Source: Candidatus Methanohalarchaeum thermophilum (GTDB lineage: Archaea; Halobacteriota; Methanonatronarchaeia; Methanonatronarchaeales; Methanonatronarchaeaceae). From it: a stretch of 64,000 bases of DNA. The notes under the pieces were generated by a model. That model was not told the DNA's origin, ran no database searches, and saw nothing but the letters and a program-made list of their open reading frames with translations. The DNA lies in contig MSDW01000001.1 of NCBI GenBank assembly GCA_001914405.1, positions 992,001-1,056,000 of the forward strand. Direction: 5' to 3'. Position numbers and translations under genes: made by a program. Position 1 is the first letter of the stretch. Every line of letters starts with the position of its first letter. This document shows, piece after piece, positions 1 through 64,000 of this stretch.

Positions 1-744
1 GTCCTCATCTGCCTAAAAATAAAGAAAGAAGACACATACCGAGAGATCGCTGAAGAAGCCAGGGAGATGCCGAGAATAAGAAGCAAACTCGACTTAAATA
101 AAGTTCCTCACCCTTCAACGCTCTGCAGAGCGTTCAACAAACTTTCGATGAAGAAATGGAGAAACCTCCTAAGGCTCTCAGTAAAGAAGCTGGACATCTC
201 AGGAGTTGCAGGGATCGATGCCTCCGGGTTCGACAGAAGCCACGCATCACGCTATTACACCCAGAGGTCGGAGATGAAGCTGAGTTCATTGAAGACGACG
301 CTCCTTGTAGATGCAAACGGGGCGATAGTCGACCTCCACGTAACGACAACCAGGAAGATATGACACAAAGATAGCTCCACAGATCGTTAGAAGGAACTCC
401 AAACTTATAGACGTCCTATTAGGAGATAAGGGATACGACGACAAAAAACTTAGAGAACTATGCCTCGAGAAAGATGTAACACCCGTTATCAAACATAAAG
501 AGTTCACAGAGAAGCATAAAAAACTCAACCAAGAGCTCGACGGCTACGAAAAAAGAAACATGAACGAGAGCCTTAACTCCTCGTTAAAGAGAAAGTATGG
601 CTCCCACGTCTCTTCTAGAACCTGGTGGAAACAGTTCAGAGAAATAACGGTAAAATGCCTAGTGCAAAACATAGAAAAAACAGTAAATTATCTCGCGACC
701 CTAACCCTTATGGTTCCAAGTAGTCTCAAAAGGGTTGCAACATA
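1..744 (+). pseudogene. IS5-type DDE transposase, 5'-truncated by window edge and frameshifted
   Basis: The reading frame is open from base 1, so the gene starts upstream of the window. The first part contains the first DDE acidic motif (GIDASGFDRSHAS) and the TTLLVDANGAIVDLHVTT block typical of haloarchaeal-type IS5-family transposases. Near base 358-362 the frame shifts by one base. The next frame continues with LLGDKGYDD (second Asp) and NESLNSSLKRKYG...WWKQFRE (C-terminal Glu region), ending at the TAG near 744. All catalytic blocks survive but lie in two frames, so I call it a pseudogene; programmed frameshifting is possible but unsupported by an obvious slippery run. No terminal inverted repeat was identified. 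Confidence 0.85.
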
Positions 745-867
745 GCCATTTTTTTCTATTAGAGATTTAATTTAGCTGTTATTAGTTTTGTCTTAATTGG
801 TATAGATGACTTTCTTCTTCACGAGTGAAGAAAAAAAGTAAATCAATGGGTTGTTTACTTGGTTTTA

Positions 868-2097
868 TCAATCTTTAAAATAAGAGTAGGTCCCTTTTTT
901 TGCATATTTACATCTTAAGCCCATTCTTTCTTCATCAACGGAGTAGGCTTCCATTCCCGGAACTATTACTTTTACTACTGGTATACCTATTTCTTCTCTA
1001 GTCAAATCATGTATGATAATTCTGTCAACGCCTATTTTCATCAAGTTTCTTGATATCTCTTCAATGTCGTCCAAAATGTCATCGTATCCGAATGATCTGT
1101 TTCTTATCTCACTAAATGAACATACATTTGATTTTGACTTGTTGAACCAGAATTTGTTTCTTTTTTTAAGGCTTTTGTAATCCTTTTTTATTTTTCCGTT
1201 AACAGAGTTTTCTTTCTTTTTTGAATTGTAGATTTGTAGTAATCTGCTCTGAGCTACTTCAGTAATAGCTCTCTTTAGAGCTACCTCTGAATTAGGATGG
1301 GATCCAAAACCAATAGTAAGTAAACTGGGATCTTTTTTCCTGAGATCTTCAGAAACAGCTGCAAATGTTGGAACATTGAGATCATGGGTTAAATCTCTCA
1401 GTATTATTGAAACATCGTTTTCCTTAAATTTGTTAATTAATTCATTTAGTTTATTGCTTTCTGGTTCAATAACTGGCCCAGTTTCTTTTTTTACCTTAGC
1501 TATAGACCAAGCATCTCTTTCAACGACTTCGGTTAAAGCATGAAGAACAGCTTCTTCTAATACATTACCAGAGGCTAAGCCATTTGTATTTGTTTTAAAT
1601 AGTCCACCAGTGTATTCTATTGATAGTGGATGAAAAACAGCTTCTGCTGGAACATATATTTCTTCTCCTTCAATTAAATCATAGGATTTAACCCAAGGTA
1701 ATCTTATATTCTCAAAATTACCTATGTGATCAGGTAGTATTAGTTTTCGAGGATTTAAAACTACATTATCTTCTTTAAGTTCATTAAAAGATGCTTTAAC
1801 TAAGTCTCTGTCATGTAATTCAGCTGAATACCTTTCAATAGATTCCATAATTGCCGAAACCTTAGCTTCTGTTTTATTTAATCCTTTACCTTTATACAAA
1901 GAAATAGCTCCCTCATCTGCGCTAGGTCTTGATGCAGTAACGACTGGTAATCCAACTCGGTCTAATTCAGTTATATCTTCTATTTTCGATAAATTAATAT
2001 TAGAACTATTATCTTGGATGTCTTTTAATGTTTCAGACGGTGATTTAACCCTATGGCTTCCGTTCTTATATTCTTTAATCCTCGACCTTAATCGCAT
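868..2097 (-). CDS. YcaO-domain protein, methanogenesis marker protein 1 type
   Basis: YcaO enzymes use ATP to activate a peptide-backbone amide. In methanogens this family, with TfuA, makes the thioglycine in the alpha subunit of methyl-coenzyme M reductase. Visible motifs (numbering from the longer start) are the N-terminal GSHRVKSPSET and ITELDRVGLPV blocks, the ATP/Mg-binding ESIER (about 88-92), EVVERDAW (about 193-200) and TEVAQSR (about 282-288). Length (about 409 residues) is normal. A TTG at 2106 in frame is an alternative start; ATG at 2097 is preferred and no clear ribosome site is seen. It is transcribed alone, convergent with the transposase remnant, and no TfuA gene lies nearby. 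Assignment to the methanogen subfamily is by recognised sequence; the McrA substrate is inferred. Confidence 0.88.
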   Translation of the reverse strand: MRLRSRIKEYKNGSHRVKSPSETLKDIQDNSSNINLSKIEDITELDRVGLPVVTASRPSADEGAISLYKGKGLNKTEAKVSAIMESIERYSAELHDRDLVKASFNELKEDNVVLNPRKLILPDHIGNFENIRLPWVKSYDLIEGEEIYVPAEAVFHPLSIEYTGGLFKTNTNGLASGNVLEEAVLHALTEVVERDAWSIAKVKKETGPVIEPESNKLNELINKFKENDVSIILRDLTHDLNVPTFAAVSEDLRKKDPSLLTIGFGSHPNSEVALKRAITEVAQSRLLQIYNSKKKENSVNGKIKKDYKSLKKRNKFWFNKSKSNVCSFSEIRNRSFGYDDILDDIEEISRNLMKIGVDRIIIHDLTREEIGIPVVKVIVPGMEAYSVDEERMGLRCKYAKKGTYSYFKD

Positions 2098-2106
2098 AAA
2101 TATCAA

Positions 2107-2472
2107 GAAAAAAATAGATATTCAATTACAAAAATTTTTGTACAAAAACATTTAATTTTTAAAAAAGAAAGAAGCAAGGAACTAAGATAATTTTTAAGAC
2201 AAAAGAGCTTTCCTTTAATTGAAAGGAACTTATGAGTTTAGTAAGTTATAATGGCTGAAAAATCAACTTTAATGAAAAATATCCTGGTATAAATAGATAT
2301 AATTAACCGTGGTTAGGGTATAAACAGGTTACTAAGTTTTTTTATATGGGCCTTAAATCTTGTCTTAATAGCTTAATCTGTTTGGTTCGTTAATATTAGT
2401 TATGTCCTTATAGGGAAAGATATATGGAAATTAAAATAAAATTTCGGTAAAGAAGGATTTTGGGGTTAGAAA
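2107..2472. other. Divergent intergenic region, YcaO / DUF2284
   Basis: This 366-base A+T-rich spacer separates two divergently transcribed genes and should hold both promoters. Several TATA-like stretches are present, plus a small inverted repeat (TTTCCTTTAATTGAAAGGAA, about 2211-2230) that could be an operator or a short hairpin. No convincing gene was found. Confidence 0.4.
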
Positions 2473-3057
2473 TTGAAGGAATTTGATAAAAAATTAGAGG
2501 AAAAGGCTTTAGAGCTTGGAGCGGATTATGTACAGTTTCTTGATATAGAAGATGTTGTAGTGGATCAAAGAGTAAGGTTAAAGTGCCAAGTTCCTATTTG
2601 CCCTCATTATAATAATAACCTAATGTGTCCACCTCATATTCCCTCTGTAGAAATGTTTAAGAAAGCTCTTAAAAACTATGAAAAAGCTTTCTTTGTACAA
2701 ATTATTACATCAGTTAATTCACTTGATAATGGTAATAATATAGAAGATGATTGGGAAGAAAGAAGCAAGGATCACGAAGGATATAAGAAGGAACTTTTGG
2801 ATATCATGAACGAGTTAGAGAGATTTGCTTTCAAGGAAGGTTATCATTTAGCTACTGGATTAATTGGTGGTAGCTGCCCACTCTGTGACAAATGCGTAAT
2901 TGAAGAAGGTAGTACAGAGTGCAGACACCCCTACATGGCCCGACCTTCTATGGAGGGATTGGGGATAGATGTAATCGAAACCTGTAAAAACGCCGGAATC
3001 CAGATAAATTTATCATCCGAAGAAAAAGTTAGATGGAATGGACTTTTATTACTTTAA
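2473..3057 (+). CDS. DUF2284 cysteine-rich metal-binding protein
   Basis: A 194-residue protein with two cysteine groups: C38, C43 and C52 in a KCQVPICP...MCPP context, and C135, C138, C141 and C150 in GGSCPLCDKC...ECRHP. This is the pattern of the DUF2284 family, common in anaerobes and methanogens and presumed to bind metal or an Fe-S cluster; no reaction is established. The C-terminal GLGIDVIETCKNAG segment is also typical. The start used is TTG at 2473, with only a weak AGAAGGA-like site about 20 bases upstream. It is a single gene, divergent from ycaO, and the juxtaposition hints at a shared anaerobic role but does not prove one. Confidence 0.8.
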   Translation: MKEFDKKLEEKALELGADYVQFLDIEDVVVDQRVRLKCQVPICPHYNNNLMCPPHIPSVEMFKKALKNYEKAFFVQIITSVNSLDNGNNIEDDWEERSKDHEGYKKELLDIMNELERFAFKEGYHLATGLIGGSCPLCDKCVIEEGSTECRHPYMARPSMEGLGIDVIETCKNAGIQINLSSEEKVRWNGLLLL

Positions 3058-3246
3058 GAAAAAATTAAACTGTTTTAAAAAAAAATAAGAATCTTAAAAT
3101 CTCTATTTAAATCTAAGAGATTTAAAGTTATTATTTTATCTATTTGGTCTTTTTAATTCTCTGCTTATTTTTCTCTTAATAGGTTTTTTAAATGAATTTT
3201 AGTTTTTTTATCTATAAATTTGTTATTTTTGTTTGTCTTTTGTCTT

Positions 3247-5016
3247 TTAGAGGTTTATTCTTCTTTTTAATCTGGTTGATTTGTTTAGTAATTTTATTTC
3301 TATTTCTTCTATTATTTCTTCTAGTGCTTGGGGTAATTTTTTAATTGATGGGCATTGGACATAGTAATCAAAGATATTCATTCTTTGGTATTCTGGTTCT
3401 TCTTCGTTGATGTTTATTTCGGCTATCTTTGAATTGTATTTTTTCTTTAGGGATCTTATTCTCTGGCTTGGTTTCTGCGTTCCTCTTTCTACTTTGGGAT
3501 CGTATTCTGAGTCTGTGATGGTGATGATTACGGGATTAAGTTTATCGTTGAATTGGAGTATTTCTTCAATTTTTTTGTCGGCAACTTTTAATGCTTTCTC
3601 TGGATTTGTTCCTCCTCCTGCCCCTACTTCGTAACTAGGTTCTCCAAACCAATCTTTAATTACCTCGTATTCGGTGTCGAAGGCGATCGTACAAGCTTTT
3701 TCGTCAAGTTCTTCTAGAGCTTTTCTTATGCTCCAGCAACTTTTAAGCGCTCGTCGTATTAATTTCCCTGACATGCTTCCGCTTTTGTCTAATAATATAA
3801 CAATTGCAAGGGAATTTTCTTTTTCTCTATTTGGATAGTATTTCTTAAAGATCTTTGATTTGCCTTCTCTTTTGGCTTTCATGGCAGATCTCAAATCGAT
3901 TTTTCCTCTTCTTTCTTTCCTTCTCCACTGTTCTCTCATGTTTAATTTTATTTTTTTAAGTATTCTCTTGATTTGGTTCTTTCTGGTAATCATTTTTTGA
4001 TCGAAGAATTCATCTAATGAGATTTCTTTTTCATTGGAATCTGTTGGGGAAGGAGACCATCCTCCTCCTTTTTTAATTAGTTTTGCTTCTTTTTGTATTT
4101 CAGTATCTAGTTCTTTTTTTGTCTCTTTTTCGTTTTTTCTGGAGGTTTCTTCTATTTGATAGCTATTAGTCTGTTTTTCTTTCATTAACTTGTCTATATG
4201 TAATTTAGAGAGTTCGTCTTTTTGAACTTTGTCTTTTATATCTACGTTTTTATCGAATTGTGTGGAGAAACTAAAACCTTGTATATTTCCATAGAGGGGT
4301 TTTATGTTTGGATAAAGTTTGGGGATTAGTTCATATGATGCTGACGCTTCGTTGATTCTTTCTTCAGAGTCATCTAAAAATATAAACCTATCCAAATGTT
4401 CTTTAAGTTCATCAAATTTTTTTCCATCGAAGTTGAGTTCTAGGTCATTGGTTTTAATTCCAACTTTCGTGTTTAAATTTCTTGAAACGCTTTTAGATAA
4501 ATTTTTATTGTCTAGATCACCATTTAAGGAATTTATGATTAATTTTTTCCTAAAATCGTCTTCTAGAAATTTTCTACAGTAGGCATCTAAAAAGCCAACA
4601 TTGTTATTTTGGGCTTCTTGGTATATTTTATTTTTAAAGTATTTTCTACTTAAAGGATAGATTTCTATGAATTTTTGTTCGACCCTTGCGTCCTCAATTT
4701 TTTTTATGAAATTTTTGATAGATAATCTTTTGATATCTTCGACTTTTTTTTGGATTTTCTCAGCAATTTCATTTGCCTTTAGGTCTGAGAACATGATATG
4801 AGCTAGGTTGTGGTAGTTTAGGGCCTTTATTTCTATTAGGTAATCTTCGTATTCTTCGAATTGATTAGATTTTTTCTCTAATGGGAGGTAAATTATGTGG
4901 TCATTTCTTAGATCTGCAGAATCTTTGCTAACCTTAATATCTTCTTTACCAAGTAGAATTCTGTCTATTTTTTGAAAAAATCTTTTTTCGGATTCGTAGT
5001 TTGCTTTAATCGTCAT
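3247..5016 (-). CDS. VWA-domain protein, partner of MoxR ATPase
   Basis: A 589-residue protein with a C-terminal von Willebrand A domain. The MIDAS motif DKSGSMSG lies at 410-417 and a second acidic TDSEYD loop near residue 500. The N-terminal half is helical and charged, and a Lys/Glu-rich linker covers about 275-345. Near residue 69 the sequence YHNLAHIMFSD resembles the HExxH-like motif seen in some VWA partners of MoxR ATPases, but with Asn in place of the Glu. Its start overlaps the upstream MoxR-like ATPase gene by 11 bases, so translation is probably coupled. MoxR-VWA pairs (NorQ/NorD, CbbQ/CbbO) act as chaperones that remodel or load metals into an enzyme. The client here is unknown. 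Confidence 0.85.
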   Translation of the reverse strand: MTIKANYESEKRFFQKIDRILLGKEDIKVSKDSADLRNDHIIYLPLEKKSNQFEEYEDYLIEIKALNYHNLAHIMFSDLKANEIAEKIQKKVEDIKRLSIKNFIKKIEDARVEQKFIEIYPLSRKYFKNKIYQEAQNNNVGFLDAYCRKFLEDDFRKKLIINSLNGDLDNKNLSKSVSRNLNTKVGIKTNDLELNFDGKKFDELKEHLDRFIFLDDSEERINEASASYELIPKLYPNIKPLYGNIQGFSFSTQFDKNVDIKDKVQKDELSKLHIDKLMKEKQTNSYQIEETSRKNEKETKKELDTEIQKEAKLIKKGGGWSPSPTDSNEKEISLDEFFDQKMITRKNQIKRILKKIKLNMREQWRRKERRGKIDLRSAMKAKREGKSKIFKKYYPNREKENSLAIVILLDKSGSMSGKLIRRALKSCWSIRKALEELDEKACTIAFDTEYEVIKDWFGEPSYEVGAGGGTNPEKALKVADKKIEEILQFNDKLNPVIITITDSEYDPKVERGTQKPSQRIRSLKKKYNSKIAEININEEEPEYQRMNIFDYYVQCPSIKKLPQALEEIIEEIEIKLLNKSTRLKRRINL

Positions 5017-5845
5017 TTTCGATTAAATGCAACTTTGCGATTTCTTTAACGGCTCTTCTTTCTTCTTTTTTAAATTTATTTACCAGCATATTGAGAGCTA
5101 ATTTCTCTCCGAAAACTTTTTTGTTTTCTTCGTATTGGATAAGCATTCTAGTGGAAACTGGTGTTCTGATATCTTTCGTTGGGTTGTTAGACATTTTTCT
5201 TAACTTGTTAGCCATTTTAATTAAGTCTTTATCTTTGATTACTCTATTTTCTACTTCTTCATCGTAGGGGTATTCGAGGATAACCTTGAATCTATCTCTA
5301 AGTGCTTCGTTTAATTCGCTGGTTCCTTTGTAATCGGGGTTCATTGTTGCTATAAACCAGAAATCCTTGTTAGCTTCTATAATTTCTCCATCTTTTTGTG
5401 TTAGGGTTATTTCCCTGAAGTCTAAGGCACTATGTAAAACAAATAAGATTTCGGGAGGTGCAGCGTTTATTTCGTCTACCATTAGTAAACCGCCGTTTTT
5501 CATTAATCTGGTTAGAACGCCATCCTCCCATTTAAAGTTTCCTCCTTGTTCGGGAACCCATTGTCCAACGAAGTCTTCAACGGTGGTCATTCTATTTAAG
5601 TTTACTCTAATTATCGGCATTTTAAGTTTTTCTGCTACTTTCTTGACTGCATGGGTCTTTCCAGCTCCAGTTGGTCCAATTAATAAAGTATTCTGTGGGT
5701 GTCCATTTGGTCTTTTTTTGAATGCTTTTTTGAGAACTTCTATATCGGTTTTATCACCAGGTAGTTTTCTTGGATGGTACTTTTTAACTTTCTTGGGAAT
5801 CAATTTCTTGAGTTCCTGATCTGGAGTTCTTGCTGGTGCCTTCAT
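5006..5845 (-). CDS. MoxR-family AAA+ ATPase (CbbQ/NorQ-like)
   Basis: A 279-residue AAA+ ATPase. Walker A is GPTGAGKT (57-64), Walker B is LLMVDEIN (119-126), sensor 1 is ATMNP (166-170) and an arginine-finger segment is NEALRDRF (179-186). The small size and domain order match the CbbQ/NorQ group of MoxR ATPases, which form hexamers and act on a client enzyme with a VWA partner. The ATG overlaps the stop of the upstream Fe-S gene (ATGA) and its own 3' end overlaps the VWA gene, giving a tightly coupled three-gene operon. ATPase identity is clear; the client is not. Confidence 0.9.
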   Translation of the reverse strand: MKAPARTPDQELKKLIPKKVKKYHPRKLPGDKTDIEVLKKAFKKRPNGHPQNTLLIGPTGAGKTHAVKKVAEKLKMPIIRVNLNRMTTVEDFVGQWVPEQGGNFKWEDGVLTRLMKNGGLLMVDEINAAPPEILFVLHSALDFREITLTQKDGEIIEANKDFWFIATMNPDYKGTSELNEALRDRFKVILEYPYDEEVENRVIKDKDLIKMANKLRKMSNNPTKDIRTPVSTRMLIQYEENKKVFGEKLALNMLVNKFKKEERRAVKEIAKLHLIENDD

Positions 5846-6930
5846 TCTATTAGCCTAATTAAGTGGTTTGTGAGGTCTACTATAGGTTTAGCGTCTTCTT
5901 TTTTTCTTTCAACTACATCTTCAAAATGATATAAGCAAAATGGACAGTATGTAATCATTTCGTCGGATACTTGATCTGCTTTTTCTATGGAAAGCATGCC
6001 GATATCATCACTTATATCTGGATAAAGAGGTTTTACTCCAGCAGGAGCTCCACAGCAAATTATTTCTTCTGATAGTTCTTTTGAACCGTTATTGGTTTCT
6101 TCTAGTATTTCTCTTGGAGCTTCCGATGCATCTTTTCCATGACATCCATCCTTTATCGAGAGGTTTAAGTCATCATTTTTTAGAGTTAGTCTTTCTTCTT
6201 TGAGAAGTTTGTTAAAGAAATCCACTGATAGTTTAACTTCAAATTCAGGTTCTTCATATTGCTTAGCGTACTCATGTTTCATTTGACTATAGCATGAAGG
6301 ACAAGATACAATTAATTTTTCTATTCCTTGAGATTTTATTTCGCCCATGTAATTTTTAGCGTATTCCTCAAATTCATCAACATGGCCGTTGTCTGTTACA
6401 AATAAGCCGCAGCATTTTTCTTGGTCTATTAGTTGTGGTTTAATGCCGGCTTTATTTAATATTTTTATTGTGTTTTGAGCAATTTCTGGATGTTTATATG
6501 AGATCCAGCATCCGGCCATGTAACCTATTTTTGAATTATCTGAAAACTCTAGCTCTTCATTAACCCAGTTTTTTCTTTCTGAAACTTCGTAGCCACCGGG
6601 ATTATATTTTTCAAATATGTTATTAACTATGTGGCTTGTTTTTTTAGGTTCTTCACCTTTTTTAGCTATAATTTCTCTTTCTTTTTGTATTATATCTGAA
6701 ATAGGTATATCTTCAGGGCAATAATCATCACATATTCCACATCTTGTGCAAAGGTATATGCTATCGTATTCCTTTTCTGTCAGTTTTTCGTTGTTTTTTA
6801 GTTTTTTAAGAAGTTGGGATTTAGATCTGGGTGAGTAAACCGGTTCTTCCCTAACTCTTGTTATTGGACAGATTTCTTTACATTTGCCGCATTCGGTACA
6901 TTTTTCCAGTTCTTTTATGAAATCTACCAT
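5842..6930 (-). CDS. Fe-S oxidoreductase with two 4Fe-4S motifs and two CCG domains (HdrD/GlpC-like)
   Basis: A 362-residue soluble protein. Two ferredoxin-type clusters are visible near the N-terminus (CTECGKCKEICP and CTRCGICDDYCP). Two CCG domains follow: GC...CCGLF...CPSC and GCH...CCGAPAG...CPFC. This is the layout of the HdrD subunit of heterodisulfide reductase and relatives such as GlpC. It lacks the cytochrome partner in the neighbourhood and is shorter than HdrD, so a general electron-transfer role is safer than heterodisulfide reductase. It is the first gene of the operon with the MoxR and VWA genes, suggesting that the pair matures or serves this redox protein or its complex. A TATA box about 25 bases upstream suggests leaderless mRNA. 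Confidence 0.85.
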   Translation of the reverse strand: MVDFIKELEKCTECGKCKEICPITRVREEPVYSPRSKSQLLKKLKNNEKLTEKEYDSIYLCTRCGICDDYCPEDIPISDIIQKEREIIAKKGEEPKKTSHIVNNIFEKYNPGGYEVSERKNWVNEELEFSDNSKIGYMAGCWISYKHPEIAQNTIKILNKAGIKPQLIDQEKCCGLFVTDNGHVDEFEEYAKNYMGEIKSQGIEKLIVSCPSCYSQMKHEYAKQYEEPEFEVKLSVDFFNKLLKEERLTLKNDDLNLSIKDGCHGKDASEAPREILEETNNGSKELSEEIICCGAPAGVKPLYPDISDDIGMLSIEKADQVSDEMITYCPFCLYHFEDVVERKKEDAKPIVDLTNHLIRLIE

Positions 6931-6940
6931 TTAGAATCAC

Positions 6941-6958
6941 ATTTATTTATATACTTTT
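6941..6958 (-). promoter_or_regulatory. TATA-box promoter of the Fe-S/MoxR/VWA operon
   Basis: On the reverse strand the sequence AAAAGTATATAAATAAAT places an archaeal TATA box roughly 25 bases before the ATG of the Fe-S oxidoreductase. No Shine-Dalgarno site lies between, which is the pattern of a leaderless transcript. Confidence 0.5.
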
Positions 6959-7052
6959 AAGGCAAAAATAATATTTCTTTTTTTATTGTCTTTGTTCGGT
7001 TTTAGAGATATTTTTCAACACCTACTGATTACGTTTATTGTCTAATGGAAAC

Positions 7053-7061
7053 CTTTATAAA
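7053..7061 (+). promoter_or_regulatory. TATA box of the acetate operon
   Basis: CTTTATAAA lies about 30 bases before the expected transcription start, with a short leader carrying a GGTGG Shine-Dalgarno site (about 7094-7098) seven bases before the acs ATG. This makes a leadered, well-translated operon likely. Confidence 0.5.
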
Positions 7062-7104
7062 CAACGAATATAATGATTAATCATTAAGAAATAGGTGGTA
7101 AGCA

Positions 7105-9060
7105 ATGGCAGGAAAAAAAGAACAACAAAAAATAAAACCAACACAGGAATTTAAGGAACAAGCCAACACCAAAGACAGAGTAGAATGCCAAAACTACCCA
7201 CAGTGCTTCGAAAGATACGCAAACCTACTCGACTGGAAAGAAAACTGGGATAAAGTACTAGACGCAACCAACCCCCCCTTCTACAAATGGTTCGTAGGAG
7301 GAAAACTAAATGCATCCTATAACTGCATAGACAGACATTTAGAAGAAAGAAAAGACCAAACAGCAATAATTTGGGAAGGAGAAAAAGGAGAAAACCAAAG
7401 AATAGCATATCAAGACCTCTATAGAAAAACAAACGAACTAGCAGCAGTACTTAGAGATGAACTAGATATAGAAGAAGACGAAGTAATAACCCTACATCTT
7501 CCAATGTTACCAGCGCTACCAATAACCATGTTAGCATGTGCAAGAATAGGAGCACCACATAGCGAAGTATTTGCAGGATTCAGCGCAAAAGCAGTAGCAG
7601 AAAGAATGGACGATGCAAAAAGCAACATACTAATAACATGCGACGGCTACTACCGAAGAGGAAAATTCCTTAACCACAAAGAGAAAGCAGATAAAGCTGT
7701 AGAAGAAGCAGATATAGATGTCGATAAAGTACTAATATGGAAGAGAAACGACGAAATACACCCTGAAGTAGATCTAAAAGAAGACAGAGACCTCATTGTC
7801 CAAGACCTACTAGATAATAAAAAAGGCGAAAGAGTAGAACCAGTTCCCAGAAACTCAGAAGACCTACTATTTCTAATGTACACCTCAGGTACTACGGGAA
7901 AACCAAAGGGCTGCCAACACAGAACAGGAGGATACCTAGCTTACGTAGCAGGAACAAGCAGAGACATACATGACATCCATCCTGAAGACACATATTGGTG
8001 TATGGCAGACATAGGATGGATAACTGGGCATTCTTACATTGTATACGGGCCACTTGCCCTAGGAACTACGACAGTAATGTATGAAGGAGCTCCCGATTAC
8101 CCAAATAAAGGAAGAACATGGGAAATTGCCGAAAAATACGATATAGACACACTAAACACTTCACCCACAGCGATAAGGATGTTTTCCAAATGGGGAAAAG
8201 AATACCCTGAACAATACGACTTCGATTTTAAGTTGCTAGGAACAGTCGGTGAACCAATACAAGAAGAAGCATGGGAATGGTACTATAAAAACATAGGAAA
8301 AAGAAAAGCTCCAGTAGTAGACAAATGGTGGCAGACAGAAACAGGAGGAAATTTAATAACAACATATCCTGCATCAGACGAAATGAAACCTGGAGCAGCT
8401 GGTAAACCAATAATGGGAATAGAAGCAGCAGTGTACGATGAAGAAGGAAAAGAAATAGATCCAGGAGAACAGGGAAGCATAGTTATAACCAAACCTTGGC
8501 CTGGAATGCTACAAACAATTTACGGAAACGATGAAAGATTTATCTCAGAATACTGGGAAAACTACTCAGACACAGAAAGCGACGAAATGGAAGACTGGGT
8601 CTATGAACCAGAAGACGAAGTAAGACTAGAAGAAGACGGATACTATAGGTTCTTAGGCAGAAAAGACGAAGTTATGAATGTAGCAGGCCACAGGCTAGGT
8701 ACAGGAGAACTAGAAGATGCAATAACTGAGGTACCAGAAGTTGCAGAAGTTGCAGTAGCAGCACGAAAGCACGCTGAAAAGGGAGAAGTACCCGATGCCT
8801 ATGTAATATTAAAGCAAGATACCGATGGATCTGATGAACTAAGGGAAAAAATAACAAAATCAGTTGAAACAGAAATAGGGCCTATCGCGAGACCATACAA
8901 CATATTCTTTGTAGAAGATGTACCTAAGACCAGAAGTGGAAAAATAATGAGGAGATTACTAGAAGATATCAGCAACCAAGAACCTCTAGGTGATATAACT
9001 ACACTAAAAGACCCTGAGGTACCAGAACAAATCAGAGAAAAAGTTAGAAGCATAGAATAG
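7105..9060 (+). CDS. acs: Acetyl-CoA synthetase (AMP-forming)
   Basis: Converts acetate, ATP and CoA to acetyl-CoA, AMP and pyrophosphate. At 651 residues it has the full length of the family. The adenylate-forming signature YTSGTTGKPKG is present, as is WWQTETGG, whose first tryptophan limits the substrate to acetate in Acs enzymes. The hinge region GRKDEVMNVAGHR and the catalytic C-terminal lysine in KTRSGKIMRR are also present. The ATG at 7105 follows a GGTGG ribosome site. It is followed by a UspA/membrane fusion and an acetate-permease-like symporter, so the three form an acetate uptake and activation module. The C-terminal lysine is the usual site of acetylation control in the family; no acetyltransferase is seen here. 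Confidence 0.95.
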   Translation: MAGKKEQQKIKPTQEFKEQANTKDRVECQNYPQCFERYANLLDWKENWDKVLDATNPPFYKWFVGGKLNASYNCIDRHLEERKDQTAIIWEGEKGENQRIAYQDLYRKTNELAAVLRDELDIEEDEVITLHLPMLPALPITMLACARIGAPHSEVFAGFSAKAVAERMDDAKSNILITCDGYYRRGKFLNHKEKADKAVEEADIDVDKVLIWKRNDEIHPEVDLKEDRDLIVQDLLDNKKGERVEPVPRNSEDLLFLMYTSGTTGKPKGCQHRTGGYLAYVAGTSRDIHDIHPEDTYWCMADIGWITGHSYIVYGPLALGTTTVMYEGAPDYPNKGRTWEIAEKYDIDTLNTSPTAIRMFSKWGKEYPEQYDFDFKLLGTVGEPIQEEAWEWYYKNIGKRKAPVVDKWWQTETGGNLITTYPASDEMKPGAAGKPIMGIEAAVYDEEGKEIDPGEQGSIVITKPWPGMLQTIYGNDERFISEYWENYSDTESDEMEDWVYEPEDEVRLEEDGYYRFLGRKDEVMNVAGHRLGTGELEDAITEVPEVAEVAVAARKHAEKGEVPDAYVILKQDTDGSDELREKITKSVETEIGPIARPYNIFFVEDVPKTRSGKIMRRLLEDISNQEPLGDITTLKDPEVPEQIREKVRSIE

Positions 9061-9107
9061 CACGGTGAAAATAAAATAAAAATAAAATTAAGTATAGGTT
9101 TTTACAG

Positions 9108-9881
9108 ATGACCAAAACAAAGATATTATTAGCAACTGACGGATCAAAACCATCATTAACAGCAACTAAAAAAGCAATAGAAGAAGCAAAAGAAAAAAAC
9201 GGAGTAGTATATGCTGTAACAATAAAAGAAATGGCACCTATGACTCCTCTAGAAAAAATGCAAGAAGACATAGCCGAAGAAAAATACCTCCAAGTTCGGT
9301 CAAGAGGAGCTGATGTAGCAGAAAAATACGGAGAAAAAGAAGGCGTAGAAGTAATAAAAAAAGAAGTAGAATCAGGTCCAGTATTAGCAGCCATATTAGA
9401 TTATGCTGAAGAAATAGAGCCAGATCTAATAGTCTTAGGAAACACAGGTAGAAGTGGCCTTGAGAGGTTAGCACTAGGAAGCGTTGCAGAAGGAGTTGTC
9501 AGGAACACAAAATATCCAGTTCTCGTTACAAAAATAATGGACGACGAATACCTAAAGGATATAATAGAAATAGCCAAACAAATGCCAGCTCCAGAGATCC
9601 CTGAAGAAGAAATAAAGAAATTAGATCTCAGCCTAGAAGATCTCGAAATCAAAAAACAGCTAGGCCTAGCTTCAGCAACACTACTAGCCTTTTTAATACC
9701 ATACTTTGGATATGGAGCAATGACATCCTTTTTGGGAAAACTATCCGTTACAGAGGTATTGCCAGGATTAAATGTAGCCATAATATGGGTTTTCCTCTTA
9801 TTTCCGGCAGGATGGATAACTTCGCTGTTATTTAATCAGTACGCCAAAAAATACGATAGACCAAGGAGTGAATCAAAATGA
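9108..9881 (+). CDS. UspA-domain protein fused to a two-helix membrane segment
   Basis: Residues 1-145 are a universal stress protein domain: an N-terminal KILLATDGS strand and the ATP-binding pattern LGNTGRSG...LGSVAEGVV. After a charged linker, residues about 182-240 form two hydrophobic segments, GLASATLLAFLIPYFGYGAM and LNVAIIWVFLLFPAGWITSL, resembling the small DUF485/DUF4212 membrane subunits found beside acetate-type symporters. The stop overlaps the ATG of the downstream symporter (ATGA), so the two are probably translated together. I infer an ATP- or AMP-sensing regulatory subunit of the transporter. The fusion is what is seen; the sensing role is not shown. Confidence 0.75.
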   Translation: MTKTKILLATDGSKPSLTATKKAIEEAKEKNGVVYAVTIKEMAPMTPLEKMQEDIAEEKYLQVRSRGADVAEKYGEKEGVEVIKKEVESGPVLAAILDYAEEIEPDLIVLGNTGRSGLERLALGSVAEGVVRNTKYPVLVTKIMDDEYLKDIIEIAKQMPAPEIPEEEIKKLDLSLEDLEIKKQLGLASATLLAFLIPYFGYGAMTSFLGKLSVTEVLPGLNVAIIWVFLLFPAGWITSLLFNQYAKKYDRPRSESK

Positions 9882-11491
9882 ACATAGTAGCTCTATTAAT
9901 AGTTTTATTACTAATCTCAGTAACCTTAGGAGTTGCTTGGTACAGTAGGAGATGGACAAGAACAACATCAGAATTCTATGTTGCAGGACAAAAGATATCA
10001 TGGATCCAAAATGCACTAGCACTAACTGGGGATTATCTAAGTGCTGCTAGTTTCCTAGGAGTAGCAGGTGCAATAGCAGTTTTAGGAATAGATAAAACCT
10101 GGGACGCTCTAGGTTACTTTGGAGGATACATAGTTCTCTTAGCACTATTAGCGGTACCATTAAGAAAAGTAGGAAAATATACTGCTCCAGAGATCCTGAC
10201 CACTAGATTCAAAGGAAGTAAAGCTTTAAGAACTGGAGGAATGATGGGAAGCGTAGTCATATCAGCATTTTATGTAGTACCCCAAATGGTTGGAGCTGGA
10301 GCACTACTTCAACTATTGCTTGGATGGAACTATGTATTTGCAGAAATAGTAATTGGTACATTAGTTGTAGGCTATGTAACCCTTGGAGGAATGAGAGCTA
10401 CAACATATAATCAAGTTATTCAAGCAGTAGTCCTCTGGGCAGCAATGCTTGTCATATTAATATTGGCAGCAGCTCTATACTTTGACTTTAACCTATTTGC
10501 GATCTTAGAGAAAGGAGAAAAAATGGTTCCTCCTCAATTAGTTCATGAACTAGTTCCAAAATCAGAGATACCAAATCTAGACAACCTAGGTTTCAAAGGA
10601 GCCGTTGACTACTTTAGTCAAAAACTAACAGGAGAAGCACACGCCCTAACACCAGGAACATTTGCACCAGACTGGATGAATATATTTGCTCTAGCTGCAG
10701 GATTAGTTTTTGGAACAGCAGGACTTCCCCATGTACTAAAAAGATACTATACCGTAGAAAAACCATCCGATGCAAGAACCAGTACAATAGGAGTACTATT
10801 TGCTATAGGCATATTCTACATAATGACAGTATTTGTAGGAATAGCAGCAATGTACTTACTCTATCCAGACATACTTAGCTACTTTTACAGCGGAAAAGCA
10901 GCTGTAGCCAAAAACATGGCAGTACCACTACTAGGTCAATTAGTAGGCGGAGACCTATTACTTGGAATAGCAATAGGAGGAGCATTTTGTGCAATATTAA
11001 GCACGGTAGCAGGATTACTAATAACTATAGGAACAACAGTAACCCATGACTACTATAAAGAAATAATAAATCCAAATGCCAGCGAAAAAAAGGAAGTATT
11101 TATAGCAAAACTTTCAATAGTAGCAACCGGAGCTATCTCAGTATTACTAGCTATAGGACTAGCGGATCAAAATGTCAGCTACCTTGTCACACTAGCATTT
11201 GGAATGGCAGCAAGCGTATTCTTCCCAGTACTCTTCATGTCAGTATGGTGGAAGAAATTCACTAGACAGGGAGCAGTTGCAACAATGGCAGCAGGACTCA
11301 TAGTTTCAGTAATCTTCGTAGCAGCCAAATTAATAGGAATGACAGCTATAATAGGAATACCAGTACTCGTAAACCCTGCTCTCTACAGTATACCAGCAGC
11401 ATTTGTAGCTGGAATAATAACAAGCCACTTAACAGATGACTATGGCCGTGTATCTGAATTTATGGCACTAGCCCACAGAAGAGAAGAATAA
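9878..11491 (+). CDS. actP: Sodium:solute symporter, acetate-permease (ActP)-like
   Basis: A 537-residue polytopic protein of the sodium:solute symporter family with about 13 hydrophobic segments. The N-terminal FYVAGQKISWIQNALALTGD region, the GGMRATTYNQVIQ motif and AGLPHVLKRYYTV are hallmarks of the ActP/acetate subgroup. It probably imports acetate or another small monocarboxylate with sodium. Coupling to acetyl-CoA synthetase in the same operon supports acetate as substrate. It overlaps the upstream gene by four bases. It is about 12 residues shorter than bacterial ActP; no key region is visibly missing. Confidence 0.88.
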   Translation: MNIVALLIVLLLISVTLGVAWYSRRWTRTTSEFYVAGQKISWIQNALALTGDYLSAASFLGVAGAIAVLGIDKTWDALGYFGGYIVLLALLAVPLRKVGKYTAPEILTTRFKGSKALRTGGMMGSVVISAFYVVPQMVGAGALLQLLLGWNYVFAEIVIGTLVVGYVTLGGMRATTYNQVIQAVVLWAAMLVILILAAALYFDFNLFAILEKGEKMVPPQLVHELVPKSEIPNLDNLGFKGAVDYFSQKLTGEAHALTPGTFAPDWMNIFALAAGLVFGTAGLPHVLKRYYTVEKPSDARTSTIGVLFAIGIFYIMTVFVGIAAMYLLYPDILSYFYSGKAAVAKNMAVPLLGQLVGGDLLLGIAIGGAFCAILSTVAGLLITIGTTVTHDYYKEIINPNASEKKEVFIAKLSIVATGAISVLLAIGLADQNVSYLVTLAFGMAASVFFPVLFMSVWWKKFTRQGAVATMAAGLIVSVIFVAAKLIGMTAIIGIPVLVNPALYSIPAAFVAGIITSHLTDDYGRVSEFMALAHRREE

Positions 11492-11499
11492 ATACACTA

Positions 11500-11545
11500 A
11501 AAATCCCCAAACCCCTATCCAATTTTTATTTATTTTTATTTCTTA
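11500..11545. terminator. T-rich convergent terminator region
   Basis: Between the symporter and the convergent YkgJ-like gene lies a run of T tracts (TTTTTATTTATTTTTATTTC) after a C-rich stretch, typical of archaeal oligo-T termination. It could serve the acetate operon; on the other strand the tract is A-rich. Confidence 0.4.
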
Positions 11546-11547
11546 AT

Positions 11548-11967
11548 CTACATCTCTCCATCGCGATATCTCCTAAGATCCTCTCTAACCTCATCCACCA
11601 CTTGACAAATAGTCTCTGATAAATCGATAAATTCACCTGTAAAAGGAAAATTTCTACAAGCCACAGGTTTAATATCATTTATAGCACATTCATAGAAGCC
11701 ATCGTCTCTTTCTATAAGAAAAGGACAACTTTCTAGTTTAGTACCATCCTCAGGATGATAAAAAAACCTATCATAGGTCTTCAAAGGAAAATCCTTAGAT
11801 ATGAACTTAATCCCCAAATACTCCCCAAATCGAGAAGGTAGCTTTCTATTACTTAATCTATCTATATCTTCCTTTCGCAGCCTAAACGTATTGAAGTAAC
11901 TTTTACAGCATTCACCACATCTTTTACACTCAAAATTATCTCTAAATAATTTCTCAATCACCATCAT
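11548..11967 (-). CDS. YkgJ-family zinc/iron-chelating protein
   Basis: A 139-residue protein with the family pattern CKRCGECCK near the N-terminus, CPFL in the middle and CAINDIKPVACRNFPFTGE towards the C-terminus. The eight or so cysteines are thought to bind Zn or an Fe-S cluster. Family function is not established. It is a stand-alone gene converging on the acetate operon, with an inverted-repeat element immediately upstream. Confidence 0.8.
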   Translation of the reverse strand: MMVIEKLFRDNFECKRCGECCKSYFNTFRLRKEDIDRLSNRKLPSRFGEYLGIKFISKDFPLKTYDRFFYHPEDGTKLESCPFLIERDDGFYECAINDIKPVACRNFPFTGEFIDLSETICQVVDEVREDLRRYRDGEM

Positions 11968-11982
11968 ACCAATACTTAAACT

Positions 11983-12423
11983 GTGAAGTGACTTCTAACT
12001 AATCAAGGATTTAGGGGAGAGTATCTTTTCTGTGTTCTCTTATCTCAAAGAGGAGTTTGGGTTCCGTTGAACTTGTCTTATTCACCTGATCAACAAGGGA
12101 ACTCTTGCTCTGAAGGAAGTTTGGACTAGGGCAAACAAAAGCCCATGTATTAACTCGTATTGGTTCCGCTTATTCTCTCCAGTAGTTCCTACACCAGCCA
12201 CATAAACTCTACCAAAACTCAAGCTTACCCAATACACCTTATTTGATGTAGAGATCTGAGGGCCTCTAGCCAATCCTCAAGGACAAAGGGGTTGCTTTTT
12301 GGTAGGGGAGACAAATTCAGCCAACTGCTAATTAAGTTTTAATTGTCAATGAAAACCACTTAATTATTGTGGTTGATTCATCCCCTTCCTAATCTGAGAC
12401 TTAGAAAGGAGGGCTTCTCAACC
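11983..12423 (-). mobile_element. Non-autonomous IS605-type element A (hairpin-bounded, tnpB lost)
   Basis: About 440 bases bounded by two hairpins: CTAACTAATCAAGGATTTAG on the left and CTTCCTAATCTGAGACTTAG on the right, the latter framed by GGTTGATTCA and TTCTCAACC. The interior matches the element at 20627-21075 in order and orientation (AGAGGAGTTTG, GGGAACT, TTATTCTCTCC, GCTTACCCA, CCTCAAGG, GGATTGC or GGTTGC, CCAACTGC). The segment TTATTCTCC...CACTA...GCTTACCCA also appears inside the 3' end of the decayed tnpB at 15.5 kb. I therefore read it as an internal-deletion derivative holding the left end and the tnpB 3'/guide-RNA end. It is read on the reverse strand, with its right end at about 11983. 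Confidence 0.6.
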
Positions 12424-12850
12424 CTAAAGATGAAATTAACTGAACAAAACAGAACAAATCTAAAAACTAAAGACTGTTTTAAAGGCCATAGATCTTATCG
12501 TATTTTTAGTAAAATGTATATATCTTTATCTTTAGATAAGATTGGTTTTCTTATTGTAACTATTATTTTCCAAAAGATTGAGAAAAAAACCCTTCTTACA
12601 CTGAATATAGTGAGATAATTCCAAATAAATAGATCATAGCTCTTAAATTTTCATATTAAATTAGAATAAACTGGCAGCTAATTAGCGTATTTAATTTTTT
12701 AAAAAGCGATTTCATTGTCTTTTCCAGTTTGGTTAAATCCTTAAGTTCTAAATCAAATATATTGCGTGATAAAAAATGAACTTGAATTCTCTAGGAATAG
12801 AGTCTTATTGATTGATGTATTAATACGAGAAGAAATACTGAGAGGAACAA
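12424..12850. other. Intergenic spacer, no gene recognised
   Basis: A+T-rich sequence between two hairpin-bounded elements. A short open frame crosses from the left element into this spacer but has no recognisable protein features. Nothing else supported. Confidence 0.4.
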
Positions 12851-13250
<400 letters not shown>

Positions 13251-13503
13251 GTTAATAGGTTAAATATTAATATATAAAACTAACTGGATCTTGATCTAGG
13301 TTTTTTCTCTGAGAGTATATAATCCACCTTGTTTGTCGGCCTAGTAATAAAAAAAGTTTGTTGGGAGACCCTAAGTCCTTATAAGATAAGAAGAAGAGAC
13401 CTCTACTGGGGAACCTCTCTTTTTCCATGTGAACAACTATGAGTTAGGGAGGGGTTGACTAGAATTTTTTAGCTTTTAGTTTTTGGGCAAATTAGTAAAT
13501 TGT
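13251..13503. other. Spacer with possible element remnant
   Basis: A 250-base A+T-rich spacer. The AGACCTCTACTGGGGAACCTCTCT stretch near 13400 looks like a decayed end hairpin of the IS605-type family (compare AAGACCTCTCCC...GAGAGG at 24401). No gene is supported. Confidence 0.3.
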
Positions 13504-13794
13504 CTAGAGCTCTTCTTCTAGAATGAAGTGACTTAATAACTTTTTATGGTATTCAATTGCTTTATTTAATCTATCAAATTTTTTAGAGTATTTCTTAAAC
13601 TCTTTATCTAAATTTATGTCGTAACTGTTTTTTATCCACGATTCTTGATCGCTCAATCCTCTATAAGCCTTTCCTTCAAAAACCCTAGTCTCATATTTAT
13701 TCTCTTCAGACAGATCTTTTCCAGTGGTTGAGATCACTAAAACTTCATTTCCTTCTTCTGACTCTTTGTCAAATATTGGTATAAAGGATTTCAT
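13504..13794 (-). CDS. Small hypothetical protein, 96 residues
   Basis: A 96-residue acidic protein with no motif I recognise. The N-terminal half is compact and mixed (MKSFIPIFDKESEEGNEVLV) and the C-terminal half is a charged helix (KEFKKYSKKFDRLNKAIEYHKKL). The ATG at 13794 lies about 50 bases from the start of the divergent PEBP gene, so the two may share a control region. Coding looks plausible from the charged, non-repetitive composition, but there is no homology evidence. Confidence 0.5.
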   Translation of the reverse strand: MKSFIPIFDKESEEGNEVLVISTTGKDLSEENKYETRVFEGKAYRGLSDQESWIKNSYDINLDKEFKKYSKKFDRLNKAIEYHKKLLSHFILEEEL

Positions 13795-13843
13795 TTTAAA
13801 TTTAAATAGGAATAAAAACGGAATTTATTTTTGGGTGATAAAT

Positions 13844-14296
13844 TTGGGTGAACTAGGTTTAGAGAGTTCGGCCTTCAAAGATGGAGAAAAAATGCCAAGA
13901 AAGTATGGATATACAGAAGAGAACATAAGTCCTCCACTAAGTATCAAATCGGTACCTGAAGGAACTGAGTCTCTAGCATTGATCATGGATGATCCAGATG
14001 CAAAACCAGTAGCTGGTAAAATTTGGACTCACTGGTTAATTTGGGGCATAGACCCTGGGATAGGGGAAATTCCAGAGGACTGGAGTTCAACTGCAACTGA
14101 AGGAAAAAATGATTATGGGGAAAAAGGATACGGGGGACCGAATCCACCTGATAAAGCACATACCTACGAGTTCAAACTATACGCTCTAGATTCTGAAATC
14201 AACTTAAAAGAAAATAGTAAAAAGAAAGATGTTGAAAAGGCATTAAAAGGACATATAATAGATAAAACTAAACTAAGAGGAGTATTCGAGCCATAA
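13844..14296 (+). CDS. PEBP-family protein (YbhB/YbcL-like)
   Basis: A phosphatidylethanolamine-binding-protein-like small protein of about 150 residues. Family signatures include the N-terminal LESSAFKDGEKMPRKYG, ENISPPL, the ligand-pocket block LALIMDDPDA, THWLIWGID, GKNDYGEKGYGGPNPP and TYEFKLYALD. Prokaryotic members have no settled function. I choose the TTG at 13844 because GGTGA lies six bases before it and the protein then begins where the family does; longer starts upstream would add residues unlike the family. No neighbour suggests a pathway. Confidence 0.85.
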   Translation: MGELGLESSAFKDGEKMPRKYGYTEENISPPLSIKSVPEGTESLALIMDDPDAKPVAGKIWTHWLIWGIDPGIGEIPEDWSSTATEGKNDYGEKGYGGPNPPDKAHTYEFKLYALDSEINLKENSKKKDVEKALKGHIIDKTKLRGVFEP

Positions 14297-14745
14297 ACAA
14301 AAACACTTATTTTTTTATTAAACAATTAAATCTCTATCTAATTGAATTAAAAAAGATGAAGCAGCTCTACAAAGACAAATAAAATTAACTAGGAAATAAA
14401 TTGGTCGAAGGAAAAAAAGAAATCTATGGCTAAAACAAATATTGGGCTTCATACTGAATGAATAATCAAATTTGAATAAATTAGTTTAAACAGTGCTTTA
14501 GATATGGCTTAAGGTATTAATTATTGGAAACAAGTTGGCGCCGTAATATCTTTTTCTTTATGAATGGAGAAGACTTTGATCTTGGTAACGTCTATTAAAA
14601 TAATTAATTAGTTTAACGGAACTTATTTATATTAATTGATTTTCATTGGTAAATTTGTTATAAAGTCAACTACCCCTCCCTAAATCAGAGATTTTGGAGA
14701 GGGTCTTCTCGAAAATGAAAGATAAAAGATATTTGAGGTTGAAGG
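14297..14745. other. Intergenic region with one end-type hairpin
   Basis: About 450 A+T-rich bases without a supported gene. At 14665-14712 there is a hairpin of the IS605-type end family (CCTCCCTAAATC, short loop, GATTTTGGAGAGGG, followed by TCTTCTC). It appears solitary, so it may be the last trace of an element. It lies just upstream of the ACT-domain gene. Confidence 0.45.
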
Positions 14746-15222
14746 ATGAAGGAAAACTACAGTGAGATCGTTGGCGGGGTCTCCACTAAAGAGAATGTAG
14801 CTTTGGTAAATGTACATGGTATAGGTTTTGTTGATGCCTCTGATGCAATTGCAGATGCGTTTAACGCAATTAAAGAGGAAGACATAAATGTTTTAATGAT
14901 AACAAAGGGTTCATGCGAACCGACTATATCTATAGTAATAGAAGAAAAACATCTTTCAAAGGCTGTAAACGCTATAAGAGATAAATTTGGAAATGGTAAT
15001 ATACAAAAAATAAATAAAGAAAGAGATATAGCTATATTAACAGTTTTGAACATAAAAGGCCCAGGTAAACCAGGTATAGCTGGAAGAATTTTCCGCAAAA
15101 TGGGAGAAAACAATATCAACATAAAAATGATTAGCCAAGATCCAAGTGAATTTGATATATCATTTGTAGTAAATAAAAAAAATATCGAAAAATCTATGGA
15201 AGTACTTAGAAAATTAGAATAA
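14746..15222 (+). CDS. Stand-alone tandem ACT-domain protein (aspartate-kinase regulatory type)
   Basis: A 158-residue protein made of two ACT domains. The first (about 18-80) includes VALVNVHGIGFVDASDAIADAF and the second (about 90-155) includes AILTVLNIKGPGKPGIAGRIFRKMGENNINIKMISQ. This arrangement resembles the C-terminal regulatory half of aspartate kinase, without the kinase domain. Such separate ACT proteins bind an amino acid and may regulate a partner enzyme or transcription. The ligand cannot be told from sequence. GAGGTTGAAGG just upstream could serve as ribosome site. No aspartate kinase gene is in the window. Confidence 0.8.
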   Translation: MKENYSEIVGGVSTKENVALVNVHGIGFVDASDAIADAFNAIKEEDINVLMITKGSCEPTISIVIEEKHLSKAVNAIRDKFGNGNIQKINKERDIAILTVLNIKGPGKPGIAGRIFRKMGENNINIKMISQDPSEFDISFVVNKKNIEKSMEVLRKLE

Positions 15223-15487
15223 TTCAATAAATTGAAGTTTTTAAATTTTTTAATTTTTTTATAGAGTTGAAAGCAGAAAATTTGTGTCCTTCAGGCCACG
15301 AAATGAATGCTGAAAACCTAAGAGAATTAAGTATTAGGAAAAAAGGAAATAGTTCTTAGCTAAAGTTTATCTGGGTTGTCTGCTTTTTTTGAACCAAAAC
15401 CGATCACATCTTTTGTTTAAACGGAGCACTCAAATTCTTGTGAACTAGGCCTGGAAACAAAAGCCAAATATAAATAAGATGAGTGAG
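15223..15487. other. Spacer left of an IS605-type right end
   Basis: A 265-base spacer with no gene. In TnpB systems the guide portion of the omega RNA is read from the flank just beyond the element's right end. For the reverse-strand element to the right, that flank is the sequence immediately below 15488. Confidence 0.35.
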
Positions 15488-16973
15488 TGAACTACCCCTA
15501 CCTAATCAAATGATTAGGAAGGGGATTTCAGGAGAAGTTTGAATTAGGCTCTCACTTATATCTGAGCCGCATCCTAACCCAAAGGGTTTCCTTATTCTCC
15601 TTGCTCCTTGGCGTGTCCACACCACCACTACACCCTACTCCCGAAGTTTCAGGCTTACCCATATCTATTTCTTTTAATCCTTTCTTAGCGATGTTTAAGG
15701 CTCCATTTATGTCGGCGTTTATTAAGGTTCCATCACCTGTTTTGAATAGTCCTCTCTTGGTTCTCTCTCCTATATATTCTCCGTAATGCTCTATAAGCTC
15801 ATTATCGAAGAAACTGCACCTACTGGTGTATGCCTCATTCACTAAAACAAACTCAATTCCATAGAACTCTAACTTATGCTCAAGTTTTTGCTTAAACCAA
15901 TCAAAAGGTATCTCCACAAAACCCTGGTTATTCCTATCACCAATATTAACCTCTTGCTTCCATCCCTTTCCATCCCCACAAAACACTTTCTCGATTTTAT
16001 TTTCTTTACAGTAGTCAACGATTGCCTTGGTTGCTTTATTCAAGTAATCGTGTACGTAGTTGTTTCGGTCTCGGAATAACTTATTTATTCTCTTTGTGTT
16101 TCCCTTAATCCCTTGTTTATCCTTTATGGATTGTAACTTAATTTATCTACCTTTTTATTGAACCACTTGTTGTACGATTTGAGTGATCGCCCATCTAAGA
16201 TGGATGAGTGTCCAAGGTGGTCAACACAAGCGGCGAGGTTATCTAATCCTAAATTGATACTTAACCAAGTGTTTTCTTTTGTATCGATTGGTTTTTTTTC
16301 TTCTTCGTAAGTTATTCTGTTTTCGAAGTATTGTGGTTTTTTTCTTGGAGTTATGTGTAGTTGTTTGTTGTTGATGTGGCTTTGTTTTAGTTTTTCGTAA
16401 GTGAAATCTATCTGGTTTTCTTTTTTGGTGTACTCATATTTTTCTTTGAAATTTTTTGGGACATCGATTCTTATGTGGTTTTTTTTGACTTGGAAGCTTT
16501 GGTTTGGATAGATTAGGGAGAAGTGTCCGTCTTTTTCTAGGTAGTTTGGTGGGTGTGCTTCGTTGTCGTATTTTCCTTCTCTTTTTTTCTTTGATTAAGT
16601 TAAAGAATGGTTTGAAGGCTTTGTCTACGTGTTTCATTGTTTGTTGAGTTATTTGTGGGGGTAAGACTTTGTAGTTTTCGCTTTCTCCTTTAAGTCGTTT
16701 CTTGGGCGTCGTAGTAACTTAGGTGTTCTCCGTTGTTGAAGAAGTATTGTCTTACTTTGTAGAGTGTTTCGTTGTGTAGGTCTTTGGATTTGTGGCTCAT
16801 TTTTTTCAATATCTTGTATTCTTGTTTGGTTAGTCCTTGTAGGTTCTGTCTTAGTGACTTCTTCATTTTCCTAACATATAGCATATATTTTTGACTATGT
16901 TTAATGTTTTTCCAGAAGACTGGTTCATCACCTACCTAAATCAAAAGATTTAGGGAGCTGTCTTCCCAGTCAA
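15488..16973 (-). mobile_element. IS200/IS605-type element carrying a decayed tnpB
   Basis: The most complete element of its family in the window: a left-end hairpin at 16922-16973 (GTTCATCACCTACC, AAATC/GATTT stem, TCTTCCC), a tnpB pseudogene, and a right-end hairpin at 15488-15535 (CCCCTACCTAATCA/TGATTAGGAAGGGG). There is no tnpA, which is the IS1341-type layout. The sequence between the tnpB 3' end and the right hairpin is where the omega RNA would be encoded, and it is shared with the tnpB-less elements A and B. Confidence 0.7.
15552..16884 (-). pseudogene. tnpB: tnpB (IS605 OrfB) pseudogene
   Basis: Pieces of one TnpB lie in several frames. The N-terminus (16690-16884) has [25 protein letters not shown] and [18 protein letters not shown] basic middle part lies around 16434-16637. 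The C-terminus (15552-16043) has the RuvC/zinc-ribbon tail: [28 protein letters not shown], then [19 protein letters not shown] carrying the last catalytic Asp (ADINGA). Expected zinc-finger cysteines are degraded (CSFFDN where CxxC is usual). Several frameshifts and the damaged zinc finger mean it is not functional. TnpB is the RNA-guided nuclease ancestor of Cas12. Confidence 0.85.
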
Positions 16974-16974
16974 A

Positions 16975-17262
16975 AGATAAATGGGTGAGGTTAGCTAGGA
17001 AACCTTTTCTTTGGTTAGTATGGTCCTAGTGGCTGGTGTAGGAGCAACCGAAACGAAAGTGAACTTACTGGAACTATCCTAAGAGTTAAGTTAGTATATG
17101 GTTTTTGTTTTTGCCCTAATACATTTCTTCACTCAAAAGAATAGTTTCTTTTGTTGGTTAAATGTATGAGGCAAGGTCAACGGAAACCCAAACTCCTCTT
17201 TGAGATAAGGATCACGTGGAAACTCACTTCCTGAAGAAAGTAAGTTACTTCACAGATAGATT
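16975..17262 (+). mobile_element. Element E, 3' part of a tnpB-less IS605-type element
   Basis: This stretch matches, in the opposite orientation to elements A and B, the same internal landmarks: GGTCCTAGTGGCTGGTGT, ACTATCCTAAGAGTTA and AAACCCAAACTCCTC, followed by a right-end-like CACTTCCTGAAGAAAGTAAG hairpin and TTCAC. A matching left end was not found; the element abuts the left end of its neighbour at 16973, so the two may be back to back. Confidence 0.5.
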
Positions 17263-17344
17263 CAGCATGTTTAGTTTTTTCTTAATGAAGAAAAGATATG
17301 ATTCTATAAAATGAACTCATTTCAAAAATCTCAATAGTATTTGG

Positions 17345-18165
17345 ATCTATACTATGTTGATGAATGCTTTGGATGGCTTTGGCCAGTCTTTCATGCCTAA
17401 TTGTGGTTCTTTTGAAGGTTTTTAGCCAGACGAAGAATCTTTCAACCGACTTTCTATCCTTGTATGAGTCTTTATCGAACCTTGTCGGTCTTTCCTTTCT
17501 TTTTTGTCTTTCTGTTTCTCCCAGTTCCTGGGAATATTACTCTTTGATGTTTCTGTTTCTCAGATAGTTTTTTATCTTTTTTGGTGTTGTAGGGCTGAGT
17601 TGGCTAACATCTCTTTCGGTTTTGTCCTCGTACCAGGCTCCTGTTTTGATCTCTTATTTCTTTAACAGTTTTTTCGACTTGAATAGCTTTGAGTCATGTC
17701 TGTCGCCTTTTGATACCTTTATCGATAGAGGTAAGCCGTCCTTCGTGGTTACAGGCATGAACCTTGGATCCTTTTTTTGTGTTTGTAGCCGCTGGTATCC
17801 TACTTTCTGTCCCTCTTTTTTGCCTCCACCGCAGGTTGAATCTATATGCTGCCTTATTCGAGTTCAAGTTCTCCTTTTCTGTATGCTTTCTCCTGCAGCC
17901 TTTCGACTATCTTTTTCCAGATGCCTTCGTCTTGCCATCTTTTTAGGCGTCTCCATGCTGTAACATAGGATCCGTACTTTTCGGGCATATCCGACCACTT
18001 ACAACCGGTTATCAGAACCTAAAGCAGTTCCATTGATAGTTTTTCTGTCATCTGCTCTTAGCCTACCAGTTTCCGAGGTGACTAGAATAGAACAGGGTCT
18101 ATAAACCTCCATTGTTCGTCCTTTAACTCTTCAAACCTCAATCCCATCCCCACAAGCAACTTAAG
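17345..18165 (-). pseudogene. IS5-family (IS427-like) transposase pseudogene
   Basis: Reading the reverse strand in shifting frames gives a typical IS5-family transposase. The order is LRFEELKDEQWRFIDP, then LITGCKWSDMPEKYGS and VTAWRRLKRWQDEGIWKKI, then GLPLSIKVSKGDRHDSKLF, and finally TRFDKDSYKDRKSVERFFVW followed by LKTFKRTTIRHERLAKAI. Several stop codons and frameshifts interrupt it, and the open frames on the opposite strand here are shadows. Terminal inverted repeats were not identified. It is a different IS5 subgroup from the transposase at the start of the window. Confidence 0.8.
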
Positions 18166-18267
18166 AACACAAACTACTTAACACTTTTGAAATAAGTTCA
18201 AATGTTATAGAAGTTTTTTTTTGATTGGAAAATTTTTTAAAAGAATTCATCAATATAAAAAGATTGT

Positions 18268-19644
18268 ATGAATATAAAAAAAGCCTTAATGAATTATTTT
18301 AGTGTAAAAGAGAACGATAGTGACTTTAGAACGGAAGTAATTGCGGGTATAACTACTTTTTTGACTATGTCATATATTGTAATAGTGAATCCTTCGATTT
18401 TAAGTGCTGCAATATCTTTACCTGGCTACACTAGTGATCAAGTACTACAGATGCTGGCTATAGTAACAATCCTGTCATCCGCAGTTTCAATATTTATAAT
18501 GGCTTTTTATGCTAATCGTCCATTTGCTCTTGCTCCAGGCCTAGGATTAAATGCATTTTTTGCGTATACAGTTGTCTTAACTATGGGTATACCATGGCAA
18601 ACAGCTCTAGCTGCAGTTTTCGTGGAAGGAATAATATTTATATTACTGACATTGGTTGGAGCGAGAAAATATATCATAAAAGCTTTTCCTGAACCGGTTA
18701 AATTTTCAGTTGGAACAGGAATTGGCTTTTTCTTAGGCTTGATAGGATTACAAAAAATCGGAATTGTGGTGAATGATGAAGCGACCTTAGTCACATTAGG
18801 AAATATAGCATCTGATCCAGTAGCATTACTGTCAATACTAGGACTATTCTTGACATATTACTTATATGCAAAGGGAATAAGAGGTTCAATAATACTTGGC
18901 ATAATAGGCACCACTATAGCTGGTTACGCATTAACTTCTGTTGGAGTAGTGGATCCAGGTGTTTTAGCTCCCAAAAGCATACCAGCTCCCCAATATGATT
19001 TCACTCCACTAATAGGAGCATTCTTAGATGGATTTACTAATCTAGATGCTATAGGATTCGCGTTAGTTGTGTTTACATTTTTCTTCGTTGACTTCTTTGA
19101 CACAGCAGGAACTCTAATAGGAGTCTCACAAGTTGCAGGTTTTTTAGATGAAAATGGAAACCTACCAGAAATGGAAAAACCTTTGCTAGCAGACGCTATT
19201 GGAACGACATTTGGTTCAATGATTGGAACTTCAACAGTTACCTCATACCTTGAATCAGCTGCAGGCGTTGAAGAAGGTGGTCGAACAGGATTAACTGCTC
19301 TAGTTGTTGGAATGCTATTTCTAATCTCACTAATATTTATACCTCTAGCAGCAGGAATCCCACAATATGCTTCACATCTTGCACTAGTAGTTGTAGCAGT
19401 TCTAATGATCCGTAACATAACCAAAGTAAACTGGGGGGATTTCACCCATGCAGTTCCAGCAGCAATGACTATAATAATTATGCCACTTACATACAACATA
19501 GGATACGGAATAGCAGCCGGAATAATCACATATCCAATAGTCAAAATAGGAACAGGAGAATGGAGAGACCTAAACATACCTCAAATAGTTCTAGCCTTAC
19601 TGTTCGTGATTTACTTCTATGTTAGAACAGGAATGCTAGCATAA
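18268..19644 (+). CDS. NCS2-family purine permease (AzgA-like)
   Basis: A 458-residue transporter with about 12-14 hydrophobic segments. Family signatures are the TMSYIVIVNPSILSAA block, FALAPGLGLNAFFAYT, a VKFSVGTGIGFFLGLIGLQ segment, FFFVDFFDTAGTLIGV, and GTSTVTSYLESAAGVEEGGRTG, which carries part of the substrate site. The AzgA subgroup imports adenine, guanine or hypoxanthine by proton symport, so a purine base is the likely substrate. It is a single gene, about 100 bases from a transposase remnant, with a T-rich terminator after the stop. The N-terminus ITTFLTMSYI fits the family, so ATG 18268 is accepted. Confidence 0.9.
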   Translation: MNIKKALMNYFSVKENDSDFRTEVIAGITTFLTMSYIVIVNPSILSAAISLPGYTSDQVLQMLAIVTILSSAVSIFIMAFYANRPFALAPGLGLNAFFAYTVVLTMGIPWQTALAAVFVEGIIFILLTLVGARKYIIKAFPEPVKFSVGTGIGFFLGLIGLQKIGIVVNDEATLVTLGNIASDPVALLSILGLFLTYYLYAKGIRGSIILGIIGTTIAGYALTSVGVVDPGVLAPKSIPAPQYDFTPLIGAFLDGFTNLDAIGFALVVFTFFFVDFFDTAGTLIGVSQVAGFLDENGNLPEMEKPLLADAIGTTFGSMIGTSTVTSYLESAAGVEEGGRTGLTALVVGMLFLISLIFIPLAAGIPQYASHLALVVVAVLMIRNITKVNWGDFTHAVPAAMTIIIMPLTYNIGYGIAAGIITYPIVKIGTGEWRDLNIPQIVLALLFVIYFYVRTGMLA

Positions 19645-20377
19645 AAAACTAAATTCCTTTTTCTTTTTTTATATTTATATAAAATTAAATAACCAAAACT
19701 ATATTGTTTAAATTAAAAATATCTCTATATAAATCAATTATTTTACATAAAAAATGTATCAATCATTTCTTTAATAAAACTAAGATAATCCACTTAACCA
19801 ACACTATCTAATTAGAGGTTAAATTGGAGTCTTCAGCCAACTGGTAAGATAAAATAAATTCAACTAAAAAGAAGTTAATTGTCATTTCTTGTATTCCTCG
19901 AATTAAAAAGAGATATCATGTTCTTTGAAGTAATGGAATAAATGCCTCAAATCAAAAGTGAATAGAAAACTCTGAAACAATTTTTGATATTTATCCCTAA
20001 ATTTAGATGTGGATTCCCGACAAAAGATAGAAATAACCACTTGATTAAGGTGAAGTGAGGCATTTTTTGAATCCTGATCTATGCCTTCTTCAAGGAACCA
20101 AGTAGTTCTGATATAGATCGAGTAGGTAGAGGCAAAATATTATATGTTTAGAGGAAACCTTAGAATAAAGAGAAGCTATATTGGAATTTCTCCAACTCTC
20201 ACGACAGAAAAGCGAATAAAAAAGGGATCACTTTATATCAAGCCAAGACTGTAAAATTAGTCAAAAAATTTAAGTAAAAATAAGCATTTGAAAATATAAC
20301 GATACTCAAAGAAACTTGAGTTATTTTAAATAACTTATTGGATCTTATTTAGATTAATAAAGCCTTTATGTAGATAT
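19645..20377. other. Long spacer with T-tract terminator and a decayed IS605-type element
   Basis: The first bases after the permease are a T-rich terminator (CCTTTTTCTTTTTTTATATT, about 19652-19671). Around 19795-20110 the order of motifs matches element D in the same orientation: AACCAACACTATCTAATTAG, AGTCTTCAGCC, AATTAAAAAGAGATATCATG and ATGCCTCAAATCAAA. The match is weak, so this is a very decayed copy. The last part holds the tRNA promoter. No gene is supported. Confidence 0.4.
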
Positions 20378-20461
<84 letters not shown>

Positions 20462-20626
20462 TCTCTAGAATATCCTAAAGTATCTTTAAACATACCTAAA
20501 CAAGATTAAGTTTTATCAATTTAATTTAGATTTTTAAAAAACCAAAAAAGATAGAGACATATCTAATCTATTCTATACATAAAAAATAAATGAAAATGTT
20601 TTTCGACCTTTAGGATTTTAGATTAA

Positions 20627-21075
20627 GTGAAGTGACCCCTTCCTAGATCAAATGATTTAGGAGGGGGTTCCCTGTGACCTTGTCCTCGAAAGAGGAGTTT
20701 GTTTTCCACGGTGCTTGTCTCATATACACCGTCAACAGGGAACTTGCGCTTTGAGGAAGGGTGGATTAGGGAACAGTTTCCCATATATTAGCTTCACAAT
20801 GGCTCCCTTATTCTCTCCGGTTGCTCCACACAACCACTAGACCCTACTCCCGAAGTTTCGGGCTTACCCATCTACCTTACTACTTACCTAATACACCTCT
20901 TGATGCAGAGTCCGAGGCTTTAGCCATTACCTCAAGGGCATGGGATTGCTTTTTGGTAAGGCAGACTCCCAACCAACTGCCAGTTACTCTTAATTAGTCT
21001 TAGAAACACTTAAAATATCTGTAGTTGATTCATCACACTACCTAAATTAAAAATTTAGGAAGGTGTCTTCTCAAC
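20627..21075 (-). mobile_element. Non-autonomous IS605-type element B
   Basis: About 450 bases bounded by a right-end hairpin at 20627-20672 (AGTGACCCCTTCC, TAGATCAAATGATTTA stem, GGAGGGGG) and a left-end hairpin at 21023-21075 (GTTGATTCATCAC, AAATTAAAAATTT stem, TCTTCTCAAC). The interior is collinear with element A and with the tnpB 3' tail of the 15.5-16.9 kb element (CCTACTCCCGAAGTTTC, GGGCTTACCCAT). It begins about 165 bases past the tRNA-Leu 3' end. Because ends and the omega-RNA region are kept while tnpB is gone, it would need TnpA or TnpB in trans. Confidence 0.65.
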
Positions 21076-21094
21076 TATTTAGATAAAATAACGA

Positions 21095-21310
21095 TTAACC
21101 AATTAATCCATGTAGCCTTGGTATGTATCCGGGTGCTTCTCGGGCTAGGCCTGATACGACTTCACCGAATCCTGGTCCAACGAGATCTAAGTGAGGAAAT
21201 GCGGCTAATTCGACAGCTGGTAAGGTTCCGGTTGCGTATAGTCCAATTATCCCAAGTGTTCCCAGTGTAATTATTGATAGAGTTCTTTTTATTGCTTTCA
21301 TTTCTTTCAT
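21095..21310 (-). CDS. Small secreted or membrane-anchored protein, 71 residues
   Basis: A short protein with a basic N-terminus (KEMKAIKRT) followed by a hydrophobic stretch, LSIITLGTLGIIGLYATGTL, then a non-charged tail rich in Gly, Pro and His. It looks like a signal peptide or one membrane anchor with a short exposed tail. AAAGGAT immediately precedes the first ATG; a second ATG nine bases inside the gene has better spacing to it. A zinc-ribbon microprotein lies directly upstream on the same strand, and the two may be cotranscribed. Function unknown. Confidence 0.55.
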   Translation of the reverse strand: MKEMKAIKRTLSIITLGTLGIIGLYATGTLPAVELAAFPHLDLVGPGFGEVVSGLAREAPGYIPRLHGLIG

Positions 21311-21377
21311 ATCCTTTTAATATTTTTATTTTTTAATTTTCTAGCTAACTTAATAGTTAAATCTTACCTAGCTAGAT

Positions 21378-21482
21378 CTATTCTGCTTTTTTTAGTTTGA
21401 TGTCACATAGTGAACATTTTCCGTCCTCTGTAATTTTTGGCTGTTCATCGACCTTTTTTCCACAAACTCCACATTTAGGCAA
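21378..21482 (-). CDS. 34-residue zinc-ribbon microprotein
   Basis: A very short reading frame, TTG start at 21482 and TAG stop at 21378, encoding a peptide with two CxxC knuckles: PKCGVCGKK at the N-terminus and GKCSLCDIKL near the C-terminus. A GAGGTGAG Shine-Dalgarno site lies about six bases before the TTG, which supports translation. Four cysteines in this spacing are expected to hold one Zn ion. Tiny zinc ribbons of this type are common in archaea but mostly uncharacterised. Confidence 0.65.
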   Translation of the reverse strand: MPKCGVCGKKVDEQPKITEDGKCSLCDIKLKKAE

Positions 21483-21625
21483 TTTTTCTCACCTCTTCTT
21501 ATCTGATTAATTATTAACATATAATAACTGTCATTATAACTATATAACTATTACTTTTTTTAATTAACAAATAACCAGTATAAAATATTTTAAACATATT
21601 AATAGCTAATAGATTATATCTAAAG
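21483..21625. promoter_or_regulatory. Likely promoter region of the microprotein pair
   Basis: A+T-rich spacer upstream of the zinc-ribbon microprotein on the reverse strand. It has several TATA-like stretches (for example around 21535-21560) and is bounded on the far side by an IS605-type right-end hairpin at 21626. No exact start site can be fixed. Confidence 0.25.
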
Positions 21626-22400
21626 TAAAGTGACTACACAGCAAAGCTGTGGGGCTTCCGTGTGAGCCTTATCTGGAGTGGGGTCTGCTTTTTTTATTTC
21701 AAGGGTTTTCTCTTACTGCATTTTGATCATTATGGGATTCTATGTTCTGGGAGAAGACTGGATCAGGACACAAGATAGTGTCTTATACTAGTCAAGTGGT
21801 TCCCTTAATTCTATCTTGGTTGTTCCTAGGTCAGCTACTAAGACTACCTCCACAAAGGCTTCAACAGGCTCGAATTTTTTAGTAATTAATGGATGGAGTT
21901 CAGAACTGTAATCTTTTTTAACTATTTTTGGATCTTTTATGCTGTATGTTGTTTTTGTTTTTTTGTTTGGTTTTATTGGAATCCAGATACCGCCACGTAT
22001 TTTTTTTACTGGTGTTTTAGTTCAGTAATCTAATTTTTTGGTGTGCTTGTTTTTTTCAATCTTTGAATGTGTTGTTTCTCAAGAACAAGGGGATATTCTT
22101 TATTATTTTTTACTTTTTAGATGTTGATGTATTTGTCCATTACTTGTTTGGTTGCAGAGTATAGGTCAGTTGTTTCTCCACGGATATATCTTTGAGTTTT
22201 TTTGTATTCTTCTTGATTGCTTTGAGTTTGCCTTTGTTATGTCTGTTATTCTGTAAACGATGGTTTTTTCAGCTTTCACCTTTTTATCAACTTATCTAGT
22301 TTGTCCTGAACGAAGCGGGATAGGTTGGGGTTGATGGTGTTGAATCCACTCTTCTTGTTCTTCTTTGGTTGTTATTGACTTCTTCCTCATTATATTCTCT
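21626..22400 (-). pseudogene. tnpB: Decayed tnpB with right-end hairpin
   Basis: On the reverse strand fragments of a TnpB N-terminal half are readable in broken frames: MRKKSITTKEEQEEWIQHHQ near 22390, VKAEKTIVYRITD, YSATKQVMDKYINI, and NNKEYPLVLEKQHIQRLK. The right end is a hairpin at 21626-21664 (GTGACTACACAGCAAAGCTGTG...). The C-terminal half with the RuvC centre and zinc ribbon is missing, so the right end is joined to a truncated gene. The fragments match a different TnpB subgroup from the 15.5 kb copy. Confidence 0.55.
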
Positions 22401-23153
22401 ATATATATTGTATTTCTTTTTCTTCAAATTCTCTCCATTTTAGAGAGTCTGTGTATCCTTTACCTAAAGGAAAGAGACTTACTGCTTCCTCAAATTCTTA
22501 CAAAAGTTAAATCATATATATAGATAGTTTAACAAAGAGGTAGCAATTTTTCAATTTATTAAAGATAAGCAAGGAATCGAGGGAAAAACAGAAAGAAGAA
22601 ATAAATTATATTTGAATAGGGATAATTTACTCTTAGTTATTTGAATAAGGCAGTTCAATATATAACGGTATACTGTAAGGAGACGAGGAAATAGAAAGTT
22701 TTCTGTGAAAATGAAGGTAGACTGGGGTAGGGAATTAATTTGAGTGATTATAAAAATGAGAATTTAGTGAAAATACTGTTTGATGAGATTAAATAAAGTT
22801 TGAGGCATAAGTTAGGGTTTTATAGGATATGGTTGGAGTTGGTTGGTGGATTGTAACCAATCAAATGCAATTCATCAGCGGACAATATTGTAAGAAAAAA
22901 TGAAGGCTTTGGGGGAAAATGAATCTGAAGAAAACTATACTAAGCAGGTGATGTGAAACTAATTAATGTTGATGTAGATTGGAGCTTTGAATGTTGTTGG
23001 GGGTAACTAGGAAATTGATGTAGGTATGTATTGTGGTGTGTATATGCTAAGGGGATAGATAAAACTATCTTGGTTTTAATTTTTTTTTAAAGTCCTTTTT
23101 TTGCCAGTTTAGGCGAGTTGGGCAAGGAGGGAGTTTAAATATAGAACCTTTGG
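22401..23153. other. Long A+T-rich region, nothing recognised
   Basis: About 750 bases without a supported gene on either strand. The first 100 bases are probably the left part of the tnpB remnant. The rest has scattered stops in all frames. The final stretch before 23163 contains a TATA-like GAGTTTAAATATAG that likely drives the next gene. Confidence 0.4.
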
Positions 23154-23162
23154 GTGTTTGGA

Positions 23163-23543
23163 ATGTCTGATAAGATCTCTGAAATGAAAGGAGCTACGAC
23201 TTTGGTAGTTAAGAAAAGAAAGGAAGATAGAGTCACATTGAGTCGGGATCCGCTTTTGAGTTTATGTGCTAGGATTTTTAGAAATAAAAAAACTCAAAGA
23301 AGAGCCAAGGAATTTCTTTTGGATGTTATTGAAAGAAAAGAGGAGGGTGAACCAATTGCTTCTGGAGAGTGGAAAGATTATCTGGAGAAATGGGATATAT
23401 CTAGGTCTTCATTTTACAGTATGAGGAATCAGTTGATTTCTGCTGGCTTATTGGAGCTAAGAAAGGGAGAATATCATCCCTCTACTAGATTCAGTATGGA
23501 TTTAAAGGATATGGCAGAGTGGTGGGAAACCCAGGTACCATAA
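23163..23543 (+). CDS. Hypothetical protein with predicted winged-helix fold
   Basis: A roughly 126-residue basic protein. The middle and C-terminus look like a winged helix: KAKEFLLDVIER-type helix, DYLEKWDISRSSFYSMRNQLISAGLLE (helix-turn-recognition helix) and LRKGEYHPS (wing). This suggests a DNA-binding role, but no family is recognised. A TATA-like TTTAAATA about 25 bases upstream of the ATG at 23163 suggests a leaderless transcript; a GTG nine bases earlier is an alternative start. Confidence 0.6.
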   Translation: MSDKISEMKGATTLVVKKRKEDRVTLSRDPLLSLCARIFRNKKTQRRAKEFLLDVIERKEEGEPIASGEWKDYLEKWDISRSSFYSMRNQLISAGLLELRKGEYHPSTRFSMDLKDMAEWWETQVP

Positions 23544-23633
23544 GATTTTTTCAATACTTCGTTATTTTTCCCTAATTTTGTTATTTTTATTATAATATTT
23601 TTATGATATACATTCTGTTTAGAATTTGTTGGG

Positions 23634-24179
23634 TTATTTGTTTTTTTCTGTCATGTTTTCTTTTTCTTCCATTATTTCTTTGATTTTTTCTTTTATTTTT
23701 GATATTTTTTCTTTTTCTTTGTTTTCTGCTTTTTTTTCTATTTTTTTAATTTCTCTTTTGTAAGGGCCTATTCTTTTTCCTATTCTTTGTGAGTCTTTTT
23801 TTGTTAAGCTGTTTTTGTTTTTAATTTCTTCTTTGTGTATCTGGTTTATCTTTTTTTGGATCTTTGATATTTTTTTGGTTATTTTACTTTTTTTATTGAA
23901 TTTTTTCTCTGTTTTTTCGTTGTTGATTATTTCTTCGATGTTTTTAAGGACTTGTTTTCCTTGTTCTGTTATTTTTATTAATTTCTTCCTGCCTTTTGAT
24001 TCTTGTTCAATTATTCCTATGTCTTCCATTCTTGAAAGCAATCTTATTACATAGGAGTAGCTTCCTTCTAGTTCATGGGTTATCTCTGTGGGGTAGGGTT
24101 TTTCCATCTCTTTTGTTTTTAAAAGAATTTTTAATGGGACTTCTTTAAAAAATAAATTTCTTATTTCGTCAGAATCCAT
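23634..24179 (-). CDS. Winged-helix regulator with long charged coiled coil
   Basis: A 181-residue protein. Residues 1-85 form a MarR/PadR-like winged helix: PLKILLKTKEMEKPYPTEI, YSYVIRLLSRMEDIGIIEQE (recognition helix) and KGRKKLIKITEQGKQVL (wing). The remaining about 95 residues are a very Lys/Glu-rich coiled coil with little hydrophobic content. Most likely a transcription regulator that dimerises through the C-terminal helix. The ligand is unknown. It is a single gene, convergent with the winged-helix gene on its left. Confidence 0.75.
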   Translation of the reverse strand: MDSDEIRNLFFKEVPLKILLKTKEMEKPYPTEITHELEGSYSYVIRLLSRMEDIGIIEQESKGRKKLIKITEQGKQVLKNIEEIINNEKTEKKFNKKSKITKKISKIQKKINQIHKEEIKNKNSLTKKDSQRIGKRIGPYKREIKKIEKKAENKEKEKISKIKEKIKEIMEEKENMTEKNK

Positions 24180-24315
24180 TTTTTGACCCTTTGATTATTC
24201 TTATATATTTAAGTATTTTTGAGAGTTTTTTCTCTGCGTTTCTTTAATGTATTGTTGATTCTTATTACTTCATATAATAAAGTATCTTTGATTTGTATTT
24301 TATCTCATTTGCCTA

Positions 24316-24786
24316 AGAAGGCTTCTTCCTAGTCTTTGATTTAGGTAGGTGTGGATGTCACTTAGTTGATGTTATCTGCTTTTTATCTTAGTGGTTGGGT
24401 AAGACCTCTCCCTTTAGGGAGAGGATACACCCAGCCTAGCCTTTAAATAGCTAGAAAACAAATTTTGGGTAGCAGGTTCATGGCAAGTCTGTGATAAGAC
24501 CTCTCTCCAAGTCTTTGCAGCCAAGTGTGGAGGCGTTAGGAGTTTCGAGGATTGAATCCCTCGTTAGCTATGAACAGGGGTACCTTGTGGCAGTGCCCTG
24601 AACTCCGTAGCGATGACCCATCCTCTCCCTGTTTTGGTGTAAGTTGGCGAGCGGAGGGGAACCGAGTTAGGATGACTATGAAGAGTCGGTGGCTCTTCAC
24701 GTCACTTCCACGGTAACACCTCAACCTTGGATTGGAAGGGTGCGAATGGTGGAAGCTCCGTCCTTCAGGTCGGAGAGGATGTCACT
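24316..24786 (+). mobile_element. IS605-type element F with tnpB 3' tail and guide-RNA-like 3' end
   Basis: Two left-type hairpins lie at 24316-24365 and 24391-24436; the second is GGTTGGGTAAGACC, CTCTCCC/GGGAGAGG stem, ending in CACCCAGCC. From about 24484 the TnpB C-terminal tail is readable (GKSVIRPLSKSLQPSVEALG). It is followed by about 200 bases of hairpin-rich non-coding sequence and a terminal hairpin CTCCGTCCTTCAGGTCGGAG, ending GAGGATGTCAC at 24786. That terminal hairpin and end are those of TnpB omega-RNA 3' ends. A closely related copy lies at 31650-32053. Confidence 0.65.
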
Positions 24787-25029
24787 TGGTTTTTCTTTCA
24801 GTTTGTTTATGTCTTTAGTTTTTTGAGGTTTGTGTTTTTCTTTGTCTAAATTAGATTGTTTCTTTGAATGGTTTATTAGGTTTATTTGTTTTTACTTTAT
24901 TATTTTGGAATTTATGGTTTTATTTTTATTTGCTATTGGTTTAAGGGTATTTGGATTGGCAATTTTTGTTGGTCAAGTAAATTATTTTGTAAAAAATTTC
25001 TTTAAAAATGTGGACTAATTAGTTAGGAG
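24787..25029. other. T-rich spacer before the HTH-CBS regulator
   Basis: Strongly T-rich on the + strand. An open frame here (24830-25018) would encode a hydrophobic peptide, but that is expected from T-rich composition and it lacks a ribosome site, so it is not called. If element F makes an omega RNA, its guide would be the first bases after 24786. Confidence 0.35.
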
Positions 25030-25596
25030 ATGAGTCTGCCTTCACTTCAGGATCTCAAGAAGTTAAGGAAAAAAATTGGTTTAACTCAGAATGATTTAGC
25101 GGAGAGGGCTGAGGTATCACAGCCTTTGATAGCTAGGATTGAATCTAAAGATGTGGATCCTAGATATTCTACTTTTAAGAAAATTTATGAGGCTTTGATT
25201 GAGGCTAAAAAAGAAAAGATGGTTGCTAGTGATGTGATGAGTTCTCCTGTTATATCTATTTCTTGTGAGGAGGAAGTTAGGAAGGCAATTGAGATTATGA
25301 GGGAAACGGATATTTCTCAGTTACCTGTTGTGGAAAATGATGTACCTGTTGGAAGTATCTCCGAGGAGAATATTGTACATCAATTGGAGAACTCAGCTAC
25401 TAGGGATGTGAGCTCTAAAAAGGTTAATGAGGTTATGAATAGTAGTTTCCCAACTGTTTCTACTTCAACAGATGTAAATGCTATTATAGGTATGTTGGAG
25501 TATAGTCCAGCTGTTTTAGTTACGAAAAAAGGAAAACTAGTTGGTGTTATTACTAAGCAGGATATAATTAAGGTTGTGGAAGGTAGTTCTGAATGA
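25030..25596 (+). CDS. HTH-CBS transcriptional regulator
   Basis: A 188-residue regulator. The N-terminal HTH of the XRE type (8-60: [28 protein letters not shown]) is followed by two CBS domains (70-125 and 130-186: [22 protein letters not shown] and [20 protein letters not shown]). CBS pairs bind adenine nucleotides or S-adenosylmethionine, so the protein probably adjusts transcription to energy or methyl status. Its stop overlaps the ATG of the Hps-RraA fusion, so it likely controls its own operon. A TTAGGAG site precedes the ATG. Proteins of this architecture are common in archaea. Confidence 0.85.
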
Positions 25597-26867
25597 AGAA
25601 GTTACAGATTGCTCTTGACTTGCTAAATTTTGATAGGGCAGTTGAGATATGTGAGGAAGCTGTTGAGGGTGGAGTTGATTGGATTGAGATCGGTACCCCT
25701 TTGATTAAGAGTGAAGGTAGAAAATCAATTAAAGAGATAAATAGTAGGTTTGATAAAACTATCGTTGCAGACATGAAAACAATGGATACTGGAAGTTTAG
25801 AGGTTGAAATTGCTACTAAAAGTGGAGCAGATGTAGTTGCAATTTTGGGAGCAGCTTCTGATTCTACAATAAAAGAAGCTGTTAGGTCGGGTAATGAATT
25901 TAATTGTAAGATTATGGCGGATCTTATAGGAGTAAGAGATTATCTGGAAAGAGCTAGGGAGCTTGAAGATTTGGGTGTGGATTTTATTCTTGTCCATACT
26001 GGAATTGATGAACAAATGGCCGGATCTGATCCTTTAGATAAATTAAAGGAAGTTGAGTCTTCTGTGGATCTACCAATAGCAGTAGCTGGTGGTATAGATA
26101 AATCTAAATCCATTAAAGCAGTTAAATCAGGTGCAGAGATAATTGTAGTTGGCGGATCTATAACCAGGTCAAAAGATGTTATGGATTCAACTAAAAAAAT
26201 TAAGAAAGCGATTGAGAATGCTTCACAACTCAAAGGAAAGCCAACTAAACAAAGAACTAGAGATATAGTGGAAGAAATTTCAACAGCAAATTTATCGGAT
26301 GCCCAACATAGAAAAGGAGTTATGAAGGGCCTTAAAAGAGTTAGTGGAAGTGAATCAGAGATATTTGGCAGAGCTTTGACGGTTAGGACAATATCTGGGG
26401 ATTGGGCGAAACCGCTTGAAGCATTGGAAAGATCGGAAGAAGGCGATATATTAGTTGTTGACGCTGGTGGAGATGAATACGCAGCCTGGGGTGAATTAGC
26501 AAGTAATTCAGCAAAAATAAAAGGAATAAAAGCTTTGATAATTGATGGAGCAGTTAGAGATATAGATGAAATAAGAGAGCTAGATTTTTCAATTTGGGCT
26601 AGATCCATAAACCCCGAGGCAGGTAAACCAAAGGGATATGGTGAGATAGGTAACAAGATTCAGTGTGGAGGAGTAAATGTGAAGACAGGGGATTTTATCT
26701 TAGCTGATGAAGATGGAGTAGTAGTTGTTGACAAAAAAGATAAAGAAGAGATGCTTCAAAGAGCAAAAATGGTTAAAGAAAATGAAGATAGAATAAGAGA
26801 AGAAATTAAACAGGGGAAAACTCTTTCAGAGGTATTAAGTCTAAAAGAATGGGAAAAAGAAAGATAA
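25593..26867 (+). CDS. Hexulose-6-phosphate synthase fused to an RraA-like domain
   Basis: Residues 1-210 are an OMP-decarboxylase-superfamily barrel of the Hps type: [37 protein letters not shown] (catalytic Asp/Lys pair), VHTGIDEQ and [10 protein letters not shown]. Residues about 225-410 are an RraA-like domain: [40 protein letters not shown] and GAVRDIDEI. Hps condenses formaldehyde with ribulose 5-phosphate or, in archaea, runs backwards to supply pentose phosphate. RraA-like proteins include RNase E regulators and aldolases; the partner activity here is undetermined. The fusion is known in archaea. It is cotranscribed with the HTH-CBS regulator. Confidence 0.85.
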
Positions 26868-26874
26868 TATGTGG

Positions 26875-27168
26875 AGTGACCTCACAGCAAAGTTGTGGGG
26901 GTTTTTCTGCGGGTGATTCTGCCTTTTCATTGGGCTTCTTTCATTGCACCCCGGTGAGCAGGGAACTTGCGCTTCGGATGGGACCATATTGCATGTTCAC
27001 ACTACTTGACGCCACTCCCCTCCCAGCCTCTCAATTTCTTGTGAGGTGGAGCATGTAAAGCACCCAAAAACCCCCACTTTTAGAGGTAAAAAGATACTTT
27101 GTAGTAGTATTTATTTAAGTTTAACGGGATTCACCTCCCACGGCAAGCCGTGAGGTTCTCTCCGTCAC
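26875..27168 (-). mobile_element. IS605-type element H (tnpB lost)
   Basis: Starts eight bases after the stop of the Hps-RraA gene with a right-type end, GTGACCTCACAGCAAAGTTGTGGG, and ends with a left-type end, GATTCACCTCCCACGGCAAGCCGTGAGG at 27125-27168. Inside, GAGCAGGGAACTTGCGCTTCGG matches AACAGGGAACTTGCGCTTTG of element B in the same orientation. The end hairpins belong to a second stem type (CACAGC/GCTGTG-like) shared with the right end at 21626. Confidence 0.55.
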
Positions 27169-27293
27169 TCTACTATAGATTTAAAAAACTAAATTTCTGG
27201 AAAAATTGTTTAATTTTAGAGAATTACAGATTTTCACCACTTGGGATTTGTCTAAAAATCCTAAAGCAGATGTTTGTAATTTATCTTAACTTA

Positions 27294-27779
27294 GGGCTAA
27301 GACCTTTCTTCTTTAGGAGAGAGATGATATAGTCTGGTAGTAGGAGGAAAATACTAATTAACAGGCATATAGGATCAAGACAAAGTTAGAGCAATGAACA
27401 GAAAACTCCACAGGTTTCATTACTATACTATATGGAAGATGCTTAAATACAAGTGTAATGATAGTGATATAGAGTGCAGAGAAGTGTCTGAGTCCTATAC
27501 CTCTTAGCGGTGCTGTAAATGTGGTGGGAGGGTGTAAGGAAGAAGGAATTGTTTAGGTGTAATGGTCCTGAGATGAATGTTGATGTGAATGGTGCTTGGA
27601 ATATTTTCAAGTGGGCGCTCGGTAAACCTGGGATAAGGTCAATACTTGGTGCAGGGGCATCTGTGGCTATGTCTGAACTCCCTAGCAATGACCCAGCCTC
27701 TGTAAAACAAGCTGGGTAAGCGGATGAGAACTCATGAAAGGATGGAAACCACGTCCCATAGGTCGGGGAGGATGTCACC
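27294..27779 (+). mobile_element. IS605-type element I with tnpB C-terminal fragment
   Basis: A left-type end at 27294-27335 (GGGCTAAGACC, then TTTCTTCTTTAGGAGAGA) is followed by a readable TnpB C-terminus, and the element closes with the hairpin CCACGTCCCATAGGTCGGGG and GAGGATGTCAC at 27767-27777. Between 27390 and 27720 the fragment gives VRAMNRKLHRFHYYTIW, ECREVSESYTS and CCKCGG. After a frame change it gives ELFRCNGPEMNVDVNGAWNI (catalytic Asp) and ALGKPGIRSIL. The N-terminal two thirds of tnpB is missing. Confidence 0.7.
27390..27720 (+). pseudogene. tnpB: tnpB C-terminal fragment
   Basis: The zinc-ribbon and last RuvC block of a TnpB in two frames, with a stop inside the zinc ribbon (YTS then stop then CCKC). 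The second knuckle and the MNVDVNGAWNI block are in the following frame and run to the stop at 27719. Not functional. It lies inside element I, directly before the preserved guide-RNA-like end. Confidence 0.75.
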
Positions 27780-27871
27780 GGTTAAGTTTTATGTTACTAG
27801 ATTATAATTAATTTAGAAAAACTCGGAAAAAATTAGATTATACTTTTTTTGTTTGAAATAGGAGGAATTTT

Positions 27872-29056
27872 ATGTTTAAAGTTGGAGAAGCACTAGTTGG
27901 AGAAGAACCGAATGTAGCCCATATTGACTTGGTAATAGGTAAAAAGAATGGTCCAGCGGGGAAATCTTTTCTAAATGGAATGACAAATCCGACTCAAGGA
28001 CATACGCCGTTATTAGGTGTTATTAGACCAAATTTGCCTACCAAGCCATCTACGCTAATTGTACCTAAGGTAACTGTTCAGGATATGGAAGATTCTGAAA
28101 AAGTTTTTGGACCGGCGCAGATGGCTATCTCTAGAGCTATTGCAGATTCTATGGAAGAAGGAATAATAGATGAGGAGAAGGCTGAAGAGTATGTGGTAAT
28201 AGTCAGTGTCTTTATACATCCTCAAGCCGAAGATTATCAGAAGATATATCGATATAACTATGGAGCAACAAAACTGGCACTTAAGAGAGCAATTCAAGAG
28301 TTCCCAGAATCAGATACAGTTTTAGAGGAAAAAGACAAAGGAGGTCATCCAGTGATGGGATCTAGATTAACTAAGTTATTTGATCCACCTTATTTACAGG
28401 TTGCATTAGATATACCTGACCTCGATCATGTGAAAAATGTTATTAGTTCTATACCAAAGAATGATCACATAATATACGAGGTAGGCACTCCTTTAGTCAA
28501 AAAATATGGCGTAGGGGTTGTCGAAGAACTTAGAAAAGTTAAAGAAGATGCATTTATAGTTGTAGATTTAAAAACATTGGATACTGGTAATTTAGAAGCT
28601 AGAATGGTTTCAGATGCAGGAGGAGACGGAGTAGTTATATCAGGTCTAGCACCAAATTCAACAATAGAGAAAAGCATTGAAGAAGCAGAAAAAACAGGGA
28701 TATATTCGATAGTTGATACCCTAAATGTCGATAAACCACTTGAATTAATAGAAGATCTAGATCAGAAACCTAAAGTAGTTGAATTACATAGAGCTATTGA
28801 TGTCGAAGGAGAAGAAGAACACGGATGGCAAAACATCGAATCAATCAAAAAACAACTAGATCCAGATGGATTAGTAGCGGTAGCAGGAGGAATAAGATCT
28901 CATAACATAAGAAACGCACTCAAATCAGGAGCAGATCTGCTCGTAGTAGGCAGAGCTATAACAAATGCGAAAGACCCACAAGGCGCAGTAAGAGAATTCA
29001 TAGAACAGATGGAGAAACCAGATGTGGATCAATTTAGGGTAAAAACAGATTTCTGA
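27872..29056 (+). CDS. Bifunctional formaldehyde-activating enzyme / hexulose-6-phosphate synthase (Fae-Hps)
   Basis: Residues 1-165 are Fae: [20 protein letters not shown] with the catalytic-region histidine, [23 protein letters not shown], and [18 protein letters not shown]. Residues about 170-390 are Hps: [40 protein letters not shown] and [16 protein letters not shown]. In methanogens the fusion makes ribulose 5-phosphate from hexulose 6-phosphate and captures the released formaldehyde on tetrahydromethanopterin. A strong AGGAGG ribosome site precedes the ATG by seven bases. It sits upstream of tpiA, probably one operon. No Phi isomerase gene is in the window. This is a second Hps, distinct from the Hps-RraA fusion 1 kb upstream. 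Confidence 0.93.
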
Positions 29057-29073
29057 GATAACAAAAGAGAAAA

Positions 29074-29730
29074 ATGAAGAATAAATTATTAATAAACTTC
29101 AAAAACTACGCCCAAGGATACGGCTCCAGTGGTAAAAAAATAGCAAATACCGCAGATAACATAGCTAGAGAGACAGACAAAGAAGTGGAGATAGTAGTTT
29201 CTCCTCCAACTGCTGATTTGAGAATGATCTCTAATAATGTTAATATACCAGTCTACTGTCAACACATAGACCCCATAGATCCAGGAAGCCATACTGGAAG
29301 CACTTTAGCTGAATCAATTAAGGAAGCAGGCGCTGAAGGAGTTCTAATAAACCATAGTGAAAAAGAAATAAAACTCAATAATCTCGAATACATCTTGGAT
29401 AGAGCGAATGAATTTGGATTGGAGAATATAGTCTGTGTAAATAACTTGAGGACTGCGAAGGTAGTAGATTCACTTGATCCTGATTATATAGCAATAGAGC
29501 CTCCTGAACTAATAGGAGGAGATACTTCAGTAACCTCTAGTGATCCTGAGATTATTGAAAAAACAGTTAAAAAAACAAAAACACCGATTCTATGTGGTGC
29601 AGGAGTTTCCTCATCTAAAGATGTTTCGAAAGCCCTGGAACTGGGTTCAAGAGGAGTACTAGTAGCTTCAGGCATAATAAAAAGTAAAAACCCTGAGATA
29701 TCAATTAAAGAGTTACTAAAAGGATTCTAA
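29074..29730 (+). CDS. tpiA: Triosephosphate isomerase (archaeal type)
   Basis: A 218-residue enzyme, the short archaeal form (bacterial ones are about 250). It interconverts dihydroxyacetone phosphate and glyceraldehyde 3-phosphate. Visible are the N-terminal LLINFKNYAQGYG with the substrate Asn/Lys pair, the catalytic His region GVLINHSEKE, the catalytic Glu in YIAIEPPELIGGD and the phosphate loop ILCGAGVSSSKDV. It lies 17 bases after fae-hps on the same strand. Confidence 0.93.
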   Translation: MKNKLLINFKNYAQGYGSSGKKIANTADNIARETDKEVEIVVSPPTADLRMISNNVNIPVYCQHIDPIDPGSHTGSTLAESIKEAGAEGVLINHSEKEIKLNNLEYILDRANEFGLENIVCVNNLRTAKVVDSLDPDYIAIEPPELIGGDTSVTSSDPEIIEKTVKKTKTPILCGAGVSSSKDVSKALELGSRGVLVASGIIKSKNPEISIKELLKGF

Positions 29731-29996
29731 TAACTTTTTCTAGGACTCCATTCCTTTACATCCTTTTTTATTTTAGATTTCTTCTCTTCTGGCATTTCAT
29801 CCCAGTTATTCTCTAGCTTAGAGACTCTCTTAATTAAATCTCTCTTAAGTCTCCTGTCCAGCACATTCTTTACGCTTTTTTCAACCTCTGATAAACCTTC
29901 TTCTTTTTCTTTTTCCAAAAGCTCATCCATCTCTCTTACCGTCTTAGTCTTTTCCTCTTCCTGTTTCATTAAAGCAATCTTAATAAAATCTACCAT
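29727..29996 (-). CDS. Small charged hypothetical protein, 89 residues
   Basis: A helical, highly charged protein with repeated Glu/Lys runs (KQEEEKTKTVREMDELLEKE) and a WDEMPEEKKSKIKKD segment. It overlaps the tpiA stop tail-to-tail by four bases. I do not recognise a family. The A+T-rich upstream region contains TATA-like sequence. The composition is compatible with a real small acidic/basic helical protein. Confidence 0.5.
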   Translation of the reverse strand: MVDFIKIALMKQEEEKTKTVREMDELLEKEKEEGLSEVEKSVKNVLDRRLKRDLIKRVSKLENNWDEMPEEKKSKIKKDVKEWSPRKSY

Positions 29997-30414
29997 AAAT
30001 CAACCACACTTAATATTATTTTTTAAATAAAAATATTTTTTTTCTTTTAGCAAAGAATTTCTATAAAAAAATTTATTAAAACAAAATTAGACAGAAAAAA
30101 CATACCAAAACACTTCATATAAAATAAAAAATTTAAACATAAATTAATTCTACAAATATACTATTTAGAGGCCTGTAACAGAAGGAGAGATTTGTGACTA
30201 CACAATATCAACCAGAATCATCTTACCCAATATAGTAGAGATCAGAGGAGGGGTGAAGAGGGATAGGAACTTAATGACTTCAGTTGTTGGAGTATGTCAG
30301 ATCTACTATTTTCTTCCTAGGATTAGATTGGATTATGAGATAAAAATTTATGTAGGGTATTTGTTTTAGCTTCTAAGTTAATTTTAATAACGTGTAAAAA
30401 ATATGGGATGTGTT
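29997..30414. other. Intergenic region with a faint element remnant
   Basis: Mostly A+T-rich. Around 30215-30260 the string CTTACCCAATATAGTAGAGATCAGAGG resembles CTTACCCAATACACC...GTAGAGATCTGAGG of element A, so a fragment of that family may be buried here. A TATA-like stretch lies shortly upstream of the guaA-type gene. No gene is supported. Confidence 0.35.
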
Positions 30415-30972
30415 ATGATTATAGTTATTGATAATCATGGGCAGTTTACTCATCTTATTCATCGTTCTTTAAGAGAACTTGAAGTCGAAAATGATTTAAT
30501 AGATAATGAGACCTCAGTAGAAGATATTAGGAATGTAGACCCATCTGGATTAATATTAAGTGGTGGCCCTGACATCAATAGAATTGGGAAAACTAAAAAA
30601 TACATTAAAAAAATTAAAAAACCTATTTTGGGGATTTGCTTGGGTCATCAGGTTATTGCAAAAGAGTTTGATGGTAAGATAGGGTCAGGTAAGTCAGGAG
30701 GTTATGCAGAAGTAAAGACAGAGATAATATCGGAAGATGAATTGTTCAAAGGACTTGGACAAGAAATTAGCGTTTGGGCTTCCCATGCTGATGAGGTTAA
30801 AGAAGCTCCTGAGGATTTTGAGATATTAGCTAGATCTAAAGTATGTGAAATAGAAGCAATGAAGCATAGCAAAAAGCCCATTTTTGGTATACAGGGCCAT
30901 CCTGAAGTTTCACATACTCCTAAGGGAAAAGAAATATTAAAGAATTTCATCAGTGTATGTGATGAATATTAA
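30415..30972 (+). CDS. guaAA: GMP synthase, glutamine amidotransferase subunit
   Basis: The separate glutaminase subunit of archaeal GMP synthase (about 185 residues), which passes ammonia to the ATP-pyrophosphatase subunit to convert XMP to GMP. It has IIVIDNHGQFTHLIHRSLRE at the N-terminus, LILSGGPDI, the nucleophile elbow GICLGHQ and the HPE dyad in GIQGHPEVSHT. I choose the ATG at 30415 because the family begins MIIVIDN; an ATG at 30403 would add four residues. Its 3' end overlaps the convergent mptE by 23 bases. The synthetase subunit is not in the window. Confidence 0.93.
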   Translation: MIIVIDNHGQFTHLIHRSLRELEVENDLIDNETSVEDIRNVDPSGLILSGGPDINRIGKTKKYIKKIKKPILGICLGHQVIAKEFDGKIGSGKSGGYAEVKTEIISEDELFKGLGQEISVWASHADEVKEAPEDFEILARSKVCEIEAMKHSKKPIFGIQGHPEVSHTPKGKEILKNFISVCDEY

Positions 30973-31594
30973 CATCATTTTTATCTCTGCATTTTTCAAT
31001 TAATTTCTTAGCCCACTGTAGTTTTTTGTACTTTCTATCTTTTGCATCTTTGTAATCAAATCCATAGAGGCTAATGTCTCTTGCGCCAAACTCTACTGCA
31101 AGAAAAACGGCTCTATCCCCATCTGTAAAACCACCAAAGTTATAAACCGCATTAAATGGCTTTGCCTGTGTTGTAGAAAGAAATTTATCTATCTTTGGGC
31201 ACCACTTTTTTATTTTATCTATATTGTCTCCATGAGCATGAACAACCAAGACTGACCCCCTCTCATGAGCTTTTAAAATGCTTGTCATATCCCCATCAAG
31301 ATCGGTTACTACTAAATCAGGTACAATTCCTTCATTTATTGCAACTTCCGTAGCACCATCTGCTGCGATTACGGTCTTATTAAATCTTACTCTATTAGTT
31401 AATTGTTTTTTTAAAATTGAAGCGTTTCCTAATATAATTACTTCATCATTTACTATCTCTCTAATATCTTTAAGGCTAACAGACTGATCTCTATAATCTG
31501 TTAGTATTCTAGCAGCTCGTTCATCCTGTTTTTTTTCAATAGAAAAGTCATCTAATATTTTTTTGTAAATTTTTCTCCATTCAGAGTATTTCAT
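30950..31594 (-). CDS. mptE: 6-hydroxymethyl-7,8-dihydropterin pyrophosphokinase, archaeal MptE
   Basis: A 214-residue protein of the MptE (DUF115) family, which puts a diphosphate on 6-hydroxymethyldihydropterin in tetrahydromethanopterin synthesis, replacing bacterial FolK. Landmarks are the nucleotide-binding EVIILGNASILKK, TVIAADGATEVAINEGIVPD, the VTDLDGD metal-site motif, VVHAHGDNIDKI and FNAVYNFGGFTDGDRAVFLA. The preceding step, MptD, is encoded at 38972-39322. Tail-to-tail overlap with the GMP synthase gene. Confidence 0.88.
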   Translation of the reverse strand: MKYSEWRKIYKKILDDFSIEKKQDERAARILTDYRDQSVSLKDIREIVNDEVIILGNASILKKQLTNRVRFNKTVIAADGATEVAINEGIVPDLVVTDLDGDMTSILKAHERGSVLVVHAHGDNIDKIKKWCPKIDKFLSTTQAKPFNAVYNFGGFTDGDRAVFLAVEFGARDISLYGFDYKDAKDRKYKKLQWAKKLIEKCRDKNDVNIHHIH

Positions 31595-31649
31595 TCAACA
31601 AATAAATAAACTTGACATTTCCCTATATCTTCCGGACAAGATTATCGTA

Positions 31650-32053
31650 ATGGTTGGATAAGATCTTATCCTTAAGAGTAAGGATTTATCCAATCCATAA
31701 ATAATTTTTATACTATTTGCATATAACAGATTCATCGATAAATCTATGACAAAAACCTCTGTTCGAGTTTCTATAGCCAGGTGCAAAGTCTTTAATGGTT
31801 TTTAGGAAATGAATTCCTTTGTTAGCTAAGATCAGAGGTTCCTTGTGGAAGCTTCCACCGAACTCTGTAGCCTAAAACCTAACTTTTCCCGTCTGGTATA
31901 GGTTATCGAGATAGAAAGGTAACCAATTTAGATTAGCTAAAAAGAGCTGGTTCTTCGAGTTTATGTCACTTCCACAGTAACCCTCAATACTTAATTCAAA
32001 GGCTTTGAATGGTTGAAAATACGGTCTCTTTCGACCAGAGAGGATTTTATTCC
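31650..32053 (+). mobile_element. IS605-type element G, diverged copy of element F
   Basis: A left-type end at 31650-31696 (GGTTGGATAAGATC, stem CTTATCC...GGAT, CCAATCC) is followed by about 300 bases collinear with element F. Shared landmarks in order are TTAGCTA, CCTTGTGG, GAACTC.GTAGC, GGTTATCGAG/GTTGGCGAGC, GTCACTTCCAC.GTAAC, CCTCAA and GAATGGT. It ends at the hairpin GGTCTCTTTCGACCAGAG and GAGGATTTTATTCC. The TnpB tail is hardly recognisable, so the conserved part is mainly the non-coding 3' segment. Confidence 0.55.
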
Positions 32054-32129
32054 TCTTTAGAGAGTTTTCCTTAACGTTATCACATTTCTCGTAAAAATAG
32101 GTCTCTGCTAGGTGATATGAATGCTACTG

Positions 32130-32172
32130 AGCTGCAAACCCATCTCCTTTAGAGGAGGGGATAGGCGCCACA
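32130..32172 (+). repeat. Left-end-type hairpin of an IS605-like element
   Basis: AACCCATCTCCTTTAGAGGAGGGGATAGGC has the same layout as other left ends in the window (AGACC, CTCTCC/GGAGAGG stem around TTTAG, then GGATA). It lies about 50 bases before the RHH/tnpB gene pair, so it marks the left end of that element. Confidence 0.5.
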
Positions 32173-32222
32173 TCTTTTTTATTTAAGGTTAGAGAAAAGA
32201 TTTAAATAAATTTAAATACTAT

Positions 32223-32351
32223 ATGCATAGAGTTTTGATTACTATTAGTGAAAAACAACATAATTGGATGAGAGAACGCTACCTCAACCACTCAGCTCTG
32301 GTAAGAGACAAAATAAAGAAAATGAAACAACAATATGATGACCAAAACTGA
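32223..32351 (+). CDS. 42-residue ribbon-helix-helix-like protein overlapping tnpB
   Basis: A very short gene (ATG 32223, TGA 32349-32351). The product starts with a strand, HRVLITISEKQ, followed by two predicted helices, HNWMRERYLNH and SALVRDKIKKMKQQYDDQ, the layout of a minimal ribbon-helix-helix DNA-binding protein. It overlaps the start of the following tnpB by 17 bases in another frame, and its TGA lies inside the AAACTG repeat. Similar small RHH genes accompany some archaeal tnpB genes and may autoregulate them. A TATA-like TTTAAATA sits just upstream, suggesting leaderless expression. Confidence 0.55.
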   Translation: MHRVLITISEKQHNWMRERYLNHSALVRDKIKKMKQQYDDQN

Positions 32352-33113
32352 AACTGAAACTGAAACTGAAACCATAACTGTTGCATACCAAGTTTCAGTT
32401 TCCTCTAGAATCACTAGGCGAAAAACAACGATCTTGGAAGATATAATCAATAGGTTTCCGAAGATTGTGCAGTGGATCCTAACAATTTACTACAAAGAGA
32501 AAATGGATTTTAGCGAAGACTCAATTGCCCATAGTCGAAAACGAGTGAAAGAACTGGTTTATCCAAACAAAAACCGGGATACACAATATAACTGCAAGGG
32601 AGCTGTCCATGGCCATCATAGCCATTTCTACGACACCGCCATAACAGAATCTATACAAAAATGGAGTAGCTTCAGGGCATGGTAAGAGAAAAGAAAGAAA
32701 GTGGGAAGAGAAACAGGAAAACTTTTTCCGAATATCTCCTCTTACGTTCCCTTGTTCGACTCTACTATGTTCCCTCTAGACCTAGAAGACGAATGGATAA
32801 CACTCTATACTGTCCGAGGGAAAGAAAATATCCATGTGCCTATCACTGTCCCAAACAAAAAGAGATATAAAGAGCTTGATGAGGAAAAAATCCACTCCAT
32901 TAGGCTAAAAAGAAACAAGAACGATAAACTGGTTTTTATATTTAACCAAACTGTTATGTGTTCATCTTTCTCCTCATCTTTATCTTCTTTTCCATTTTCT
33001 TCTTCTCCTGAAGGTGATAACCTATCTCCTCCTGGTTTGGTGGAGGTGGATTTTGGGGAGTGTTTCTTGGCGTCGTCTGTGACGATAACGCCAAGAGATC
33101 AATTCCCCAGGAT
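32335..33113 (+). pseudogene. tnpB: tnpB, N-terminal two thirds, frameshifted and truncated
   Basis: The frame opens with MMTKTETETETETITVAYQVS and encodes a TnpB N-terminal helical part to about 32680. A change of frame gives LFDSTMFPLDLEDEWITLYT and ENIHVPITVPNKKRYKEL, then a Ser/Phe-rich insert, then LVEVDFGECFLASSVTI, which corresponds to the first RuvC block (usually GVDLGxxNLA). Everything after that, including the remaining RuvC residues, zinc ribbon and right end, is missing before the end of ileS. Not functional. Confidence 0.7.
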
Positions 33114-33204
33114 ATAGGTAAAGAGGGTGAGATTCCACGACTCTTCCCAACTACGGGAGATAGGTAGAAAAGAAACGGAGGTTAATCTTTCTAAATATGT
33201 TAAA

Positions 33205-36200
33205 TTAATCACCGTTTAGTTTGTTTAATCCTATTTCAATGTTTTTATCTTCGATTTCCCATTCTTTGACTAGGTTTCCTTTTGCTTCATTTAATTTTAA
33301 GTTTTTTGCTCTGGTTTCATGTGATATATAATTGTTCCATTCTCGGATAGCATTTTTGAGTTTTTGGTCATTAGTTTCTATGAATACATTTATGTCTTCT
33401 TCTATGTTTAAATTGAGTTCTTTTCTCATTTGTTGTATTCTTCTTGTTATTTCTCTAGCATAGCCCTCTAGTTGTATCTCCTTATCAATTTTAATGTTAA
33501 CATAAACTTTTCCGCCATTAAAATTGGACTCCGATATGTATTCGGGGGTAGTTTTCTTGAATTCCACTAATTCATCAGTAATTGTGTATTTTTTACCTTC
33601 AACTTCGATTTCGTGCGGTAGGTTTCCTTTCAATTTGGTTCCGTCTGTTTCCTTGATTTTTTGCATGATCTTTTCAGCATTTGATTTGAATTTTGGGCCA
33701 ATTTTTTCCATTTTAGGAGATGGTTTTGGAACTAGTTCGTTGAATTCTTCTTTAGGTCCTAGTAAATTGATTTTTTTAGTGTTGATTTGATCCTTTAGTA
33801 TGCGATTTAATTTTTTGATTCTCTCTTTTTTGTCTTCTTGTTCGAAGGATACTGTAATTTCCTTCACAGGCCATCTCAGTTTCATTTCTTCTTTTTGTCT
33901 TGCATGGGAGGCAGATTCTACGATTTTTCTTGTTAAATCCATATCTTCTTCTAGTTCTGGATTATGTAGGTTGCTTTTATAACTTGGGAATTTTTCCATG
34001 TGTACAGATTCTAAGCTATCTTCAAAACCCTTTACTAAGTTGGAATACATTTCTTCGCTTAAAAAGGGAGTGAACGGTGATATTAGGATAATAGTTTCCT
34101 TTAAAACTTCGTATAGTGTTTCGTATGCTGTCAACTTGCTCTGGTCATGGGACTCGATCCAGGTTCTATCTCTGATTAGCCTAACATACCATCTTGATAG
34201 ATCCTCTAATATAAAGTCACTTATTTTTCTAGTTGCATCGTGAATCTGGTAATTGTCTAGGTAGTCTGTTATATCTTGCTTTAGAGATTGAAGTCTTGAA
34301 AGTATCCACTTATCTTCGATTTTTAGTTTATCTATGTTATTCTGTGGCTCTTTCTCTGGAATAAAGTCGTCAATTGACATATAAGTGCATGCAAACTTGT
34401 AGACATTCCAAAAAACATTTAATGTTCTTCTTACATTTTCGCATTCGTTCCAACTAAACTTAAGATCCTCCCATGGTGCACAGGCGCTTAATAGATAAAG
34501 ACGCATGGTATCGGAACCAAATCTATCTATAATCTCACCGGGCTGAACGACATTTCCGACACTTTTACTCATTTTTCTTCCATCTTCATCTAGGACGAAA
34601 CCGTGCATTAAAACTGACTTGTAAGGTATTTGATCAAACGCAATTGTTCCTGCACCGAGCTGTGAATAGAACCATCCCCGGGTTTGGTCATGTCCCTCTG
34701 TTATAAAATCTGCTGGCCAAAGTTCCTCAAATTCGGTTTTTTCTCTTGGAAAGTTCAAGGTCGCCCAGCTTGCACATGCAGAATCCATCCAAACGTCCAT
34801 TACATCCTTAACTCTTTCTTTTTGTCCACCGCATTCACAATTGAGTTTGACTTTGTCTACGTAAGGGCGATGTAATTCTAATTCATCAGGTGCTTCAATT
34901 GCTTTTGATTCTAGTTCCTTTTTACTTCCCAATACCTCTCTTTTTCCACATTCCTTGCATATCCAAACGGGAAGAGGGGTACCCCAAAATCTCTGTCTAG
35001 AAATACACCAGTCCTTTGCGTTTGATACCCAGTCTTTAAATCTTGATTCACCTGCCCAACTGGGCTTCCAGTCCACTGAGTCTACTTCTTCAACCATTTC
35101 TTCTTTTAATTCAGTGACATTAATGAACCATTGGCGAGTAGCGAGATATATGATCGGAGTATCACATCTCCAACAAAAACCATATCTATGCGTGATCTCG
35201 TCGCTTTTTAAGAGAAGCCCATTTTTATCTAAGTCATTTATTATATCTTGATTTGCATCTCTGACATAGGATGACTCGTATTTTCCGCTGCCATCGATAT
35301 ATCTACCACTTTCATTAACGAGCTTAATTAAAGGAAGATTTCTCTTTTTTCCAACTTTATAGTCTTCTTCACCATGTGAAGGTGCCATATGTACTAATCC
35401 AGTTTTTTCAACTGAAACAAAATCTTCTGCATAGACTTTATGGACTTTGTCATCTTCTAGATCTCTTTGCTTAGGGATTTCTTCTCTTAAGGGATGCAAA
35501 TAACCCATACCTTCCAGTTCTCTTCCCTTCTTAGTTTCTTCAACTTCAAATTTACTATAATCAGTTTCTTCAAGAACTTTTTGATAAAGATCAGATGATA
35601 AAATAAGCTTCTCTGTTTCTCCGTTCTTTTTAGCTGAAAGTATAGAGTATTCATGGTCGGGATGGACTCCTACGGCTAGGTTCGATGGGATTGTCCAAGG
35701 AGTTGTAGTCCAAATAACTAGATAGGTATCCTCTTTGCCTTGGATAGGAAATTTAACATAGATTGATGGATCACTTATTTCATCGTATTCCACTTCACTA
35801 TCTGCAATAGCTGTTTCACATCTTGGACACCAGTTATTTACTCTAACCCCTCTTTCCAGTAGATCTCTCTCCTCTGATCTCTTTAGAGTCCACCAAACAG
35901 ATTCAATGTAATCATCGGTCATTGTCATGTAGGGATCTTTCCAATTAAACCATGAACCAAATTCCTTAAACTGTTCCGTCATCTGATCTTTGAAATCCCT
36001 AGCGAAGTTTTTACATTCATCCACAAAGTTTTCTAAACCAAACTCTTCAATCTCTCTCTTATCTTCAAAATCAAATTTTTTTTCAACTTTAACTTCTATA
36101 GGAAGACCATGCATATCCCATCCAGGAGTGTCACTCACTTGGTCTCCCTTAAGCGTTCTATATCTCAATACGGAATCTTTAATAATTTTATTCCAAGTAG

Positions 36201-36384
36201 TACCTAAATGGATCTTTCCAGTAGTATAAGGAGGACCATCAACGAAATAAAAATTATCTCCATCCCTGTCTTTCCTAGATTTCTTTCTAATATCGTTACT
36301 TTCCCAAAAATCCCTCACCTTAGCTTCAATCTCCTCTGGATTGTAATCTTCTGCTACTTTTTCAATCATGTTTTCATCCATCAT
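33205..36384 (-). CDS. ileS: Isoleucyl-tRNA synthetase
   Basis: A 1059-residue class Ia synthetase of normal archaeal length that charges tRNA-Ile. The HIGH-like motif is in GPPYTTGKIHLGTT and the KMSKS motif in DGRKMSKSVGN. The CP1 editing domain carries TTPWTIPSNLAVGVHP, and zinc-binding CxxC pairs are visible in NNWCPRCETAI and ICKECGKRE. The C-terminal tRNA-binding region follows KFSWNECENVRRTLNVFWN. Transcribed alone on the reverse strand; a truncated tnpB abuts its 3' end. Two adjacent ATGs begin the frame (MMDEN). Confidence 0.97.
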   Translation of the reverse strand: MMDENMIEKVAEDYNPEEIEAKVRDFWESNDIRKKSRKDRDGDNFYFVDGPPYTTGKIHLGTTWNKIIKDSVLRYRTLKGDQVSDTPGWDMHGLPIEVKVEKKFDFEDKREIEEFGLENFVDECKNFARDFKDQMTEQFKEFGSWFNWKDPYMTMTDDYIESVWWTLKRSEERDLLERGVRVNNWCPRCETAIADSEVEYDEISDPSIYVKFPIQGKEDTYLVIWTTTPWTIPSNLAVGVHPDHEYSILSAKKNGETEKLILSSDLYQKVLEETDYSKFEVEETKKGRELEGMGYLHPLREEIPKQRDLEDDKVHKVYAEDFVSVEKTGLVHMAPSHGEEDYKVGKKRNLPLIKLVNESGRYIDGSGKYESSYVRDANQDIINDLDKNGLLLKSDEITHRYGFCWRCDTPIIYLATRQWFINVTELKEEMVEEVDSVDWKPSWAGESRFKDWVSNAKDWCISRQRFWGTPLPVWICKECGKREVLGSKKELESKAIEAPDELELHRPYVDKVKLNCECGGQKERVKDVMDVWMDSACASWATLNFPREKTEFEELWPADFITEGHDQTRGWFYSQLGAGTIAFDQIPYKSVLMHGFVLDEDGRKMSKSVGNVVQPGEIIDRFGSDTMRLYLLSACAPWEDLKFSWNECENVRRTLNVFWNVYKFACTYMSIDDFIPEKEPQNNIDKLKIEDKWILSRLQSLKQDITDYLDNYQIHDATRKISDFILEDLSRWYVRLIRDRTWIESHDQSKLTAYETLYEVLKETIILISPFTPFLSEEMYSNLVKGFEDSLESVHMEKFPSYKSNLHNPELEEDMDLTRKIVESASHARQKEEMKLRWPVKEITVSFEQEDKKERIKKLNRILKDQINTKKINLLGPKEEFNELVPKPSPKMEKIGPKFKSNAEKIMQKIKETDGTKLKGNLPHEIEVEGKKYTITDELVEFKKTTPEYISESNFNGGKVYVNIKIDKEIQLEGYAREITRRIQQMRKELNLNIEEDINVFIETNDQKLKNAIREWNNYISHETRAKNLKLNEAKGNLVKEWEIEDKNIEIGLNKLNGD

Positions 36385-36485
36385 TAATAGAAATTAGTAT
36401 TTTTACTAGTAGCAATATTTTTTTGAATTAATTTAAATTTTTTTTCATCAAAAGTAAATAACTAAAAGTAAATACCAAGAAGTGA

Positions 36486-37175
36486 TTAACTAATAATCTT
36501 CATGTTATTGTTATTCACTGCATATTTTAACCAATCTGAATTAATCTGTCCACTGAACTTAATCATTCTATTACCCTCTGATTCTTCAGCTTCTAATGAT
36601 AGATCAACCAACTGTTTTAAAGTTTGTATAGTTTTTCTATCATGATCGCCTTCTTCCAATATATACAAAGCAACTGCATCTGTAGACCGAATTCTCCCTG
36701 AAAAAGTATGTAAAAACCTAAATACAGTTTTTACATTAGAATACATAAGAATAACTGATATAGTATCTATTATTAACCTAATCCCATCTAAATCATCACT
36801 CTTGTAAAAATCCTTTAAAAAGGAAGAGATCTTAACTCCTATATCAGTTAAATCCCCCGGATTAGATGCATACTTTATACTCTTACCCTTAATCTCTGAT
36901 AACTCTTGGCTCTTAGTCACACAATCCACTATCCCAAAATGACCCTCAAATTCATCTAGATCAACTTCCTTATTCTCTTTAAACCACTTGAGTATTGAAT
37001 TAGTTTCTTCGGTAGTAGTAACATATACACACCCTTCGTTATCTTTCAAACCCTGATAAAAAAAGTTCCTAGAAAAAGCATTCTTACCTGATAAAGGTGG
37101 AGCTGTAAATAGGATATTCGTTCCTTCTCTTACATCCTTGCCAAAGTTATCGATACCAAGCGAATACTCCTTCAT
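36486..37175 (-). CDS. RecA-superfamily KaiC/HTR-like ATPase with altered P-loop
   Basis: A 229-residue protein with the overall pattern of archaeal KaiC-like proteins: LGIDNFGKDVREGTNILFTA at the N-terminus, a P-loop-like APPLSGKNAFSRNFF, CVYVTTTEETNSI (Glu pair), GIRLIIDTISVILMYS (Walker B region) and a C-terminal strand-rich part. The lysine is kept but GKN replaces GKT/S, so ATP hydrolysis may be reduced or lost. Such single-domain proteins in halophilic archaea are linked to signalling, without a known biochemical role. It lies upstream of ileS on the same strand, about 100 bases away. Confidence 0.7.
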   Translation of the reverse strand: MKEYSLGIDNFGKDVREGTNILFTAPPLSGKNAFSRNFFYQGLKDNEGCVYVTTTEETNSILKWFKENKEVDLDEFEGHFGIVDCVTKSQELSEIKGKSIKYASNPGDLTDIGVKISSFLKDFYKSDDLDGIRLIIDTISVILMYSNVKTVFRFLHTFSGRIRSTDAVALYILEEGDHDRKTIQTLKQLVDLSLEAEESEGNRMIKFSGQINSDWLKYAVNNNNMKIIS

Positions 37176-37199
37176 TATTATGAAATCTTTATTTTTATT

Positions 37200-37620
37200 A
37201 CTAATTAGTTGTTTCCTGTCAACTGTTCCTACCTAGAGGAGGGAACTTGTGTGTTGTACGACCAGACCAGATGGAGAATTTAATTGTCGATTGCCTCGGA
37301 AAAACTTTAGTTAAACACGTAGAGTTTTTCCACTCGTCCGCCACTGCCATCAAGGAGGCCAGTTGACCATTGGCCTCACCCGTCTCTGGGTTTGGACATG
37401 GTCGATAGGTTCTATCAACTCTTGCAAACACGCTTTTGCCCGAATCAGAAATGAGGGGGTCTATGAGCTTTTAACCGTAATAAAATCCTCCGAAAAAGCG
37501 GTTCTCTCTCTTTTAAGAGAGTGCCTTGAATCGGGAGCTGACCACTCAAACCCATTGACTTTAAATTACCAATGCTTCTTCTGAGGATTTAAATAATACT
37601 TCAATTCCTTTTGTGGTAGG
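37200..37620. other. Structured non-coding island, origin unresolved
   Basis: About 420 bases, visibly richer in G+C than the flanks, with no convincing gene but several strong inverted repeats: GGAAAAACT...AGTTTTTCC (about 37298-37330), GAGGCCA...TGGCCTC (about 37355-37378), CTCTCTTTTAAGAGAG (about 37506-37521) and CTCCGAAAAAGCGG. AGAGGAGGGAACTTGTGTG near the left edge resembles AACAGGGAACTTGCGC of elements B and H. A TTTAAATA box near 37590 would suit reverse-strand transcription. It may be a further variant of the element family or an independent structured RNA. Confidence 0.4.
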
Positions 37621-37624
37621 AAGA

Positions 37625-37673
37625 GTCAACTAACCACTACCTAAGCAAGAGATTAGTAGAGGCTCTCCATGAA
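37625..37673. repeat. End-type hairpin of the IS605-like family
   Basis: GTCAACTAACCACTACC, stem AATCTCTTG/AAGCAAGAGATT-type pairing, then AGAGGCTCTCC. The layout matches reverse-orientation left ends such as that at 12371-12423. It sits at the right edge of the structured island. Confidence 0.45.
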
Positions 37674-37702
37674 GTAATATAAAATGAAATCCTATTTATC
37701 TT

Positions 37703-38140
37703 AGTGGTTGAGAAGACCCCCTCCTTGAGTCTTTGATTTTGGTAGGAGGATGAATCAACCACACTTGAACAGTTTCAATACTATTGAATGTAATTGGCAG
37801 TTAATTGGCTTTTATCTGCCTGTCTTTTGAATAAAAAGAGATATTATGTTTTGGGGATTGGCTAAGCTAGATGCCCTGAGACCTACATCAAATAGGGGTT
37901 CTAGGGTAAGCTCGAAGTTTTGTAGGGTCTTGGTGGCTGGTGTGGATTTGGCCCGGAGAGAACATATGCGGAACCAATAAGAGTTAATATACGACTTTGT
38001 GTCCTATCCTAAGGGCTTCTTTTAAAGATAAGTTCCAGTGTTAGTCAGTGTGCAGTGAGAGAAGCTTTAAAAAAGCAAACTCCCCTTAGATAAGTTGGTC
38101 ACACTGGAACCCCCTACCTACATAACAAGCGAGTATGATT
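37703..38140 (+). mobile_element. Non-autonomous IS605-type element D
   Basis: Forward-orientation relative of elements A and B. The left end is GTGGTTGAGAAGACC, CCTCCTTGAGTC hairpin, GGATGAATCAACC (37703-37760). Interior landmarks read as reverse complements of A and B: GGCAGTTAATT, GATGCCCTGAGACC, GTAAGCTCGAAG, GTCTTGGTGGCTGGTGT, CCGGAGAGAA, GGAACCAATAAGAGTTAA, CCTATCCTAA and AAACTCCCCTTAG. The right end lies about 38097-38140. Roughly 440 bases, the same size as A and B. Confidence 0.6.
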
Positions 38141-38155
38141 AAGATAGAGTTCGCT

Positions 38156-38902
38156 TCACTGGCCTATTATAGGGCTGCTGTCTTTCTTGAATGGATTTTT
38201 CCTTAATGCAAGTGAGAAAAGATAAGGGTACTTTTCCTTTTGGTGTTCCATATAGTCTATCCATCTTTCGGTTATATCATTATAGGCCCGTTCTATATCC
38301 CCTTCGAGATGTTCGATGTCTTCTTCTGGTAACTCTGAAATATCCTTTCTAGCTTCTAGTTCTTCGGTTAAGTGATATGTGGCCCATAGGGTGTCTGTAA
38401 ACGGTTCGTGTTCTAGTGTGTTCTGATTTTGGAGTACATTCACGAGTAAACCTTTATTTTCTGTTAGATATTTTTTCAGTTCTATTAATTCATGTTCTGT
38501 TACTTTGATATTTGAGTTATAAGTCTTTAGTTTTTCTTTAACCTTGCTGAATTCTTCTTCATTGAAGTCTTCCCTTATAGATAAGTCTTCACGGACTTCC
38601 TCAAAATTTCTATCATATTTTGAAAAAGTCGTAAGTAAATCGTTACCTAATTCACTAAAGAAGGATCCCACAAGCATATTTAAGTTCTCTCTGATCTTTC
38701 TCCTTTCTCTTCTCTCCAAAAGTTCATGAATAACTACAGTAACTAAGAGAACCTCAAGAGGTACGAAAGCAATGTCATGTATACCATATATCAATATGTG
38801 ATGTAGGTCTTGGAAAATATAGTAGTGAAAGCCCCACAGCAATAGAGAAGCAACTATTAATATAACACTAAAATACAATCTCCATTTTTTTCTATCCATC
38901 AT
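38156..38902 (-). CDS. Two-helix membrane protein with long cytoplasmic helical domain
   Basis: A 248-residue protein. Two hydrophobic segments near the N-terminus (LYFSVILIVASLLLWGFHYY, about 8-28, and IAFVPLEVLLVTVVIHELLE, about 43-63) are followed by about 180 residues of charged helix, including LERRERRKIRENL and KVKEKLKTYNSNIKVTEHEL. The domain likely faces the cytoplasm. I recognise the layout from archaeal membrane proteins of unknown function but no enzymatic motif. Single gene next to element D. Confidence 0.65.
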   Translation of the reverse strand: MMDRKKWRLYFSVILIVASLLLWGFHYYIFQDLHHILIYGIHDIAFVPLEVLLVTVVIHELLERRERRKIRENLNMLVGSFFSELGNDLLTTFSKYDRNFEEVREDLSIREDFNEEEFSKVKEKLKTYNSNIKVTEHELIELKKYLTENKGLLVNVLQNQNTLEHEPFTDTLWATYHLTEELEARKDISELPEEDIEHLEGDIERAYNDITERWIDYMEHQKEKYPYLFSLALRKNPFKKDSSPIIGQ

Positions 38903-38971
38903 GATATAGATTTTTTGTAGAGCAAGTACTTATGATTTTTGAAAGAAAAAAGACTCTAAAGCTGTATCTAT

Positions 38972-39322
38972 TTAATTTTGGGAAACTTTTTTTACTTCGT
39001 CTATTTGCATAAGAGGATAATCTTTACCTTCAATGTATTCTATTTCTCCTTTTGCTCTGGTTTCATTGTATAAAATTGAAATTTTTGCTTTGATCTGTTC
39101 TGGCTTAAGTGCATTATACTTTTTTCCAGCCTCGATATTTACTTTTACTGAATTAACAAATGGTTGGTTTGATATACTTTCCTCTATAGATTTTTCCAAT
39201 GAATTTTTGGTTCTAGAACTTACTGGGGTACCTATAAACTGATGAAACAATGATCCTAGTTTAATACCTAATTCGAAAACTGCTTTTTCTCTATCTGATA
39301 TACTATTCTCCAACTTATTCAT
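38972..39322 (-). CDS. mptD: Archaeal dihydroneopterin aldolase MptD
   Basis: A 116-residue protein with the MptD hallmark block SDREKAVFELGIKLGSLFHQ followed by FIGTPVSSRTKNSLEKSIEE, a conserved VNSVKVNIEAGKKYNALKPEQI segment and the FDY/IEY-type C-terminal strand. It cleaves 7,8-dihydroneopterin to 6-hydroxymethyldihydropterin and glycolaldehyde in tetrahydromethanopterin synthesis. MptE (next step) is encoded 7 kb away. Stand-alone gene. Confidence 0.88.
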   Translation of the reverse strand: MNKLENSISDREKAVFELGIKLGSLFHQFIGTPVSSRTKNSLEKSIEESISNQPFVNSVKVNIEAGKKYNALKPEQIKAKISILYNETRAKGEIEYIEGKDYPLMQIDEVKKVSQN

Positions 39323-39346
39323 ACGAATCAGCTTTTTTATCTTTTA

Positions 39347-39396
39347 GGTTGGGAGGACATCTTCCTAAATCTTTTGATTTAGGTAGGGATAGTTGA
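39347..39396 (+). repeat. Left-end-type hairpin, solitary
   Basis: GGTTGGGAGGACATCTTCC, stem TAAATC/GATTTA, then GGTAGGGATAGTTGAC. It matches the left ends of elements D and F in layout. A small HTH reading frame starts inside its right arm at 39393. Confidence 0.55.
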
Positions 39397-39557
39397 CTTC
39401 AGATAATGAACATGATGAAGCCAAAAGGGCTATTGAAGTTATTAAGATGAGAGAATCAGGCCATAGTTATGTCAAAATTGAAGAGGTGACAGGTATTAGT
39501 AGAATTACTTTGTATAAAATCTTCAATAAAAAAGAAATGTATATGGAGCTGGTCTGA
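39393..39557 (+). CDS. Small HTH peptide, 54 residues, adjoining an element end
   Basis: TTG start in the right arm of the hairpin at 39347-39396, TGA at 39555. The product, SDNEHDEAKRAIEVIKMRES followed by GHSYVKIEEVTGISRITLYK, is a helix-turn-helix of the resolvase or transposase N-terminal type (helix, VTGISRITLYKIF recognition helix). No catalytic part follows. It may be a fragment of a serine recombinase or regulator; expression is doubtful. Confidence 0.4.
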   Translation: MTSDNEHDEAKRAIEVIKMRESGHSYVKIEEVTGISRITLYKIFNKKEMYMELV

Positions 39558-39859
39558 TATCTAAGATGGATTTGAAGCTTTATACCATATATTAAGAGAA
39601 AAAAAACTCCGTAAAAAAACCGAGTTTCCTAGGTTAAGTGAAATAAATGAACCAGAAAATTGTGATAATATCAATTGAAGAGTAAATAGAGGAGAATAAG
39701 ATCCAGACACCTGTAACCATCAATTTATAGAAGAAAATGGAGAGAAATACAGTAGAAAATGTGTGTTAATCATAGCTGAGGGGATTCGATTTATCCCTAT
39801 TATCTTTAAGGTTTGAAGTTATTTTTTCAGTAAGGTAAGTTTATTTAAGTTAAGGGTGT
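39558..39859. other. Spacer, no gene
   Basis: About 300 A+T-rich bases. A short inverted repeat (ACTCCGTAAAAAAACCGAG, about 39609-39627) could be a terminator. A TATA-like TTTATTTAAG near 39839-39848 precedes the GTG of the secreted-protein gene by about 20 bases, consistent with a leaderless start. Confidence 0.4.
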
Positions 39860-40387
39860 GTGGGGGGTTTCATTGTTTACTGGGAAAAAATTGCTTTTTT
39901 ATTTGTTTTTTTGTTTTTAGTATTATCTTTAGGTGTTTCTGGTTTTGTAAATCAAGAAGAGAGTCAGGAAAAAGCTGAATTTGAAGTAATCAATTTAGAG
40001 GCCTCTCTTTCTGAGGTTACTCCTGGAGAAACTGTTAATATTTCTGTTCATGTGGAGAATGTAGTGGAAACGAAAGGAACAAAGACGGTGGGGTTTTCTA
40101 TTGATGGGGAAATGTTAGCGAGGAATATTTCGCTCGAGGCCGGAAAAACCGATATTGTATCGGTTTCTCTTGATATAGCAGCGATACCAGTTGTGGAAGC
40201 ACCAACAGGAACTTATAATGTGATTGTTGCCGGTATGAACAATAAATTTAATATCATAAAAAATAAAGAAGCAGATCTCGAAATCAACAACCTTCAAGTC
40301 AGTCCAAGGAAAATAGGTTCAAGTGAAACTGTATCTGTTTCAGTTGATATGAATGTTAGGAGAGAACAAGGAACACAAACTGTGTAG
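39860..40387 (+). CDS. Secreted CARDB-like protein, probably truncated
   Basis: A 175-residue protein starting with GTG. Hydrophobic stretch IAFLFVFLFLVLSLGVSGF (about 10-28) is a signal peptide or anchor. Residues about 40-135 look like a CARDB-type beta-sandwich used in surface adhesion proteins: ITLEASLSEVTPGETVNISV-like start and IPVVEAPTGTYNVIVAG end. A second repeat starts at EINNLQVSPRKIGSSETVSV but breaks off after about 30 residues at a TAG, just where the sequence becomes G+C-richer. This suggests that the 3' part was lost when the next gene arrived. Confidence 0.6.
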   Translation: MGGFIVYWEKIAFLFVFLFLVLSLGVSGFVNQEESQEKAEFEVINLEASLSEVTPGETVNISVHVENVVETKGTKTVGFSIDGEMLARNISLEAGKTDIVSVSLDIAAIPVVEAPTGTYNVIVAGMNNKFNIIKNKEADLEINNLQVSPRKIGSSETVSVSVDMNVRREQGTQTV

Positions 40388-40469
40388 GTCTTTATTGGTG
40401 ATGAAGCAAGCTACAGATAAAATTGCTTTTGAAGCACTCAAGTAATCCTTTTCTCTTGGGAGTGCAAAA

Positions 40470-41117
40470 ATGTTTTCGAACCTCCTTTCAGTATTGTTTG
40501 GCGATCCATTTGCAGTAATGAATACGGTCGGTTTGATCGCATTCGCCTTTGTTGGGTCATCGAAGGCAATTAGGGAAGAATTCGATCTACTTGGAATTAC
40601 TATTGTTGGAGTGGCAATGGCATTCGTTGGAGGAATGACACGCGATCTCCTTCTGATGCGGGTTCCATTAGCACTCCGATCTCCCATTGAAATTATCCTG
40701 GGGCTGTTTGGGGTGTGTTTGGCGATCACACTGAGCCTCGTTTTCACGGAACCGGAGACTCATCCCATCACGATTGTCTCGGATGCCATTGGCCTCGCTG
40801 CCTTTGCTACAACTGGTGCTATTGTCGCAACTGAGGCGGGTATCTCCGTTTTTGGTATCATTGCGATTGCTACGATCAACGCCGTCGGTGGTGGTTCTTT
40901 TGCGGATATTCTTCTTGACCGGTCTCCTTTTATTCTCTTCGAAGATTTCTATGCCAGTTGTGCCGTCTTAGGTGGGAGTGCATACTGGATAGTAGGAACG
41001 TTAAGTGCCGCTGAAGGCACTGGTGCGGTGGTGTGTGCGACTGTGACCGTTGTGACTCGGTTGGTTGCGGTTACTTTCAACTTGAATCTTCCGACAGTAC
41101 AGGATATAAGGCGGTGA
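40470..41117 (+). CDS. TRIC/UPF0126-family membrane channel, foreign-looking
   Basis: A 215-residue protein with seven hydrophobic segments in two repeats, each containing the glycine motif: GGMTRDLLL in the first and GGGSFADILL in the second. This is the UPF0126 (YadS/TRIC) family of trimeric cation channels. Two counted 60-base lines of the gene are 53% and 47% G+C, well above neighbouring genes, and codon use favours C/G endings. Both point to acquisition, perhaps from haloarchaea. The gene is complete. It adjoins a truncated secreted-protein gene on the left and element remnants on the right. Confidence 0.8.
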   Translation: MFSNLLSVLFGDPFAVMNTVGLIAFAFVGSSKAIREEFDLLGITIVGVAMAFVGGMTRDLLLMRVPLALRSPIEIILGLFGVCLAITLSLVFTEPETHPITIVSDAIGLAAFATTGAIVATEAGISVFGIIAIATINAVGGGSFADILLDRSPFILFEDFYASCAVLGGSAYWIVGTLSAAEGTGAVVCATVTVVTRLVAVTFNLNLPTVQDIRR

Positions 41118-41807
41118 ACGACCCTTGCCTCTTCGCTCACATTGACAAGGTTGCTTGTAGAGAAGACCGAGTTTTATTGAGAGGTCTTTCATTAACAAAA
41201 AATTGCTAAGGTCAATGTTGAATCTAATACAGCAGATTTGATTAGCTAACATGCTGTAACAATACGAATTCCGGTAGATCAGCTCAGGGGACTCGGCTTC
41301 AACTCACTTGAAGTCGATCTCAATATGCTTGACTGGATACAAGAAAATGATCTCAGTATCTCAGCAAAAATGCATTTCTAAGTACTTGGGTTTCCGAATT
41401 GTCGACAGCCCTGACAAAGCAAAGGAGATTAAGAAATTCAAAAACATGGGGAAAATAGTTTCTTTAGAAAAGATAAATTCAAAATTTTTAGCTTAGTTTT
41501 TAGCTTTGTAATAGTTTAATTAAACTAATAAACGAAGATTTAAGGTTATTTAATTGTATTAAATGTGGATTGGGGTTTGATTTAGTAGCTAGTGCAGCTA
41601 TTAACATATTTTAGGGTGTATCAGGTAGTTTTGGAGTAAGGTCTTTGTTCTGTGCTGAAAGTTTTTTGCCAGTGCTTGGAGCCCAGGATATACTCTAGTC
41701 TATAGAACGCAAGCCTTTAGATTAGAAGCAGGACCCCCATCTCTATAACTTGCTTGGGTGGAGATCTAAACGCCTTTAGATGATTGAAGAGAGGAAGTTA
41801 TCTGAAA
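41118..41807. other. Remnant zone with tnpB zinc-ribbon fragment
   Basis: No intact gene. Around 41515-41615 the + strand gives LIKLINEDLRLFNCIKCGLG and FDLVASAAINIF, the last zinc knuckle and final RuvC block of a TnpB, followed by GSFGVRSLF and a degenerate right-end region. An open frame at 41308-41496 has no recognised features. The left 100 bases retain higher G+C, as if belonging to the acquired TRIC segment. Confidence 0.45.
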
Positions 41808-41939
41808 TTTGGTCGCTAAGACCTCTCTCTTTAGGAAGAGGATACTTTGGCCTCTGATTGGCTCTAAAAATTTAATAAGTAAAATATTTAGATTCTTAAT
41901 ACGCTAGGAATGAAATACGATGCTTAAACGGGAAGATGT

Positions 41940-42257
41940 TAGGTTTTTTCTCTCTGATATCATTTAGTGTTTTGTAAGAAGTATAGAAAGAATTTGTTGA
42001 ATGAGGAGATTTTTGATGTGTTGGACAAGGAATCAGCAGGAGATTATATTTATATTCTTTTTAGAGCAAAGCTGACAATTAATCTTTTTAAAACGATAAA
42101 TTCGGTAGGAGGGTGCAAAGAGTAGAATTTTGAGAAAGAACTTTTCAGAATTGAGAAAAGAGGCAAATTCTCTATTGTTTCCAGCATATTTCTTAGCGGC
42201 TGCTGAGGAGGTTACACTTGACCAATTGAAAGAGTATTTGAGGAGTCAAGAATGAAA
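41940..42257 (+). pseudogene. tnpA: tnpA (IS200-like Y1 transposase) remnant
   Basis: Only the C-terminus is clear: a TTG-started stretch RKNFSELRKEANSLLFPAYF, then LAAAEEVTLDQLKEYLRSQE and stop (about 42130-42257), which corresponds to the family's PAYFVA...LKEYIENQ ending. Upstream bases hold broken traces. The HUH and tyrosine motifs were not recovered, so identification rests on the C-terminus and on position before tnpB. Confidence 0.45.
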
Positions 42258-42556
42258 AATACGGTTTAAAAGAGGAATAGTTAATCTTACAAGGATTAAG
42301 GAAGAAATTCTTAATGAAGAATATGAAAACCTGCAGAAGTATCTTCAAAGTGGTGAAGATGTCGAATTGCATTCTGCTAACAAACAATAAGCAAAAGGAT
42401 ACTATGACAAAATCAAGGATGAGAATGAGTATTCTTTCTCAATTTGGAAGGATTTGATAGATGTCTAGGAATGTGAATCTGATGTTTGTGTTTATTTTGT
42501 TGGGATCTCTGTAGCTAGTAGATATGTTGATTTGAAGGTTCCTGTTAATATTCATA
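42258..42556 (+). pseudogene. tnpB: tnpB 5' part, interrupted
   Basis: Reads [20 protein letters not shown] and [19 protein letters not shown], then YSFSIWKDLIDV and RYVDLKVPVNIH, the N-terminal part of a haloarchaeal-type TnpB with internal stops. Reading breaks at about 42556 where G+C-rich sequence begins; the protein resumes at 44008. Confidence 0.6.
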
Positions 42557-42980
42557 GCGGTAACAGCGCGGAAACCCACCCGTTCACGGGTGGGAGGAGG
42601 CGCGTACACTCCGTGCGACAACCCACCGACTGCGACAAGGCCCATCCCTCAACACTTTTGAACTACTAAGCCTATATATGATATATGGAGAAGCGGCGTA
42701 CTGTTCCCGTGAAACTTGATGTAGACAGTACCGACGCCGCACTCCTTGAAGACACCGTAGACGAGTTTCTGTGGGCGGTTAACTACGTGACACGCCATGC
42801 TTTCCAAGGCGAATATGTCACCACAAGCAAAACCACGCTCCACGACGACACCTACGAGGACGTGCGCGACGGGACGGCGTTGCACAGCAACCATGTCCAA
42901 GCCGTAGCGCGGAGTCCCCTTCCTCAACGAGCGAACGAAGGGAGCGAGTAGGGAGGGGAGGAGCGCGTTCGTATTGGTTA
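42557..42980 (+). mobile_element. G+C-rich haloarchaeal-type element, internal deletion of tnpB
   Basis: Starts with the hairpin AACCCACCCGTTCACGGGTGGG (about 42578-42599). It carries a tnpB N-terminal fragment (42685-42951, [20 protein letters not shown], ending SSNHVQAV-like) that runs directly into a right-end-like sequence (GCGGAGTCCCCTTCC...GGGAGGGGAGGAGCGCG). So the middle and C-terminus of tnpB are deleted and the gene start is joined to the element end. Composition is far from that of the host. The fragment would encode about 88 residues without catalytic parts. Confidence 0.6.
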
Positions 42981-44007
42981 CAAACACCAGCTTATAAGTA
43001 GCCTACAGATCACATTGAATATGTGGCAGACGACTACGTGCGTCGAACGGCAATCACCCGCCTCTCGGTAGATGGTGAGCAACGCGAGTTGCTCGAGGAT
43101 ACCATCTCCGAGTGGAAGCGTGGGTGCCAACTCGCCACCGACATGGCGTGGGGCAAGTGCAACGCCAAGAGTGACGTACAACCCCTCGCCTACGACACCG
43201 TGCGCGAGGAAACCAACCTCGGTAGTCAGCACGCAATTCTCGCCACTCACCAAGCCGCACAAGCCATCACCGGCTGTATCGAACGCCGGTCCAAAGGCAA
43301 GGAGGTGAGCAAGCCCACCTTCACTGCACCCACGGTGAAATACGACACCCGGACCATGACGCTGTTCGATGATGATACGGTGTCTCTCTCAACAACGGAG
43401 AGTCGCGTCCGGTGCGAACTTGCTCTCCCCGACGCCGACGATGGCTACCAACGGCAGTACATCGACTCCGACGAGTGGAGCGTCACGGAAAGTACACTCA
43501 CCGCCCGCGACGGCGACTACTTCTTGCACATCGGTTTCCGCCGACACAAGAACGACACCGAACGGAACACCGCCGAGGACGGAACGGTCCTTGGGGTTGA
43601 CCTCGGTATCGAAAATCTCGCCGTCACCAGTACCGCCTACTTCTTCAGCGGGCGGGAGCTAACCCACGACCTCCGCGAGTTCGAGAAGGTACGCGCCGGA
43701 CTCCAACAGACAGGCACGCGAAGCGCCCACCGGACACTCGAACAGTCGAGTGGCCGTGAGCTTCGGTACGTCCGCGACGTACTCCATCGAGCGTCGAACG
43801 CCATCGTAGAGGAAGCACTCCGATACGGGTGCGACGTGATAGCGTTCGAGGACTTGACCGATATTCGTGACCGCACTGGTGCGTCGTGGGGTCACAAGTG
43901 GGCGTTCAACCGCTTGTACGCGTACGTCGAATACAAGGCCGCCGAGTATGGTATCGACGTACGCGTACAAGCGGTTGAAAGCCCACAGCTTTAGCCGTGG
44001 GTTAGCT
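42981..44007 (+). mobile_element. tnpB: G+C-rich haloarchaeal-type IS605-like element with truncated tnpB
   Basis: Contains tnpB (43023-43994), 323 residues. It has the N-terminal RRTAITRLSVDGEQRELLED, the first RuvC block TVLGVDLGIENLAVTS and the second catalytic Glu in CDVIAFEDLTDIRDR. The frame ends at VQAVESPQL inside the right-end hairpin AAGCCCACAGCTTTAGCCGTGGGTT (43972-43996). The zinc ribbon and third RuvC Asp are missing, so it cannot cut DNA. One counted 60-base line is 62% G+C. The open frame is intact to the deletion point, indicating recent arrival. It could still bind guide RNA. Confidence 0.75.
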
Positions 44008-44753
44008 TACATGGAGATTAAAGAAAATTGGGAAATTTGTGGATCCAAACTATTTAGAAAGAATAGCGGATTTTTTATCAATATCACGGTCGAGATAGGA
44101 GTTGAAGAGGCAGGGATACGATGGTGTTCTCGGAATCGACCTCGGGTTGAGAAACTCAGTAGTGTCGGTGGCACTACCTAACCAGAGGGTTGATTTTCGG
44201 GGACAGGAAGTAAAGCAGACACGATCTAAATACTTCTATCTCAGGTGACAATCCGAGACTGGTAGAGGATGGCACCGAAGAGTACAACAAGGTTTGGGAC
44301 AAGTTGCCTAAATTAACGATGGAGATCATGAATTTTGCCGAAGAAAATGAATTAGTAGTTGCTGTTGGTGATTTGTTGGGGATTCAAGATGGTGACAAAG
44401 GAAGAAAGTTGAATCGAAAACTGCACCGATTCCCAAACTATTCGTTTAGGCAAATGCTGGAATACAAGTGTAGAAAAAGTGGAATTAAATATATTGAGGT
44501 CGATGTAGCATATACAAGCCAGGGATGTTCTAGATGTGGAGAATTTGGGGAAAGAAATAAAGGGGGAGTTCAAATGTGAAAATCGTAGTCTTGAAATTAA
44601 TGCTGATGTGAACGGTGCCAGAAACATAGTTAGTCGGGCATTTGGCAAGTCTGAGATAAGATCTCTGGTAAGTGCAGAGGGTTCTATGACTGAGCCCAAA
44701 GCCCTGAGCGTTGATGCAACCTCTAAAACCTCTTCAGAGGTGATAAGTTGCTG
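44008..44753 (+). pseudogene. tnpB: tnpB 3' part of interrupted element J
   Basis: Continues the tnpB broken at 42556: EIKENWEICGSKLFRKNSGF, FINITVE, then (shifted) VLGIDLGLRNSVVSVAL, then ENELVVAVGDLLGIQDGDKG, RKLNRKLHRFPNYSFRQMLE, YIEVDVAYTSQGCSRCGE and (shifted again) EINADVNGARNIVSRAFGKS. Several frameshifts. The zinc ribbon and catalytic Asp are still visible. It is followed by the right end at 44761-44816. Confidence 0.75.
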
Positions 44754-44812
44754 AGCAATATGAGAACCCCTAGCTTTGGCTGAAAGCATCTCGGTTTATG
44801 GAGAAGAGGATA

Positions 44813-45493
44813 TTACGTGATGTGATTTAGGTTTTCTATTATCTTTGAAGAAGCAAAGAATGGGCCTATTATTATGTAACCGGTTAATAGTCCTAGTATT
44901 ATTGACATGAAAATTCCAAAGTAGTTCCCGGTCAAAAATACTGGAAAGGCCATTAGTATTCCTAGGGGCCAAGATACGCGGTCATCGAATTTTGGGTATT
45001 TTATTTTGCTGACCATTAGTGTAGATAGTATTAAAAATAATGTAGTTGTTAATATAGTATTTATTGTATTACTGAATAAAACAAGGTATATTGATAGAAG
45101 TAAGCCTGCAGAGGTAGTTGGAAGTCCTTTAAATCCTTTTTCGTTTGGATTTTTTGTATTGAATCTAGCTAATCTTAATATTGCAGCTATTAAGAAAATT
45201 GATGATATTAGTAAGAAGTAATTGTTTTTTGTTATCTTCCAGCCGAATAACGCTGTTACAACGCCGAAAGAAACGAGATCTGCCATTGAATCCAATTCTA
45301 TACCAAATTTGGCTTCTTTTCTATTTGAGATTTTCCTTGCTATTAATCCATCTATTCCATCAAAAATTCCTGAGAGGAGAATAAATTTTGCTGCTAGTAT
45401 GTAATTTTCTCTGGTTAAGAATGTGATAGCTATGAAACCAGATGTTAGATTTAATAAAGATGCAATGTCCGGTAGGGCTATTTCTCTATACAT
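44813..45493 (-). CDS. pssA: CDP-archaeol--serine O-archaetidyltransferase (phosphatidylserine synthase type)
   Basis: A 226-residue integral membrane CDP-alcohol phosphotransferase. The catalytic pattern is DGIDGLIAR...GIELDSMAD (D45, D48, R53, D68, D72) and about eight hydrophobic segments follow. It would make archaetidylserine from CDP-archaeol and serine. It is the last gene of a reverse-strand operon, five bases after the decarboxylase gene. The trio with archaeosortase matches the set needed for lipid attachment of surface proteins in Haloferax. Its 3' end abuts the right end of element J. Confidence 0.88.
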   Translation of the reverse strand: MYREIALPDIASLLNLTSGFIAITFLTRENYILAAKFILLSGIFDGIDGLIARKISNRKEAKFGIELDSMADLVSFGVVTALFGWKITKNNYFLLISSIFLIAAILRLARFNTKNPNEKGFKGLPTTSAGLLLSIYLVLFSNTINTILTTTLFLILSTLMVSKIKYPKFDDRVSWPLGILMAFPVFLTGNYFGIFMSIILGLLTGYIIIGPFFASSKIIENLNHIT

Positions 45494-45497
45494 CTGC

Positions 45498-46112
45498 CTA
45501 TTTTTCGACTAATTTTGTCTTTCCGGCTTTTATCTTTTCTCCTTCTTTTATGGAAAGGTCTTCTAGAGAATATTTTTCTGGTAACAGAAGATTTACTCTT
45601 GAACCAAAGGATATGAACCCAATTTTCTGTCCTTTCGCTAACTGATCACCTTTAGAACAATACATGAAGATTCTCCGTGCTATGAATCCGGCTATTAGTT
45701 CTATGGAATAGATATTGTTGGAATTGTCTCTTACTTTTGTTATATTTTTTTCGTTTTTATCAGATTCTTTTTTAAAAGCTGGTATTTTTTTACCCTTTTT
45801 ATGTCTAACAGAAATAACTTCTCCTTTTAGTGGAGATCTAACTGCATGTACATTTAATATGCTTAAAAAGATGCTTATCTTTAATTTATTATTTTTTGTT
45901 TCCTTGATCTCTATGACTTTTCCGTCTGCAGGTGAAATTAATCCTTTTTGATTTAAATCACTGGTTCTATCTGGGTCTCTAAAGAAAAATATAAATAAGG
46001 CTGTCATAGCGATTGAGGCCAAAAAAATGATTTCAAGGTTTAAGAGGTAAAGTAAGACATTAATTACAACTGATCCTAGAATCCATTTATATCCTGGTTT
46101 AGCTATATTCAA
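45498..46112 (-). CDS. pssD: Archaetidylserine decarboxylase
   Basis: A 204-residue phosphatidylserine-decarboxylase-related protein that makes archaetidylethanolamine. Two hydrophobic segments near the N-terminus anchor it. Landmarks are SPADGKVIEI, SIFLSILNVHAVRSPLKGEV (His), ELIAGFIARRI and the self-cleavage site FISFGSRVNLLLP, whose Gly-Ser becomes the pyruvoyl cofactor. Short form like archaeal and proteobacterial Psd-like enzymes. It overlaps the archaeosortase stop by four bases. Confidence 0.88.
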   Translation of the reverse strand: MNIAKPGYKWILGSVVINVLLYLLNLEIIFLASIAMTALFIFFFRDPDRTSDLNQKGLISPADGKVIEIKETKNNKLKISIFLSILNVHAVRSPLKGEVISVRHKKGKKIPAFKKESDKNEKNITKVRDNSNNIYSIELIAGFIARRIFMYCSKGDQLAKGQKIGFISFGSRVNLLLPEKYSLEDLSIKEGEKIKAGKTKLVEK

Positions 46113-46942
46113 ATTAGTTCTTCCTCCTTGATCTTTTTGGGTAACTCGAATATGCTAAAAAAGATGTTTCTTAATCCTGGTAGAATTTTAAGAACAAAGT
46201 ATGCTATTAAAAATATGGCAATAACTGATCCTGCTTTAGCGATAACATGGTGGCTTATTACAAAACTTCCTTCTAATCCAAAGAAATTTATAGCGCTAAA
46301 CCATTTATTTCCGGTTGCATAGACCACGAATGTGTTTCTAAACAGATTTAATATGTATATTATTGGGCCTGTAGCAATTAGCGCTTTGACTTTGTTGGTT
46401 AATGAGTCTGGACTAGGTATAATAGCTCCATAAAACAAAGCGATACTCTCAATGCCAGTGCATGCAAAGACGATACTTACTTTTGTGATAGATTCTTCTG
46501 CAGAAAAGGTTAAGACACTTCCATTCTGTGAGATTGGAGCCCCTATCGTCTTTAATAGGAGGAAGGTATGTTCTGCAACTATATATTCAAGTGAAAAAGA
46601 AGAAAAGGAGGAAAGATTTCTTAGGGGAAAGTAAATTATAGTGGCTATAGCCGCTGCTTGTCCTAGATAGGTGATTATATCAATCTCTTTTTTCTCTAAC
46701 AATAGTTTTGCTTCTATAAAAGCTAAGGCCCATGCTAGAAAAGACCCGGCTATGAATAATAAACCATTAAATAGATCTTCTTTTAGAAAGTAATATTTTG
46801 GTAAATTTATCCAATGAAATCCAATGAGCAACCAACCTATTCCAAATAATACATGCTTAACTCTACTTTCTTTGGTTAAATAAGATAGAGTTGTTGCTAA
46901 GACCAAGAAAGTGATTGCAATCCAGAGCAATAATTTCTGCAT
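46109..46942 (-). CDS. artA: Archaeosortase (ArtA-like)
   Basis: A 277-residue membrane protein with about eight hydrophobic segments. The exosortase/archaeosortase catalytic residues are visible: Cys161 in FACTGIESIALFYG, Arg202 in YILNLFRNTFVVYA and the histidine pair at 231-232 in GSFVISHHVIAK. Archaeosortases cut C-terminal PGF-type sorting tails and help link the protein to lipid. It is the first gene of an operon with pssD and pssA, the same functional set that lipid anchoring needs in Haloferax volcanii. The target proteins are not in this window. Confidence 0.9.
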   Translation of the reverse strand: MQKLLLWIAITFLVLATTLSYLTKESRVKHVLFGIGWLLIGFHWINLPKYYFLKEDLFNGLLFIAGSFLAWALAFIEAKLLLEKKEIDIITYLGQAAAIATIIYFPLRNLSSFSSFSLEYIVAEHTFLLLKTIGAPISQNGSVLTFSAEESITKVSIVFACTGIESIALFYGAIIPSPDSLTNKVKALIATGPIIYILNLFRNTFVVYATGNKWFSAINFFGLEGSFVISHHVIAKAGSVIAIFLIAYFVLKILPGLRNIFFSIFELPKKIKEEELI

Positions 46943-47008
46943 TTTATTAAAATAAAATAATCGATAAGGTTTAAATTACTGTTGGAGAAAACAAGATTTA
47001 GAAGATAG

Positions 47009-47434
47009 GTGGTGCTTAATATAAAGTGCATCTGTGATGGTGAGTATGAAATACCTGCTTTGGCAGTAGACATATTGATATGTGTGGATGATGAAATATT
47101 ATTAGTAGAGAGAGGTAAGGATCCTTTTATTGGAAAATGGGCTTTACCTGGGGGTTTCGTTGAAAGAGGCGAGAAAGTCGAGGAAGCAGCAAAGAGAGAA
47201 GCAAGAGAAGAAACGGGAGTTCAAGTTGAGTTAGAGAAACTAATAGGAGTGTTTAGTGATCCTGATAGAGATCCTAGGGGCCATGTTGTTTCGATAGTTT
47301 ATTCAGCCAGAACTTCAGATAAAGCTGAAGCAGGATCTGATGCCGCTGAAGTAGAATGGTTTAATATCTCTAATCTTCCTCCTTTAGCATTTGATCATGA
47401 AAAAATAATAAAAAAATATATAGGAGTTGGTTAA
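47009..47434 (+). CDS. NUDIX hydrolase
   Basis: A 141-residue hydrolase with the full Nudix box GGFVERGEKVEEAAKREAREETGV and a flanking WALPGGF. These enzymes hydrolyse nucleoside diphosphates linked to another group; the ADP-ribose pyrophosphatase type is likely but not certain. N-terminal residues ALAVDILICVDDEILLVERG are typical. GTG at 47009 or the next GTG at 47012 may be the start, after GATAGG. The stop overlaps the TFS gene start by one base or abuts it, so the two are coexpressed. Confidence 0.88.
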   Translation: MVLNIKCICDGEYEIPALAVDILICVDDEILLVERGKDPFIGKWALPGGFVERGEKVEEAAKREAREETGVQVELEKLIGVFSDPDRDPRGHVVSIVYSARTSDKAEAGSDAAEVEWFNISNLPPLAFDHEKIIKKYIGVG

Positions 47435-47740
47435 ATGGAGTTTTGTCCTAAATGTGGAAGTATGATGATGCCTGAAGATGGTTATTTTAAATGTAAAGAA
47501 TGTGATGTAGTTGTAGAAATAAAAGAGGATTATACTTCAACAGAAAATAAAGTAGAATCTGAGATTCCTGTTATAGAAGAGAAAAACCCAAATGTACTCC
47601 CAACAGCCGAAGTAAAATGTCCAGAGTGTGGACATAACAAAGCAGGATGGTGGATGAGACAATTAAGAAGCGCTGACGAATCAGAAACTAGATTCTACAG
47701 ATGCTTGGAATGTGGACACACCTGGCGGGAATATGACTAA
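47435..47740 (+). CDS. tfs: Transcription factor S (TFIIS/RPB9-like)
   Basis: A 101-residue factor that rescues stalled RNA polymerase by stimulating transcript cleavage. The N-terminal zinc ribbon is FCPKCGSMM...CKECD and the C-terminal one CPECGHNKAGWWMRQLRSAD, ESETRFYRCLECGHTW, with the acidic catalytic loop SADESE. The C-terminal DE pair is intact, so cleavage-active TFS is expected. It is cotranscribed with the NUDIX gene; the downstream PCNA gene is 400 bases away. Confidence 0.95.
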   Translation: MEFCPKCGSMMMPEDGYFKCKECDVVVEIKEDYTSTENKVESEIPVIEEKNPNVLPTAEVKCPECGHNKAGWWMRQLRSADESETRFYRCLECGHTWREYD

Positions 47741-48145
47741 AAACATAGTAAGTAATAGTTGAGAAATAAATTGCCGGTAAAAAGGGTTAAATCGGTCTTT
47801 CAGTGACTTAAATTAAGTTGTTCCAGGGATTTGTTGTCTCTCAGAGAAAGAACAATAAAATATTAGTATTGTATTAAAGATGAACTAGTTGAATTCCTTT
47901 TTTGGTATGCTACTTGGGTCTCTTTGGGATCTTATTTCGGTAAGTTCAGTAGATCATGAGGAAAGACCTTGTGTGGTTGGAAGTAAATAAGAAAATAGGG
48001 TTTTAAATAGAAGTAAGCTAAGGTTTTAAATAGAAGGAAGCAAAAATCAACCAAGGAATATTTTGTTCGATAATATCAAGATCGGTTTGATAGTAAGATT
48101 ATGAAATGATTAAATATTTTATTGAATAGGAAATAAGGTGTTACC
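47741..48145. promoter_or_regulatory. Upstream region of the PCNA operon with a 23-base tandem repeat
   Basis: About 400 non-coding bases. At 47999-48021 and 48022-48044 a 23-base unit is repeated (GGTTTTAAATAGAAGTAAGC and GGTTTTAAATAGAAGGAAGC at the core). Each unit contains a TATA-like TTTTAAATA. A further TATA-like GATTAAATATTTTATT lies near 48108 and an AAGGTG ribosome site near 48136, before the ATG at 48146. The repeats may be duplicated promoters or a regulator's binding sites. Confidence 0.45.
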
Positions 48146-48889
48146 ATGTCTTTTGAAGGAAAGATAAAAGCTGGAGATTTTAAAAAGGTAATTGATTCCG
48201 TTTCTAGGTTAGTAGATGAAATAAAACTACAGATAACTGAAGATGGTGTTCAGACGAAGGCCTCTGATCCGGCAAATGTGGCTATGGTTATTTTATCAAT
48301 AAATAAAGAGGGGTTTGATTCTTTTTCCCTAGATGAAGAAATGGAGATTGGCTTGGATCTGGATAAGTTAGAGGACATTCTAGGAGTAGCTTCGTCTTCT
48401 GACTTTGTTGAATTAAGTACCGAGGATGGTTCTACTCTAGATGTTGAAGTAGGAGGTTTTGAATATAATCTGTCATTGCTCGATCCTTCGACAATACAGG
48501 AACAACCAGAGATACCAAACCTAGATCTACCTTCTAAAATAATAATGGAGGGAAAAACTCTTAAAAAAGCAGTGAAGGCAGCTGAAAAGGTTAGCGACTA
48601 CTTAATATTGGTGACTCAAGGTAAAAAGTTAACGATTAAAGCTGAAGGGGATAGTGACTCCGTTAAACTAGATCTAGAGGAGGAAGATTTGATCGAAATA
48701 GAATCAGAAAAGGATTCTAGGTCCTTGTTCTCGTTAGATTACTTATCAGATATGAGTAAATCACTAAGTAGTGCAGATAGAGTTGAAATGGAGTTAGGTA
48801 GTGATTACCCAATTAAATTGAAGTTCCCAATAGTTAACGAAGAAGGAAAGGTTGAGTATATGTTAGCTCCTAGAATAGAATCTGAATAA
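48146..48889 (+). CDS. pcn: DNA polymerase sliding clamp (PCNA)
   Basis: A 247-residue clamp that forms a ring tying polymerases and nucleases to DNA. Recognisable blocks are KAGDFKKVIDSVSRLVDEIK, VQTKASDPANVAMVIL, the interdomain region around IPNLDLPSKIIMEG and the C-terminal YPIKLKFPI...YMLAPRIES. The protein is strongly acidic, in line with a halophilic cytoplasm. The ATG follows AAGGTG. Its stop overlaps the ATG of priL. Confidence 0.96.
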   Translation: MSFEGKIKAGDFKKVIDSVSRLVDEIKLQITEDGVQTKASDPANVAMVILSINKEGFDSFSLDEEMEIGLDLDKLEDILGVASSSDFVELSTEDGSTLDVEVGGFEYNLSLLDPSTIQEQPEIPNLDLPSKIIMEGKTLKKAVKAAEKVSDYLILVTQGKKLTIKAEGDSDSVKLDLEEEDLIEIESEKDSRSLFSLDYLSDMSKSLSSADRVEMELGSDYPIKLKFPIVNEEGKVEYMLAPRIESE

Positions 48890-49950
48890 TGGATAAACTC
48901 CTAATAGATTACCCTTTCTTAGACCAGGCTAGGGAATATGTTCAGGGCCTAGATGTAGAAATAGAAGAGATAATAGATAAAAAGTCATTTTCATCAGCTA
49001 GATCTAGGGCTAAAAATAGAGTCGTTCAAGCTATACAACAAGGCCAAGTCAAGCCTATTGAGTCAAAATTAAATAAACCAAAGTTTTTAAAGGAAATTTT
49101 TTCGTATCCAGTTGCTAGAATCATAGTTTCATGTATAGATAAGAATTATTTAATCAATAAATATGTACATGGGGAAACTGAGCTTTTCTACGATAGATTA
49201 ATTAAAGAATCAGAGAAAAAAGTAAAAAAAATTATTGATGACCTAGAAATAGACTATAAGTTAATTAAAACAAATAAAAGAATGTATTCAATTCATTTTA
49301 CTGATTATCTTTCTTTAACTAGGTCTTTGAAGGGAAAAGAATGGAAGCTCACAAACCAGAGACTTAAAGATGGCTATATTTCTCTAGAAGAAAAAAAATT
49401 CTATAGGATCCTTAAAGAAGGAATAAAAAATAAAATAAAAAAAGATCTACCTCTTGATGTAAGTGACGCATACTGTAGTAAGCTAAACAAATATATAGAG
49501 GAAATAAATGAGGTTTTAGAAGAACAAAGATCGAGATATCGCCATGAGTACAAAAAAGAAGGTATAATCGAGGAAAATTTGTTCCCCCCCTGTATAAAAG
49601 AACTAATTTCAGATATAAAACAGGGAAAAAATCTGTCTCATCCTGCTAGATTCACTTTGGTGTCATTTTTATCAAACATAGGGATGGAAAAAAATAGGAT
49701 AAAACAAGTATTTGAATTGGCTCCTGACTACGAGCCAGAAAAGACTGAATATCAGATAGATCACATTTCAGGAGGTCTATCGGGAACGGAGTATACACCT
49801 CCTTCTTGTTCAACGATGAAGACATATGGGATCTGTAGAAATGAGGACTGGAGATGTAAGAAAGTTCAACATCCCTTAAGTTACTATGATTGGGCACTGA
49901 AATCCACGGAAAAGGAGAAATCAGAGGAAAAAGATGAGGAAGAGAACTAA
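48889..49950 (+). CDS. priL: DNA primase large subunit PriL
   Basis: A 353-residue regulatory subunit of the archaeal/eukaryotic primase. The C-terminal 4Fe-4S domain is marked by four cysteines: FPPCIKEL, TPPSCSTMKTYGIC (two) and WRCKKVQHPLSYY. The N-terminal part is helical, with PVARIIVSCID typical of the family. It ends in a charged EEKDEEEN tail overlapping priS by 17 bases. With PriS it makes RNA/DNA primers. Confidence 0.95.
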   Translation: MDKLLIDYPFLDQAREYVQGLDVEIEEIIDKKSFSSARSRAKNRVVQAIQQGQVKPIESKLNKPKFLKEIFSYPVARIIVSCIDKNYLINKYVHGETELFYDRLIKESEKKVKKIIDDLEIDYKLIKTNKRMYSIHFTDYLSLTRSLKGKEWKLTNQRLKDGYISLEEKKFYRILKEGIKNKIKKDLPLDVSDAYCSKLNKYIEEINEVLEEQRSRYRHEYKKEGIIEENLFPPCIKELISDIKQGKNLSHPARFTLVSFLSNIGMEKNRIKQVFELAPDYEPEKTEYQIDHISGGLSGTEYTPPSCSTMKTYGICRNEDWRCKKVQHPLSYYDWALKSTEKEKSEEKDEEEN

Positions 49951-51106
49951 AAATTTCATAGAGCAGAGTTTTGAGGAATACTACGATAAGAACCAGGTAG
50001 TAATCCCGCCTAAATTAGAGGATAGAGAATGGGGTTTTATCTTATTTAGCAAAAAATACCCCGAAGAAACGGTAATGAAGAGGCATAAGTCCTTTAAAAA
50101 CCAGAGAGACTTAGATTCATATGTAAAAAATATGGTTCCCGCACACGCTTATTTTTCTTCTGCCTACTACAACGATCCAAGCACGAAAAAGATGGAAAAA
50201 AAAGGCTGGAAAAAAGCAGATCTAGTTTTTGATTTGGATGCAGATCACTTAGTTGGAGTAAAGGACCTAACATATCAAGAAATGCTTGCAAAAGTAAAAA
50301 AAGAAGCAATTAAATTATTAGAAGAATTTTTATTAACTGATTTTGGGATAAGTGAGGAGAATACTGAAATAGTATTTTCCGGTGGCCGAGGATACCATAT
50401 TCATGTTAGAGAAGAAAAAACACAGGATCTAAGAAGTCCTGAGAGAAGAGAAATAATAGATTATATATTCGGAGTTGGGGCTGAGGAGATGATAGAAAAG
50501 AAAATAATCCAGGGAAGAGAAGTTATCAAACTCAGCGGACTTGAAAATAGATTTAAAAAAAATTTAAGCAAATGGATCTTTGATAACTACCTCAAGAAGA
50601 TATCCAAGATGAAGAAAAAAGATGCGATAAAGGAATTAAAAAGATATGATCGAGTAGGTGAAGAATTAGCTAAGAGGATCTACAATTATTTGAAAGAGGA
50701 TAAAAATCTTCAGAAAATAAAAAAAGGACATATAGATATCGTAGAAGGCCTACCAACAGATTTCTGGTTTCAACTAGTTTCGAAGGCAAAGCAGAATGTG
50801 AGAGGAGAAGCTGATGAACCGGTTACGAGCGATATACATAGGCTTATAAGGGTTCCTAGATCTCTTCATGGAGGAAGCAGCCTAGTTGTTGAGCCATTAG
50901 ATAGAAATAGCATACGTGACTTTAAGCCATTAAGAGATGCCGTATACTTTGATGATGAACCAGTTAAAGTGAAGGGTAATCAAAGCTACGAAGTAGAATT
51001 AAAGGAGAAAAAATTTTCAATAAACAAAGATGAAGTAAAAAAACTACCTAGATATGCAGCTATTTTTTTAAGTTGCTCTGGTTATGTAGAGGTAGAAGGA
51101 TGGTAA
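49934..51106 (+). CDS. priS: DNA primase catalytic subunit PriS
   Basis: A 390-residue catalytic subunit. The metal-binding acidic motif is LVFDLDADHL (about 95-104), with FSGGRGYHIHV as the nucleotide-binding motif and SDIHRLIRVPRSLHGGSS as the third conserved block. Length fits the family. The start overlaps priL and the stop overlaps the GINS gene start, so the three are coupled. Confidence 0.96.
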   Translation: MRKRTKNFIEQSFEEYYDKNQVVIPPKLEDREWGFILFSKKYPEETVMKRHKSFKNQRDLDSYVKNMVPAHAYFSSAYYNDPSTKKMEKKGWKKADLVFDLDADHLVGVKDLTYQEMLAKVKKEAIKLLEEFLLTDFGISEENTEIVFSGGRGYHIHVREEKTQDLRSPERREIIDYIFGVGAEEMIEKKIIQGREVIKLSGLENRFKKNLSKWIFDNYLKKISKMKKKDAIKELKRYDRVGEELAKRIYNYLKEDKNLQKIKKGHIDIVEGLPTDFWFQLVSKAKQNVRGEADEPVTSDIHRLIRVPRSLHGGSSLVVEPLDRNSIRDFKPLRDAVYFDDEPVKVKGNQSYEVELKEKKFSINKDEVKKLPRYAAIFLSCSGYVEVEGW

Positions 51107-51663
51107 ATTTAAGCGAACTGAGAAATACCTTGAGAAGAGAAAGAAACTCGGAAGAACTGGTAGATTTACAGGAAGATTTTTATTTCAATGTAAGAACATA
51201 CCTAGATGAGCTTAGAGAAGAATTAGAAAAAGAAGAAACAGAAGAAGCAGAGTTAATGTTGAGAGATGAAATAGAAAGCACCAAAAATGTGGTCAAAAAT
51301 ATTTTTGTCCAAAGAATTGGTAAAATAATTCGGTTAGCTTCACTTCATCTAGAGGGTCTTGATGTTGAAACTGATAGCATGGTTGAACAAGAAAAAGAAC
51401 TTTTTGAAAACATTCGAGATGACATTGAGAAAGGAAAGAAAATAATACTTGAAGATGCTATCTCAGAACCGGAAAAGGTAGATTCAGAAGAAAATTTTAA
51501 TAATTCCAAAAACCCATTTATTGTAGCCAGAGTAAAAAAGGATTTTCCTAAATTTGTAGCATCAAATGATAGAATCCATCACTTCGAAGAAGAGGACATT
51601 GTTTGTTTACCAAAAAAAGACTCTGAGATCCTCATAAAAAGAAATGTAATAGAAGAAATTTGA
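51100..51663 (+). CDS. gins51: GINS complex subunit Gins51 (GINS15)
   Basis: A 187-residue protein. The N-terminal helical A domain contains [20 protein letters not shown] followed by a long charged helix, and a C-terminal B domain ends with [20 protein letters not shown] and a [14 protein letters not shown] strand. This order (A then B) is that of Gins51. GINS joins MCM to form the replicative helicase. I place the start at ATG 51100, which overlaps the priS stop; a longer start would add ten residues from the priS frame. Confidence 0.85.
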
Positions 51664-51673
51664 GGTGGAAAAA

Positions 51674-51949
51674 ATGAAAATGCCAAGAAGAATCAGAACC
51701 TATTGTCCGTATTGTAATGAACACAACGAACATGAAGTTGAAAAGGTTAGAAACAATCCTCCAAGCGAAATGAAATGGGGCCAAAGACAGTTCCGAAGAG
51801 TAACCAGTGGATACAGAGGATACCCCAGGCCATTGCCAACCGGAGGAAAACCAACTCAAAAAACAGACCTCAGGTTCAGGTGCAATGAATGTGGAAAAGC
51901 GCATAGTAGAAAAGGATTTAGAACCTCTAGACTCGAATTGGAGGGATAA
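51674..51949 (+). CDS. rpl44e: Ribosomal protein L44e
   Basis: A 91-residue protein of the large ribosomal subunit. It has four zinc-binding cysteines (TYCPYCNEH and [10 protein letters not shown]) and the signature [20 protein letters not shown], with [11 protein letters not shown]. The start is ATG 51674 after GAGGTGG. Followed directly by rps27e. Confidence 0.96.
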
Positions 51950-51951
51950 GT

Positions 51952-52125
51952 TTGAACGAAGAAAGCCATTTTGTTAAAGTAAAATGTGAAGACTGTGAAA
52001 ACGAGCAAGTAATTTTCAACAAAGCAAGTACAGAAATAAAATGTAGTATCTGTGGCCGTACCCTAGTAGTTCCAACTGGAGGTAGAGCAGAGATTAAATC
52101 CCAGGTGGTAGAAGAAATTGACTGA
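51952..52125 (+). CDS. rps27e: Ribosomal protein S27e
   Basis: A 57-residue protein of the small subunit (TTG start 51952, TGA ending 52125). It has the zinc ribbon [13 protein letters not shown]...[16 protein letters not shown] and a C-terminal GRAEI..QVVEEID. Two bases after rpl44e; its 3' end overlaps aIF2alpha by eight bases. GGAGGGATAA before the TTG serves as ribosome site. Confidence 0.95.
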
Positions 52126-52927
52126 AGCCAAAACCTCTGAGTACCCGAACGAAGGAGAACTAGTAGTTTGCACTGTAACTGAAGTCGTAGACTTCGGAGC
52201 ATTTGTTGAATTAGAGGAATACGATAAAAAAGAAGGACTAATACACATCTCAGAGTTAGCTTCAGGTTGGATAAAACATGTTAGAGACCATGTCCAAGAA
52301 GGACAAAAAGTAGTTTGTAAAGTTTTAGAGGTTCAACCGGAGAAAGAACAAATAAACTTATCACTTAAAGATGTAAACCAGCATCAAGAAAAGGAAAAAA
52401 TCCAAGAATGGAAAAATGAACAAAAAGCAGAGAGATGGGCAGAATTTGTTGCAGAGAAGTTGGATAAAGATAAAGAAGCATTTTATGAAGAAGTAGGTTA
52501 TGATTTAACAGAAGAATATGACGGATTATTATACCCTGCATTTGAAGAAGCAGCTTTAAGTGGAAAGAAACCTCTTCTTGAAAAAGGCGTAGAAGAAAAA
52601 TGGGTTAAATCCCTTGTAGAAGTTGCAAACGAAAATGTAGAAATTCCCTATGTTGAAATTACGGGTTACCTAGAATTAAGATCTTACGATTCTAATGGAG
52701 TTAAAAAAATAAGGGAAACGCTTGAAGAGGCGTCCCAGGTAGAAACAAATAACTCCAAAGTAGAAATCAGCTATGTTGGTTCTCCTCATTATAGGATACA
52801 TGTAAGAGCTCCTGGTTATAAAGAAGCTGAAAAAACGCTAAGCCGAGTATCCGAGGAAGCAATAGAATCAATCGAGGAAAAAGGAGGAGAAGGAGATTTT
52901 CATAGAGAAATAAAAGAAGGTGAATGA
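52118..52927 (+). CDS. eif2a: Translation initiation factor aIF2 subunit alpha
   Basis: A 269-residue subunit of the initiator-tRNA carrier. Residues 8-85 are an S1 domain ([38 protein letters not shown]), a helical middle domain follows, and the C-terminal alpha-beta domain has [23 protein letters not shown] start at 52118 overlaps rps27e. In many archaea nop10 follows; here the PAC2 gene comes directly. Confidence 0.95.
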
Positions 52928-52931
52928 TAAA

Positions 52932-53717
52932 ATGAAAGAAATGGAAATAGAACAAATTAAGAGTTTAGATTTAAATGATCCTATACTAATTGAAGGATTA
53001 CCTGGAGTAGGACACATAGGAAAACTAGCAGCCGAACACTTGATTGATGAATTAGATGCTGAAAAACTATACGAGATATACTCTCCCAAACTACCACCTC
53101 AGGTAATAGTAAGTAAAGAAGGCGTAGCAGAATTAGTCAATTTAGAGGTATACGCAGTTAAAAATGATGAAGAAGGAAGAGATATATTAATCGTTGTAGG
53201 AGATCACCAAAGCGTTGAAAACGAAGGTCATTACGAGATTACAGGACAGATACTAGACATAGCAGAAGAATATGGCGTAAAAGAAATAATTACCTTAGGT
53301 GGATTTGCTACGGGAGAAATAGTGGACGAACCTGATATATATGGAGCAGTTAACGAAGAGTCACTGGTAGAAGAACTAGAAGACCTAGGAGTAAAATTTG
53401 AAGAAGGAAAACCAGGAGGAGGAATAGTTGGAGCTTCTGGACTGCTTCTAGGACTAGGATCCCGTAGAGAGATACCAGCATCATGTCTAATGGGAGAGAC
53501 CTCTGGCTATATAGTAGATCCAGTGGGAGCTCAAAGCATCCTCAAAATATTAGAACAAATACTAAACATAGAAGTAGATATGCAGGAATTAGAAGAAAGA
53601 GCAGATGAAATGGAAGATGTTGTCTCAAAAATAAGACAGAAAAAACAACAGGCTCAACAACAACAGCAGCAACAGCAACCACAGCCAACTCAAGATGACC
53701 TCAGATATATTGGATAA
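52932..53717 (+). CDS. PAC2-family protein (proteasome assembly chaperone-like) with poly-Gln tail
   Basis: A 261-residue member of the PAC2 family: [47 protein letters not shown] and [15 protein letters not shown]...[12 protein letters not shown]. The C-terminus ends in a glutamine-rich tail (about 243-257). Function in archaea is inferred from eukaryotic proteasome assembly chaperones. The start is ATG 52932, because GAAGGTGA lies seven bases upstream; GTG at 52920 is an alternative. Confidence 0.85.
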
Positions 53718-53731
53718 AACCTAAGATAATA

Positions 53732-54292
53732 ATGGATATGAAAAACCAACTAGGGATAGATAACTGCCAGAGATGCGATCTATCAGATAACAGACAGAAT
53801 ATAGTTATAGGTGAAGGAAATCAAAATTCAGACGTAATGGTTATAGGAGAAGCTCCAGGTAAAAAAGAAGATGAATTAGGTCAACCTTTTGTTGGTAAAG
53901 CAGGATCAATTCTTGATTCAATATTAGAAGAAGCAGATCTCAGGCGGGAAGAAATTTACATAACCAATGTAGTTAAATGCAAGCCACCCTCAAACCGTGA
54001 TCCCACAAAAGATGAAATGGAAAGCTGTGAAGAATACCTCTCTAATCAAGTGAATAAAATAGATCCAAGTATTCTGGTTAGCTTAGGAAAGGTTTCAGCT
54101 TCCTGGATGACAGGAAAGGAGGTAGTTCTAAAGGAAAAACACGGTGAAATAACCCAATCAAGACAAGAATTCAATTCAAAAAAACTATTCATAACTTATC
54201 ACCCAGCAGCGTGTCTCTACTCAAACGGGATTAAAGAAAAAATCGTAAATGACTTTAAGGGCCTTAGAACATTTCTAGATATGATCCTATAA
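53732..54292 (+). CDS. udg: Uracil-DNA glycosylase, family 4
   Basis: A 186-residue Fe-S uracil-DNA glycosylase that removes uracil from DNA. It has the cluster cysteines C12, C15, one in NVVKCKPP and one in MESCEEYL. The active-site motif is GEAPGKKEDELGQPFVGKAG, and the second motif ITYHPAACL contains the conserved His. It lies 15 bases after the PAC2 gene in the same direction. Confidence 0.93.
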   Translation: MDMKNQLGIDNCQRCDLSDNRQNIVIGEGNQNSDVMVIGEAPGKKEDELGQPFVGKAGSILDSILEEADLRREEIYITNVVKCKPPSNRDPTKDEMESCEEYLSNQVNKIDPSILVSLGKVSASWMTGKEVVLKEKHGEITQSRQEFNSKKLFITYHPAACLYSNGIKEKIVNDFKGLRTFLDMIL

Positions 54293-54349
54293 GCCCACTA
54301 ATTTTATTTTATTTATTCAATTATTTTCAAATTGCTGGGGTTTTCTTAA

Positions 54350-55165
54350 ATGGACTATGAAGTAATTAGAGGCACTAAGATACCAAAAATAGGGTTTGGA
54401 ACATGGAAGATTAGAGGAGAAAAATGTACTGAGAGCGTAAAAGATGCTCTAGACATTGGATACAGGCATATTGATACTGCTCAGTTTTACAAAAACGAAG
54501 AAGAGGTTGGAAAAGCAATTAAAAAATCCAGTATAGATAGAAAAGAAATATTTCTAACCACTAAAGTATGGAGAACAAATTTAAGCTATAAAAAAGTCAA
54601 AGAAACAACAAATCGTAGTTTAGATAAATTAAAAACAAATTATGTCGATTTATTGCTAATACATTGGCCAAATAAATCTATACCTATTGAAGAAACAATG
54701 AACGCATTTATAGAGTTAGTTAACGAGGGAAAAGTTAAAAATATCGGAGTAAGCAATTACACCGCAGAATTACTAGAAAAATTGGTAAAAGAATGCAAAT
54801 ACCCAATCTTCTGCGATCAAGTAGAATTTCATCCTTATAACAGTCAAGAAAAATTACTAAACTTTTGTCAAAAAGAAGATATCCTATTAACAGCCTACAG
54901 CCCACTAGCCAGAGGAGATGTAGGAGAAAGCAATCTACTAAAAGAAATAGGAAAAAAATACGACAAAACACCCTATCAGATATCATTAAGGTTCTTAATT
55001 CAACACGAAAAAGTAGTGGCCTTACCAAAGGCCGAAAAAAGAGAACACAGATTAAGCAATATAGACATATTTGATTTTGAATTAAGTGAGAGCGAAATGG
55101 ATAAAATTAAAACATTAGACAAAGGAAAGAGAAAAGTTTCTCCTAGCTTTTCTCCATGGAAATAA
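54350..55165 (+). CDS. Aldo/keto reductase
   Basis: A 271-residue NADPH-dependent reductase. The catalytic tetrad is visible: Asp in GYRHIDTAQFY, Tyr in the same block, Lys in FLTTKVW and His in LLIHWPNKS. The pattern is that of the 2,5-diketogluconate reductase-type aldo/keto reductases. Substrate cannot be told. It is a single gene after a short T-rich spacer that could terminate the replication operon. Confidence 0.93.
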   Translation: MDYEVIRGTKIPKIGFGTWKIRGEKCTESVKDALDIGYRHIDTAQFYKNEEEVGKAIKKSSIDRKEIFLTTKVWRTNLSYKKVKETTNRSLDKLKTNYVDLLLIHWPNKSIPIEETMNAFIELVNEGKVKNIGVSNYTAELLEKLVKECKYPIFCDQVEFHPYNSQEKLLNFCQKEDILLTAYSPLARGDVGESNLLKEIGKKYDKTPYQISLRFLIQHEKVVALPKAEKREHRLSNIDIFDFELSESEMDKIKTLDKGKRKVSPSFSPWK

Positions 55166-55439
55166 ATTCCCACAAATAACTAAAACTTGAAAATAACTGC
55201 ACTTAAAAGCATCAGAGAAATATTAACTAATTAGATTTTTAAAAATACTGTTATCTTATTTAATAAATTAAAAGACAGGAAATTCTAGGGTTAAATATTC
55301 ATTTCAAAATATTTTATGGATCCGATCCCTTTAAATAAGTGTTAGTGCTTTCACTGGATCTTTTGGTTAGAAAAATTTTCGAACGTTTAAAAATCTAAGG
55401 CATAAGATTGATATATTTTCATATCCTACTTTCGTAGAA

Positions 55440-55607
55440 ATGATTGAAGTAGATTCTGAAATGTGCGGACATTGTGGGGCTTGCGTTGGAGTTTGTCCTG
55501 AAAATGCGCTGGACCTAGTAGGTTACAATATTAAAGTGGTTGGTGAATGTATAAGCTGTGGAAACTGCGAGGAAGTATGTCCTGTTAACGCTATTACGAG
55601 GGATTGA
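55440..55607 (+). CDS. 2[4Fe-4S] ferredoxin
   Basis: A 55-residue ferredoxin (ATG 55440, TGA ending 55607). Two CxxCxxCxxxCP motifs, CGHCGACVGVCPENA and CISCGNCEEVCPVNA, bind two 4Fe-4S clusters. One base separates its stop from the ATG of the geranylgeranyl reductase, so it is the probable electron donor for lipid reduction. A TATA-like stretch lies upstream in the 275-base spacer. Confidence 0.93.
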   Translation: MIEVDSEMCGHCGACVGVCPENALDLVGYNIKVVGECISCGNCEEVCPVNAITRD

Positions 55608-55608
55608 A

Positions 55609-56796
55609 ATGAACAAAAATGTAGAGTATGATTTGATAATTGTAGGTGGAGGACCTGCTGGTGCTTACACTGGGAAAATAGCTTCTAAGCTGGGTCTTGA
55701 GACATTAATAGTTGAAAAAAGACAAGAGATAGGGTCGCCAGTTAGATGTGCCGAAGGAGTCGGAAAAAAAATAGAGGAATATGTTAATGTGGCAGAAGAA
55801 GCTTTAGCTAAAGATGTAAAGGGAGCCAGGATATACTCACCGAGTAATAATTATATAGACATGTTAGAAGAGGATGCTGGAGCGGAAGTAGGCTATATTT
55901 TAAATAGAAAAGTATTTGACCAGAAATTAGTCGAAGAAGCAATAAAAGCGGGTGCTGATGTTAAGTTAAAGACTAGAGCATCTGAATTTGAACAAACTGA
56001 GGATGGTATTAGAGTCAAATTAGTAAATAACGGGGCCTCCATAACCCTAGAATCCAAGATTTTAATTGGAGCAGATGGAGTCGAGTCGCTAGTAGGAAAG
56101 AAAATGGATATCTATAATAACCTGAAATTAAATGAAATAGAGTCCTGTGCACAGTTTCTGATGACTGGAATTAATGGAATAGATCTAGATTACACCCATT
56201 TCTATGTCGGAAACGAAGTGGCTCCAGGAGGATACGCATGGATCTTTCCAAAAGGAGATAAAAAAGCAAATGTTGGAATAGGGATACTTCCAAATGGAAC
56301 TGACAAATCTGCTTATCATTATCTAAAGAAGTTTGTAGAACAAAGAGAATACTTAAAAAATGCAAAGATACTTGAAGAGATCTATGGTGGTGTACCAGTT
56401 GCTTCTCCATTAGAGGAAGCCGTAGATGATAATGTTATGTTAGTTGGAGATTCGGCAAGACAATCAGATCCATTGACCGGAGGAGGAATACTAAACGCAA
56501 TAAAAGCTGGAAAAATAGCGGGTGAAGTAGCAAAAGAAGCTATCGAATCAAATAACTGCAAAAAAGATTTCTTAAAAAGGTACGATGAGAGAAGGTTAGA
56601 AGAGATAGGCCAAAAAAACGAAAGAAATTATGATGCAAAGGAACTTTTCCAGAAATTGTCAGATGAAGAACTGAACTCTTTGATATCTTCATTGGAAGAA
56701 GTTTCATTTGAATCACTATCAGTAACAGAATTGGTTTCCGAGTTAATAAAAACAAATCCTTGGCTTTCAGACGAAATAGATGGTTTTATAGATTAA
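55609..56796 (+). CDS. Geranylgeranyl reductase family protein (digeranylgeranylglycerophospholipid reductase)
   Basis: A 395-residue flavoprotein that saturates the isoprenoid chains of archaeal lipids. The N-terminal FAD-binding motif is IIVGGGPAGAYTGKIAS, followed by RCAEGVG, the family motif APGGYAWIFPKG (YxWxFP) and the C-terminal FAD motif SARQSDPLTGGGILNAIKAG. I choose ATG 55609, because longer starts overlap the ferredoxin gene in another frame. Coupled to the ferredoxin, as seen in Methanosarcina-type organisms. Confidence 0.93.
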   Translation: MNKNVEYDLIIVGGGPAGAYTGKIASKLGLETLIVEKRQEIGSPVRCAEGVGKKIEEYVNVAEEALAKDVKGARIYSPSNNYIDMLEEDAGAEVGYILNRKVFDQKLVEEAIKAGADVKLKTRASEFEQTEDGIRVKLVNNGASITLESKILIGADGVESLVGKKMDIYNNLKLNEIESCAQFLMTGINGIDLDYTHFYVGNEVAPGGYAWIFPKGDKKANVGIGILPNGTDKSAYHYLKKFVEQREYLKNAKILEEIYGGVPVASPLEEAVDDNVMLVGDSARQSDPLTGGGILNAIKAGKIAGEVAKEAIESNNCKKDFLKRYDERRLEEIGQKNERNYDAKELFQKLSDEELNSLISSLEEVSFESLSVTELVSELIKTNPWLSDEIDGFID

Positions 56797-56815
56797 ATAG
56801 ATATATTAAGGTATA

Positions 56816-57490
56816 ATGAAAGTTGTTGGAGTAGATGAAGCCGGAAAAGGCCCAGTAATAGGGCCAATGTTGTTATGCGCAGTAAAATGTGATTTTAAAG
56901 AAAAAGATCTAAAGAAAAAACCTCCTAGTTTAAAAAATATAAATGTTAAAGATTCCAAGAAAACTAGTTTTAAGGAACGAAAAAGCATTGCTAGGCAAAT
57001 AAAACAAAGAAGTATAAAAATAGTGTCATTAAGAATAGATCCACCGCACATAGATGAATTAAGAAAAATAATGAATATGAATGAGATAATGGTTAATTCC
57101 TATTTAAGAATACTGGAAAAAGTGGAATTTGATAAAGCAATATTGGATGCTGCAGATGTTAACTCAGATAGATTCGGGGAAAGAATAAAAGAAAAACTAG
57201 GAAACAACAAGGAGATTATATCTAAGCATAAGGCAGATGAAAAGTTTCCCATTGTTTCAGCTGCCTCTATATTAGCTAAAGTCAAAAGAGATAAAAAAAT
57301 AAACCAACTAGAAAAAAATTTCGATATAGAAATTGGAACCGGATACCCACATGACAAAAAAACCAGAAACTTTCTTAGGAACTACTTCGAGGGAAATGGA
57401 TCATTTCCAATTTTCGTCCGAAGATCGTGGAATACCACAAAAAAAGTTAAAAAAGCCGTCCAACAGACTAATATATACGATTTCGATTAA
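56816..57490 (+). CDS. rnhB: Ribonuclease HII
   Basis: A 224-residue endonuclease that cleaves RNA in RNA/DNA hybrids. The catalytic acids are in GVDEAGKGPVIGPM (Asp, Glu), LDAADVN (Asp) and SKHKADEKFPIVSAASILAK (Asp). The C-terminal RRSWNTTKK region is typical of archaeal type 2 RNase H. It lies 19 bases downstream of the geranylgeranyl reductase gene on the same strand. Confidence 0.95.
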   Translation: MKVVGVDEAGKGPVIGPMLLCAVKCDFKEKDLKKKPPSLKNINVKDSKKTSFKERKSIARQIKQRSIKIVSLRIDPPHIDELRKIMNMNEIMVNSYLRILEKVEFDKAILDAADVNSDRFGERIKEKLGNNKEIISKHKADEKFPIVSAASILAKVKRDKKINQLEKNFDIEIGTGYPHDKKTRNFLRNYFEGNGSFPIFVRRSWNTTKKVKKAVQQTNIYDFD

Positions 57491-57523
57491 AAAATAACTA
57501 TTTAACTCCTAATTGTGATATTA

Positions 57524-58381
57524 ATGGATGATATTCCAATTCTAGATAACCATATTCATTTAAAGGAACAGGGAAGTGGTTTAGAAGGTGCCAAGGAATT
57601 TGAAAAAGCTGGAGGCACCCACATGGTACTAGTAAATCTCCCATCCTGGAGTTACGGTATAAGTTTAACTGAGCCAGATGACTATCGAAAAGCATTCCAG
57701 AAAACAGTTTCTTTAGCCAAAAAAATAGAAAAGAACCTAGATTTAGATGTGTATCCAGTTGTTGGAGTCCATCCAGCTGAATTAACAAAGTGGATGGAAG
57801 CCGGAAGATCGCTCTCAAAAACAATTAAACTAATGAAAGAAGGACTAAGAATAGCCAGAAAATTTGTAGAGGAAAATAAAGCAGTTGCAATAGGAGAAAT
57901 AGGAAGACCTCACTACTCCGTAGACCCAAAAATAATGAATAGATCAATGCAGATATTTAAATTTGCATTAGAACAGGCTAAGATCGCTGGATGTCCAGTA
58001 CAGGTTCATATGGATAAACTAAACAGTGAAAATATAAAGGATCTAAAAGATCTCGTTGAAGAGGTTGGAATAGAAGAAAAGAAAGTCATCAAACATTTTG
58101 CAGAACCAGCTGAAATGGACCTGAAGGAATTCAATTACACAGCCTCCGTAACAGCGAGAAAACAAAACATAAATAAACTAGACCTATGCTCCAAAAAACC
58201 ATTTATGTTTGAAACAGATTACCTCGATGACCCTAATAGACCAGGAGCAGTCTTAGGCCCAAAAACAGTTCCCCGAAGATTTAAATGGCTATTAAACCAA
58301 GACAAGATAGACAAATCTAAGATAATCGAAATAAACAAAAAACTACCAGAAAAAATATACAACATATCAATTGAACTCTGA
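57524..58381 (+). CDS. TatD-like metal-dependent hydrolase
   Basis: A 285-residue barrel hydrolase: first metal site DNHIHLKEQG, VGVHPAEL, AIGEIGRPHYSVD (Glu), PVQVHMD (His), IKHFAEP (His) and FETDYLDDPNRPG (Asp). This is the archaeal TatD-related branch, whose members are nucleases or unknown hydrolases. ATG 57524 is preferred over GTG 57515. Confidence 0.88.
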   Translation: MDDIPILDNHIHLKEQGSGLEGAKEFEKAGGTHMVLVNLPSWSYGISLTEPDDYRKAFQKTVSLAKKIEKNLDLDVYPVVGVHPAELTKWMEAGRSLSKTIKLMKEGLRIARKFVEENKAVAIGEIGRPHYSVDPKIMNRSMQIFKFALEQAKIAGCPVQVHMDKLNSENIKDLKDLVEEVGIEEKKVIKHFAEPAEMDLKEFNYTASVTARKQNINKLDLCSKKPFMFETDYLDDPNRPGAVLGPKTVPRRFKWLLNQDKIDKSKIIEINKKLPEKIYNISIEL

Positions 58382-58628
58382 ATTAGTTAAAATTAAATTA
58401 AATTAAATTAAATTGGAACTGGGTATTATCTTTTTTGATATTTTTATGATTAAGTTGTTTTATTTAAACAAGTAAAGAGTTTTGATGTGAGTAACTAACA
58501 GCTGAAGTTTCTTTCTTTTATTTTAATAAAAGAGGAAATTGAGGGAAGTTTCTTTTAGATGTTAAGAGATAATATAAAGAAGAAGTAATGTTTTTTAGGG
58601 TTTTTGTGATAATTTATGTATTCATTTT
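58382..58628. other. Convergent intergenic region with a short tandem repeat
   Basis: Spacer between the convergent TatD-like and isocitrate dehydrogenase-like genes. It opens with an AAATT repeat (five units, about 58389-58413) and contains T-rich tracts on both strands suitable for termination. No gene. Confidence 0.5.
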
Positions 58629-59627
58629 TTACATTTTTTGGATAACATAATCTGCAAATTCTTGTGTACCTGCATCTCCGCCTAAATCGTATGTTAGTTT
58701 TTTTCCTTCTTTGATTGCTGATTTTACTGCTTGATATATTTTATTGGCTGTTTCTTCTTCATTTAGATGTTTTAACATAAGTACTGCTGTTAAGATCTCT
58801 GCAGTTGGGTTTACTTTGTTTTGGCCTGCATATTTTGGTGCGCTACCATGGATGGGCTCAAATACTGCAAGGTCGTCTCCAATGTTTCCTCCTGGTGCTA
58901 CGCCGAGTCCTCCGATTAGTCCAGCACAGAGATCTGAGAGTATATCACCGAAGAGATTTGGTGTAACTAAGACATCATATCTTTCTGGTTTTTGAACTAG
59001 TTGCATAGCCATGTTATCTACGATTCTATCTTCAAATTCAATTTCTGGGTAGTTCTCTGATACTTCTTTAGCAGTATTTAGAAATAGTGATCCGGTGGTT
59101 TTCATGATGTTTGCCTTGTGAATGGCAGTTACCTTTTCCCTGTTATTTTCTTTAGCGTAGTCAAATGCAAATTTGGCTATTCTTTCACTAGCTTTTTTTG
59201 TTATTATACAATGTGTCTCAGCTGCTGTTTTGTCTTCATCACAGTAATGTTCAACTCCACTATAGAGTCCTTCAGTATTTTCTCTGACTGTAACTACATC
59301 ACAGTTAGATCTTCCGATCCTTGGTAATGACTTCGTTGGTCTGACATTTGCGTAGAGTTTAAGTTTTTGTCTTATAGCTACATTTACGCTTCTAAAACCA
59401 GAGCCCACTGGAGTGGTTATTGGTCCTTTTAGAGCTACTTTATTTTTTCTAATAGTATCTAATACTTCTTCAGGTAATGGTGTTCCTTTTTTTTCTTGGG
59501 CTTCTTGGCCAGCAGTAACTTCTTCAAAATCGAATTTAAGATCTGTTGCTCTAAGAACTTTAACGGCCGCTTCAACCACTTCAGGTCCAATACCATCTCC
59601 TGGAATTAAAGTTATTTTGTATCCCAT
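58629..59627 (-). CDS. icd: Isocitrate dehydrogenase (NADP-type motifs)
   Basis: A 332-residue beta-decarboxylating dehydrogenase. The substrate loop [19 protein letters not shown] (S80, N82) is the isocitrate type; isopropylmalate dehydrogenases lack the SxN pattern. The coenzyme site HGSAPKYAG (K265, Y266) is the NADP type; NAD enzymes usually have Asp-Ile there. [13 protein letters not shown] and the metal-site [10 protein letters not shown] are present. It is the last gene of an operon with aconitase-type subunits and a citrate-synthase-like enzyme, completing citrate to 2-oxoglutarate. Homoisocitrate or isopropylmalate dehydrogenase are alternatives, but the motifs favour isocitrate. It overlaps the small subunit gene by 16 bases. 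Confidence 0.8.
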
Positions 59628-60124
59628 TCAAAACCACCATGTTTTTTTATGTAGTTTGATAAACCGCCAGATAATAGAACTTCTAGCATAGAGTCTGGCA
59701 AAGGTTCTGCTTTGTATTCCTCATCTTTGGTTAAATTAACTATTTTTCCTTCTTCAATGTCAACGCTTAAATTGTCTCCTTCTTCTACTTTATCTGATAT
59801 ACCTGGTACTTCTAGTATAGGTAGCCCTACATTAATCGAGTTTCTATAAAAAATTCTGGAAAAACCTTCGGCCAACACGCATGAGATACCAGAATGTTTT
59901 ATAACTAATGGAGCTTGCTCCCGACTACTTCCGCATCCAAAGTTTTTTCCAGAAACTATTAGGTCTCCTTCTTCTATTTTATCGTAAAAGTTGGGATCGA
60001 TTCCCTCCATTGTATGGCGAGCTAATTTATCCATGTCTAAGGTGTCAAATTTATACTTACCTGGTATAATAGCATCCGTGCTAACATCATCTCCAAACTT
60101 CCAAACATTTCCTTTAAAGTTCAA
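59612..60124 (-). CDS. Aconitase-type hydro-lyase, small subunit (LeuD fold)
   Basis: A 170-residue swivel-domain subunit: [34 protein letters not shown] and [16 protein letters not shown]. The specificity loop after IIPG reads KYKFDT instead of YLRT, the sequence of isopropylmalate isomerases, so leucine synthesis is less likely. Together with the large subunit it would interconvert citrate and isocitrate or a homologue. Directly downstream of the large subunit, overlapping the dehydrogenase gene. Confidence 0.8.
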
Positions 60125-60125
60125 T

Positions 60126-61355
60126 TTATTCCCTCCTTGGATCGGAGATCTTTCCTTTTATCCCGGAATAGGCTGCGGTTTCGGGTGAGGATAGGTATAC
60201 TTCTGCTTCTGTACTACCCATTCTACCTTGAAAGTTTCTATTAGTTGTCGATATAGCTCGTTCTCCCGGTGCCAAAATACCCATATGTGTGCCTGGGCAT
60301 GGCCCACACCCTGGATTACAGACTGTTGCACCGGCATTGATAAAGGTCTGAATAACTCCTTCTTCTATAGCTTTCTCATACACACTCTTTGATGCTGGAA
60401 AAACAAGGAACCTCGTTTGGTCACTAACTTCATTTCCCTCTAATACATCGGCTGCTCTCTTTAGATCTTCAAATCTCCCGTTAGTACACGAACCTAGAAC
60501 CACTTGATCAATTTCTTTTCCTTCTACTTCACCTATGTCACTGACATTATCAACCTGATGCGGAACGGCAATTTGAGGTGATAACTCGCTCACATCTAAG
60601 TTAATATTTTCTATGTAATCTGCTTCCTCGTCTGAACTTAAATTAGTAGATGTTCCAGTGTATTCTTCTACTTTTTGATCTGGTTCGACTATACCCGTTT
60701 TAGCTCCTACCTCTATAGCCATATTGCATAAAGTAGCTCTAGATGCTATAGACATATCACGAATGGTTGAACCCCTAAATTCTAAAGCTTTATATATAGC
60801 TCCATCAGCTCCAATTTCACCGCATAGCTTTAGAATAACATCTTTAGCGCTTACATTTTCTGGTAATTCACCATTCACATTAATTTTTATGCTTTCAGGT
60901 ACTTTAAACCAGAGTTCACCAGTTGCAAAAGCTGCTCCCATGTCTGTGGAGCCAACTCCGGTTGCAAAAGCTCCTAGAGCCCCGTAAGTACATGTATGTG
61001 AATCTGCACCTATTATTACCTTACCAGGATCAACATGGTTTTCTAGCATTAGTTGATGGCAGATTCCTTCACCTACATCATACAACTTAATCCCATACTC
61101 ACTTGCAAAACTTCTCATCTTTTGATGTAATTCCGAAGCCCCCTCACTCTTGCTTGGAGAAATATGGTCAATAACTAAAGCTAATTTCTCGGGATTTTCA
61201 ACATCCATATCCATCTCTTCAAAAGCTCTGATTGCTAAAGGAGCTGTACCATCTTGTGCCATAGCAAAGTCAACTTCAACGGATACTATATCACCAGATT
61301 TCACTTCACTTCCGGTTTTATTGCTAAATATTTTTTCTACTATAGTTTTTTCCAA
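60126..61355 (-). CDS. Aconitase-type hydro-lyase, large subunit (LeuC fold)
   Basis: A 409-residue 4Fe-4S hydro-lyase. The cluster cysteines are in [10 protein letters not shown] and [10 protein letters not shown]; other landmarks are [30 protein letters not shown] and the C-terminal [12 protein letters not shown]. The two-subunit form is shared by isopropylmalate isomerase, homoaconitase and archaeal aconitase, so sequence alone does not fix the substrate. The operon suggests citrate. It overlaps the upstream synthase gene by 16 bases. Confidence 0.8.
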
Positions 61356-62587
61356 AGTTCATCTACCTCCAGATTAAAATAATCATCCATCATTTCTACC
61401 AGTTCTTCGTCTAATATACATGAATCTCTTTTTCCTTTCTCGTAGATCTCTTGTATCTGCTTGTAAATTTTATTTATTCTTTGATCATTTTTATTAACTT
61501 GGATATCAGCTTCTATTTTATCTAAAATCTCATTAACTTTACTAGCTATTACTTCTTTACCCGAGGAGTCTCCTACCATTAGTTTTCTCTCTGCACCAAC
61601 TTTTTCAGGGGGATACGGTTCGTAAGTCATCGGGTTCTTCAAAACGCCATCAGTGTGGATTCCGCTCTCGTGGGCAAAGACATTTTTACCTACTATTGCC
61701 TTGTTGTTTGGTACATGGTATTCAGCGCTTTCTTCAAAAAATTCGGCAAATTCCTTAAGATAACTTAGATCGTATTTTTCTATTCCAACTCTATCTTCTA
61801 AAAACAATAGTATCTTTTCGAGTTCTGCTACACCAGCTCTTTCTCCTAGACCCATAAACGTTAGGTTACCCCAATTAGCTCCGTGCCAGAAACCTGATAG
61901 AACATTAGCTACTCCCAGTCCATAATCATCGTGTATATGTAGTTCAATATCTTTAGCACCCATATCCCTTAATTTTTCAACAATATCGGGAACTGAGTAT
62001 GGATCTGCGCCTTCAAAGGGTATACCAAAGTTTAGAGTATCACAGACTCTGATTATGGCTTCCGGAGATATAGATAAGATCTCTTCAATTAATGGAAACG
62101 CAAATTCATTCAAACTTGATCTTGTGAGATCCTCTATATGACACCTTGGTTTTAATCCGTGATCAACAACTTCTTGGATTACATCTAGGTAATGTTGTCT
62201 AGCTTCCTCATAGTCTTCAAAGCCAATTTTATCGAATAAATGAGTATCTGAAACAGAAACCAATACACCAGTTTCGTTTATTCTCTCGAAGTCATTTAAT
62301 AATTCCACATCTTTTTTAGCTGCTCTAATCCAGCCAGTGACCTCTGGTTTATCGTAACCTAGATCTAACATCTTTTTTGTAACTTGTCTGTCTCTATCAT
62401 TATATAAAAAATTCTCAACCTTTTCAATACCTATCTTATGAAGGTATTTGTATATTTCAAGTTTGTCTTTGCTTTTAATAACTACTCCAGGCATTTGGGC
62501 TCCTTCTCTCAATGTACCGTCGCTCAACTTAATCTCTCTGTCGTTTGGGATCTCTACCTCTGGTAGGTCTTCATATTTTCTGAACAT
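61340..62587 (-). CDS. Re-citrate synthase-like enzyme (homocitrate/isopropylmalate synthase superfamily)
   Basis: A 415-residue DRE-TIM barrel enzyme. Residues 21-33 read [13 protein letters not shown], an unusual form of the family's D-x-TLRDG motif. [11 protein letters not shown] (58-68), PEVTGWIRA (81-89), [13 protein letters not shown] (about 106-118), [14 protein letters not shown] and HIHDDYG (217-223) match what I recall of Clostridium kluyveri-type Re-citrate synthases rather than AksA, CimA or LeuA. It would condense acetyl-CoA and oxaloacetate to citrate. As the first gene of the operon it sets up citrate, isocitrate and 2-oxoglutarate formation. Homocitrate synthase is the main alternative. 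Confidence 0.7.
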
Positions 62588-62781
62588 TTCATTACCTCAA
62601 TTTTTTCTCCTAGTTACATTAACGGTTATATAATAATTTAAGATATCAAAAACAATTAAAATGTAACTCTTTCTCACAAAATTTAATCCTCCAAAAAAAT
62701 ATAATTTCTTCCAGTTAAAATACAAAGAAGACTAAATTTTCATATGGGTTTTAACTTGATAATTTCGTTAAATTAAAAGAG

Positions 62782-63087
62782 GTGGGTTTTATCTCTGACA
62801 AAGAAATAACAGAAGAAGATGTAAAACATATAGCTAATTTAGCTAAGATCGACTTAGATGAAGTAGAAATTAAAAAATTCAAAAAACAGTTCAATGATAT
62901 TTTAGATTACTTTAATAAGATAGATGAAGCTGAAACTGAAGGAGTCGAACCAACATACCATGGATTAAACTTGAAAAATGTAACCAGAGAGGACGAGGTA
63001 AAGGACGAACTAAGTCAAAAAGAGGCACTTGAAAATGCAAACGAGAGTGAGGACGGCTTCTTTAAGTCTCCAAGGGTGAAAGAATGA
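62782..63087 (+). CDS. gatC: Asp/Glu-tRNA amidotransferase subunit C
   Basis: A 101-residue linker subunit of the GatCAB complex, which amidates mischarged Asp-tRNA-Asn or Glu-tRNA-Gln. It has the typical EEDVKHIANLAKIDLDEVEI and FNDILDYFNKIDEAETEGVEP, then the GFFKSPRVKE end. The start is a GTG at 62782 that lies within an AGAGGTGGG stretch; a leaderless start is possible. It overlaps gatA by four bases (ATGA). Confidence 0.93.
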   Translation: MGFISDKEITEEDVKHIANLAKIDLDEVEIKKFKKQFNDILDYFNKIDEAETEGVEPTYHGLNLKNVTREDEVKDELSQKEALENANESEDGFFKSPRVKE

Positions 63088-64000
63088 ATGCTAAGGAGAT
63101 TGTAAATGAAATAAAGAGAGGCGAGAAAACCGCGGCTGGTTTTCTATTTGAATGTAAGAATAAAATAGAAAAAAAGGAAGAAGAGATTAATGCATTTATA
63201 TCTCTCGATCTGGAAAGATCAATTGAAAAAGCTAAAGAAATAGATAAAAAAATAAAAGAAGGTAAAGATGTAGGTAAGCTAGCTGGTCTACCAATTGCAG
63301 TAAAGGACTCTATAACTACAAGTAATTTTAAGACTACCTGTGGCTCCAAGATGCTTGAAGGCTACCATCCTCCTTACGATTCTACAGTGGTATCTAAGAT
63401 AAAAGAAGAGGATGGGATCGTTATAGGTAAGGCCAATTGTGACGAATTCTGTATGGGTTCCTCAACCGAAACCAGTTACTTTGGGTCTACTAGAAACCCT
63501 GTTGATGAGGAGAGAGTGCCAGGAGGATCTTCAGGAGGAAGTGCGGCATCTGTAAAATATGGAGCGAATCCTCTCGCATTGGGCTCTGATACTGGAGGAT
63601 CCGTCAGATGCCCTGCCTCTTTTTGTGGAGTATATGGCCTTAAGCCAACATATGGCCAAGTCTCTAGGTACGGTCTAATAGCGTATGCAAGCTCTTTAGA
63701 TCAAATTGGCCCAATAGCTAATTCAATAGAAGGCATATCTCTTTTATTTAATGTAATCTCTGGTTCAAATGATATGGATTCAACAAAGGTAGAAGAAGAG
63801 AGAGGTGGATCCCAGATAGAATTAAGTTTGAATGATTTAAATATAGGAATTCCAAAAGAGTTCTATGGAGAAGGAGTAGATGAAGAGGTCGAAGAGAAAG
63901 TAAAAGAGAATTTAGACCAACTAAGAGATAAAGGAGCCAAGTTAAAAGAGATTAGTATTCCTAGTATGGAATACGCTTTATCAGCTTATTATATTGTAGC
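63084..64000 (+). CDS. gatA: Asp/Glu-tRNA amidotransferase subunit A (partial, runs off window)
   Basis: The first 305 residues of an amidase-signature enzyme that releases ammonia from glutamine for GatB. The Lys of the Ser-cisSer-Lys triad is in LPIAVKDSI, the cis-Ser in VPGGSSGGSAA and the nucleophile Ser in GSDTGGSVRCPAS. The frame is open to the last base. Starts at ATG 63084 overlapping the gatC stop. The remainder and gatB are expected beyond the window. Confidence 0.95.
   Translation, partial: MNAKEIVNEIKRGEKTAAGFLFECKNKIEKKEEEINAFISLDLERSIEKAKEIDKKIKEGKDVGKLAGLPIAVKDSITTSNFKTTCGSKMLEGYHPPYDSTVVSKIKEEDGIVIGKANCDEFCMGSSTETSYFGSTRNPVDEERVPGGSSGGSAASVKYGANPLALGSDTGGSVRCPASFCGVYGLKPTYGQVSRYGLIAYASSLDQIGPIANSIEGISLLFNVISGSNDMDSTKVEEERGGSQIELSLNDLNIGIPKEFYGEGVDEEVEEKVKENLDQLRDKGAKLKEISIPSMEYALSAYYIV

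Follow-up and report, generated by a model that had tools for sequence, protein, structure and literature searches.

The question raised by this locus is how a G+C-rich block came to lie inside a broken tnpB gene of a low-G+C archaeal chromosome. The window, meaning the whole 64-kb stretch of DNA that was analysed (G000:C1:992001-1056000), belongs to a genome of 2.14 Mb in 4 contigs that encodes MCR alpha, identifying the host as a methanogen, and carries two pyrrolysyl-tRNA synthetase (PylS) genes scoring above the family cut-off. The possession of two PylRS genes is unusual, with just two organisms listed, including Ca. Methanohalarchaeum thermophilum HMET1 (PMC9071458). MCR, two PylRS, haloarchaeal DNA and low G+C together fit Ca. 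Methanohalarchaeum thermophilum, a salt-lake methanogen, and the "methanogen-like" host of the first-pass annotation is, put more sharply, an MCR-bearing methanogen. The locus is very probably a three-layer mobile-element record in this hyperhalophilic methanogen, in which an element K lies within a resident element J and a fragment M replaces the middle of K.

The resident layer J is a decayed IS200/IS605-type tnpA-tnpB element at about 41817-44816, split at 42555/44011. Its 5' part (41817-42555, + strand) comprises the left-end hairpin region, a decayed Y1 tnpA (~41960-42250) and the start of tnpB, and aligns with J452 and other J copies. The 3' part (44011-44816, +) comprises the frameshifted remainder of tnpB and the right-end region, which is 65-66% identical at the DNA level to other J copies and gives matches to Cas12f1-like_TNB (PF07282). 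On either side of the insert the window copy is interrupted by several stops and frameshifts, making it a pseudogene, and the membership of J in the IS200/IS605 family, with a Y1 tnpA followed by tnpB, was established on the intact J452 (C1:451505-452740), in which a 130-aa Y1 transposase gene overlaps a 345-aa TnpB gene (profile scores of 137.5 bits for Y1_Tnp PF01797 and 83.2 bits for Cas12f1-like_TNB). At least four further J copies are present in the host genome. Copies at 54-77% protein identity were confined to this genome among the 41 searched, the best matches elsewhere reaching 35-37%, which suggests a long history of J in this genome. In a FastTree phylogeny of 126 TnpBs, for which local supports only were computed, J groups with the other TnpBs of the host.

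The break of the tnpB reading, which had been placed at about 42556 with resumption at about 44008, is real, and the exact joints lie a few bases off, at 42555/42556 and 44010/44011. The reading halts at ...PVNI(H) and picks up again as MEIKENWEIC. With 42556-44010 removed, the J flanks read PVNIHMEIKENWEICGSKLFRKN, aligned to PVKIGREIKDSWELCESKLFRKK in the intact J452, and the alignment runs gap-free through the joint in the window J and four other J copies (...GTTCCTGTTAATATTCAT to the left, ATGGAGATTAAAGAAAATTGG... to the right). The flanks are thus rejoined with neither duplication nor loss, and comparison of the in silico joined flanks with the J copies demonstrated that both tnpB halves form one gene in J relatives.

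The intervening 1.45 kb is indeed G+C-rich, as had been stated, at 58.6% for 42556-44010 versus 35.9% for the whole window. This insert is K, a TnpB-only haloarchaeal element situated directly 3' of the target motif TTCAT (42551-42555, +) without target duplication, and TCAT likewise precedes the well-preserved haloarchaeal K copies. The left 349 nt of K (42556-42904, +, K positions 1-349), containing the left-end hairpin and the tnpB start at 42685, are 99.2% identical to c1 and 97.4% to c2, two copies on the same chromosome, and 94.8% to a copy in genome G133. On the far side, a K tnpB segment covering the RuvC-II region (43836-43961, +) is identical to both c1 and c2 over 126/126 nt, and so is the right end (43976-44010, +, ...CCGTGGGTTAGCTTAC) over 35/35 nt; the block terminates in ...GGGTTAGCTTAC. 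The window K has two derived bases in common with c1, besides two private substitutions, and K position 121 is the single site conflicting with a sister relationship of the two. The shared derived bases suggest that K was probably copied inside the lineage of this genome.

The copies c1 and c2 (C1:644771 and C1:851155) are intact 1390-bp elements with 99.2% mutual identity and the same ends as the window K, each encoding a 414-aa TnpB as the sole gene. Both are flanked by ordinary chromosomal genes in DNA of 30-38% G+C; by ORF inspection, the neighbours of c1 include an argB-like kinase and a tgt-type gene, and a methyltransferase-type gene lies close to c2. The c1 TnpB, a protein with RuvC and a zinc-ribbon region, scores 172.7 bits with NF040570 (cut-off 100) and 81.9 bits with PF07282; no such TnpB is left in the window copy. 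The ends of K (TCAT followed by AGCGG...GCTTAC) recur in the three host copies and about 20 haloarchaeal copies, with one TCAC variant in haloarchaea, and folding against shuffled sequences revealed subterminal hairpins at either end (left z = -2.8, right z = -2.5). K accordingly follows the rule of TnpB-only (IS1341-type) members of the IS200/IS605 family, having fixed ends, a position 3' of a short target and no target-site duplication. No Rfam RNA family, omega RNA included, was matched around intact K, M and J at E <= 0.01.

The closest K was found in G133, a 1.9-Mb genome of the same phylum (96.6% over 1390 bp), which carries it at G133:C70:11500-16500 (L162) together with a second K at 86%. 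An MCR search of G133 detected none, and the searches of G010 and G020 were likewise negative, so that lack of MCR alone cannot separate haloarchaea from incomplete class-mates. The closest named relative of K is that of Halovenus aranensis (89%). The search of the G+C-rich block against haloarchaeal genomes gave abundant relatives, and all named best relatives in the searches made were haloarchaeal; for the K TnpB, 80/80 named records among the matches listed were haloarchaeal. In the TnpB tree, K falls within a clade made up of 32 non-host rows and the two own copies of the host, and this nesting in an otherwise haloarchaeal clade indicates haloarchaeal descent.

The claim that the block holds two haloarchaeal-type tnpB elements held in part: portions of two elements are present, and a pair of adjacent intact elements was ruled out, as the insert is a damaged K-M-K mosaic in which the middle of K has been replaced by M from 42904 to about 43853. 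The M fragment (42904-43853, +) comprises the left-end region and most of tnpB with RuvC-I and RuvC-II, and lacks the TCAAC target and the first ~8 nt. It is identical at 949 of 950 nt (1 mismatch, 99.9%) to a TnpB element on the Halapricum desulfuricans plasmid pHSR-Bgl01 (NZ_CP064790.1, CDS 60234-61490), which originates from Lake Baskunchak, while M copies on other plasmids reach at most ~91% identity. The pHSR-Bgl01 element is full-length, retains both ends and encodes a 418-aa TnpB, whereas the window M is 5'-clipped and 3'-truncated. The M clade in the TnpB tree is haloarchaeal.

The two joints of M differ in kind. The M-to-K crossover falls in an 18-nt stretch common to the M and K tnpB genes (GTGATAGCGTTCGAGGAC, 43836-43853, +), beyond which the window tracks K exactly up to 43961. 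From the crossover start onward K and M agree at 66/75 nt, against 29/60 upstream, placing the switch at the edge of their most similar part. At the left joint, CCAAGCCG meets TAGCGCGG with about 1 nt in common. TCAAC stands immediately left of 21/23 other M copies, the remaining two bearing one-base variants, and neither this motif nor a complete left end of M was found at the window joint. A clean insertion of M at its left end was ruled out by the true left end as mapped in the other copies.

Further damage is seen in the 3' portion of the block. A 24-nt inverted copy of 43905-43928 at 43956-43979 (+) forms a hairpin with perfect arms, and ~280 nt of K are missing relative to the intact copies. 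The resulting long, near-perfect hairpin (43890-43995) folds at z = -12.2 versus shuffles; Rfam miRNA matches at 43897-43987 were dismissed as chance matches to it. The sole reasonably long ORF of the block is a fused M-K TnpB of 323 aa (43023-43994, +), which keeps RuvC-I and RuvC-II, has lost the zinc ribbon and RuvC-III, and falls below the NCBIfam TnpB cut-off. J, K and M are inactive at this site, and intact K survives elsewhere in the chromosome.

The order of events is J first, K into J second and M into K third, in line with the earlier proposal that the resident element came first and the haloarchaeal DNA later, and at least two successive haloarchaeal contributions were made, namely K and then M inside K. 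The distances agree with this order, K copies being ~1-3% apart and M 0.1% from its plasmid relative. With the resident IS200/IS605-type J (tnpA-tnpB) in place, K inserted precisely 3' of TTCAT in the J tnpB, as expected for single-strand "peel-and-paste", presumably mobilised in trans by a Y1 TnpA. Subsequently ~950 bp of a haloarchaeal M tnpB element would have replaced the middle of K, probably from an incoming plasmid DNA fragment that recombined at one end through tnpB similarity and joined at the other with near-zero homology. A template switch may have inverted the short piece and deleted most of the 3' third of K; these last two steps are unordered relative to each other.

Since IS200/IS605 transposition is exact, the missing TCAAC and ~8 nt imply that M either recombined into K or transposed and was then trimmed at both joints, and recombination is preferred as the likelier of these two routes. 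It is tentatively proposed that haloarchaeal plasmid DNA entered Methanohalarchaeum recently and was incorporated into its chromosome through short-homology recombination without transposition. Homology-facilitated illegitimate recombination is known from bacterial transformation, and the M scar resembles it in combining a homologous junction with a ~1-nt junction and in having foreign DNA take the place of local sequence; unlike the bacterial examples, the M case would be read from a single archaeal scar. That M instead transposed cleanly into K within the methanogen, with later deletions at the left joint and between the tnpB genes on the right leaving the fragment, is rather unlikely. Such a history would suit the same orientation of M and K, a left joint only ~8 nt inside the true left end of M, nearer than chance suggests, and a right joint at tnpB sequence common to K and M. 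However, the joint is without TCAAC, and the sole two occurrences of this motif in c1, at K positions 94 and 1019, are remote from position 349, where the joint lies; no full-length M was found elsewhere in the host genome; and such a history calls for two or three independent events.

Recombination within the methanogen also has to be weighed against an origin of the mosaic elsewhere. Both outer K ends are intact, so a K-M-K unit that had arisen in a haloarchaeon or on plasmid DNA could have been mobilised in trans and entered J as one transposing unit; this is improbable, as no such mosaic was present among the matches from 394 genomes of the phylum and 72,556 plasmids or at the K and M loci examined, and the two derived bases common to the window K and c1 point to local copying of K. 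An assembly or amplification chimera, in which haloarchaeal reads from the enrichment were fused into a methanogen contig, is more improbable still. Amplification is known to produce inverted copies with deletions as artefacts, M is 99.9% identical to the sequence of a cultured haloarchaeon, and other haloarchaea are present in Ca. Methanohalarchaeum enrichment cultures (PMC5852551), given which a chimera may stay in consideration for the M part only. Against it, each of the three K loci shows exact element ends set in methanogen sequence, the window K carries private substitutions, the ~1 nt common to both sides of the left K-M joint is an overlap that an assembler would not use, and the assembly contains a single archaeal 16S gene. 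Vertical inheritance of the G+C-rich block, or its movement from methanogen to haloarchaea, could draw on analyses placing Methanonatronarchaeia near Halobacteria, a position in dispute (PMC7599335, PMC13082222), but is exceedingly improbable: K is nested in a large haloarchaeal radiation, 56-59% G+C stands within a 36% window, K and M were absent from the two class-mates searched (one of the same family and one of the same class), and M is near-identical to one haloarchaeal plasmid. The transfer ran from haloarchaea to the methanogen, the one direction demonstrated; the first-pass annotation was right about transfer and overstated it as exchange.

Within the host genome as a whole, a profile search for the TnpB C-terminal domain (PF07282) gave 89 matches. 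Many of these lie in broken frames, and the TnpB load is unusually heavy for a methanogen genome as small as 2.14 Mb. Among the best 30 of the 89 matches, the two K copies alone are rich in G+C, at 56%, the remainder having 34-42%; recent haloarchaeal arrivals are a minor share of a large resident TnpB load. No near plasmid match was found for the remainder of the 64-kb window. Just upstream of J, a glycine-transporter-like gene (PF03458, two repeats; 40470-41117, +) has ~50% G+C versus 30-35% around it, and may possibly be another import. Downstream of J, CDP-alcohol phosphatidyltransferase and phosphatidylserine decarboxylase genes lie next to each other (44813-46112, -) as an aminophospholipid synthesis pair.

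Haloarchaeal TnpB-only IS200/IS605 (IS1341-type) elements have been described with their sot/omega RNAs in Halobacterium salinarum (PMC12558985). K and M are like these elements in encoding a TnpB family protein between short hairpin ends with no internal tnpA, and in their fixed ends, which follow a short target motif without target duplication; unlike them, K and M sit in a low-G+C methanogen chromosome and their window copies are broken. Horizontal transfer of IS200/IS605 elements is an already known kind of event, of which this is a well-resolved case, its value lying in a named near-identical source, ordered layers and a recombination scar. No prior report of the K/M insertion in J was found in the literature searched, which did not extend to the 2017 genome paper.

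The locus records a recent crossing of DNA between two distant archaeal groups, haloarchaea and a methanogen. It is disputed whether Methanonatronarchaeia share haloarchaeal ancestry or acquired halophily on their own (PMC7599335, PMC13082222), and gene trees can be confounded by gene flow between the two groups; this scar, for which a near-identical plasmid source can be named, reveals such flow as recent and gives its direction. Mobile-element genes can supply the homology by which foreign DNA lodges in a distant genome. If M entered by recombination of plasmid DNA, its scar would be a direct trace of a methanogen taking up DNA from a co-living haloarchaeon.
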